Positions 1 to 35,470 of a DNA stretch of 35,470 nt are shown one piece after another (the first letter of the stretch is position 1; each line of letters opens with the position of its first letter). Under the pieces are notes generated by a model. That model saw only the letters and a list, made by a program, of their open reading frames with translations, made no database searches and was not told the DNA's origin. The translations under genes and the position numbers were made by a program. This DNA is from an uncultured Eubacteriales bacterium (GTDB lineage: Bacteria; Bacillota; Clostridia; Oscillospirales; Oscillospiraceae): positions 1 to 35,470 of the forward strand of contig ONGR01000028.1 in assembly GCA_900317425.1 (NCBI GenBank), read 5' to 3'.

Positions 1-37
1 GCACAGGGCGGCATCCCGACCGGGACAGCGGATCAGC

Positions 38-3000
38 TTACCAGTTGTAGCTGCTCAGGCCGGCAACGACCTGGGAGATCTTGGTAGCATCCTTGTTGAA
101 CACGCCATTGCCGTCGAAGTCCACGGCCAGGGCGGACAGCTGATCGTCGAAGGTGGCGAGACCGGCGACGACCCGCTTGGTCAGGGTGGAATCCTTGAGC
201 GCCACGGTGCCGTTCAGGTCGGCGTCGCCCTTGAGGGCGATGGACACGGTCACGTCAGCATCCACGATGGTAACGGTGAACTTGTGTACCTCATCCTCGG
301 TGGTGCAGGGCAGCAGCGTGTAGGTGCCGTCGCCGTTGTTCACGGCCACCACGCAGGGCTCGTCGCAGGCGACGGTGAAGGTCACCTCGCCGGGGGCGTA
401 CAGAGGCTCCACATCAGCCGTGGCCTTCTCGCCGGTGCGGTCGTCCACGATGATCTTGTAGCCCTGCTGCTCCTGGACGTCGGTGTAGGTCTTGCCGTCG
501 GGGCCGGTCACAGTAGCGGTGTAGATGAACTTGCCTTCCTCGGTAGCGACGGTGATCTCAGCCTCAACTTTCTCCACGTGGGAGTCATCGCGATCGCAGA
601 CGAAGGTGGCGGTAGCGGTGCTGAAGTCATCCGCCCACTCCCAAGTGGGCTTGCCCCAGATGTGGCCCAGGCCGGTGATGTTGATCTCCTCGGTGCGGCC
701 GGCATCCAGATTATCGCCCAGCTCCTTGGTGACCAGGTCAACGGTAGCCGGCTCGCACTTGGGATTGAAGCCCAGAACGATGAACTCCGGGCCGGCCTCG
801 GGATTGGCGAAGTCGAACTTCACGGTGCCCTCACCGTCATCATAGTAGAAGAAGTGCTCACTGTAGAACGCGTAGGCGCCGGCGAACTCAACAGCCTTGG
901 GATCATACTTGAACTCGTACAGACCGTTGGCATCGGACTCCGCAAGAGCCGTCATGTACAGGCCGCTCTCCTCGTCCATATCCTGCTCGATGATGGAGTC
1001 GGGACGGGCGGGCACCTCAGCCATGTTGACGACCTCGTTCAGACCGCCGAACACGTCGGAACGCTTCTCACCCAGCGCGCTGATGGACACGGACTCCATG
1101 GTCTTGGTGCCGGTCAGGTGGCTGTTGATGTGATCCACGGTGCTTTCCGCCAGGGACGGAACGGTGTCGAACAGATTGTCATACAGGGCGGACAGGTTGG
1201 TAGCGCCATCGATACGGCCCACATAGACGGCGTCGATGGTCTCAACCTCTTCCGTGGGGAACTCCACGTAGTAGATGGACTGGTTGTTGTTGTCGGCGAT
1301 GAACACGCCGTCAGCACGCAGCTCCGTACCACCGGCATAGGCCATGGAGTAAGCCGTGGGATCCTCGCCCATGGACAGAACACCAACCTGTGCGATCTCG
1401 CCGTAGCCAATGGTCAGATCCTCACCCTCACCGTACACAGCGAAGGCGTAGATGACGCCCTCATCGGTCAGAGCGTAGTAGTACAGCGTGACGTTGTTGG
1501 TCTCCTCGTCCACATCGATGCCGGCGAAGCAGATAGCCACGAAGTTGGCCACGTCGGTCAGATCAAAGTAGCTGGCGGAGGAGCCGTCATAGAACATCAT
1601 CAGCCAGCCGTTGGCAGCCGTGGTGATGAAGTCGTATCTGTGCTCAGCCAGGACCTTGCCATCTGCATCGTACATGTCGAAGTAGGGCAGAGAGCCGATA
1701 TCCAGCGGCATGTAGGTGGTGTTGATGGCCCAGTGATAGTCGCTGTCGTAGGCATAATCGTTGGTGGCATCGTAGCGGTGGAAGTCACCGTCGATGTCGC
1801 AGCCGTAGACGAAGTTACCGCTGCGGCCGCCGCCCACGAAGGCGCTGAAGGGCTCCTCACTCAGGGTGGTGGTGGACATATCGTTCAGGTCGATCTCCAC
1901 GAAGCGGATATCGCTGTTGCCGAAGGCCACCTGGCCACGGATCTTGGCGTTCAGCGGGTTGGAGCTTGCGACGTTGACCACGCAGGTGTCGGTCACGTCG
2001 GGGGTGGCATTGGAAGCCGCGGTGATGGTAGTGGTACCCTCACTGACAGCAGTCACAACACCGTTTTCATCCACGGTGGCGACCGCAGGATCGGAGGAAG
2101 TCCAGGTGACGCTCTTGTCAGGCAGCACGATGGGCTCCACGCTGACGGTCAGCTCGCGGGTCTCGTCCACACCCAGGATCAGGGTAAGGGCATGGGGATT
2201 GACGATAACAGCGGAGGCGTTATCGGGATCGATCTCCTCCTCCAGCTCCACCTTCTCGTACAGATAGACCGCAGTGGCGGGGTTGGTGTACAGGAAGTAG
2301 CCGTTGCTATAGGCCATACCATTGGTACCGCTGAGGATCATGGTGTGGTCGGTGGGGTTGTAGGTGAGGGCATCCGCATAATTGGGATTGCTCCAGCAGG
2401 CGAAGGGGTAACCCGACTGGTAGTAACCCAGCACGCCGCCGTCGTCGTTGTTGGTAAAGACGATGCCCTCGCTGGTAGTCCAGACGGAAGTGGCAGCCAC
2501 GCTGTCACCGGGGATATAGGTGCCCAGATCGTCGGTCACAACGGTAGCGGCCACGGCATTGGTCAGAGCATCGGTGCCCTGGCTGTTCAGAACGTTAGCC
2601 TTGCCGGCCTGGTTGACGTCGGCGATCACGTACTCCTTGCCGGCCTCCAGAACGTCGGTCAGCATGTAGACGGTGGTCGTCTTGACAATGGGGCCGTCGG
2701 CCAGGCGGACCAGAGAGGCGTTCTCATTCTTGGCGTAGTCGCCCACGAAGATGGCCACGGCGTTGCCCATGGTCTCGGGATCCAGCTGGAAGGTGGCCTC
2801 AACGGTCTCACCCTTGTCGGTCTGCTCGGGAGTCTCGCCCAGATAGGAGACCTTGCCGGAGACGTCCATCACGCCCAGATAGGCAATGTAGTTATCGTCC
2901 TTGGCGGTGACGGTGACGCTCTTGCCGTCCTCACTCATGGTGGCGGACAGGATCTCGGGGGCCTTGTCATCCACGGTGACGGTGTAGGCAATGCCGGCGC

Positions 3001-6000
3001 CCTCGCCCAGCTTGCCGTCCTTCAGCAGGGCGACCAGCTGCTCGGAGGTGATATGGCCGTCCTTACCGTCGGACAGCTGCATGCCGTAGTACTCGGGAAC
3101 GGCGTACAGGCCCACGGTGAACTGATCGCCGGCCTTCACGCCCAGAGCGGACACGGCACGGCCGATGCGCTCACTCTGCAGGCCGGTGCTCTGCCAGACG
3201 CCCTGGCTGGGATAGTAGTAAGGTGCGTAGATGCCGCTGCTCATGTTGCCGGTAGCCAGGGCCTCGCCATTGGCATCGGTGATGGCGTAGCCGGCGGAAG
3301 CAGCGTTACGGATCAGACCGTACTTGAAGGTATTCAGGTTGGTAGCGCTGCTCATGGCCAGACGATCGGCGGGGAACTCATCCTCGACACGATAGGGGTT
3401 GCCCATGTACATAGCAGAGGTACCATCGGGGTACTTGACCTGCAGACCGGCCTTGCCCGCGTTATCGGTGAAGTAAGCGGGGGTATCACTGTAAGCCGCG
3501 TCAATGGCGGTGCTGCGGTCGAACATGGTGGCGTCAGTCCAGGAGCCGTAGAAGCCCAGGATGGGGATGGAGTGCTCCACGTCCATCATGGCGCCGTCTT
3601 CGGTCAGGCTGGTGCTGGTGACGTAGGTGTAGCCTTCGACGTAGGCGCCGGTGGCATACTTCTCATCCAGAGTGGCGGTGTCGGTCAGCATGATGTTGAC
3701 CGTCACGGTCACGGTCTCACCGGCGGGAACCGCCAGATCGCCGCGCTCCTCGATCTCCTGCTCCAGCAGAGCCAGCAGCAGGTGAGCATCGTAGGAAGAG
3801 GGCTTGCCGTCCTTGTCCATATCGCCGGCGGCCAGATCCAGGCCCTCGTCGGTGATCTCGCCGGTCAGATACTTCAGGATGGCGTCGGCATCAGCGGTAT
3901 TGGTGATGCCGTTCATATCCACGTCGTGATCCTCGAACTCGAAGTCGCCCCACTCATAGGTGACCTCGGCGGGAAGCTCGGTGGTCCAGGTGTCCAGGTA
4001 GGCATAGTCGCCATAAGCGAACTTGTCCTGCGTGAACATATCGGTGTTCAGCTCGTAGGTCAGGGTCTCCTCACTCATGTTGGTGATGTTGAAGGAGTAG
4101 CTGTACACACCGGTGCGGTCGGGCTGGTCGCCCAGCTCAACCTTGACCTTGCCGTCAGCATAAGAGGCGGTGGCGTCCTCATTCATGGTGATGAAGGACT
4201 TGGCCTGGGTGGCTGCGTATACGTCAGCCAGACCGGCGCCCTGCTGCAGCACGGGGTAATAGCTTTCGCTGTCCGGATCGATCATGGGGGTAGCGGTGGA
4301 CATCAGCAAGCTGTTCATCAGGTGACGGGCATTGCCGTCGGTCCACTTGGCCATCTCGTTCTCGCGGACGTACTGGCCCAGAACAGCCGCCATACCGGCC
4401 GCATGGGGAGCCGCCATGGAGGTACCGGACATGACCTCGTAGGAGGCATTGTCGCCGGCCTCAAGGACGCCGGTAGTCTCATTCAGATGGGCGCCGTTGA
4501 CGGAGTAGATGTTGCCGCCGGGGGTGGTCAGTTCGGGCTTCATGATCAGGGAACCGGGAACACCCCAGGAGCTGAAGCTGGACATGGTGGCCTCGCTGCG
4601 ATCCTTGTTAACAGCGGAATCCATGGTACCGGAAACCTCAACCTTTCCGGTGTAAACGGTGACACCGTCAATGGTCTCGCTGGCGGAGGCAGCCTTGATG
4701 GCCTGGCCCTCAGCCTGGGTGATGGACACAGCGGGAGCGGTGTACTCATAGCCCTGCAGGTTCATGTTGATGCTGCCGGCCTGGTTGTTGACGATGACAA
4801 CACCCACAGCGCCGGCCTTGACAGCGGCGTTGGCCTTCTGATAGAAGGAGGAGGCGCCGCGGTTGCACAGGGCGATCTTGCCGGCCACCTGCTCAGCCAG
4901 AGGGGCAAACTGGTCCACGCCATCACCGGTCACGCCGGGGCCATCCACGTAGATGTAGTCATAGGTGCCGGGGATGGAAGACATGGGAGCGTTGCCGTAA
5001 CCGGAGGTCTCGGTATAGAACACCTTCTGCTCGCCGTTGAAGATGATAGGCGTACCGATGACGCCGACGTTATCGGCAGAGGCGATGCCCAGGCTGTTGG
5101 TGAAGGAGCCGGGGGAACCGCCGGTGTGGAAGTTGATATCCTGCTCGTAGAGGTAGGGGACGTCACTCAGCAGGTTGCCGCCCCAGGAGCTGTTGTTGCC
5201 GGCGGAGATGGTCACCACGGTGCCGTTCTCCACCAAGCTGTTCATGATATCCTCATATCCGTCGGAGAAGGTAAAGCCCGCGACGGAGGAGCCCAGGGAC
5301 AGGTTCACGGAGTCGGCCTTCAGCACGATGGCGTCCTCGATAGCGACCATGTAGTCGGAATCGTAGGCACCGCCGGCCGCGCCGAACACCTTCATGACCA
5401 TGACCTGCGCATCAGGGGCAACACCAACTGCGTACACGGTGGAGGCGGCATCCTCGAACTTGCCGTCATTGTTGATGTAGCGGTTGGCGGTGGCGATACC
5501 GGCTACGTGGGAGCCGTGCTCACCCTGCTTGTCATTCAAGTGGTTAACGGTGGTGTTCTTGTCAACATAGTTGAACGCATAGGGGATCTTGGTGGTCATG
5601 TAGACGCCCTTGCCGTTCAACTCGCTGGCCACGGAGCTGATTTCATCGGCGGTCAGCAGATTGTAATCAGCAACGGTTTTACCGGCCTTCTCGGCGTCCT
5701 CGGCCACAGCGTAGTCAAAGGCGTCGGCGTTGAAGGACTGGTGGTCGGTGTCCAGACCGGTATCGATGATGGCCACGCGGCTGCCAGCGCCGTAATAGCC
5801 ATCTGCCCAGGCCTGGGCGGCGCCCACCATCTCCTCGGTGGTGATTGCCGTGTTGGGACGGTCAGCAACACTGGTGGCCTCGTAGCGATTCTCGAGCTCC
5901 ACGCTCTTGACACCGGCCACGTTCTTGATGGTGGCGATGTCGCCGTAGCGGACGTTCGCAGAGATCGCGTTGGCGGCCAGCGTCAGGTTCCACACCACGT

Positions 6001-6379
6001 CCAGGTCAGCCTTGATCGCCTTTTCAATGTTGGCGGTCACGGTCGCCTGCTGGCGGCGCAGAGTCTGGCGATATGCCATGGCGCTGCTGTTTTGCGCAAT
6101 GTTCTGGGTGGAATAGCCCTTATCCAAAGTGGAAGGCGCATCCAGGAAAATGGACACACGGACAATATCATTGAATCCGTAAGGCAGCGTTTCTGCTGTC
6201 TCGTCCTCTTCCTGCTGGCCGACCACCGGTACGTTCAACGTACTGGGATCAAGCTCTTCCAGCTCCAGCTCCCTGCCGCTTTTCGTGGTAGTCCCGGCGG
6301 CGTATCCCGTAACGGTCAGGGATACGAGCATCGAGACGACCAGCAGCACGGAAAGAAGCCGTTTCCAGGTCTTGCTCAT
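38..6379 (-). CDS. Very large secreted S8 subtilisin-like serine peptidase with two dockerin-like modules
   Basis: Extracellular endopeptidase of the S8 (subtilase, lactocepin/C5a-peptidase-like) family, 2113 aa. In order: signal peptide (1-28), I9-like propeptide (about 70-165), catalytic domain with Asp206 (IIDTG), His288 (HGSHVAG) and Ser654 (SGTSMA), and a PA domain inserted at about 480-590. After the catalytic domain come Fn3-like regions, an internal dockerin-like EF-hand pair (starting DVDMNG and DMDKDG), a Big_2 Ig-like domain (TWTSSDPAVATVDENG) and a C-terminal dockerin-like pair (GDADLNG, DFDGNG). No LPXTG anchor is seen. The start at 6379 is chosen over an in-frame ATG 51 nt upstream because AGGAGGAACGAAAGT directly precedes it and the signal peptide then begins cleanly. 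The gene for a free-standing copy of its propeptide lies 93 nt upstream. Dockerins suggest cohesin binding or Ca-stabilised modules; no cohesin is visible here. Role is inferred as peptide scavenging. Confidence 0.93.
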   Translation of the reverse strand: MSKTWKRLLSVLLVVSMLVSLTVTGYAAGTTTKSGRELELEELDPSTLNVPVVGQQEEDETAETLPYGFNDIVRVSIFLDAPSTLDKGYSTQNIAQNSSAMAYRQTLRRQQATVTANIEKAIKADLDVVWNLTLAANAISANVRYGDIATIKNVAGVKSVELENRYEATSVADRPNTAITTEEMVGAAQAWADGYYGAGSRVAIIDTGLDTDHQSFNADAFDYAVAEDAEKAGKTVADYNLLTADEISSVASELNGKGVYMTTKIPYAFNYVDKNTTVNHLNDKQGEHGSHVAGIATANRYINNDGKFEDAASTVYAVGVAPDAQVMVMKVFGAAGGAYDSDYMVAIEDAIVLKADSVNLSLGSSVAGFTFSDGYEDIMNSLVENGTVVTISAGNNSSWGGNLLSDVPYLYEQDINFHTGGSPGSFTNSLGIASADNVGVIGTPIIFNGEQKVFYTETSGYGNAPMSSIPGTYDYIYVDGPGVTGDGVDQFAPLAEQVAGKIALCNRGASSFYQKANAAVKAGAVGVVIVNNQAGSINMNLQGYEYTAPAVSITQAEGQAIKAASASETIDGVTVYTGKVEVSGTMDSAVNKDRSEATMSSFSSWGVPGSLIMKPELTTPGGNIYSVNGAHLNETTGVLEAGDNASYEVMSGTSMAAPHAAGMAAVLGQYVRENEMAKWTDGNARHLMNSLLMSTATPMIDPDSESYYPVLQQGAGLADVYAATQAKSFITMNEDATASYADGKVKVELGDQPDRTGVYSYSFNITNMSEETLTYELNTDMFTQDKFAYGDYAYLDTWTTELPAEVTYEWGDFEFEDHDVDMNGITNTADADAILKYLTGEITDEGLDLAAGDMDKDGKPSSYDAHLLLALLEQEIEERGDLAVPAGETVTVTVNIMLTDTATLDEKYATGAYVEGYTYVTSTSLTEDGAMMDVEHSIPILGFYGSWTDATMFDRSTAIDAAYSDTPAYFTDNAGKAGLQVKYPDGTSAMYMGNPYRVEDEFPADRLAMSSATNLNTFKYGLIRNAASAGYAITDANGEALATGNMSSGIYAPYYYPSQGVWQSTGLQSERIGRAVSALGVKAGDQFTVGLYAVPEYYGMQLSDGKDGHITSEQLVALLKDGKLGEGAGIAYTVTVDDKAPEILSATMSEDGKSVTVTAKDDNYIAYLGVMDVSGKVSYLGETPEQTDKGETVEATFQLDPETMGNAVAIFVGDYAKNENASLVRLADGPIVKTTTVYMLTDVLEAGKEYVIADVNQAGKANVLNSQGTDALTNAVAATVVTDDLGTYIPGDSVAATSVWTTSEGIVFTNNDDGGVLGYYQSGYPFACWSNPNYADALTYNPTDHTMILSGTNGMAYSNGYFLYTNPATAVYLYEKVELEEEIDPDNASAVIVNPHALTLILGVDETRELTVSVEPIVLPDKSVTWTSSDPAVATVDENGVVTAVSEGTTTITAASNATPDVTDTCVVNVASSNPLNAKIRGQVAFGNSDIRFVEIDLNDMSTTTLSEEPFSAFVGGGRSGNFVYGCDIDGDFHRYDATNDYAYDSDYHWAINTTYMPLDIGSLPYFDMYDADGKVLAEHRYDFITTAANGWLMMFYDGSSASYFDLTDVANFVAICFAGIDVDEETNNVTLYYYALTDEGVIYAFAVYGEGEDLTIGYGEIAQVGVLSMGEDPTAYSMAYAGGTELRADGVFIADNNNQSIYYVEFPTEEVETIDAVYVGRIDGATNLSALYDNLFDTVPSLAESTVDHINSHLTGTKTMESVSISALGEKRSDVFGGLNEVVNMAEVPARPDSIIEQDMDEESGLYMTALAESDANGLYEFKYDPKAVEFAGAYAFYSEHFFYYDDGEGTVKFDFANPEAGPEFIVLGFNPKCEPATVDLVTKELGDNLDAGRTEEINITGLGHIWGKPTWEWADDFSTATATFVCDRDDSHVEKVEAEITVATEEGKFIYTATVTGPDGKTYTDVQEQQGYKIIVDDRTGEKATADVEPLYAPGEVTFTVACDEPCVVAVNNGDGTYTLLPCTTEDEVHKFTVTIVDADVTVSIALKGDADLNGTVALKDSTLTKRVVAGLATFDDQLSALAVDFDGNGVFNKDATKISQVVAGLSSYNW

Positions 6380-6472
6380 ACTTTCGTTCCTCCTCTGTCT
6401 GACAAGATTTTTAAATAAGTGTTTGCACACATTATTTAACGAGGTTGATACGGGGTTTCTGCTTTTGCTGTT

Positions 6473-7015
6473 TTACCCGTCCGCCAGCGGTCTGCCGGGC
6501 GGGTTCAGCCCGGCGGAGCTGCCGGGTCCGTGGAGCTGGTTGAGCCGCTCCTCACTCACGCTGACGACGCCCTCTACCGATCGGATCAGCTCCATATCTT
6601 CGGGAGCCACGTTGGCGGAGATCACGTTGGCGGTAAGCGTGATGTTCCACACCACGTCCAGCGGTCTGCCGGTGGCCTCCTCGATCCGGTGGGCCACGTC
6701 GGCCTGATCCTGCTCCAGCTCCTTGCGGTATGCCTGCGCCGCCGGATCAGTCGCAATGCTCCGAATGTGATAACCCGCCTCGGCCACGGAGGGCTTGTCC
6801 AGCCGAATGGCCACACGGACCGTCTCCTGCGTCTCGCCAGTCACGCTGCCCTCTTCCTTGGTACTCCCGGCATCGGGACCGTCATCCGGAGCCGTCTGCT
6901 CCGACTGGGGTTCGATTTCTTCCGTTTGCCCCTCTGCCGAGCAGCCTGCCGTCGCCAGCAGCAGAGCCGCCGTCAGCAGCGTCAGAAGCCGGACGCCTTT
7001 GTGAAGCCTGCCCAT
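6473..7015 (-). CDS. Stand-alone I9/propeptide-like lipoprotein
   Basis: 180-aa predicted lipoprotein. A hydrophobic N-terminus ends in a lipobox-like ATAGC, followed by an acidic Glu/Gln-rich linker. The rest (about 65-160) is clearly homologous to the propeptide of the neighbouring subtilase: both share VRV-I-LD-PS, a GY motif, AYR-L, and LDVVWN-TL-AN-ISANV. No catalytic domain follows; the protein stops after a Gly/Pro-rich tail. S8 propeptides (inhibitor family I9) act as folding chaperones and inhibitors, so this may be a membrane-tethered inhibitor or chaperone for the protease encoded 93 nt downstream on the same strand. It could instead be a remnant of a truncated duplicate protease. 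An ATG at 7021 is also possible, but the GGGGGA Shine-Dalgarno abuts it and fits 7015 better. Function is inferred from homology only. Confidence 0.8.
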   Translation of the reverse strand: MGRLHKGVRLLTLLTAALLLATAGCSAEGQTEEIEPQSEQTAPDDGPDAGSTKEEGSVTGETQETVRVAIRLDKPSVAEAGYHIRSIATDPAAQAYRKELEQDQADVAHRIEEATGRPLDVVWNITLTANVISANVAPEDMELIRSVEGVVSVSEERLNQLHGPGSSAGLNPPGRPLADG

Positions 7016-7021
7016 ACGCAT

Positions 7022-7293
7022 TCCCCCTTCTGCTGCGGGGCGTCGCCCCGGGTCCTTCCATTCCGCTTTTCCTGTCCGCGAACTCCATCGCTAACGAATC
7101 GCAACTTTAAAGGACTAAATCGTCCGGGTAGACCAAACGGCCGCTTCCACTCTCTCCCATTGAAGAAAGCCGGTAAGCCAGGTGAACCGGCCGCGGAAGC
7201 GGCGGGGTACGGCGGCGTCTCCTCCCCCTCTTCGCCCCATTCTATGCGGGCGGAGCGGGTGAAAAGTGCCAAAGACCGGAGCCTATGAATCGA
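7022..7293 (-). ncRNA. Structured leader RNA, possible raiA-type ncRNA
   Basis: A promoter at 7300-7328 would start a transcript near 7293, leaving about 275 nt before the lipoprotein gene. Read on the minus strand, this stretch holds a purine-rich box (GGGGCGAAGAGGGGGAGGAG), then a 9-bp stem (GCCGCTTCC/GGAAGCGGC) enclosing a 6-bp stem (GCCGGT/ACCGGC). A small GGAC/GTCC hairpin follows, then a 6-bp hairpin (CGGGGC-GAC-GCCCCG) just before the ribosome binding site. The nested perfect stems suggest a folded RNA. The purine box and size recall, from memory, the raiA RNA family of Clostridia, but I could not check this. It may be an independent ncRNA or a 5' regulatory leader. Confidence 0.42.
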
Positions 7294-7299
7294 TACTTT

Positions 7300-7328
7300 A
7301 TTTTATCATATCTGCTCTCTGTCCGCAA
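7300..7328 (-). promoter_or_regulatory. Promoter for leader RNA and lipoprotein/protease genes
   Basis: On the minus strand, -35 TTGCGG (7323-7328), 17-bp spacer, -10 TAAAAT (7300-7305). It is the only good sigma-A-like site seen between the aminotransferase terminator and the lipoprotein gene. Confidence 0.55.
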
Positions 7329-7351
7329 CAACTTTTTTACAATTTTGTAAC

Positions 7352-7384
7352 AAAAAAAATCGCCCCGGGCTGTTGCCCGGGGTG
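7352..7384 (-). terminator. Rho-independent terminator of the aminotransferase gene
   Basis: Minus-strand hairpin CCCCGGGC-AACA-GCCCGGGG followed by CGATTTTTTTT, 16 nt past the aminotransferase stop codon. Confidence 0.85.
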
Positions 7385-7399
7385 ACAAGCTTATTGGCT

Positions 7400-8677
7400 T
7401 TACAGTCCCATTTTCTCCAAGGCTGCCAGCTTCAGGCAGTTGCAGAAAATGGCGATAGCCTGCTCCAGCTCCTCCACGGGGGGCAGGGACGGGGCGATGC
7501 GGATGTTGGAATCCTGGGGATCCTTGCCGTAGGGGAAGGTCGCGCCGGCGCCGGTCATGGTGACGCCCGCCTCCTTGCACAGGGCCAGCGTCCGCTTGGC
7601 GGTGCCGGGCATGGCGTTGAGGGAGACGAAGTAGCCGCCCACAGGGCGGTTGTACTGAGCGATCTCCAGCGGGGCGATCTCACGATCCAGGGCATCCAGC
7701 ACGGCTTTGAACTTGGGCCCCAGGATGGCGGCGTGCTTCTTCATCAGGGCCAGAGTGTGCTCCTTGTCCTGAAGGAACTTCACGTGGCGCAGCTGGTTGA
7801 CCTTGTCGTAGCTGATGATCTGGACGTTGATGAGAGGCTTGAGGTACTCCTGGTTTGCCACGCTGGTAGCCATGACGGAGATACCGGCGCCGGGGAAGGT
7901 GATCTTGGAGGTGGAGGCGAACTCATAGACCATGTCGGCGTTGCCGTACTTCTCGCACAGGCTCAGGATGTCGGCAAAGGGCTTGAACTCGCAGGCGAAC
8001 TCGTGGACGCAGTAGGCGTTGTCCCACATGAGCATGAAGTCGGGGGCGGCGGGCTTCATGGAGGCCAGACGCTCGATGGTCTCGTCGCTGTACACCACAC
8101 CCTCGGGGTTGGAGTACTTGGGCACGTTCCACATACCCTTGACGGCGGGATCCTTGATGAGCTCCTCCACCATGTCCATGTCGGGGCCGGTGGCGGTCAT
8201 GGGAATGGTGATCATCTCCATGCCGAAGTTCTGGCTGACCTTGAAGTGACGGTCATAGCCGGGGGCCGGGCACAGCCACTTGACGGTGTCCAGCTTGCTC
8301 CAGGGTTTCTCAGAGTGGAGCATACCGTTGGAATAGGCCTTGGCGATGGCGTCGTACATCAGCTGCAGGCTGGCGCTGCCGCCGATGAAGCACTGCTCCG
8401 GCTTGCAGCCCAGCACGTCGGCGAAGAGGCGCTTGGCGGCGGGCAGGCCGTCCACGTTGCCGTAGTTGCGGGCGTCGATGCCGTCGGTCATGAAGTCCTC
8501 GGGCTTGGTCAGGGCATTGCACAGACCCTCGGTCACCAGGTCCAGCTGCTCCTTGCCGGGCTTGCCGCGGGCCATGTTCAGCTGCAGACCCTTCGCCTTC
8601 TGCGCCTCATAGGCGGCCTTGACGGCGGCATACTCGGTCTGACGCTCCTCACGGGTCATTTCGGTGTATTTTTTCAT
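7400..8677 (-). CDS. PLP-dependent aminotransferase, type If aspartate aminotransferase-like (Aminotran_MocR)
   Basis: 425-aa fold-type I aminotransferase that moves amino groups between an amino acid, probably aspartate or alanine, and a 2-oxo acid, using PLP in the cytosol. Visible landmarks are the N-terminal ARGKPG motif, the NYGNVDGLPAAKRLF motif, the NPEG-containing strand, DNAYCVHE near 219-226 (PLP-ring Asp) and the PLP lysine in STSKITF (K258). The length and these motifs match the subgroup If family rather than classical AspC. The start is supported by AAGGGGAGGAACAACC before the ATG. It is a single-gene unit with its own promoter and terminator. A perfect 8-bp hairpin (GGAAGAGG/CCTCTTCC, 8703-8723) sits in its leader. 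The exact substrate is not decidable here. Confidence 0.88.
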   Translation of the reverse strand: MKKYTEMTREERQTEYAAVKAAYEAQKAKGLQLNMARGKPGKEQLDLVTEGLCNALTKPEDFMTDGIDARNYGNVDGLPAAKRLFADVLGCKPEQCFIGGSASLQLMYDAIAKAYSNGMLHSEKPWSKLDTVKWLCPAPGYDRHFKVSQNFGMEMITIPMTATGPDMDMVEELIKDPAVKGMWNVPKYSNPEGVVYSDETIERLASMKPAAPDFMLMWDNAYCVHEFACEFKPFADILSLCEKYGNADMVYEFASTSKITFPGAGISVMATSVANQEYLKPLINVQIISYDKVNQLRHVKFLQDKEHTLALMKKHAAILGPKFKAVLDALDREIAPLEIAQYNRPVGGYFVSLNAMPGTAKRTLALCKEAGVTMTGAGATFPYGKDPQDSNIRIAPSLPPVEELEQAIAIFCNCLKLAALEKMGL

Positions 8678-8741
8678 GGTTGTTCCTCCCCTTGTATTCT
8701 CCGGAAGAGGTCTGCCCTCTTCCCCTATGTATTCTTATATC

Positions 8742-8770
8742 AGTGTAACACAGGCACCGGCGTTTGACAA
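8742..8770 (-). promoter_or_regulatory. Promoter of the aminotransferase gene
   Basis: Minus strand -35 TTGTCA (8765-8770), 17-bp spacer, -10 TACACT (8742-8747), about 65 nt before the start codon. Confidence 0.6.
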
Positions 8771-8786
8771 GCCGAATTTGCCCCCG

Positions 8787-9134
8787 TCACAGCCGCTCCG
8801 CCCACTCCTGCTCCCGGAAACCCACCAGTACGAAGCCGTCGTCCACCAGCAGCGGCCGCTTCACCAGCATGCCGTCGGTAGCCAGCAGCTTGGCCATCTC
8901 CTCGTCCGTCATATGGGGCAGCTTGTCCTTCAGCCCCAGCTCCTTATAGAGAAGACCGCTGGTGTTGAAAAACCGCCGCATGGGCAGGCCGGACAGTTTC
9001 TGCCAGTGCAGGATCTCCTCAGCGGTGGGATTCTCCTCCTTGATGGGCCGGACGGTATAGGCCTTTCCCTGTTCATCCAGCCACTTCTGCGCCTTCCGGC
9101 AGGTGCTGCAGCGGGCGTAGCAAATCAATGTCAT
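8787..9134 (-). CDS. ArsC/Spx family thioredoxin-fold protein
   Basis: 115-aa protein of the ArsC/Spx/YffB family, cytosolic. The N-terminus MTLICYARCSTCRKA carries a CxxC (C9, C12) of the type seen in Spx and MgsR regulators and in arsenate-reductase-like proteins. LLVDDGFVLVGF near the C-terminus matches the family's cis-Pro and substrate loop. Spx-type proteins bind RNA polymerase under thiol stress, whereas ArsC-type proteins reduce arsenate. No ars genes flank it, so arsenate reduction is not favoured. AAGGAGGAGAACGCC precedes the ATG. It lies 14 nt downstream of the Smr gene and is probably co-transcribed with it. Confidence 0.85.
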   Translation of the reverse strand: MTLICYARCSTCRKAQKWLDEQGKAYTVRPIKEENPTAEEILHWQKLSGLPMRRFFNTSGLLYKELGLKDKLPHMTDEEMAKLLATDGMLVKRPLLVDDGFVLVGFREQEWAERL

Positions 9135-9148
9135 GGCGTTCTCCTCCT

Positions 9149-9385
9149 TCAGAATTCTCGCAATACCAGGTCTGTAACGCCGGGATCGATGCCGGTCTCC
9201 AGCCGCGCCACCTGTCCGGCATACTCCCGGCGTATCATGTCCCGCAGGGCGGTGCCGCCGTGATAACCGTGGATGAGCCGGATGCGGTAGGTGCCGCTTT
9301 TGGCCCGACGCAGGGCGGCGTCGATGGCCACCTTGGCCTGGTAGGTGTTTTTCCCGTGGAGATCCAGCTCCACAATACCGCCCAT
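9149..9385 (-). CDS. Small Smr-domain protein
   Basis: 78-aa stand-alone Smr (small MutS-related) domain. It shows the LDLHGKN motif at the N-terminus and the IHGYHGGTALR loop (HGxxxGxLR-like) in the middle, the two signature motifs of Smr nucleases/nucleic-acid binders. MutS2, which normally carries this domain at its C-terminus, is not present here. An upstream in-frame ATG at 9445 is possible, but GGGGAGGTGAGGAT precedes the ATG at 9385 and the homology begins there; the longer form would also overlap the promoter. First gene of a two-gene unit with the ArsC/Spx-like gene. Target unknown; roles in DNA repair or in cleaving mRNA on collided ribosomes are known for relatives. Confidence 0.82.
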   Translation of the reverse strand: MGGIVELDLHGKNTYQAKVAIDAALRRAKSGTYRIRLIHGYHGGTALRDMIRREYAGQVARLETGIDPGVTDLVLREF

Positions 9386-9416
9386 ATCCTCACCTCCCCG
9401 GCCGACTTTCGCCTCT

Positions 9417-9445
9417 ATTTTACGGGAAAGGATGGAAACTTGCAA
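9417..9445 (-). promoter_or_regulatory. Promoter of the Smr gene
   Basis: Minus strand -35 TTGCAA (9440-9445), 17-bp spacer, -10 TAAAAT (9417-9422). Confidence 0.6.
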
Positions 9446-9461
9446 CCGTTTGTGGTATAAT
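9433..9461 (+). promoter_or_regulatory. Extended -10 promoter of the phosphoesterase gene
   Basis: Perfect TATAAT (9456-9461) preceded by TGG, an extended -10 element, with a weak TGGAAA at -35. It overlaps the divergent Smr promoter. Confidence 0.6.
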
Positions 9462-9489
9462 CGCCTAAATTCTCTCAGCGAGGTACGAT

Positions 9490-9960
9490 ATGCGAATTCT
9501 CGTTTTGTCCGACTCCCACGGCCGCGTGGAGAATATGATCCGCTGCGTGGAGCAGGTGGAGCCGGACCACATCCTGCATCTGGGTGACTGCGTCCGGGAC
9601 GCCGAAAAGCTGCAAAAGCAGTTCCCCGTCATCCCCATGGCCTCGGTGCCCGGCAACTGTGACTGGGGCTGTGAGGACGAGCCGGAACGGCTCATCGAGT
9701 TGGGCGGCAAGCGGATCTTTTTGCTCCATGGCCACACCCGGGGCGTCAAATACGACCTCCAGCGTCTGTGGTACGCCGGCCGGGAATACGGGGCCGATGC
9801 GGTGGTGTTCGGCCACACCCACACGGCCCTGGTGGACTATGACGGCACCATGTATCTCATGAATCCCGGCTCCATCGGCGGTATCCACGCCCCCGCCACC
9901 TACGGCGTCATCACCGTCAACGCCCGGAAGTTCGACTGCTCCACCTATCGGTTGCTGTAA
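9490..9960 (+). CDS. YfcE/MJ0936-family metallophosphoesterase
   Basis: 156-aa calcineurin-like phosphodiesterase, cytosolic. All metal-binding motifs of the family are present: LSDSHG (D8, H10), LHLGDC, VPGNCDW, LLHGHTRG and VFGHTHT, followed by NPGSIGG. Members of this family hydrolyse phosphodiesters such as bis-pNPP with a di-metal centre; the natural substrate is usually unknown. GCGAGGTACGAT precedes the ATG at 9490. It is a single gene, followed by a palindromic repeat. Confidence 0.92.
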   Translation: MRILVLSDSHGRVENMIRCVEQVEPDHILHLGDCVRDAEKLQKQFPVIPMASVPGNCDWGCEDEPERLIELGGKRIFLLHGHTRGVKYDLQRLWYAGREYGADAVVFGHTHTALVDYDGTMYLMNPGSIGGIHAPATYGVITVNARKFDCSTYRLL

Positions 9961-9990
9961 AGGGGATAGGCTGTACGCAGCACTGGAATA

Positions 9991-10086
9991 CGGATTCCCA
10001 CGTCGCCGGTGTGCCATCGGCTCCTCGGAATGACGGCGTTCTCCTGTCGTCCGTCATTCCGAGGAGCGGAGCGATGCGGCAATCCG
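9991..10086. repeat. Imperfect palindromic repeat (MITE/REP-like)
   Basis: A 17-bp perfect inverted repeat (GCTCCTCGGAATGACGG at 10020-10036, complement at 10051-10067) with a 14-nt loop. It is flanked by shorter outer complements (CATCG/CGATG and CGGATT/AATCCG). The GTCATTCCGAGGAGCGGAGC core is, from memory, typical of dispersed intergenic repeats in gut Clostridia; only one copy lies in this window. It may also slow transcription between the phosphoesterase and nfo. Confidence 0.6.
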
Positions 10087-10125
10087 CTCCCCAATCCCCA
10101 TTCCACCAGAAAGGACACACACTCC

Positions 10126-10956
10126 ATGTTCTACATCGGCTGTCATCTCTCCTCGTCCAACGGTTTTCTGGCCATGGGCGAGACGGCGCTGTCCATCGGC
10201 GCCACCACCTTCCAGTTCTTCACCCGCAATCCCCGGGGCAGCAAGGCCAAGACCATCGACCCGGCGGATGCGGCGGCCTTTCGCGCCCTTTGGGCGGAGA
10301 AGGGATACGGCGTCGTGGTGGCCCACGCCCCCTACACCATCAACCCCTGCTCAAAGGATGAGCGTACCCGGGAATTTGCCCTCCAGACGCTGGCCGACGA
10401 CCTGCAGCGGATGGAGTATATCCCCGGCAACCTCTATAACTTCCACCCCGGCAGTCACACCGGCCAGGGGGTGGAGACCGGCATTGCCCAGATCGCCGAG
10501 ACCCTCAATGCCATCCTGACCCCGGAACAGCACACCACCGTCCTGCTGGAGACCATGGCCGGCAAGGGCTCGGAGATCGGCGGACGGTTCGAAGAACTCC
10601 GTGAGATCCTGAATCGGGTGACCCTCACCGACAAGATGGGCGTGTGTCTGGACACCTGCCATGTCAGCGACGGCGGCTACGACATCGCCGGCGATTTGGA
10701 CGGCGTGCTGACAACCTTTGACAAGGTTATCGGCCTCCACCGATTGAAGGCCTTACACGTCAACGACAGTCTCAATCCCGTAGGCGCTCACAAGGACCGC
10801 CACGCCCGCATCGGCGAGGGATATCTGGGTAAGGAGGCCTTCGGCCGCATCATCAACCATCCGGCGCTGCAGGGGCTGCCCTTTGTTCTGGAGACCCCCA
10901 ATGAGCTGCCCGGCTACGCCGCCGAGATCGCTCTTCTGAAGGAGATGAAACGATGA
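10126..10956 (+). CDS. nfo: Endonuclease IV (AP endonuclease)
   Basis: 276-aa class II AP endonuclease of the EndoIV TIM-barrel family, which nicks DNA 5' of abasic sites in base excision repair. Family signatures are present in order: [20 protein letters not shown] (metal His), [14 protein letters not shown] (metal Glu), [16 protein letters not shown] (metal Asp/His) and [20 protein letters not shown]. The reading frame runs upstream without homology through the palindromic repeat. The ATG at 10126 is therefore preferred, with AGAAAGGACAC upstream. Its stop overlaps the start of the next gene by 4 nt (ATGA), so the two are translationally coupled. Confidence 0.95.
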
Positions 10957-11606
10957 CTGCCTACCCTCTCTCCGCCCTGGTGATTGCCGCGGTGGGCACG
11001 GTGGGTCTGGTGATCCACTCCACCCTGCCCCGGACGGGAAAGATCCGCCCCGGTATGTTCTGCTTTTACACCAATCAGAGCAATCTCCTGGTGGTGCTCT
11101 ATGAGCTGGCTCTGTTCACCGCGTGGCTGCTCCGTGCCGGCGCCGTCTATCAACTGCTGGTCTCTCCCAATGTGGCCATGGCTGTGGCGGCATGCATCTG
11201 GATCACCCACCTCATCTATCACTTCGTGCTGGTGCCCTGGATCCGCCGCACCGGCGGCACCTTTGCCGACAGCGCCGAGGAGCGCACCGGCAACATCCTG
11301 GTCCATTACATCACGCCCCTGATGACCCTGCTCCAGTGGCTGCTGTGGGCGGACAAGTCGCTGAACGTATGGAGCGCCGTCTGGTGGCTGCTCCTCCCCC
11401 TGGGCTACTTCGCCTACGCCATGCTCCGGGCCAGATCCGGCAAGCCCATCGGCCGGACGGACCTGCTCTATCCCTATCCGTTCCTGGACTACCCTACCCT
11501 GGGCCCCAAAAAGTTCTGGCTGGGCATCGGGCGGCTGCTGGTATTCTACTTCGCCCTGGGCCTGGTGCTGGTGGGCGCGGGACGTTTGATCCTGCTTCTG
11601 GACTGA
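10953..11606 (+). CDS. Pr6Pr-like integral membrane protein
   Basis: 217-aa polytopic membrane protein with about six hydrophobic segments. It resembles the Pr6Pr / FAR-17a/AIG1-like family. Landmarks are [11 protein letters not shown] after the first helix, [13 protein letters not shown], the [12 protein letters not shown] segment, and a late YPYPFLDYP motif. In eukaryotic FAR-17a relatives (AIG1, ADTRP) a conserved His and Thr act in lipid-ester hydrolysis. Whether the bacterial proteins share this is unknown. It starts inside the nfo stop codon and ends just before a bidirectional terminator, so it forms a two-gene operon with nfo. Confidence 0.78.
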
Positions 11607-11615
11607 TCTGTGCAA

Positions 11616-11650
11616 AAAAGGCCCCGTCTGCGGTGCAGACGGGGCCTTTT
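11616..11650. terminator. Bidirectional terminator between convergent genes
   Basis: 16-bp perfect stem (AAAAGGCCCCGTCTGC, loop GGT) flanked by A-rich and T-rich sides. It serves the nfo operon on the plus strand and the YgiQ operon on the minus strand. Confidence 0.9.
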
Positions 11651-11651
11651 C

Positions 11652-13628
11652 TCATTTCTTTTTAGCTCGCTGTTTGGCGAATTCCGCCTTTTTCCTGGGG
11701 GGCATCTTCCCCTTCTGCCCAGGCCGGCCCCGGTGGACGGTGCCCTCCGGTTTGGGACCCCGGCCGTCCTTCTTCTTGGGCTTGTCCGCTTTTTTCGGCT
11801 CCCCGGGCCGCTTGCCGAAGTACTTTTCCCCCTTCTGAGGCCGGATCAGGCACTCTTTGCCGTAGCCGATGAGGTCGGTGTGGCCCGCCCTCTCCAGCGC
11901 CTCAATCACCAGCGCCCGCTTCTCCGGCCGGCGCCACTGCAGCAGTGCCCGCTGGAGGGCCTTTTCGTGGGGGTCCCGGGCCACGTACACCGGCTCCATG
12001 GTCCGGGGATCGATGCCGGTGTAGTACATGCAGGTGGACACGGTGCCCGGCGTGGGATAGAAATCCTGGACCTGCTGGGGCTGGTGGCCCGTGCTGTGGA
12101 GGAACTCCGCCAGCGCCACGGCGTCCTGCAGCGTGCAGCCGGGATGGGACGACATGAGGTAGGGCACCAGATACTGCTCCTTGTCCTCCCTGTCGTTGAT
12201 CTTCTGATACTGCTTCCAGAACCGCTCGAACACGTCAAAGTGGGGCTTGCCCATGTAGTCCAGCACGCCGGCCACGCAGTGCTCCGGCGCCACCTTCAGC
12301 TGACCGGAGATGTGGTAGCGCACCAGTTCCTTGAAAAAGGTGTTGTCCTTGTCCTGAAGCATGTAGTCATAACGGATGCCGCTGCGGACGAACACCTTCT
12401 TTATGCCGGGGATGGCCCGCATCCGCCGCAGCAGGTCGGTGTACTCGCTGTGGTCCGCGTCCAGATTGGGACAGGGCGTGGGGGCCAGGCAGGAGCGGTC
12501 GGCGCACATGCCGCACCGCTTCTGCTTTTTGCAGGAGGTGTGGCGGAAGTTGGCGCTGGGGCCGCCCACGTCGTGGATGTAGCCCTTGAATTCCGGGTCC
12601 CGGGTCAGCAGCTCCGCCTCGGCAAGGCAGGACTCCGCCGACCGGGAGGTGACCATCCGCCCCTGGTGGAAGGCCAGAGCGCAGAAGTTGCACCCGCCGA
12701 AGCAGCCCCGGTTGTGGGTGATGGAGAAGCGCACCTCCTCGATGGCCGGCACCGGCTCGGTGTACATGGGATGCACTTTACGGGTATAAGGCAGGTCATA
12801 GAGCCGGTCCAGCTCCTGCCGGTCCAGGGGCCGGGCGGGCGGATTCACCACCAGCAGCCGCCCCTCACAGGGCTGGAGGATGGCACGGCCCCGAACGGGA
12901 TCGTGCTCGTCATATTCGATCTTGGTGGCCCGGGCATAGGCGGTCTTGTCGCTGCTGACCTCCTCAAAGGAAGGGCAGTCCACCCGCTTGAAGGCGCAGC
13001 CGCTGTCATCGGCGGCCACGTAAGCCGTGCCGGGCACGTCGGTGATCTCCGATACAGGGATCTTCCGCTTCAGCCGCCGGGCGATCTCCCGCGTGGCGCT
13101 CTCCCCCATGCCGTAGACCAGCAGATCCGCCGGCGCGTCAAAGAGGATGCTGCGGCGCACCTTGTCGTCCCAGTAGTCATAGTGGGCAAAGCGGCGCAGC
13201 GACGCCTCCAGTCCCCCGATGACAATGGGACAGTCCGGGAACGCCTCTTTGGCCCGGTTGGCGTAGACGATGGTAGCCCGGTCGGGCCGGTAACCCAGCT
13301 TGCCGCCGGGGCTGTAAAGGTCCTGCGCCCTACGGCGCTTGGCCACCGTGTAGTGGGCCACCATGGAGTCCAGATTGCCGCCGCCGATGAGCACGGCGTA
13401 CCGTGGCCGCCCCATGGCCCGAAAGGCTTCCGCATCCCTCCACTCCGGCTGGGACAGAATGGCCACCCGGAAGCCGTTGGCCTCCAACGTCCGGGCGATG
13501 AGGGTGGAGCCGAAGCTGGGGTGGTCGATGTAGGCGTCCGCCGTCACCACCAGGAAATCGTAGTAGTACCACTCCCGCGCCAGCATCTCCTCCCGGCTCA
13601 CCGGCAGGAATTCCGTTCCAAGCATCAT
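11652..13628 (-). CDS. YgiQ family radical SAM protein
   Basis: 658-aa radical SAM enzyme of the YgiQ (UPF0313) family. The N-terminal cobalamin-binding-like region includes ADAYIDHPSFGS and IGGLEASLRR. The radical SAM core carries CFGGCNFC (C309, C313, C316), the CxxxCxxC that binds the 4Fe-4S/SAM centre, then a second Cys-rich segment and KVAPEHC. The C-terminus (about 610-658) is a Lys/Arg-rich disordered tail. The reaction is unknown for this family. The start at 13628 overlaps the upstream stop by 4 nt (ATGA) with GAGGAG upstream, so it is the last gene of a coupled three-gene operon. A longer open frame upstream only reads back into the neighbouring gene. Confidence 0.92.
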   Translation of the reverse strand: MMLGTEFLPVSREEMLAREWYYYDFLVVTADAYIDHPSFGSTLIARTLEANGFRVAILSQPEWRDAEAFRAMGRPRYAVLIGGGNLDSMVAHYTVAKRRRAQDLYSPGGKLGYRPDRATIVYANRAKEAFPDCPIVIGGLEASLRRFAHYDYWDDKVRRSILFDAPADLLVYGMGESATREIARRLKRKIPVSEITDVPGTAYVAADDSGCAFKRVDCPSFEEVSSDKTAYARATKIEYDEHDPVRGRAILQPCEGRLLVVNPPARPLDRQELDRLYDLPYTRKVHPMYTEPVPAIEEVRFSITHNRGCFGGCNFCALAFHQGRMVTSRSAESCLAEAELLTRDPEFKGYIHDVGGPSANFRHTSCKKQKRCGMCADRSCLAPTPCPNLDADHSEYTDLLRRMRAIPGIKKVFVRSGIRYDYMLQDKDNTFFKELVRYHISGQLKVAPEHCVAGVLDYMGKPHFDVFERFWKQYQKINDREDKEQYLVPYLMSSHPGCTLQDAVALAEFLHSTGHQPQQVQDFYPTPGTVSTCMYYTGIDPRTMEPVYVARDPHEKALQRALLQWRRPEKRALVIEALERAGHTDLIGYGKECLIRPQKGEKYFGKRPGEPKKADKPKKKDGRGPKPEGTVHRGRPGQKGKMPPRKKAEFAKQRAKKK

Positions 13629-14659
13629 ATCTCCGCTCTCTCCTCGTAGCCGATGTATTTTTCCATCCAATCGTCCTCCGTGGGCACGAAGCCCAACTTG
13701 GCAAAGAAGGGCCGCAGTTCCCCGTCGGCGCAACGGAGGCGCAGGCGGTCGATGCCCCGGGGCCGGTAATATTTCACCGCCTGTCCCAAGGGCGGCACGC
13801 CGAGCCGGCGGCCCCGATAGTCGGGCAGCAGGTAGTACCAGCCGATGACGCCCTCCGGCAGCAGCTGCACGCCGCCGATGACGGTTCCCTCGCAGTAGAC
13901 GGCGATGACGCGGCCCTCTGCCGGCACGGTGACGCCCTGCTCGGCCAGCGCTTTCCGGTCGGCATCGGTCATCTCGCCGTAGTAGGCGCCCTGCTCCCGG
14001 GCGTTTTTATTTTTCCACCAGCTCTGCTGGGCCAGGGTGGAGAGCCCCGCCTCCATCAGGTGGCTGTTGTCGTCCCGGAACACCACCCGGAAAGCGCCGT
14101 TCTCATATTCCAACAGCGACACGGCGGTATTGTCGGCGTGGCGGGTCTCGTTGATCTCCTCCAGGGACATGCCCTGCAGGGTTCCCAGCACCAGCCGCAG
14201 CGCCGTGCCGTGGGAGAACACTGCCACGGTTTTGCCGTCATTTTCCCGGGCGATCCGCTCCAACGCCGGGATGAACCGGCTCAGCACGTCGGCCGCCGTC
14301 TCGCTGCCCTCCACGTGCCACTTACCCATGTCATGGTTGAAGGCGACCATCAGCTCCGGGAATTTCATGCCCAGTTCCTGCCAGGGCCGGTTTTCCCACA
14401 CCCCCACGCCGATCTCCCGCAGGGCCGGATCGGTGTGAAGGGGAAGCCCTTTCGACTCATAGATGGCACGGGCTGTGGTGCGGGTGCGGAACAGGTCGCT
14501 GGCATACACTGCGTCGACGGGGATGTCCGCAAAGCGGCGGCGCAGCGCGGCGATCTGACGGTAGCCCCGCTCGGTGATCAGGCTGTCGTAGTGTCCATGG
14601 GCCAGACGGTAGAGGTTGCCCTCGGCCTCCGCGTGGCGGATGAGATACAGCCGGGTCAT
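13625..14659 (-). CDS. Histidine phosphatase-GNAT acetyltransferase fusion
   Basis: 344-aa two-domain protein. Residues 1-200 are a histidine phosphatase (phosphoglycerate mutase-like): LIRHAEAEGN (R8, H9), SDLFRTRTTA, the acid REIGVG and the second His in VFSHGTALRL (H150). Residues about 215-344 are a GNAT acetyltransferase-like domain with YYLLPDYRGRRLG, standing for the acetyl-CoA pyrophosphate loop, and FFAKLGF at the end. The phosphatase half may dephosphorylate a small metabolite and the GNAT half acetylate an amine; whether they act on one pathway is unknown. Its start overlaps the stop of the PyrF-like gene (ATGA), and its stop overlaps the YgiQ start. An in-frame ATG 15 nt upstream exists but is less likely. 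Confidence 0.85.
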   Translation of the reverse strand: MTRLYLIRHAEAEGNLYRLAHGHYDSLITERGYRQIAALRRRFADIPVDAVYASDLFRTRTTARAIYESKGLPLHTDPALREIGVGVWENRPWQELGMKFPELMVAFNHDMGKWHVEGSETAADVLSRFIPALERIARENDGKTVAVFSHGTALRLVLGTLQGMSLEEINETRHADNTAVSLLEYENGAFRVVFRDDNSHLMEAGLSTLAQQSWWKNKNAREQGAYYGEMTDADRKALAEQGVTVPAEGRVIAVYCEGTVIGGVQLLPEGVIGWYYLLPDYRGRRLGVPPLGQAVKYYRPRGIDRLRLRCADGELRPFFAKLGFVPTEDDWMEKYIGYEERAEI

Positions 14660-15423
14660 ACCACCGTCACCCATTTCTTCATCTCCGCCACGGCCTGCTC
14701 CGCCGCCCCACCCGCGTCCTCGGCGTACTGGATGGCGCTTTCCGCCACCAGGGCGCCATGGCCGTAGTCGTCAAAGGCGTAAGCTGCGGTCTGATCGTCG
14801 CAGTCCATCAACAGGAAAAACGTATCGTCCAGCTTTTTGCGCAGGTCCCGGATATCCAGGGCGTAGGCACCCTCCAGGGCAATGGCGGCGCCCTGCCGGG
14901 CCATCTGCTCGGCGGCGGCCACATAGAGCTGCCGATCCCCGGCGATGAGCCGTTGTACATCGGAAGCGGAGGCGTTGCCGGTGGAAACCAGGGCGAAAAC
15001 CGCCTTGTCCCCGGCATTGGCGCAGGCATCAGTGCCTACGTAGGGCAACACCGTCACGCCGTCCACCTGGGGCAGCGCCGCCAGCCACGGCTCCGCCGCG
15101 GCGGACCGGCAGTCCGCAATGGCGTACAGGCCTCTGGCCTTGGCGGCGCCCACCAGGTTGGCCAGCACGTCAAAGCCCATGGCGCCATAGCGCAGATAGG
15201 CGTCCGCCTTCAGCACCACGGCAGGCAGCTTCTCCGCCACAGCGTCCAGCATCTGGCAGCCGTGGTAGCGCAGAGCCTCCGCCTTAGCCATCACGGACTC
15301 GCCGTACATCTCCGTAAAGTTCCGCAGAATCCGGGGCGAGATCCGTTCCGCCTCCGGGCCCAGAACCAGAGCCAGGGGCGTCTTTTTCCGGCGGATCTCC
15401 TCTTGCAGCATGGTAATAGACAT
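14656..15423 (-). CDS. PyrF-like (OMP decarboxylase type 2-like) protein lacking the catalytic motif
   Basis: 255-aa TIM-barrel protein resembling type 2 orotidine-5'-phosphate decarboxylase. Similar strands are LPAVVLKADAYLRYGAMG, GLYAIADCRS, VDGVTVLPYVGTDA and KAVFALVSTGNASASDVQ. In true PyrF type 2 the fourth strand reads DAKRGDIG, carrying the catalytic Lys and Asp. Here it reads DCRSAAAE, so the Lys-Asp pair is missing, and the C-terminal phosphate-binding GxGAQGG is also absent. It is therefore probably not a decarboxylase; a ligand-binding or regulatory role is possible. First gene of the operon with the phosphatase-GNAT fusion and YgiQ; AAAGGAG precedes the ATG. Confidence 0.65.
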   Translation of the reverse strand: MSITMLQEEIRRKKTPLALVLGPEAERISPRILRNFTEMYGESVMAKAEALRYHGCQMLDAVAEKLPAVVLKADAYLRYGAMGFDVLANLVGAAKARGLYAIADCRSAAAEPWLAALPQVDGVTVLPYVGTDACANAGDKAVFALVSTGNASASDVQRLIAGDRQLYVAAAEQMARQGAAIALEGAYALDIRDLRKKLDDTFFLLMDCDDQTAAYAFDDYGHGALVAESAIQYAEDAGGAAEQAVAEMKKWVTVV

Positions 15424-15458
15424 ATTCTGCTCCTTTGTCAGATAATATTCTATTTTAC

Positions 15459-15488
15459 ATTATAAACGCATTTCACCGCATTTGGCAA
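15459..15488 (-). promoter_or_regulatory. Promoter of the PyrF-like/phosphatase-GNAT/YgiQ operon
   Basis: Minus strand -35 TTGCCA (15483-15488), 18-bp spacer, perfect -10 TATAAT (15459-15464). Confidence 0.7.
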
Positions 15489-15555
15489 TAAATGCAGCGT
15501 GTTTTTTTCTGCTTTGCGGTCATACTAACACCGTGACCTGAAGGAGTGATGCAAT

Positions 15556-15732
15556 ATGAAACTGGGCTCATTTACGTGGGGCCTTGGCGTCGGCATGCTG
15601 GCCGGCGTGGTGGTGGACATGGTGGCGTCGCCCTGGCCGAGGACCAGAAAAACCACTGTTGGCAAAGCCATGCAGCGGATGGGTAACGCGGTCGACTCGG
15701 CTGTGGACGGCGTAAACAACATGATGAAATAA
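15556..15732 (+). CDS. 58-aa small membrane-associated protein
   Basis: A short gene with a strong AAGGAG ribosome binding site (15541-15546) and its own terminator. The product begins MKLGSFTWGLGVGMLAGVVV. It has one glycine-rich hydrophobic segment (about 5-22), a basic stretch (PRTRKTT) and an amphipathic C-terminal helix ending VNNMMK. The layout recalls small YtxH-like proteins, but the match is weak and the function is unknown. It stands between the divergent PyrF-like operon and the tRNA. Confidence 0.72.
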   Translation: MKLGSFTWGLGVGMLAGVVVDMVASPWPRTRKTTVGKAMQRMGNAVDSAVDGVNNMMK

Positions 15733-15745
15733 CACCACAACGGAA

Positions 15746-15785
15746 AAGAAGAGCCGGCTTTATCCGGCTCTTCTTTATTTTTTCC
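15746..15785 (+). terminator. Terminator of the 58-aa gene
   Basis: 12-bp stem AAGAAGAGCCGG / CCGGCTCTTCTT with loop CTTTAT, followed by TATTTTTTCCC. Confidence 0.88.
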
Positions 15786-15805
15786 CGCACTTTTTCATTT
15801 TTTCC

Positions 15806-15833
15806 TTGACAAGCGCCGGATATTTGGTATAAT
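15806..15833 (+). promoter_or_regulatory. Promoter of tRNA-Ser
   Basis: Consensus -35 TTGACA (15806-15811), 16-bp spacer, consensus -10 TATAAT (15828-15833), as expected for a stable RNA gene. Confidence 0.85.
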
Positions 15834-15877
15834 AAACAACGCTGTGTCGGACCTTGAGCAGCAACAAATTCATATCT

Positions 15878-15969
15878 GCAGTGGTATCGAAGAGGTCATA
15901 ACGAGCACGACTGGAAATCGTGTTGTCGTCAAAAGCGGCACGAGGGTTCGAATCCCTCCCACTGCGCCA
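15878..15969 (+). tRNA. tRNA-Ser (anticodon GGA)
   Basis: 92-nt class II tRNA. The acceptor stem GCAGTGG/CCACTGC is followed by discriminator G and an encoded CCA. The anticodon arm is CACGA-CTGGAAA-TCGTG with anticodon GGA, the variable arm is long, and the T arm is GAGGG-TTCGAAT-CCCTC. Its 3' end is the left attachment site of the integrated element, and the element preserves an intact tRNA. Confidence 0.95.
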
Positions 15970-15971
15970 TA
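15947..15971 (+). repeat. attL core (25-bp direct repeat) of the integrated element
   Basis: The T-arm to CCA end of tRNA-Ser plus two bases, starting TTCGAATCCC and ending GCGCCATA. It is repeated perfectly at 26536-26560. Integrases of this class commonly use tRNA 3' ends. Confidence 0.95.
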
Positions 15972-15978
15972 GGAAAAA

Positions 15979-16009
15979 CCCCGGAACCATGCGGTTTCCG
16001 GGGCTTTTT
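15979..16009. terminator. Element-supplied terminator after tRNA-Ser and int
   Basis: Hairpin CCCCGGAACC / GGTTTCCGGGG with one bulge, A-rich on the left and GCTTTTT on the right. It ends the tRNA transcript on the plus strand and could end int on the minus strand. It replaces the tRNA terminator now displaced to the far side of attR. Confidence 0.75.
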
Positions 16010-16028
16010 GCTTTCTCTGAAAGGCCCC

Positions 16029-16051
16029 TTTACCCTTTATTTTACCCTTTA
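16029..16051 (+). promoter_or_regulatory. Putative integrase arm-type sites at the left end
   Basis: Two tandem copies of TTTACCCTTTA spaced 12 bp apart, 57 bp inside the attL core. A near-identical 23-bp pair (two mismatches) lies inside attR at 26409-26431. The last bases overlap the int stop codon. The arm-site role is inferred from position and pairing. Confidence 0.65.
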
Positions 16052-17242
16052 CAGGTCCAAAACGGACTTGATATAGTTCTCCATGCGGGCCGCGCTGGCC
16101 TGCTTCATCTGGTCGGTAACATGGCCGTATACGTCGAGGGTGAAGGAGGCAGTAGCATGACCGAGGTTGTCTTGCACCGTCTTGATGTCATCCCCGGAGC
16201 GGATGGCCGCCACGGCGTAGCTGTGCCGGAGATCATGAAAGCGGGCGTCAGGGCGGCCTATGCCGGCCACGATCCGCTTGAATTTCTTGGTCACCGTCCA
16301 GGCTACCAGGTGCCCGCCTATCTCGTTGGTGAATACCAGGTTATCCGGGTTGCGCCACAGTGCCCCCGCCCGCAGCTGGGCGGCTGCCTGTGCTGCCCGG
16401 TGCTTGCGCAGTATATCCATCACCCAAGGTGCCGGTGAGATCGAGCGGGGCTTGTCATTCTTCAGCGGTGCCAGCACGTAGGCCCCGCCCTTTTTCTTCT
16501 CCTTCTGCAGCTGCTGCCGGATCAAGACTGTGCCGGCGGTGAAGTTCACACAGTCCCAGGACAGACCCAGGATCTCCCCCTCTCGCATACCCGTGAACAG
16601 TGTCACCGTGTACAGGGTTTCAAACTCGTGCCCCTTGATCGCCGCGAGGAAGTATTTTGTTTCCAGCTCATCCAGCGGGTGAATATCCGCCTTTTCGATG
16701 CGCGGCAGCGTACAGGCATCCGCCGGGTTATATCGGATCAGGCCGGCGGCTATGGCCTGCTGCAGGGCCTTGTGGAGTACGCCGTGAATGTTTTTCACCG
16801 TCTTAGGGGACAATCCCGGCTTGCCGTCCCTCTCCTTCCCCAGCTCGTTATAGAATCTCTGTATTGTGGGCGTGTCCAGCGCCTCCAGGCGGACGGCGCC
16901 CATGGCGGGCTTGATGTGGTTTTTGATCTGCGTCTTATAGGACGCCACGGTAAAAGGCTTGACGCCGCCCAGGTAGGTATCTGCCCAGGTGTCCAGCCAC
17001 TCCCCCACCGTCTGCTTGCTGGGCGCAATATATGTCCCGCTGTCGATGGCAGCCGTGGCCGCTTTCAGCTTCTGGGCTACCTCCTTCTGCGTCTTGCCGG
17101 TGATAGTCCGCTGGATCTGCTTGCCAGTTCCGGGATCGTACCCGGCGGTATAGCGGGCCTCCCACCACTCGTATTTCTTCCCGTTGCGGGTAGTAATCCG
17201 CTTTCGGATGGTGCCCGTGCCCTTTGCTGCACGTTTGGCCAT
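16049..17242 (-). CDS. int: Tyrosine recombinase (element integrase)
   Basis: 397-aa phage-type integrase. An N-terminal AP2-like arm-binding region (about 1-60) includes KKYEWWEARYTAGYDPGTG. A SAM-like core-binding domain spans about 75-180, and the catalytic domain has R220 (GMREGE), K261, H336/R339 (HDLRHSY), H362 (LGHA) and Tyr372 (LDVYGHV). All key residues are present, so it is likely active. It should integrate the element into the tRNA-Ser 3' end immediately downstream. AAAGGAGAAATTTCT precedes the ATG. A conserved palindrome-plus-hairpin module lies 74 nt upstream of its start. Confidence 0.96.
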   Translation of the reverse strand: MAKRAAKGTGTIRKRITTRNGKKYEWWEARYTAGYDPGTGKQIQRTITGKTQKEVAQKLKAATAAIDSGTYIAPSKQTVGEWLDTWADTYLGGVKPFTVASYKTQIKNHIKPAMGAVRLEALDTPTIQRFYNELGKERDGKPGLSPKTVKNIHGVLHKALQQAIAAGLIRYNPADACTLPRIEKADIHPLDELETKYFLAAIKGHEFETLYTVTLFTGMREGEILGLSWDCVNFTAGTVLIRQQLQKEKKKGGAYVLAPLKNDKPRSISPAPWVMDILRKHRAAQAAAQLRAGALWRNPDNLVFTNEIGGHLVAWTVTKKFKRIVAGIGRPDARFHDLRHSYAVAAIRSGDDIKTVQDNLGHATASFTLDVYGHVTDQMKQASAARMENYIKSVLDL

Positions 17243-17316
17243 AGAAATTTCTCCTTTCCTTTTCGGCCACCCTATGCTATAATGGGCATAGAAAGGCCTA
17301 TCAATTCCTTGTGGGC

Positions 17317-17385
17317 TTTCCTGTCGTCCCGTCCATGGCCGTCACCCATGGGCGGGATTTTTATATTTGTGCCCAAATTGGGCAC
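17317..17385 (-). repeat. Palindrome-hairpin module upstream of int (copy A)
   Basis: Read on the minus strand: 17-bp palindrome (17369-17385), 11-nt gap, then a 41-nt block (17317-17357) with an 11-bp-scale hairpin (17328-17356). The 41-nt block matches the one at 21622-21662 at 36 of 41 positions. A compensated A-T to G-C pair in the stem argues for a conserved fold. It lies in the leader of int in the same orientation as copy B lies in the leader of rep. Confidence 0.75.
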
Positions 17386-17404
17386 CGCCGGCACGTCTGT
17401 AAAT

Positions 17405-17421
17405 GTGTCCGAATTGGGCAC
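17405..17421. repeat. 17-bp palindrome copy 2
   Basis: GTGTCCGAATTGGGCAC, second of five dispersed copies of the GTGYCCRAAWTGGGCAC palindrome in the element. It is 19 nt past the ribbon-helix-helix gene stop codon. Confidence 0.8.
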
Positions 17422-17424
17422 ACC

Positions 17425-17457
17425 CGCCGGCGGGACCGGATCACTCATCCGCCGGCG
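17425..17457. repeat. CCGGCGG hairpin over the 3' end of the ribbon-helix-helix gene
   Basis: 9-bp perfect stem CGCCGGCGG/CCGCCGGCG around a 15-nt loop, spanning the stop codon. Related hairpins lie at 20595-20618, 21566-21587 and 22459-22488, also at gene 3' ends, and form the head of every array unit. Confidence 0.7.
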
Positions 17458-17659
17458 CTGGGATCTCTTCCCCGTCCCGGCGGATCTGTTCATCAATGGC
17501 CCGGTTAATAAAGCCGTTGACGCTCTCCCCGCGGGCCTCTGCGTGAGCCTTGATAACATCCTTGCGTCCCTTAGGAACGGCGATAGATACGCGGTCAAGA
17601 TTTGCCGCGTCCCACCGTCTATTTCCCTCTTTGCGGGCCTCTGTGTATTTTTGCGACAT
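17441..17659 (-). CDS. Ribbon-helix-helix (Arc/CopG-like) DNA-binding protein
   Basis: 72-aa small regulator. The segment NLDRVSIAVPKGRKDVIKAH gives the beta-strand and first helix of an Arc/MetJ fold, and ARGESVNGFINRAIDEQI the second helix, the usual pattern of RHH repressors. AAAGGGAGGTACAC precedes the ATG. A 13-bp palindrome covers the -35 of its own promoter and a second one sits in the spacer of the divergent promoter. It is therefore likely an autorepressor that also controls the plus-strand genes. No toxin partner is adjacent. The int gene follows on the same strand. Confidence 0.8.
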   Translation of the reverse strand: MSQKYTEARKEGNRRWDAANLDRVSIAVPKGRKDVIKAHAEARGESVNGFINRAIDEQIRRDGEEIPAPADE

Positions 17660-17723
17660 GTGTACCTCCCTTTCTTTTTTGGGGGGCGATTGTTAAAAAG
17701 CCTCCCTCTCCTATTGTGTCTAT

Positions 17724-17752
17724 ATTATAGCACATTATCAAGCACTTAACAA
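17724..17752 (-). promoter_or_regulatory. Promoter of the ribbon-helix-helix gene
   Basis: Minus strand -35 TTGTTA (17747-17752), 17-bp spacer, -10 TATAAT (17724-17729). The -35 lies inside the palindrome at 17743-17755. Confidence 0.7.
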
Positions 17753-17822
17753 GTGTAATATTGCACAAATATTCACTTAATAATTGTACGTTTTACCATC
17801 TTTACAATTCACTTATTAAGTG
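17743..17822. promoter_or_regulatory. Operator cluster of CACTTA palindromes
   Basis: Two 13-bp inverted repeats, CACTTAACAAGTG (17743-17755) and CACTTATTAAGTG (17810-17822), plus a half-conserved copy CACTTAATAATTG (17774-17786). All lie in an AT-rich 120-bp interval between divergent promoters. They overlap the key elements of both promoters, as expected for repressor sites, probably of the adjacent RHH protein. Confidence 0.65.
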
Positions 17823-17829
17823 CTATTAT
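17801..17829 (+). promoter_or_regulatory. Plus-strand promoter for the 89-aa gene and second recombinase
   Basis: -35 TTTACA (17801-17806), 17-bp spacer containing a palindromic operator, -10 TATTAT (17824-17829). The 317-nt gap 17660-17976 otherwise holds only this control region and a leader of about 140 nt with a possible 19-codon ORF. Confidence 0.6.
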
Positions 17830-17976
17830 AATACCAGAAGGAGGGAACACCGGCAGCACAAAACAATGTGCTACAAGCGCGGGAGTGGAGAAGCAGAGAT
17901 TGAGACGCCAGAGATGCTAGATTAGCTCAGAACCACCCACCGCCGGGATCCCAAAAATAAGAAGGAGGATCAGATC

Positions 17977-18246
17977 ATGGGTATCAAGGAACTGGAGAAC
18001 AAGGCGCGGGAGCTGCGCCAGCTGCAAGCGCTGATCGAGGAGGCCCAGCAGGAGGCCGAGGCCATCAAGGACGCTATCAAGGCCGCTATGGGCGATTGTG
18101 AGGCCGTCCAGGCCGGGGAGTATAAGATCACCTGGCAGACCATCAAGAGCGCCAGGATCGACACCACGGCCCTGAAAAAGGCTCTGCCGGACGTGGCCCA
18201 GGCGTTTACGAGGGAAACCACCTCCCGGCGGTTCTGCGTGGCGTGA
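17977..18246 (+). CDS. 89-aa coiled-coil protein with YqaJ-type C-terminal segment
   Basis: Small protein. Residues 1-40 are a charged, Gln/Glu-rich helix likely to form a coiled coil. Residues about 42-89 (AGEYKITWQTIKSARIDTTA, then a LKKALPDVAQAF segment) resemble the C-terminal tail found on YqaJ-family phage recombination nucleases, but no nuclease domain is present. AAGAAGGAGGATCAGATC precedes the ATG. It ends 10 nt before the zinc-ribbon recombinase gene, so the two are co-transcribed. It may be a partner or remnant of a phage recombination protein; function unproven. Confidence 0.7.
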   Translation: MGIKELENKARELRQLQALIEEAQQEAEAIKDAIKAAMGDCEAVQAGEYKITWQTIKSARIDTTALKKALPDVAQAFTRETTSRRFCVA

Positions 18247-18256
18247 GGAGGGTGCC

Positions 18257-19390
18257 ATGATATGCCGGAAGTGTAAGGCGGAGATCCCGGAGATCTCCGC
18301 CTTTTGCCTGAAGTGCGGAGCCAAACAGAATGTCACGCATCATCCCAAGGCCCGAGGAAACGGGCAAGGCAGCGTGTATCGGCTGCCGAACAGGACGTGG
18401 ATCGCCGTTATCACGCTGGGTTATGAGGTTGACGCCTGTGGGAAAACTCACCGGAAATGCCGGTCAAAATCGGGCTTCAAAACAAAGAGCGAGGCCGTGG
18501 CCTTCCTCCCCCAGCTGGCACATATGCCGAAGGTCAAAAGGCCCACCAATCTAAAAGAACTGTATGACCGTTGGGAGCCGACACACCGCGCCGGCCCCTC
18601 CACAATGGAGAACTACCGGGCTGCCTTTAAGCACTTCAAATCCCTGTGGTATTACAATCTGGAGGAGATCGAAATTGACGATCTTCAGGAGTGTATGGAC
18701 AGCTGCCCCCGCAGTAAGAGCACCCAGGAGAAGATGAAAGCCGTCATCGGCTTGTTGTTCAAATACGCCATCCCGCGAAAATACGCAACCGTAAACTTAG
18801 GACAATACCTGTATGTAAACGGTGAGTCTACGCACCGGGACGGCCTCCCCCTCGATGCACTCCAGACGCTGCGGCGGGCTGTTGGCCGCGTTCCCTATGC
18901 GGATTACATAGTTGCACAATGCTATATGGGGTTCCGCCCTTCTGAGCTGCTTGCCCTGGATGCACTGGATTATGACCGCCGGCAAAGAGCCTTTACCGGC
19001 GGATCCAAGACAGAGGCCGGGCGTAACAGGATCGTCACCGTGTCACCCGTCATTCAGCCCATTGTTGACCGGCTTGTTGCCGACAAAATCAGCGGCCCGG
19101 TATTCTGCGGCCCGGACGGTGCGGCATTACCTCTGAAGGAATACCGCGAGGCCTTTTATGCTGCCCTGGACGCCGTGGGGATCCGTAACCCCATTACGGT
19201 ACGGGATGGCGTAGAATATCACAAATACACACCCCACAGCTGCCGTCACACCTTTGCCACATTGATGAAAGGCGTCAATGCACCGGATAAGGATAAGCTG
19301 GAGCTGATCGGGCACACCTCCGCGGAAATGCTGCGGTACTATCAAGATGTGGATATTGAGGCGCTCCGGCGGATCACCGACAGCATCTAA
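18257..19390 (+). CDS. Tyrosine recombinase with N-terminal zinc ribbon
   Basis: 377-aa site-specific recombinase, the second of this class in the element. An N-terminal zinc ribbon (C3, C6, C17, C20) is fused to a core-binding domain (about 95-190). The catalytic domain has R227 (GFRPSE), K251, H327/R330 (HSCRHTF), H353 (IGHT) and a Tyr at 361-362. All catalytic residues appear intact. The zinc ribbon is unusual for an integrase. Its job cannot be integration at tRNA-Ser if the attL-adjacent int does that; resolution, excision or rearranging the repeat units is possible. A solo inverted array unit begins 11 nt after its stop. GAGGAGGGTGCC precedes the ATG. Confidence 0.9.
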   Translation: MICRKCKAEIPEISAFCLKCGAKQNVTHHPKARGNGQGSVYRLPNRTWIAVITLGYEVDACGKTHRKCRSKSGFKTKSEAVAFLPQLAHMPKVKRPTNLKELYDRWEPTHRAGPSTMENYRAAFKHFKSLWYYNLEEIEIDDLQECMDSCPRSKSTQEKMKAVIGLLFKYAIPRKYATVNLGQYLYVNGESTHRDGLPLDALQTLRRAVGRVPYADYIVAQCYMGFRPSELLALDALDYDRRQRAFTGGSKTEAGRNRIVTVSPVIQPIVDRLVADKISGPVFCGPDGAALPLKEYREAFYAALDAVGIRNPITVRDGVEYHKYTPHSCRHTFATLMKGVNAPDKDKLELIGHTSAEMLRYYQDVDIEALRRITDSI

Positions 19391-19400
19391 AACGGAAAAA

Positions 19401-19508
19401 GCGCCGGCGGCTGTTGCGGCCCCTGTGTGCCCTCCTGGTGGCCCGCAGCTGCACCCAGGCGTGGAGAGGAGATCCGCCGGCGGGACGGGATCACGCCCGG
19501 CGGGCGCT
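19401..19508 (-). repeat. Solo inverted copy of the array unit
   Basis: The reverse complement holds the same order as the 88-bp array units: GCCGGGCGTGATCC, CCCGCCGGCGGATCTCC, CACGCCTGGG, GCAGCTGCGGGCCACCAGGA, CACAGGGGCCGCAACAGCCG. It carries a 3-4 nt insertion after the ATCTCC box. It directly follows the zinc-ribbon recombinase gene. Confidence 0.8.
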
Positions 19509-19567
19509 CAATAAACTGTGGGCACAGCGTCCACGCTGGGACAACATGGCAGAAATAGAATACCATG

Positions 19568-19601
19568 AAGCAGAACGGCCCCGGTTGGGGCTGTTCTGCT
19601 T
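19568..19601. terminator. Terminator-like hairpin between convergent genes
   Basis: 15-bp stem AAGCAGAACGGCCCC / GGGGCTGTTCTGCTT (one G-T pair) with loop GGTT. It sits between the second recombinase and the convergent repressor gene. No T-run follows on either strand, so termination is uncertain. Confidence 0.5.
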
Positions 19602-19610
19602 CAGCTATAG

Positions 19611-20228
19611 CTATTCATCAGTAAGCGGCTTTCCCTCATCATCTCGGATGGCAGATGCCTCCTTTGTGCGAGTAATAGCCGCCTGTAACTGCAGTGCAAA
19701 GCGAGCGTATGCATCTTGCAGCCCATCAATTTCTTTCAGCGCGGTTCCTGCAAATTGACCTGGCTGCATCTTCTCTAAATTTTCACCGTTGCATATCTCG
19801 CAAAGATGGGCAAAACACAATGTTGCTGCCTCCATGCATTCAGATGCAAATGGTAGTGCAGCTCTATACTTTGTCCCAATATACCTAATAAATTCGTTTA
19901 CGATTCCGTGTAATTCAATAATAGCCTGTGTCTCATGGCTTGTAAGTGCATCTGCACCATCACCCAATAGGTCTTTAATGTCTCGTGGTATCGGCATCTC
20001 ATTGTCTGAGATACCCAACAGAAAGTCAGCAGAAACTCCAAACAGTTCGGCCATTTTATAAATAACGCTGTTTGCTATACCGTTTAATCCGCGCTCATAA
20101 TTGCTAATTGCCTGAGGAGTTATACCAAGTGCAGCGGCAACATCTGCCTGCGTGAGCTTAGCACACATACGGGCGTATTTAATTCGTCTGGCTACCAACA
20201 GCCGGCCCTCCTTGGAATCTAACGGCAT
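19611..20228 (-). CDS. XRE-family repressor (CI-like)
   Basis: 205-aa regulator. The N-terminal helix-turn-helix (about 12-70) includes KLTQADVAAALGITPQAISN and a FGVSADFLLG end, typical of Cro/CI-type XRE domains. The C-terminal 130 residues are helical and probably dimerise; no LexA-type Ser-Lys protease dyad is recognised, so SOS self-cleavage is not indicated. AAAAGGAGGACTTCAT precedes the ATG. It faces a divergent Cro-like gene across a 149-bp AT-rich control region, the layout of a lysogeny switch. Confidence 0.9.
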   Translation of the reverse strand: MPLDSKEGRLLVARRIKYARMCAKLTQADVAAALGITPQAISNYERGLNGIANSVIYKMAELFGVSADFLLGISDNEMPIPRDIKDLLGDGADALTSHETQAIIELHGIVNEFIRYIGTKYRAALPFASECMEAATLCFAHLCEICNGENLEKMQPGQFAGTALKEIDGLQDAYARFALQLQAAITRTKEASAIRDDEGKPLTDE

Positions 20229-20260
20229 ATGAAGTCCTCCTTTTCCGCTTGCTAATCATG

Positions 20261-20288
20261 ATTATAGATGGAAAAATGCAAAAGTCAA
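20261..20288 (-). promoter_or_regulatory. Promoter of the CI-like repressor
   Basis: Minus strand -35 TTGACT (20283-20288), 16-bp spacer, -10 TATAAT (20261-20266). Confidence 0.75.
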
Positions 20289-20307
20289 CAATTTATTTAT
20301 TTTTTGC

Positions 20308-20336
20308 TTGACATTCAACAAATCATTGTTTATTAT
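20308..20336 (+). promoter_or_regulatory. Promoter of the Cro-like gene with operator in the spacer
   Basis: -35 TTGACA (20308-20313), 17-bp spacer, -10 TATTAT (20331-20336). An inverted repeat AACAA-ATCA-TTGTT fills the spacer and is the likely binding site of one of the two XRE regulators. Confidence 0.75.
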
Positions 20337-20377
20337 ATGCATGTACTAAATGATTTATTGTTTTTGGAGGTGACCAT

Positions 20378-20635
20378 ATGCGGCAAAGAACAGAAATCGT
20401 CCCAAACGGCCAGTTGATTGAACGGCTTCGCATTCTCGCAGGTCTCAACAAGCTGCAGGTCGCGGAGGCTGCGGGTATTCCCCATTCGTCCGTAATTCGG
20501 GCAGAGCGCGGCCAGAGCGTCAGTGCCAAAACTGCCGCCGGGATCTGCGAGGCCCTGGGAAAGGAGTTTGACGAACTCTTTTCCATTCACCGGCCCGGCG
20601 GGACGGATAATCCGCCGGCGGAGAAAGGAGCGTAA
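20378..20635 (+). CDS. Small XRE-family regulator (Cro-like)
   Basis: 85-aa helix-turn-helix protein. The domain (about 10-65) includes LNKLQVAEAAGIPHSSVIRA and AKTAAGICEALG. The tail is Pro/Gly-rich, and its codons carry a CCGGCGG-loop-CCGCCGG hairpin (20595-20618) of the element's repeat family. GGAGGTGACCAT precedes the ATG. It opens the plus-strand operon with the excisionase-like and small unknown genes, and likely opposes the divergent CI-like repressor. Confidence 0.85.
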   Translation: MRQRTEIVPNGQLIERLRILAGLNKLQVAEAAGIPHSSVIRAERGQSVSAKTAAGICEALGKEFDELFSIHRPGGTDNPPAEKGA

Positions 20636-20638
20636 CCA

Positions 20639-20830
20639 GTGGATAAGATCGCAATCTCCGTTGAAGAGGCCGCCCAGCTCCTGGGCTTGTGCCCCAAGAC
20701 GGTTTACACGCTCACAAAGCGGGATGACTTTCCCAGTTTCAAGGCCGGAACCAGAACGATCATCAGCGTTGACGGTCTCCGCGCCTGGGCCCTCCGGGAG
20801 GCAGAACGAACAATGAACCCCCGCGCCTGA
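20639..20830 (+). CDS. Excisionase-like helix-turn-helix protein
   Basis: 63-aa MerR/Xis-type winged helix protein. ISVEEAAQLLGLCPKTVYTL is the recognition-helix region and FKAGTRTIISVDGLRAW the wing, the pattern of the excisionase/HTH_17 family. The likely start is GTG at 20639, 3 nt after the stop of the previous gene and preceded by AGAAAGGAGCG. It probably guides the tyrosine integrase toward excision; this is inferred from family and context. Confidence 0.82.
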   Translation: MDKIAISVEEAAQLLGLCPKTVYTLTKRDDFPSFKAGTRTIISVDGLRAWALREAERTMNPRA

Positions 20831-20860
20831 TGGCGCAAAAAATACAAGGAGGAATGAAGT

Positions 20861-21094
20861 ATGAAACAGAACCAGATTACGCGTAGCGGTGCCGTTGGTT
20901 ACGTGGACGCCGACAAGATCCCCGGTGTGGTGGTAAAAGATGGCCGCGCCTTCGGCGAGGCCGGCGGGCGTTTGTGGCCCGTGACTGGTGCCGTCATGCG
21001 CCATGGGAAGCTGGTCCCTATCCTGGACATCCCCATGTGTGACGATCTCCCCGGCGGGACCGTTGTATCTTCCAGCGAGGAGGCGTGCGCATGA
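20861..21094 (+). CDS. 77-aa protein of unknown function
   Basis: I do not recognise a family. The protein is beta-rich in appearance (VGYVDADKIPGVVVKDGRAF, then GRLWPVTGAVMRHGKLVPI) with no membrane segment. ACAAGGAGGAATGAAGT precedes the ATG. Its stop overlaps the next gene by 4 nt (ATGA), which supports it being real and translated. It lies in the early plus-strand operon between the excisionase-like and rep genes. Confidence 0.65.
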   Translation: MKQNQITRSGAVGYVDADKIPGVVVKDGRAFGEAGGRLWPVTGAVMRHGKLVPILDIPMCDDLPGGTVVSSSEEACA

Positions 21095-21483
21095 GTAAGG
21101 TGCTTACCGATCGGGAGATTATGGAGCTGTGCGACATGGCCCCTTGCGCAGAAAACGATGGGCTCGCAGAATTGGCCGATGAAGCGGATGTAATCGTTAA
21201 GGCCGCAGCGTCTTATATCCACACTTTGGACAATCCCCAGGAGCGTATTGTATTTGCCATGAGAGCTTTTTATCTGCTAGGGGTACAGCGTGGCGGTGAA
21301 GCTTACCGCATGATGCAAGACGCTATTGGTACAGTACGGCCTGCACTGTCCTTTTCTCTGTGCGACGTGTACGAGGAGGAAATTGTGGACGATCTGAAGG
21401 AGATAGGGCGTAAGTATCTCAACACTATATGCCGCCAATTCGGCTTCGTTTTTGCGGATGATGGAGGTGTTTCTCTTGTCTGA
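21091..21483 (+). CDS. 130-aa protein of unknown function
   Basis: Acidic, mostly helical protein without a recognised domain. It starts MSKVLTDREIMELCDMAPC and has a central helical part (ERIVFAMRAFYLLGVQRGGE). ATG 21091 is chosen because AGCGAGGAGGCGTGCGC precedes it; an in-frame GTG lies 6 nt upstream. It overlaps both the previous gene (ATGA) and the next, so it sits in a coupled operon. No function can be given. Confidence 0.65.
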   Translation: MSKVLTDREIMELCDMAPCAENDGLAELADEADVIVKAAASYIHTLDNPQERIVFAMRAFYLLGVQRGGEAYRMMQDAIGTVRPALSFSLCDVYEEEIVDDLKEIGRKYLNTICRQFGFVFADDGGVSLV

Positions 21484-21637
21484 AACTTCAGCCCGGCGGC
21501 TGGCCGCCATGCTGACGGATCAGCAGCGGCGGGACGTGCTGCAGCTGGCCCAAGCAATCATCGCCCCGGCGGATTTTGTCCCGCCGGCGGATGTGCCCAA
21601 ATTGGGCACCGGTGACGCTGTTCCCGTCCGTGGGTGA
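21476..21637 (+). CDS. 53-aa protein of unknown function
   Basis: Small ORF with a likely TTG start (21476) six bases after GGAGGTG, overlapping the previous stop codon. An N-terminal helix (RRLAAMLTDQQRRDVLQLAQ) is followed by a Pro-rich tail. That tail is encoded by a CCGGCGG hairpin (21566-21587), the 17-bp palindrome (21593-21609) and the 5' arm of hairpin module B. The second half may thus be repeat sequence read through by the ORF. Start and function uncertain. Confidence 0.5.
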   Translation: MSETSARRLAAMLTDQQRRDVLQLAQAIIAPADFVPPADVPKLGTGDAVPVRG

Positions 21638-21662
21638 CGGCCACGAACGGGACGGCAGGAAA
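21593..21662 (+). repeat. Palindrome-hairpin module upstream of rep (copy B)
   Basis: 17-bp palindrome (21593-21609), 12-nt gap, then the 41-nt hairpin block (21622-21662) matching copy A at 36 of 41 positions. It has the same order and the same orientation toward the downstream gene (rep) as copy A has toward int. Confidence 0.75.
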
Positions 21663-21676
21663 ACAAAATAAAGAAT

Positions 21677-21756
21677 GAGTGTAGAGGCCCGTGCGTTTAG
21701 CGCCAGAGCCCGCCGGATTTACGCGGCTGGTGGAGGGAGTGCCTCTACACTCTTTT
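21677..21756 (+). promoter_or_regulatory. Large inverted repeat before rep; candidate attenuator or replication origin
   Basis: A perfect 12-bp inverted repeat GAGTGTAGAGGC / GCCTCTACACTC encloses 52 nt with a further imperfect stem. It is followed by TTTT and then, 4 nt later, by the GGGGGA ribosome binding site of rep. It could end transcription early to limit Rep synthesis, or be the nicking origin for the HUH protein. Confidence 0.55.
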
Positions 21757-21769
21757 CATAGGGGGACAT

Positions 21770-22525
21770 ATGGCTAAACGAAAGAAAACGATCATAGCCG
21801 GGCGGATCAGAAAGACGGTGCTCTATACAGCGCCGGAACCACTGGACGGGCCCAGAACGCGGGCAGAGAAGTCCCGCATGACCACCGCAGCCCAGAAGAT
21901 CATGAACGACAAGAGCGCCCGCAATCGGCTGGAAATGCTGCTTGCCTGTAACTTCTCCGGGCGGGATCTCTTCATCACTCTGACATACCGTGACGCAGAT
22001 CTCCCGGCCAAACGGGCGGAGGCCGTCCGCCTGTGCCGGGAGTTCATTGCCAAGCTGCGCACAGCCAGGAAGAAGCGCGGGCAGCGGTTGAAATACATAT
22101 ACACCACAGAGGAAAAGCACGGTGAGGCCCGCTTGCACCACCACCTTATGATCTCCAGCACCGAACACGATATAGAAGAGATCCGCAGCCTGTGGCCCTA
22201 TGGTGACGTGGTTGACGTGGAGTATGTGGCAGCTCGTGAATATGACGTGTGGGCCGCATACATGACAAAGGAGGGTGTACAGGGCCGGCCCGTTGGTGCC
22301 CAGCTCTGGACGGCCAGCAAAGGCATGGACAAGCCCGTTGTTATTTCGGAGTATGTGCCCAATGATACCGCGCTGGCCGTGCCGGCGGGGTGCCATGTGA
22401 TCGAGCGTGAGGAGAAGGTGACGGAGTTCGGGAGCTATTGCTATATCAAGTACAAAGTGCCGGCGGATTATCACGATCAGGCGCCGGCGGATCAGCAAGG
22501 CGGACGCCTTGTTTCTTGCTTGTAG
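21770..22525 (+). CDS. rep: HUH-family rolling-circle replication initiator
   Basis: 251-aa replication protein resembling phage gpA/G2P-like and plasmid Rep endonucleases. Motif 1 is FITLTY (68-73). The metal-binding HUH motif is LHHHLMI (His123-125). The nicking tyrosine is probably in the stretch AAYMTKEG (Y164, K167). Such proteins nick one strand at an origin and stay covalently bound through tyrosine during rolling-circle replication. TAGGGGGACAT precedes the ATG. The 3' end carries a CCGGCGG-type hairpin (22459-22488). With int and xis it suggests an element that excises and replicates as a circle. A role in processing the array hairpins, as REP-associated HUH transposases do, is speculative. 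Confidence 0.85.
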   Translation: MAKRKKTIIAGRIRKTVLYTAPEPLDGPRTRAEKSRMTTAAQKIMNDKSARNRLEMLLACNFSGRDLFITLTYRDADLPAKRAEAVRLCREFIAKLRTARKKRGQRLKYIYTTEEKHGEARLHHHLMISSTEHDIEEIRSLWPYGDVVDVEYVAAREYDVWAAYMTKEGVQGRPVGAQLWTASKGMDKPVVISEYVPNDTALAVPAGCHVIEREEKVTEFGSYCYIKYKVPADYHDQAPADQQGGRLVSCL

Positions 22526-23090
22526 CAAGATATATCTTTAGAAACAGCATAGAGAAATTGCAACCAGGCTATTGAGACGGCCGGCGGGATGGCGTATCAT
22601 GGGCACACGGGCGGAGTTCACCGGTGCACAGGGAACGACGCCAGAAACGGGCGGGAAATAGCTGGCTTTTTTGCGCCCATTTTGCCGTAAACTCTACGCC
22701 TGCGCCCTGGCACACCAGCGGGCGTACCCAGGTGCGCAGCTGCACGCGCGCACAGCCCCGAAGGGGCGCACCTCTCCCCCGCCCTTGGAAAGTTTTGAAA
22801 GCCCCCAGGTAGATACCCCGTGCCCCCTCAAACGTGAGAAAAATTCCCCGATGGAGAAACCGGGACGCCCGGCGGGCCACAGTGTCCAAAATGGGCACAA
22901 ACGCCGGCAGATACCCCCCCTTCTTCCGTCAGCTGTTTGCCGTCATTCAGGGACCGGCGGGGGAACACTGCGCACACACGGCGGAAATTTTTTCCGGGGG
23001 AAAATCCGCCGGGCGTTTCGCATTATGCGCGCGGTACACGCCCATGGGCCGCGGACGTGTAATGCGGGCAGGTTTCCCGCACGCATTGCC
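22526..23090. other. Non-coding GC-rich region between rep and the array
   Basis: No ORF here has a ribosome binding site or family match. A weak terminator-like hairpin (GCCAG-loop-CTGGC then TTTTTT, about 22632-22664) follows rep. Further on are short inverted repeats such as GCCCCGAAGGGGC and one copy of the 17-bp palindrome. A single-strand origin could lie here, but nothing specific is recognised. Confidence 0.5.
22882..22898. repeat. 17-bp palindrome copy 4
   Basis: GTGTCCAAAATGGGCAC, about 190 bp before the array. Confidence 0.75.
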
Positions 23091-24587
23091 CAGACACGGA
23101 TCTCCAGGCCTGGAAGCTGCAGCGGGCCGCGAGAAGGCCACACAGGAGCCGCAGTAGCCGCCGGGTGATTCCGTCCCGCCGGCACGATCTCCCCGCCTGG
23201 GCGCCGCAGCGGGCCACCAGGGGCCCCACAGGGGCCGCAGAAGCCGCCGGGTGATCTCTGTCCCGCCGGCAGATCTCCACGCCTGGACGCAACTGCGGGC
23301 GCCAGGGGGCCCCACAGGAACTGCGGGCGCCAGGAGGCCACACAGGGGCCGCAACAGCCGCCGGGTGTTCTCTGTCCCGCCGGCGGATCTCCAGATCAGA
23401 GCGCAGCTGCGGGCGCCAGAAGGCCCCACAGGGGCCGCAGCAGCCGCCGGGGAGATCCTCTATCCCGCCGGCACAGATCTCCACGCCTGGGCGCAGCTGC
23501 GGGCCGCCAGGACGCCCCACAGAGGCCGCAGCAGCCGCCGGGTGTGTTCCCGCCCCGTCGGCGGATCTCCACCGCTAGGGCGCAGCTGCAGGCCGTCAGG
23601 AGGCCCCACAGGAGCTTCAGCAGCCGCCGGGTGTGATCCTCTCCCTCCGGCGGATCTCCATGCCTGGGCGCAGCAGCGGACGCCAAGATGTCCCACAGAA
23701 GCCGCAGCAGCCGCCGGGTGTGTTCCCGCCCCGCCGGCGGATCTCTATGACCAGAGCGCCGCAGCGCGCCTCCAGGAGGCCCCACAGGGGCCACAGCAGC
23801 CGCCGGGTGTGATCCTCTCCCTCCGGCGGATCTCCATGCCTGGGCGCAGCAGTTGGCCGCGAGAAGGCCACACCGGAGCCGCAGTAGCTGCCGGGTGATT
23901 TCTGTCCCGCCGGCACGGATTTCCACCGCCAGGGCGTAGCAGCGGACGTCAGGAGGCCCCACAGAAGCCGCCGGGTGATCTCTCTATCCCGCCGGCACGG
24001 ATCTCCAACGCCAGACCGCCCCAGCTGGCTGCCAGAAGGCTCACAGGAACCGCAGTAACCGCCGGGCGCTCTCCGTCCCTCCGGCGGATCTCCACGATCA
24101 GAGCGCCGCAGCGGACGCCAGAAGGCCCCACAGGAGGCCACAGCAGCCGCCGGGTGTGATCCTGTTCCTCCGGCGGATCTCCATGCCTGGGCGCAGCTTC
24201 AGACCGCTAGAAGGCCCCACAGGGGCTTCAGCAGCCGCCGGGTGATCTCTCTATCCCGCCGGCACGGATTTCCACCGCCAGGGCGTAGCAGCGGGCCATC
24301 AGAAGCCCCCACAGGGGCCGCAACAGCCGCCGGGTGATTTCTGTCCCTCCGGCGGATCTCCACGATCAGAGCGCCGCAGCGGACGCCAGAAGGCCACGCA
24401 GGGGCCGCAACAGCCGCCGGGTGATCTCTGTCCCTCCGGCGGATCTCCACGATCAGAACGCAGCTGCGGGCCACCAGGAGGCCCCGCAGGGGCCGCAACA
24501 GCCGCCGGGCGTGATCCTGTCCCGCCGGCGGATCTCCACGCCAGGACGCTACAGCGGGCCGCAACTCGTCACCTCAGCCGCCGGCGG
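23091..24587 (+). repeat. Degenerate tandem array, about 16 mosaic units of ~88 bp
   Basis: A partial unit, then 16 units starting GCCGCCGGG from 23158 (next at 23243, 23357, 23443, 23534), ending at GCCGCCGGCGG (24577-24587). Each unit has a head hairpin (CCGCCGG, 10-15 nt, CCGGCGG), an ATCTCC box, a variable body, often CGCAGCTGCG or a similar palindrome, and a tail GGCCCCACAGGGGCC-like hairpin followed by GCAGCA. Bodies fall into a few types (ATGCCTGGGC; ACGATCAGAGCGCC; ACCGCCAGGGCGTAG; AGATCAGAGCGCAG) that combine with different heads. Unit lengths such as 85, 114, 86 and 91 are not multiples of three, and open frames in it show no gene features, so it is non-coding. Function unknown. Confidence 0.85.
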
Positions 24588-24592
24588 TGCAT

Positions 24593-24609
24593 GTGTCCAA
24601 ATTGGGCAC
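24593..24609. repeat. 17-bp palindrome copy 5
   Basis: GTGTCCAAATTGGGCAC, 5 bp after the end of the array and 59 bp before the serine recombinase stop codon. Confidence 0.8.
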
Positions 24610-24668
24610 AATTCCACAGAAGCAGAAAAAGGACCACCCCGCAGGATGATCCCTTTCTCCCCACCGCT

Positions 24669-26162
24669 TTATAGGGGTTGCAGCTCAATATCAAGCGAAA
24701 ATGCCATGGGCGGAGTTTTCTTTTCCTTGTGATACACCACCCGGCGGATGATCGCCTTTAGGAGCTGGTTTTTCCCCTCTGGTGATAGTGTTGGGTACAG
24801 ATCCAGCACGTTATCAATCGCCGTAACCGTCTGCTCCTTATTATGAACGCGGGCCGCGTTTAGCTCCAGCTTGATTTGCTCGCGCCTTTCAAGCAGATCA
24901 TTTCTTTCCGCCTCCGCTTTGTCCATGCGCTCCCGGAAGATCTCCCGGCTATACGTCCCATCTTCAAGCAGATCGCACAGCATGGCTTTTTTCTGCTCGT
25001 TCTTCTTCAGCTGTCCCTCAATGCCACGTAGTGCCATCTCTATTCCGCTGGTATCCGGCGGCGTGGCCTGCTGGATCTCGATACGCAAATTATCCCGGAT
25101 CTCCTCCAGATTGGCCAGCAAACGCCCCTCCACATAGTCAAAGCGCGCGGAGGCAATGCAGCCCTTGGTATTGCAAAGCAGGCGGGGATCTCCCTTGTTC
25201 TGTCCCATGCGGACCATATTATAGCCGCAGTTGCCGCAGACCACCAATCCGGACAGCGGGTTAGCTACCTGCCCATGATTGTTGGAGGGGATATAGCGCC
25301 CCTGCCGGATCTCCTGGGCCCTCTGCCAGTCCTCCCACGAAATGATAGCCGGGTGCAGACCGTCCACCATAAGCCAATCCGCCGGCGGCTGGTAGATAAC
25401 GTGGTGCTTTGGGTTTGCTTTGTTGGGCTTGATATGCTTTACTCTGTTCCATGCCACCTTGCCGGCATAGGTGGGATTGCGGAGGATCTGGCGGACAGTG
25501 GAGCGGCACCACTTGGCGTTTCGGTTTGGGACGCTGCCCATGGCGTTGAGCTCGTCCGCAATGGTGTGGGCGCCCACGCCCTCCAGATACCGGCTATATA
25601 TGTGCCGGATGTATGGGGCCTGCTCCTCGTCTATCTCCAGAGAGGGCAGCTTCCCCACGGTGCATTTGCGATAACCATACGGCGCATTTGCCACATAGCC
25701 GCCGGCCTCCACCGTCTGCATCAGACCGCGCCGCATACGCTTACGGATCATGCGCAGCTCCATCCGGGCGAAGAAGGATTTCATCTCCGTCTGTTCCTCG
25801 TCCAGATCGTCGGTCAGATCGTAGGTCTTTCCGGGGCATATAATCAGCGTTTCCGAGAGCCTGAAAGCCTCCAGGATGATACCCTGTTCTGACATGGCAC
25901 CGCGCCCCAGGCGGTCTATATCCGCACAGAATACCCCATCATATGCACCACTCTCCACTTGTTCCAGGAGTTTGAGCATCTCCGGGCGGGCATAGAGTGA
26001 TTCACCGGATACGACCTCTTCATACATGTCGATACCGCCGGCGGAGATCCCCATACGCTCCGCCAGTTCAAAGAGCATCTTGCGGTGTTTGGCAAGGACT
26101 TCCGCCGTGGTTTCGTGTGGGCTGTCCGCCCGTGACTTACGCAAATACATGGCATACGCCAT
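24669..26162 (-). CDS. Large serine recombinase
   Basis: 497-aa serine integrase-type recombinase. The N-terminal resolvase domain carries the nucleophile Ser10 (YLRKSR) and DIDRLGRG (about 81-88). A recombinase domain follows (YGYRKCTVG through NPTYAGKVAWNR). Next come a zinc ribbon (CGNCG plus a later CNTKGC), a long coiled coil (about 370-460) and a conserved end region (SPEGKNQLLKAIIRRVVYHK). It appears intact. AGGCGTGAAAA with GGAG upstream supports ATG 26162. It is embedded in the repeat array, with units on both sides, and lies on the strand opposite rep. It may be a second mobile module that inserted into the element, or the enzyme that acts on the array. The two cannot be told apart here. 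Confidence 0.95.
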   Translation of the reverse strand: MAYAMYLRKSRADSPHETTAEVLAKHRKMLFELAERMGISAGGIDMYEEVVSGESLYARPEMLKLLEQVESGAYDGVFCADIDRLGRGAMSEQGIILEAFRLSETLIICPGKTYDLTDDLDEEQTEMKSFFARMELRMIRKRMRRGLMQTVEAGGYVANAPYGYRKCTVGKLPSLEIDEEQAPYIRHIYSRYLEGVGAHTIADELNAMGSVPNRNAKWCRSTVRQILRNPTYAGKVAWNRVKHIKPNKANPKHHVIYQPPADWLMVDGLHPAIISWEDWQRAQEIRQGRYIPSNNHGQVANPLSGLVVCGNCGYNMVRMGQNKGDPRLLCNTKGCIASARFDYVEGRLLANLEEIRDNLRIEIQQATPPDTSGIEMALRGIEGQLKKNEQKKAMLCDLLEDGTYSREIFRERMDKAEAERNDLLERREQIKLELNAARVHNKEQTVTAIDNVLDLYPTLSPEGKNQLLKAIIRRVVYHKEKKTPPMAFSLDIELQPL

Positions 26163-26181
26163 TTTTCACGCCTCCAATCGT

Positions 26182-26209
26182 ATTATGATGGCAATAGTCT
26201 ATCTGATAA
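26182..26209 (-). promoter_or_regulatory. Promoter of the serine recombinase
   Basis: Minus strand -35 TTATCA (26204-26209), 16-bp spacer, -10 CATAAT (26182-26187); moderate match. Confidence 0.45.
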
Positions 26210-26221
26210 CCTGCTTTCTGT

Positions 26222-26390
26222 TAAGGCCCACAGGAACCGCAGTAACCGCCGGGCGCTCTCCGTCCCTCCGGCGGATCTCCATGCCTGGGCGCAGCTTCAG
26301 ACCGCTAGAAGGCCCCACAGGGTCGCAGCAGCCGCTGGGTGTGATCCTGTCCCGCCGGCGGATCTCCAGATCAGAGCGCCTCTGCAGCGT
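26222..26390 (+). repeat. Two array units on the far side of the serine recombinase
   Basis: One full and one partial unit in the same orientation as the main array. A 53-nt stretch (26229-26281) is identical to 24042-24094 (head of one unit). The next 40 nt match the body of the following main-array unit (24181-24221). This unit is therefore a precise mosaic of two units in the main array. Confidence 0.85.
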
Positions 26391-26408
26391 CATATATTTG
26401 GGTGTTTC

Positions 26409-26431
26409 TTTACCCTTGCTTTTACCCTTTA
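26409..26431 (+). promoter_or_regulatory. Putative integrase arm-type sites at the right end
   Basis: Tandem TTTACCCTT-type boxes identical to 16029-16051 except for two adjacent bases, 104 bp inside attR. Other short inverted repeats between here and attR (GGAAAGC-CAGT-GCTTTCC; TTTCCACCGTGGAAA) may bind excisionase or host factors. Confidence 0.65.
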
Positions 26432-26535
26432 GGCAAGGCCGGCGCAATTCAAAGGGTGCCACGCAATACCACGCACAGGCACAGGAAAGCAACGGAAAGC
26501 CAGTGCTTTCCACCGTGGAAAACTGGCCCCTTTAA

Positions 26536-26560
26536 TTCGAATCCCTCCCACTGCGCCATA
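26536..26560 (+). repeat. attR core (25-bp direct repeat)
   Basis: Perfect copy of 15947-15971, the tRNA-Ser 3' end. No tRNA body precedes it, so it is the displaced attachment site and not a second tRNA gene. Confidence 0.95.
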
Positions 26561-26604
26561 ATGAAAACAGGTCGCCCTAAGGGCGACCTGTTTTCATTAT
26601 TGAT
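26558..26604 (+). terminator. Original tRNA-Ser terminator, displaced by the element
   Basis: 20-bp perfect stem (26558-26577 / 26581-26600) with loop TAA and a T-rich 3' side (CTGTTTTCATTATTG). It begins within the attR core, so before insertion it followed the tRNA directly. The rest of the gap to 26717 holds nothing recognised. Confidence 0.8.
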
Positions 26605-26717
26605 GGAGGGATGAGAAGTTTATTCCCCTTGCGGGGAAATCCCTCCCTTTCTTCCCCTGGCGGCATATTCTCCCCCACTCACTCTTTCCGGAAAAAAACG
26701 CCAAATCCCGGAAAAAG

Positions 26718-26746
26718 TTGTCATCCCCCCCATTCTGCGCTATAAT
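26718..26746 (+). promoter_or_regulatory. Promoter of the PAP2 gene
   Basis: -35 TTGTCA (26718-26723), 17-bp spacer, perfect -10 TATAAT (26741-26746). Confidence 0.75.
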
Positions 26747-26827
26747 GATGTTTACAGATGCAGACAAAATCGGCTGCCGTGCCGGGTCCGTGCGGCAGGG
26801 CGGCAGAACGGTGTTGAGGTGAGAGGT

Positions 26828-27538
26828 ATGAAACGCTTCATTGACAAGATCAAGGCCATACCGTGGTGGGGCTGGGCCGTCGGGTTTTTCTACTTTGGAC
26901 TCCAGTACGGGCTCTACCGGCTGGGGGCCTGGCTCAGCCGTGTTCTGGGGACCATCTCCTACGCTTTCGAGTGGAAAATCGACGCCGTGGACGACCTGTT
27001 CCCGGTGGTTCCGGTGTTCGCCGTCATCTATCTGTTCTCCTATGTCTTTTGGATATGCGCCCCCATAGCGGTCTCGCTGACAAAAAAACGGAACTTTATC
27101 AATTACATCGTGGGACTTTCCCTGGCCTATCTGATCGGCTTCCTGTTCTTTATCTTCCTGCCCACGTATATGGACCGGGTCAAGGAGAACCTCATGGAAA
27201 TTGCCGCTGCCCCCGGCTTCTTCCATCAGCTTTTGAGAACCATCTATGAGGCGGACGGAAGCGACATGGCATTCAATCTGTTCCCCTCCTATCACTGCCT
27301 CATCAGCGCCTACTGCTATCTGGGCGTGCGGAAGCAGCCGGAAATCTCAAAAGGCTTCCGGATCTATTCCCTGGTGATGGCCGCCCTCATCTGCCTGTCC
27401 ACCCTGCTGACCAAGCAGCACTACATCGTGGACTGCTTCGGGGGCGTGGCGATTGCCGTCGCCTGCTACGCTCTGATGAACAAACTTGACCCCGGGAAAA
27501 AGGTATCCACACCCTCAGAGGTTTCTTCCTCCGTTTAA
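26828..27538 (+). CDS. PAP2-family membrane phosphatase-like protein
   Basis: 236-aa polytopic membrane protein of the PAP2 (type 2 phosphatidic acid phosphatase) superfamily, six predicted helices. The second and third catalytic motifs are visible: PSYHC (PSxH-like, acid-base His) and LTKQHYIVDCFGG (nucleophile His with the following Asp). It likely removes phosphate from, or transfers head groups between, lipid phosphates at the membrane. The layout resembles inositolphosphotransferase-like PAP2 proteins. ATG 26828 is preferred over an in-frame GTG 9 nt upstream because GAGGTGAGAGGT precedes it. Single-gene unit with its own promoter and terminator. Confidence 0.85.
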   Translation: MKRFIDKIKAIPWWGWAVGFFYFGLQYGLYRLGAWLSRVLGTISYAFEWKIDAVDDLFPVVPVFAVIYLFSYVFWICAPIAVSLTKKRNFINYIVGLSLAYLIGFLFFIFLPTYMDRVKENLMEIAAAPGFFHQLLRTIYEADGSDMAFNLFPSYHCLISAYCYLGVRKQPEISKGFRIYSLVMAALICLSTLLTKQHYIVDCFGGVAIAVACYALMNKLDPGKKVSTPSEVSSSV

Positions 27539-27547
27539 ATTCAAAAG

Positions 27548-27590
27548 AAAAACAGCGTGCCGTCCCGTTGGGACGGCACGCTGTTTTTTA
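27548..27590. terminator. Bidirectional terminator between the PAP2 and methionine gamma-lyase genes
   Basis: 19-bp stem (27548-27566 / 27570-27588), loop GTT, T-rich on the plus-strand 3' side and A-rich on the left. It serves both convergent genes. Confidence 0.92.
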
Positions 27591-27604
27591 TTGTGGACAG
27601 TCCC

Positions 27605-28798
27605 TTACAGCTGATCCAGCGCCTGCTTCAGATCGGCGATGATGTCCTCGGCATTCTCCAGGCCGGCCGACAGACGGATGAGGCCGGGGGCGATACCGGA
27701 GACGGCCAGTTCCTCCGCCGTATAGGTGGAGTGGGTCATGGAGGCCGGGTGCTCGATCAGGCTCTCCGCATCGCCCAGAGAGACGGCAATAGCGATCATG
27801 TGCAGGCTGTTCACCAGCTTCATACCGGCCTCCCTGCCGCCCTTGACCTCAAAGCTCACCATGCCGCCGAAGTCACGCATCTGCCGCTTGGCCACGTCGT
27901 GGCCGGGGCTGTCCGGCAGGCCGGGATAGTAGACCTTCTCCACCGCCGGATGGCCGCAGAGGAACTCCGCCACCCGGGCGGCGTTCTCGCAGTGGCGGGC
28001 CATGCGCAGCTCCAGCGTCTTGATGCCACGCAGGATCAGATAGGCGGCGAAGGGATCCATCACGGCGCCTGTCATGTCCTTCAGACCGAACAGCCGCACC
28101 TCACCGATAAAGTCGGCGCTGCCCACCACGAAGCCGGCGATCACATCGCCGTGTCCGTTGAGATATTTGGTGGCGGAGTGCACCACCACGTCGGCGCCCA
28201 GGGCCAGAGGATTCTGGAGCATAGGCGAGGCAAAGGTGTTGTCGCACACCACCTTGATATCGGCGTTATAGCCATGGGCAATGGCCGCCACGGCGGCGAT
28301 GTCGGTGATCTTTAGGGTGGGATTGGCGGGGGTCTCCAGATACACCGCCGCCGTGTTTGGCTTCAGGTGGGCCTTCACCACCTCCAGATCGGTGGTGTCG
28401 ATAAAATCCACCTCCACGCCGTAGCGGGTGAGACCGTGGTTCAGCAGGGCAAAGGTGCAGCCGTACAGGGTCTTGTCGGCCAGAATGTGTTTCCCCGCAG
28501 CGGCAATGGTCCACAGGCAGGAGGCCACGGCGCCCATGCCGGAGCCGGCGGCCACGCAGGCCTCGCCCCCTTCCAGCGCCGCCACACGCTCCTCCAGCGC
28601 AGACACGGTGGGATTGCCCAGCCGGGTATAGATGTAGCCGTTCTCCTCCCCGGCAAAACGGCGTCCCCCCTGCTCGCAGTTGTCAAACACGAAGGTGGAC
28701 GTCTGATAGATGGGGGTGGACAGAGCGCCGTACTGCTTGTCCTTGGCGTGTCCGGCGTGGATGGCCCTGGTGCCGAAGCCGCAGGTTTCGTAATTCAT
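27605..28798 (-). CDS. Methionine gamma-lyase
   Basis: 397-aa Cys/Met-metabolism PLP enzyme. It has the family core (YTRLGNPT, LETPANPT, CDNTFASP, and the PLP lysine K211 in SATKYLNGHGD). Cys114 in LYGCTFALL corresponds to the active-site Cys116 typical of methionine gamma-lyase rather than cystathionine lyases, which favours cleavage of methionine to methanethiol, ammonia and 2-oxobutyrate. A role in amino-acid fermentation fits the neighbouring cluster. Cystathionine gamma-synthase/lyase or homocysteine lyase activity cannot be excluded. ATCAGGAGGAGAGATC precedes the ATG. Confidence 0.88.
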   Translation of the reverse strand: MNYETCGFGTRAIHAGHAKDKQYGALSTPIYQTSTFVFDNCEQGGRRFAGEENGYIYTRLGNPTVSALEERVAALEGGEACVAAGSGMGAVASCLWTIAAAGKHILADKTLYGCTFALLNHGLTRYGVEVDFIDTTDLEVVKAHLKPNTAAVYLETPANPTLKITDIAAVAAIAHGYNADIKVVCDNTFASPMLQNPLALGADVVVHSATKYLNGHGDVIAGFVVGSADFIGEVRLFGLKDMTGAVMDPFAAYLILRGIKTLELRMARHCENAARVAEFLCGHPAVEKVYYPGLPDSPGHDVAKRQMRDFGGMVSFEVKGGREAGMKLVNSLHMIAIAVSLGDAESLIEHPASMTHSTYTAEELAVSGIAPGLIRLSAGLENAEDIIADLKQALDQL

Positions 28799-28852
28799 GA
28801 TCTCTCCTCCTGATCCTCATATTGATATTTCCAGAATATGGTATCGAAAGTT

Positions 28853-28879
28853 GACGCCCCGCCGGTCAGACGGGGCGTC
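28853..28879 (-). terminator. Possible terminator of the flavoenzyme gene
   Basis: 9-bp stem GACGCCCCG / CGGGGCGTC, about 30 nt past the flavoenzyme stop. No T-run follows, so it is weak. Confidence 0.4.
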
Positions 28880-28909
28880 GTATGGTCTGTCTACAGCGTC
28901 CCGCCTGCG

Positions 28910-31186
28910 TCAGATGCGGACGGCCAGGTTGTAGGCGGCCTTGGTGGCCTGCCACATATTGCCGGGCTTCTGGGTGTTGTAGCTGTCGCCGATGTTGTGG
29001 ACCTCGGGGGCCACGTGCTCCATCTGGGCGGACAGGAAGGGACGGTCGTCGCCTCGGTTGCCGATGGCCAGCACCACCAGGTCGGCGTCCAGCTGCTCGA
29101 TGGTCTCCTCGTTGGTCATCTTGGGAGCCAGCGGGTTCTCCACGTTCTTGGGGATGATGGGCGTCCAGGTGCAGTAGGGATCGGGCACGGCCTTGCTGCG
29201 GTTCCGGGCAATGACCACGTGGCCGTCCTCAAAACGGGTGACGCGGGCGCAGTTGATGAGCTTGCCGCCGTCGGCCTCGAAGTAGTGGATCAGATGGCCG
29301 CGGTTGGCGGTGCAGGCGCCGTCCTCGAAGTGCTCCATCATCTCCACGCAGGTGACGTCCCGCTGGTACTCGGTGGCCAGCCAGAAGGCGGTCTCCAGGC
29401 CTACGGCGCCGCCGCCCACGACGACGATCTTCCTGTCGCTCTCCTGCAGCTCCTCCGGATGGGTCAGCAGATAGGTGGCCTCGATGTGGCGCATGGTGTC
29501 GATGCCGGGGAACTTGGGCTGGCCCTCACGGGAGCCGTTGGCGAACACCACGGCGTCATAGCCGGCGGCCTTCAGCTCCTCGTTGGTGACGGTGGTGTTC
29601 AGATGCACCGTCACGCCCTGGGTCTTCTCCGTCTGGCGAATCAGCCACTCCATGTAGTTGTGGAGATCGTACTTGCTCAGGGGCGCGCCGGCGGCGTGCA
29701 TCTTGCCGCCCATCTTGTCGCTCTTCTCAAAGACCTCCACCGTGTGGCCCCGGCGTGCGGCGGTGATGGCGAAGTTCAAGCCGGCGCAGCCGGCACCGAT
29801 GACGGCGATGCGCTTTTTCACCTCGGCGGGGGCGGGCACGGCGGGCAGCAGCTCCTCAAAGCCGGTGCGGGGATTGACGGCGCACTGGGGATGGCCGCCC
29901 TCCACGAACTCGTTGACGCAGCCCTCCTGGCAGCCGATGCAGGGGCGGATCTCCTCCACCTTGCCGGCATAGGCCTTGTTGCACCAGTCGGGATCGGCCA
30001 GAACGGGACGACCCAGCATGATCATGTCGGCCTTGCCGTCCCGCAGAGCCTGCTCGGCAAGGTCGGGATAGCCCAGCTTGCCCACCGCCACGATGGGGAC
30101 CTCCACGCCGGCGTTGGACTTGATGCCCCGGGCGGCAAAGTACTCCTTGGCTACCTTGGACACGTCCAGGAAGCAGCCGGCGGGCATGCCTGCCGGGGGA
30201 TGGGGCAGCCACCAGTTGTCATAGCAGCCCAGGTCCACGTCGAACATATCGACGCCGGCCTTCACCAGGTTCTCCATGTAGTTGAGGGTATCGGCGATGG
30301 AGCGGCCGTTCTTGAACTTTTTCAGACTCTTCACGGTGTCCATCCGCTCGCCGTAGGTCTCCTCCAGAGCAAGGGACAGGTCGATGCGGTACATGATGGG
30401 ATAGTCCGGGCCGGTCTTGGCGCGGATCTTCTTGATGAGGTCGATGCCGAAGCGCTGCCAGTCGGCGTACTTGCCCAGCTTGCGGCGGTTGAAGGCGGGG
30501 CTGGTCATCTGATCCAGCAGATAGCCCTCGTGGCCGTGGAGATACACACCGTCGAGGCCCATGACCTTGGCGTCCATGGCGGCCTGGCCGGCATTGGCGA
30601 TGATCTTGCTGCACTCCAGATCCGTCAGGGGACGGCATGGCACGTCGGGCAGGTAGAAATTGGGATTCAGAGAGGCGGACACCGGCAGCTGGAACTTGGT
30701 CAGCAGGCACTGGGGATTGCCCACGCGGCCCAGGCCGGGGGTCAGCTGGATGAAGATGCGGCTGCCCCGGGCGTGGACGCCCTGGGCCAGGTCACGCCAG
30801 CCCATGAAGTTGGTGCGGGTGCCGTCGATGCGGGGGAAGTAGGAGTAGTTGCCCTTCTCCGTAACGGAGGAGTCGATGTGGTGGCTGATGGGCACCAGAC
30901 CGGTGGTCAGCAGGCCGATGCCGCCCTCGGCGCGGGCAAAGAAATACTGGAGCATCTTGTCGTCGGGACGGCCGGTCTCCTCGGCCATCTGGCAGTTGCC
31001 CATGGGGGCCATCACCAGGCGGTTTTTCACCGTCAGCTTGTTGATCTGGATGGGGGAAAACATGGCGGTGTAGGGATAGAGGTTCTGCGTCATGCGGCCG
31101 GTGCCGCCCTGGCGGTTCTCGCAGTCGGTGCGCACCCAGTTGCCGTAGCTGTTCACCAGCTGTTGAATCAAAACATCCTTTTTCAA
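28910..31186 (-). CDS. FMN/4Fe-4S/FAD oxidoreductase of the 2,4-dienoyl-CoA/2-enoate reductase family
   Basis: About 758-aa cytosolic NADH-dependent flavoenzyme. An old-yellow-enzyme TIM barrel (about 35-385; FSPIQINKLTVKNRLVMAPM, LHGHEGYLLDQMTSP, IMLGRPVLADPDW) binds FMN. The cluster C416-x2-C419-x3-C423-x11-C435 binds 4Fe-4S. An FAD domain has GAGCAG (464-469), and a second nucleotide-binding GGGAVG serves NAD(P)H. Relatives reduce C=C bonds of enoates or dienoyl-CoA. The frame extends to 31321, but a promoter (31241-31269) lies in that extension. TTG 31186, with GTGAGGA upstream, is therefore preferred; an ATG 26 codons further in (MTQNLYPY) is also possible. It is divergent from the dehydratase operon and probably reduces the enoyl product made there. 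Confidence 0.88.
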   Translation of the reverse strand: MKKDVLIQQLVNSYGNWVRTDCENRQGGTGRMTQNLYPYTAMFSPIQINKLTVKNRLVMAPMGNCQMAEETGRPDDKMLQYFFARAEGGIGLLTTGLVPISHHIDSSVTEKGNYSYFPRIDGTRTNFMGWRDLAQGVHARGSRIFIQLTPGLGRVGNPQCLLTKFQLPVSASLNPNFYLPDVPCRPLTDLECSKIIANAGQAAMDAKVMGLDGVYLHGHEGYLLDQMTSPAFNRRKLGKYADWQRFGIDLIKKIRAKTGPDYPIMYRIDLSLALEETYGERMDTVKSLKKFKNGRSIADTLNYMENLVKAGVDMFDVDLGCYDNWWLPHPPAGMPAGCFLDVSKVAKEYFAARGIKSNAGVEVPIVAVGKLGYPDLAEQALRDGKADMIMLGRPVLADPDWCNKAYAGKVEEIRPCIGCQEGCVNEFVEGGHPQCAVNPRTGFEELLPAVPAPAEVKKRIAVIGAGCAGLNFAITAARRGHTVEVFEKSDKMGGKMHAAGAPLSKYDLHNYMEWLIRQTEKTQGVTVHLNTTVTNEELKAAGYDAVVFANGSREGQPKFPGIDTMRHIEATYLLTHPEELQESDRKIVVVGGGAVGLETAFWLATEYQRDVTCVEMMEHFEDGACTANRGHLIHYFEADGGKLINCARVTRFEDGHVVIARNRSKAVPDPYCTWTPIIPKNVENPLAPKMTNEETIEQLDADLVVLAIGNRGDDRPFLSAQMEHVAPEVHNIGDSYNTQKPGNMWQATKAAYNLAVRI

Positions 31187-31240
31187 GAGATCGTCCTCAC
31201 TTTCCTGTTGATTTGCCAAGAGTTCGGTATTATCAGCTTC

Positions 31241-31269
31241 AGCATACCACATTCCTTTTGCAGAATCAA
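31241..31269 (-). promoter_or_regulatory. Promoter of the flavoenzyme gene
   Basis: Minus strand -35 TTGATT (31264-31269), 17-bp spacer, -10 TATGCT (31241-31246). It decides against the longest ORF start. Confidence 0.5.
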
Positions 31270-31300
31270 CAAAAATTCCGCCCACAACCGCAATATTTCG

Positions 31301-31329
31301 TTGCAAAATGACCGTTTTCATGGTAAGAT
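31301..31329 (+). promoter_or_regulatory. Promoter of the dehydratase operon
   Basis: -35 TTGCAA (31301-31306), 17-bp spacer, -10 TAAGAT (31324-31329), 31 bp from the divergent promoter. The shared 130-bp region suggests joint control. Confidence 0.6.
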
Positions 31330-31395
31330 ATAGCTGTATCTTTGCGGGCTCTCCATTTCCCGCCGGGGATCCCGCCGAAAGGCAGTGAACACGTT

Positions 31396-32160
31396 TTGGA
31401 ACGCAACACCAAGATCATCGCCGTGGCCGGCAAGGGCGGCGTCGGCAAAACCAGTATCTCCGCCGCCTTCGTACGGCTGCTGGTGGAGGCCTATCCCGGC
31501 AAACGGATCCTGGCCATCGACGCCGATCCCGCCGTGGGCCTCTCCACCGCGCTGGGCGTGGAGGTCCGGGAGACGCTGGACGATATCCGCAAGAGCATCG
31601 TCGCCTCGGTGGAGGACGGCGCGCCCCGTGAGGCCATCGAGCTTTTGAGCGAGGCCCGGTACCGCATCTTCGACACCATGGTGGAGCAGCAGGAGTTCTC
31701 CTTCCTGGCTATCGGCCGTCCGGAGAGTGCCGGCTGCTACTGCAAGGTCAACGCCTATCTCAAGGAGGTCATCAACCTCCTGAGCCACGACTTTGACTAC
31801 GTGGTCATCGACGGGGAGGCCGGCATCGAGCAGATCAACCGCCGGGTCATGGAGAAGGTGACCCACCTGGTGCTGATCACCGACCCCAGCCGCAAGGGCA
31901 CCCAGGTCATCGACACCATCAAGAAGGTGGCCGACGAGCTGGTGATGTACGATCGCTGCGGCGCCATCGTCAACCGGGTGGCAGACCCGTCCATGATCCC
32001 CTACATCCACGTGGAGGGCACGGAGATCCTGTCCATCATTCCCAGCGACAGCGACCATGCCGCCAACGACATCCAGGGCCGCAGCGTCTTTGACCTGCCG
32101 GAGAACAGCCCGGTAATGCAGGGCGCCCGGGAGGCACTCAAAAAGTTAGAAATCCTTTGA
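31396..32160 (+). CDS. CooC-like P-loop ATPase (SIMIBI/MinD superfamily)
   Basis: 254-aa cytosolic ATPase. The deviant Walker A is GKGGVGKTS (12-20), followed by the IDADP switch motif, a Cys-x-Cys at C114/C116 (GCYCK) and DYVVIDGEAGIE. The CxC matches the metal-binding dimer motif of CooC, the ATPase that inserts nickel into CO dehydrogenase; no CODH gene is visible here. The sequence opens with a TTG start (31396); a weak GAAAGG lies 13 nt upstream and in-frame sequence before it lacks homology. As first gene of the operon it may help mature or reduce the Fe-S centres of the dehydratase; this is inference. Confidence 0.82.
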   Translation: MERNTKIIAVAGKGGVGKTSISAAFVRLLVEAYPGKRILAIDADPAVGLSTALGVEVRETLDDIRKSIVASVEDGAPREAIELLSEARYRIFDTMVEQQEFSFLAIGRPESAGCYCKVNAYLKEVINLLSHDFDYVVIDGEAGIEQINRRVMEKVTHLVLITDPSRKGTQVIDTIKKVADELVMYDRCGAIVNRVADPSMIPYIHVEGTEILSIIPSDSDHAANDIQGRSVFDLPENSPVMQGAREALKKLEIL

Positions 32161-32216
32161 AAAAACAAAAATCGTAGATTGGTAGAACCACATAACGAGA
32201 GAGAGGTGTCATTTCA

Positions 32217-33413
32217 TTGAGAGATCTGAAGCATTTGATCTACTTCGAAAATCTGCTGGATAACGCCGACAACGAGCTGGTGGAGAAGGCCAAAGCGGAT
32301 GGCAAGCTGGCCATCGGTTACACCTGCTTCCACATCCCGGAGGTGCTGCTGAACGTACCCGGCTGCTTCAGCGTCCGGCTCCGCGCCCCCCGCACCGGTT
32401 CCATCGACATCGCCACCTACTACATGTCCAACTACACCTGCGAGTTTGCCCGCAGCCTGGTGGAGCGGGGCATCGAGGGCGGCTTCAACTTCCTGGACGG
32501 TCTGGCCGGCGTGGACGCCTGTTCCATGATGAACCGGTTCTATGAGCATTTCGAACTGCTGAAGATGAACGAGAAGCCCAACTTCTTCGTCACCCACACC
32601 GATATGCCCTACAAGATCGAGGACTACTCCGTCCGCCACTACGTCAAGCAGATGCGCGTACGCCTGCTGGACGTGATGACCAAAAACTACGGTGTGGACA
32701 CCTCCGACGCCGCCATCCGCAAGGCGGTGGCCGAGCACAACGAGGTCTGCCGCATCCTCACCGAGATCGGTGAAATGCGCAAGGCGGAGAATCCCGTCAT
32801 CACCGGCTATGAGTTCCACGTGCTGAACCTGGTGAGCTATACCTGCCCCAAGTACCTGATCCTCCCCTACCTCCGTGAGACGCTGGAGGAACTGAAGAAG
32901 CGCAAGCCCGATCCCAAGCCCTGGTACCGGGCCCGCGTGGCAGTGGTGGGCAGCGAGATCGACGATCCCAGCCTCACCAAGATGCTGGAGGACTGCGGCG
33001 CCATGGTGGTGGTGGACCGCTACTGCTACGGCTCCACCCCCGGCCGCGAGGTCATCGAGCTCAACGACGACGAGCCTGCTCTGGACCAGATCTGCCGCCA
33101 CTATATGCTGGTCAGCGAGTGCGCCCGCTACATCGCCGACGAGAAGGTGCAGCAGCGCCGTGACACCGCCGACCGTCTGGCCAGAGAGTACAATGCCGAC
33201 GGCATCATCTACGAGCAGATGAAGTTCTGCGATTTCTGGGGCTTTGAGCGGGCTCTGGTGAGCCACATCATGTCCACGGAGATGGGCTGGCCTGTCCTCT
33301 CCATCGACCGTCCCTACAACGCCAAGTCCTCCGGTCAGCTCCGCACCCGCTTCCAGGCGTTCGTGGAGTCGCTGGAGATCAAGCGCATCCAAAAGAACGG
33401 AGGTAGCAACTGA
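32217..33413 (+). CDS. 2-hydroxyacyl-CoA dehydratase-family subunit (HgdB/FldC/BcrC-like)
   Basis: 398-aa Fe-S protein of the 2-hydroxyacyl-CoA dehydratase/benzoyl-CoA reductase family. Candidate cluster ligands in family positions are C37 (GYTCFHIPEVLL), C102 (VDACSMMNRFYE) and C338 (QMKFCDFWGFE). With its partner and an ATP-driven activator, such proteins dehydrate 2-hydroxyacyl-CoA by a ketyl radical mechanism. TTG is the likely start, with GAGAGAGGTG upstream. Its stop overlaps the next gene's start (TGATG). The substrate (for example lactoyl-, phenyllactyl- or 2-hydroxyisocaproyl-CoA) cannot be told. Ring-reducing relatives are an alternative. Confidence 0.88.
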   Translation: MRDLKHLIYFENLLDNADNELVEKAKADGKLAIGYTCFHIPEVLLNVPGCFSVRLRAPRTGSIDIATYYMSNYTCEFARSLVERGIEGGFNFLDGLAGVDACSMMNRFYEHFELLKMNEKPNFFVTHTDMPYKIEDYSVRHYVKQMRVRLLDVMTKNYGVDTSDAAIRKAVAEHNEVCRILTEIGEMRKAENPVITGYEFHVLNLVSYTCPKYLILPYLRETLEELKKRKPDPKPWYRARVAVVGSEIDDPSLTKMLEDCGAMVVVDRYCYGSTPGREVIELNDDEPALDQICRHYMLVSECARYIADEKVQQRRDTADRLAREYNADGIIYEQMKFCDFWGFERALVSHIMSTEMGWPVLSIDRPYNAKSSGQLRTRFQAFVESLEIKRIQKNGGSN

Positions 33414-35197
33414 TGGGCAAGATCAAATATCCCAATCCCGCTTTCTTCCGGGCCAAGACCAACATGGACTGGAGGACCCAGGGTCAGAACATGAAGGAGA
33501 TCGGCTCCATCATCGGCCAGATGATCAAGGAGACCGACTGGAAGGCCTTCGCGGGCAAGCAGCTGGACAACATGAAGGCCAACGTCAAGCGCATCCGGGA
33601 GGAGTTCGAGACCGTCAAGGCCATGACCGGCGAGGAGCGCATGGACCTGCTGCGCAACGGTGAGAAGCACCTGGGCAAGCTGTACCGCTCCGGCGCCATG
33701 GCCACGGTGCGCCGTGAGTGGCGCGGCGTGAAGGACACCGGCGTGGATTTCGCCGAGTGGCTGAAGATGTGGGGTATGCTGCTGGGCACCTTCTCCAAGG
33801 ATCTGGTGCCGGCGCTGAACGCCACCTTCTGGTACCGCTGGATGATCTCCTATATGTGCTGTGTGGGCTTCATGGACAAGAACACCATGGGCCAGCGTGG
33901 CACGGCTCTGAAGATGAGCCACCTGATGATCTATGATATCTTCCGTTACGTGGCGGAGAACCTGGTGTTCCTGGCCAAGTGCGACAAGAAGAACGGCAAC
34001 AGCGTCGAGCTGAACAAGAAGGTGGTCCTCTTTGACGAGATGACCATGGGCCAGATCATGGCCGGCTTCCCCGATCTGCTGGGCATCCCCTATCAGCTGA
34101 TGCCGGTGTTCCTGGTGTCCGAGATCGACCAGCTCACCTGCGTGCCCTATATCGACGCGGTGGAGTCCTTCGGCCTGCCGGCGGACACCTGCCCCGTTCC
34201 CTCCTCCGAGTGCGGCGCTCTGGTCATCGACGCCCTGCCCCACATGGGCAAGTGCTTCATCTCCAGCTCCATGCCCTGCGACGGCTCCACCATGGCCTCC
34301 AGCTATATGTCCCGCCGCTTCCCGGATCTGCCCGTGTTCCACCTGACCTTCCCCGTCCGCTACGAGTACGAGGAGACGGTGGAGGACGCCGCCGAGGACA
34401 TCAAGGCCTGCATCAGGTTCGTGGAGGAGCAGACCGGCGCCAAGTGGAACTGGGACGCCTACTTCACCACCATGAAGCGCTTCAACGAGGAGACCAGCTA
34501 CGAGCTGGAGAAGTGGGAGGTCAACAAGACCAACTATCCCCAGATCCTGGGTCCCTGCTATGAGCTGTTCCGCAAGTGGAACTATGAGATGGACGGCGGC
34601 GCCGATCCCCGTACCATCAAGACCTTCCAGAAGGTCAACAAGCTGATGCTCCAGGCCTATGAGCGCCGGGAGGAGGCCTGGCCCGGCAAGATGAAATACC
34701 GCGGCATCGTCTGGTCCTGCCCCGCCCACTATTACGCCAACTTCTCCAACTGGCTGGCCAACTGCTGGGGCATCGACATCCTGGTGGAGATGGAGTCTCT
34801 GAACTTCACCAAGCCCATGGAGACCGAGGACAAGGAGAAGGCCCTGCAGGATCTGGCCCGCCTCTATGAGCGCATGGTCATGCGCCGCCACACCAACGGC
34901 GGCTACCACAACGTGGTGGATGAGCTGTGGCGCCAGGTGGAGGCGTGGCGCGCCGAGATCATCATCATGTATCAGAACGTGGCCTGCAAGAACATGGCCA
35001 CCCTCCAGGGCATCCTGGATGAGCAGGCCCGCGACAAGGGCTACCACATGATCTGGATCGAGCACGACCTGATGGATCCCCGTACCGTGTCCCGCAAGAC
35101 CATGCGCGACAAGGTCAACGAGTATATGCGCACCGTCATGAAGGCCGAGCCGGTGGATCCCACCCTCTGCGACTTCGACGACGAGGCGTGCATGTAA
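33413..35197 (+). CDS. 2-hydroxyacyl-CoA dehydratase-family subunit with long N-terminal extension
   Basis: 594-aa partner subunit, longer than the usual 400-480 aa. The first about 200 residues are a charged helical extension (MKEIGSIIGQ, ANVKRIREEF) before the family core. Cys candidates are C243, C260, C267, C281 and C289 (DTCPVPSSEC, SSSMPCDGST). The conserved C-terminal segment has NVACKNMATL and HMIWIEHDLMDPR. It overlaps the stop of the smaller subunit by one base, so both are translationally coupled and should form a heterodimer. The added N-terminal region may bind the CooC-like ATPase or another partner; nothing shows this directly. A 168-nt gap with inverted repeats separates it from the activator gene. 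Confidence 0.85.
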   Translation: MGKIKYPNPAFFRAKTNMDWRTQGQNMKEIGSIIGQMIKETDWKAFAGKQLDNMKANVKRIREEFETVKAMTGEERMDLLRNGEKHLGKLYRSGAMATVRREWRGVKDTGVDFAEWLKMWGMLLGTFSKDLVPALNATFWYRWMISYMCCVGFMDKNTMGQRGTALKMSHLMIYDIFRYVAENLVFLAKCDKKNGNSVELNKKVVLFDEMTMGQIMAGFPDLLGIPYQLMPVFLVSEIDQLTCVPYIDAVESFGLPADTCPVPSSECGALVIDALPHMGKCFISSSMPCDGSTMASSYMSRRFPDLPVFHLTFPVRYEYEETVEDAAEDIKACIRFVEEQTGAKWNWDAYFTTMKRFNEETSYELEKWEVNKTNYPQILGPCYELFRKWNYEMDGGADPRTIKTFQKVNKLMLQAYERREEAWPGKMKYRGIVWSCPAHYYANFSNWLANCWGIDILVEMESLNFTKPMETEDKEKALQDLARLYERMVMRRHTNGGYHNVVDELWRQVEAWRAEIIIMYQNVACKNMATLQGILDEQARDKGYHMIWIEHDLMDPRTVSRKTMRDKVNEYMRTVMKAEPVDPTLCDFDDEACM

Positions 35198-35202
35198 AAC
35201 AG

Positions 35203-35322
35203 TCATCGAAAATCTGAGGATTTTCGATGAGGAAGCTTGCAGCGCTCTCCGCGCACTCACTTCGTTCGCACACTGCGTGCGCTGAGATGTATTTTTTCTG
35301 ACGCACATGTCGTCAGAAAAAA
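35203..35322. repeat. Intergenic element with two perfect 12-bp inverted repeats
   Basis: TCATCGAAAATC-TGAG-GATTTTCGATGA (35203-35230) and TTTTTTCTGACG-CACATGT-CGTCAGAAAAAA (35292-35322) flank a GC-rich segment with nested complements (CAGCGC/GCGCTG, GCGCAC/GTGCGC). No T-run lies 3' of either hairpin on the plus strand. It looks like a small mobile or REP-type repeat inside the operon, possibly tuning activator expression. Confidence 0.55.
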
Positions 35323-35365
35323 TGATTGAAATACTATTATCTGACATAAAGGAGAACGGACAATT

Positions 35366-35470
35366 ATGAAGTATTTTGGCGGCTGTGACGTGGGCTCCAC
35401 GTATACCAAAGCGGTGATTCTGGACGAGAACGGCAAGATCTGCGCCGACACCACCATCCGCAGCAAGATC
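35366..35470 (+). CDS. 2-hydroxyacyl-CoA dehydratase activator ATPase, start only
   Basis: First 35 codons of a BcrA/BadF/HgdC-family ATPase, cut by the window end. MKYFGGCDVGSTYTKAVILD is the phosphate-1 motif of the ASKHA fold (DxGSTxTK), followed by DENGKI. HgdC-type activators are homodimers with one bridging 4Fe-4S cluster that pump an electron into the dehydratase using ATP. AAAGGAGAACGG precedes the ATG. Its presence confirms that the two preceding genes belong to the radical dehydratase family. Confidence 0.88.
   Translation, partial: MKYFGGCDVGSTYTKAVILDENGKICADTTIRSKI

Follow-up and report, generated by a model that had tools for sequence, protein, structure and literature searches.

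A mosaic, GC-rich tandem repeat array beside the rep gene of an integrated element in an uncultured Oscillospiraceae bacterium

Results

The element and its genes

The window analyzed here, a 35,470-nucleotide stretch of contig ONGR01000028.1, contains an integrated element of ∼10.6 kb (15947-26560) that is flanked on both sides by directly repeated sequence from a tRNA-Ser 3' end (gene at 15878-15969; repeat copies at 15947-15979 and 26536-26568, 91% identical). A tyrosine integrase gene (16049-17242, minus strand; PF00589, E = 2.3e-21) adjoins the tRNA end, and a second tyrosine recombinase (18257-19390, plus strand; PF00589, E = 2.7e-8) has a zinc-ribbon-like N-terminus that scores below the Pfam cut-off (PF13240, 22.4 bits versus 25). 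The replication initiation protein, Rep (21770-22525, plus strand), belongs to the REP_ORF2-G2P family (PF23343, E = 2.6e-14; phrog_3584, E = 3.3e-51) and carries an HUH-type motif, RLHHHLMIS, in which HHH corresponds to residues 123-125. A large serine recombinase gene (24669-26162, minus strand; PF07508, E = 1.7e-26; PF00239, E = 2.9e-17) splits the repeat array described below. An initial annotation, made from the sequence, had named three site-specific recombinases and an HUH nuclease in this element, and the Pfam and PHROGs scans of 10 element proteins found all four, with Rep as the HUH-type protein and the recombinases divided into two of the tyrosine and one of the serine type. Regulators and an excisionase-like protein are also encoded. 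A small open reading frame at 17977-18246 resembles the C-terminal region of RecE-like exonucleases (phrog_434, E = 2e-15), and CTTTACCCTTTATTTTACCCTTTA occurs near both element ends (16028-16051 and 26408-26431, 92% identical), where the two copies are possible integrase arm sites. No second copy of the element was found by blastn in 32 genus genomes or with the repeat-unit model in 400 family genomes.

The end of rep coincides with a hairpin (TCTTGC-TTGTA-GCAAGA, then the conserved ATATATCTTTAGAAAC; 22514-22545, plus strand) whose stem of seven pairs spans 22514-22530. Rolling-circle nick sites typically combine a hairpin of varied stem with a conserved flank. In 15 of 17 loci with a closely related rep, the gene likewise ends in a hairpin flanked by an invariant CTTTAG (the motif was not found in L012 and L022), and by eye the stems differ: TCTTGC/GCAAGA in the window, TTACTTC/GAAGTAA in L058, and CTTAC/GTAAG in L014 and L015. 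We predict that this hairpin is the Rep nick site, or double-strand origin, a function that we infer from its form and position. The element thus has both an HUH-family Rep and a predicted hairpin origin with a conserved putative nick region, as rolling-circle replicons do.

Layout and composition of the array

The main array (23075-24578, plus strand; TRF and unit model) consists of 17 units of ∼88 nt, of which the first is strongly diverged and the last truncated; TRF itself called a period of 89 nt with 14.1 copies at 23323-24562. A covariance model of the unit found 20 matches in the window: these 17, two at 26244-26388, and one inverted at 19413-19505. Because the model was built from 17 of its 20 matches, only those at 23075, 24500 and 26330 are new. 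Beyond the serine recombinase, the array part at 26229-26388 (plus strand) opens with a unit tail, continues with a hybrid unit (26244-26329) and closes with a truncated one (26330-26388). The inverted solo unit (19413-19505, minus strand), located after the second tyrosine recombinase gene, scores 81 bits with the model and is 81% identical to the array by blastn. The initial annotation had placed ∼16 units before the serine recombinase; that array is upheld, while its count becomes 17 with the diverged first unit, and the model also matches both the two units reported beyond the recombinase and the inverted solo copy.

Self-alignment of the 2 kb after rep gives a best ungapped score of 134; none of 12 random sequences from a first-order Markov model exceeds 16. 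The units have a G+C content of 70-72%, versus 43-61% over most of the element, and a mean pairwise identity of 0.75 (n = 15); they are head-to-tail diverged repeats within the range of roughly 10-100 nt that defines minisatellites, or VNTRs. Conservation within the unit is uneven: the stem arms reach 0.99 and 0.94 and the GATCTCCA stretch that follows 0.96, versus 0.70 for the loop and 0.78 for the middle. The unit core, CCGCCGGG/CCGGCGGATCTCC, is thus conserved far above its loop, and the high conservation of the arms and GATCTCCA is the best sign of constraint in the array.

Unit sequence borders the serine recombinase gene at both sides; the gene would have come into the array by insertion or by later rearrangement. 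Its closest relative in the 400 family genomes (70% identical, in G020) lies 11.8 kb from a rep relative on the same contig, and such recombinases therefore also accompany related elements. The G020 match begins only 17 bases before the start of the serine recombinase gene.

Coding and folding

A protein-coding array is ruled out by unit length, divisible by three in only 3 of 16 units, and by stop codons in all six frames (4 to 8 per frame, 23156-24563), in line with the initial annotation. The array is also unlike CRISPR, as had been claimed: whole 88-nt units are related to one another, near-identical short repeats with unique spacers were not seen, and the Pfam and PHROGs scans of 10 element proteins gave no cas family.

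The folding energies of eight window sequences do not stand out from those of their shuffles (z from -1.54 to +1.13), and the same holds for five tiles of the array, each 257-286 nt long (z between -0.74 and +0.48 across the two strands, with 60 shuffles each). Over 17 units, pairing holds in 98% of cells for the head inverted repeat and in 80% for the tail helix; no compensatory double change occurs in 13 pairs, and the whole structure pairs at 90.2%, versus 90.8% with shuffled partners. The consensus fold of 13 window units is equalled by 25 of 100 column shuffles, and those of the L058 and L064 arrays by 78 and 68 of 100. Paired columns are conserved at 0.94, versus 0.76 for unpaired ones (13 units), and the homologous unit of L010 shows no 3' arm of the head. 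Rfam gave no match to the array at the gathering score, the sole overlap being Six3os1_1 at 18.3 bits versus the required 50. We rejected a structured RNA array on these grounds; neither folding beyond composition nor compensatory change, as expected of structured RNA or single-stranded DNA hairpins, was found. The earlier description of hairpin-rich units, each with a head and a tail hairpin, does not survive this comparison: because folding energies and consensus folds lie at shuffle level, the array is GC-rich, not specially hairpin-rich.

Mosaic units and their exchange

The units are mosaics of one another. The initial annotation had singled out an exact hybrid of one head with another unit's body, and the sequences are indeed identical: 26229-26281 has the same sequence as 24042-24094, and the 42-nt bodies at 26281 and 24183 match in full. 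The join falls inside a stretch common to both parent units. Likewise, the unit at 24233 has a head identical to that at 23966 and a middle identical to that at 23886. Thirteen identical runs of at least 24 columns were found; 4 start at a unit edge and 9 at columns 18-24, directly after the variable loop, while their 3' ends are scattered from column 26 to 89. Similarity between units does not decay along the array (Mantel r = 0.08, a value as low arising in 3720 of 5000 shuffles), and neighbor slippage alone is therefore not enough: exchange must have been long-range.

How, then, did the units come to be mixed? We read the mosaic as the product of repeated long-range homologous exchange. Columns 18-24 could be a preferred exchange point, or merely the edge of the variable loop. 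Despite the clustering of 5' ends by this loop, homologous exchange fits better than site-specific shuffling. GTTRRRY and RYYYAAC, which we take to be the attC core-site motifs, occur in none of 16 units, and the units follow head to tail with no gene cassettes or other cargo between them, as integron attC sites would have. The cassette-like shuffling proposed initially is not supported, given the position of the hybrid join in a shared stretch, the scattered 3' ends, the lack of integron motifs, and the one-unit difference between two relatives described below. Taken together, the array is confirmed as tandem, non-coding and mosaic.

Distribution of the units

In the bacterium's own genome (96% complete), the unit model run to E = 1 gave 21 matches, of which 20 lie in the element and the remaining one is at chance level (E = 0.56); blastn of the array hit four places, all within the element. 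The initial annotation had named two outcomes that would speak against its reading, units equally common across the host chromosome and an intact protein gene at this place in relatives, and neither was found: 20 of 21 matches are in the element, without the dispersed chromosomal copies of REP/BIME sequences, and the homologous array of the relatives L009 and L010 is tandem and non-genic in position, with short open frames crossing it. Such frames run across the arrays of L009, L010 and L064, and we read them as a GC effect.

The 32 genus genomes include the bacterium's own; blastn gave short matches (33-45 bases) in three of the others. In the 400 family genomes the unit model, under strict filters, matched its own genome only; 11 candidates were scored per genome, and because this model (R1) is too narrow, missing even the L009 and L010 arrays, the 399 others are clear of close copies only. 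A 17-base head pattern occurs once in each of 10 IMG/VR contigs, in which the best unit-model match is 22.8 bits (E = 0.026). A search of viral contigs by Rep gave 20 pattern stretches and no relative, one by the serine recombinase gave no useful match, and neither did megablast against plasmids and phages. No title listed in literature searches dealt with such arrays.

Arrays in related elements

Rep relatives comprised 15 loci from named genomes and those in 61 of 400 family genomes (E = 1e-20); TRF was run on 55 loci with rep, several of which are one place represented twice. GC-rich arrays after rep were detected in L009, L010, L015, L058 and L064 and in their duplicates, and in none of the loci whose Rep is at most 47% identical. 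Other arrays among the latter lie 3.2 kb after rep (L087), 6.7 kb after it (L078) and 7.5 kb before it (L091). In the 17 close-rep loci, all six TRF arrays with a period of at least 40 fall in the first 2.1 kb downstream of rep, which amount to 31,578 bases, and none in the 215,158 bases elsewhere. Duplicates (such as L010 = L055 and L015 = L060) were counted once here and in the self-comparison below; L016 contributes only 194 bases after rep to the position count and was omitted from the self-comparison. Because the longest non-coding stretch lies after rep, this enrichment is in part due to it. Since an origin-like hairpin ends rep, the arrays are also origin-proximal.

Self-comparison of 16 close loci revealed clear direct repeats in seven, the seventh being L021, and none clear in the other nine. 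The array is therefore dispensable; L011, for example, has a Rep 72% identical and no array. On the rep tree, array presence changes five times, at least three of these changes being forced by well-supported branches.

The seven arrays have unit lengths of 88, 87, 87, 169, 167, 108 and 59 nt. A search for a common motif in six of them showed that 7- to 9-mers are shared no more than in Markov controls, with the exception of nine-mers present in at least four arrays (2, versus a control mean of 1.1 and a control maximum of 5). The window array scores 36 against L009 (30 controls, 14.8 ± 2.5, maximum 21) and 49 against L010 (16.2 ± 2.7, maximum 24). By these scores, the window units are homologous only to those of L009 and L010, which are 87 nt long, the other arrays bearing no detectable relation. 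Two weaker scores, the window against L058 in reverse (26, control maximum 23) and L015 against the first block of L021 (20, maximum 18), leave those similarities unproven. L009 has three units and L010 four, with last units of different type; the two loci agree at 911 of 970 positions over the 1 kb after rep and at 529 of 550 after the array. Unit number, whose comparison among related elements had been proposed, thus differs by one, and variation between close relatives, as in VNTRs, was seen for this homologous array only.

Other features near rep

Of 15 close loci tested, 10 encode a small CxxC zinc-ribbon-like protein immediately downstream of rep; it is missing from the window (22530-22900), and tblastn with the L013 copy gave no significant match in the element. 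A G+C-rich block at 22735-22850, with AAAGTTTTGAA...GTGAGAAAAATTCCCC, has a similar counterpart at the equal place in L058 and L064 and by eye occurs twice in L009 and L064; it is possibly a lagging-strand origin. The genome contains a second rep gene (L054, contig C23; 33% identical) with no tandem array by TRF.

A 17-bp palindrome, GTGTCCAAATTGGGCAC (24593-24609, no strand assigned), sits where the main array ends. The palindrome GTGYCCRANTYGGRCAC has copies at 17369-17385, 17405-17421, 21593-21609 and 24593-24609, all four adjoined by CGCCGG-type sequence, and an imperfect copy at 22882. All eight copies in the genome lie in the element or within ∼13 kb of the second rep gene, and the stretch fetched around that gene holds two. 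Among 120 family genomes the palindrome is present in 13, with 37 copies versus 2 for the reversed pattern, and in relatives some copies are directly upstream of a gene start. Symmetric changes suggest that it may be a dimer-binding site; a literature search with four spellings of it gave no paper. The shorter CCGCCGGCGG has 11 of its 65 genome copies in the element, 6 of them outside the units, including two inside the serine recombinase gene (25379, 26035).

Discussion

The units after rep are tandem, diverged and mosaic; arrays recur at the equal place in relatives, mostly with unrelated units, and unit number varies. On balance, we lean to the view that the array is origin-proximal, minisatellite-like DNA that homologous recombination has amplified and mixed. 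The integrative element would replicate by its rolling-circle Rep, which would nick the hairpin at the end of rep; the array segment would then be copied first, passing through a single-stranded form. GC-rich repeats would be gained, lost and mixed there by homologous exchange, whether by strand slippage, unequal crossing-over or gene conversion, between copies or element circles, and the element's site-specific recombinases would not be the mixing agents. The arrays could be explained without any sequence-specific job, and the conserved unit core may nevertheless bind something. Some observations sit uneasily with this explanation: conservation within the unit is uneven, which is unexpected for a purely neutral repeat; similarity does not decay with distance, and 9 of 13 runs start at columns 18-24; and CCGCCGGCGG is enriched in the element outside the array as well.

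The main and serious rival, rather unlikely as we judge it, is that the units form an array of sites bound by a protein that the element or host encodes, acting for example in copy-number control, incompatibility or partition, so that a site of its own would keep each element compatible with its relatives. Incompatibility sites, like these arrays, are found close to rep and vary from one relative to another; the arms and GATCTCC core stand well above the loop and middle in conservation, CCGCCGGCGG occurs six times outside the units, and a ribbon-helix-helix-like protein recurs in eight tested relatives. Yet the arrays have no common motif, many relatives with a 62-74% identical Rep have no array, and no partition ATPase is among the 10 element proteins (Pfam, PHROGs). 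That the repeats act instead as single-stranded DNA hairpins (a lagging-strand origin, leading-region promoter or recombination sites) or as structured RNA seems improbable to us. The almost constant pairing of the head, the higher conservation of paired columns and a position shortly after the predicted nick would suit such a role, but the tail helix pairs less often, compensatory changes are absent, pairing, folding energy and consensus fold stay at shuffle level, the L010 unit lacks the 3' arm of the head, and Rfam offers no usable match.

We give least credence, and very little, to a cassette-like array shuffled by one of the element's site-specific recombinases. Three recombinase genes, mosaic units (one exact), clustered run starts and the lack of distance decay would all fit it; against it stand the scattered right ends of the runs, the missing integron motifs, repeats without cargo, and arrays of quite different sequence in relatives, while the gain or loss of a unit between L009 and L010 fits homologous deletion.

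The arrays mark one constant hot spot of repeat amplification, next to the predicted origin in a family of small integrative elements, at which the place is kept and the unit sequence is replaced. This makes testable whether rolling-circle replication drives the formation of bacterial minisatellites and whether arrays set compatibility between related elements, and it corrects a tempting reading of mosaic repeats next to recombinases as a cassette system. A bolder idea, which we think improbable, is that the arrays serve a family of integrative rolling-circle elements as rapidly changing tags of identity, with sequence, not just number, setting compatibility. Each element would then build its own tandem sites after rep, and these tags would govern compatibility in the same cell, for example with the second rep-bearing element of this genome.

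It is instructive to compare the array with known systems. Bacterial minisatellites, or VNTRs, are likewise tandem and non-coding, with tens of bases per unit, mosaic units and a number that differs between relatives; the present array, in contrast, is tied to a place after the rep of an integrative rolling-circle element, and it is the place, not the unit sequence, that recurs. Iteron and partition-site arrays share the tandem non-coding repeats by a plasmid replication gene and the conserved core of each unit, but their repeats are short, whereas the unit here is ∼88 nt, its sites are putative, and many close relatives lack it. Integron attC arrays resemble it in having imperfect inverted repeats associated with a tyrosine recombinase, and differ in their cargo and core-site motifs. 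REP/BIME sequences, finally, share GC-rich palindromic or inverted repeat heads and some dispersed copies; those are scattered over the chromosome, whereas the units described here are confined to one element.
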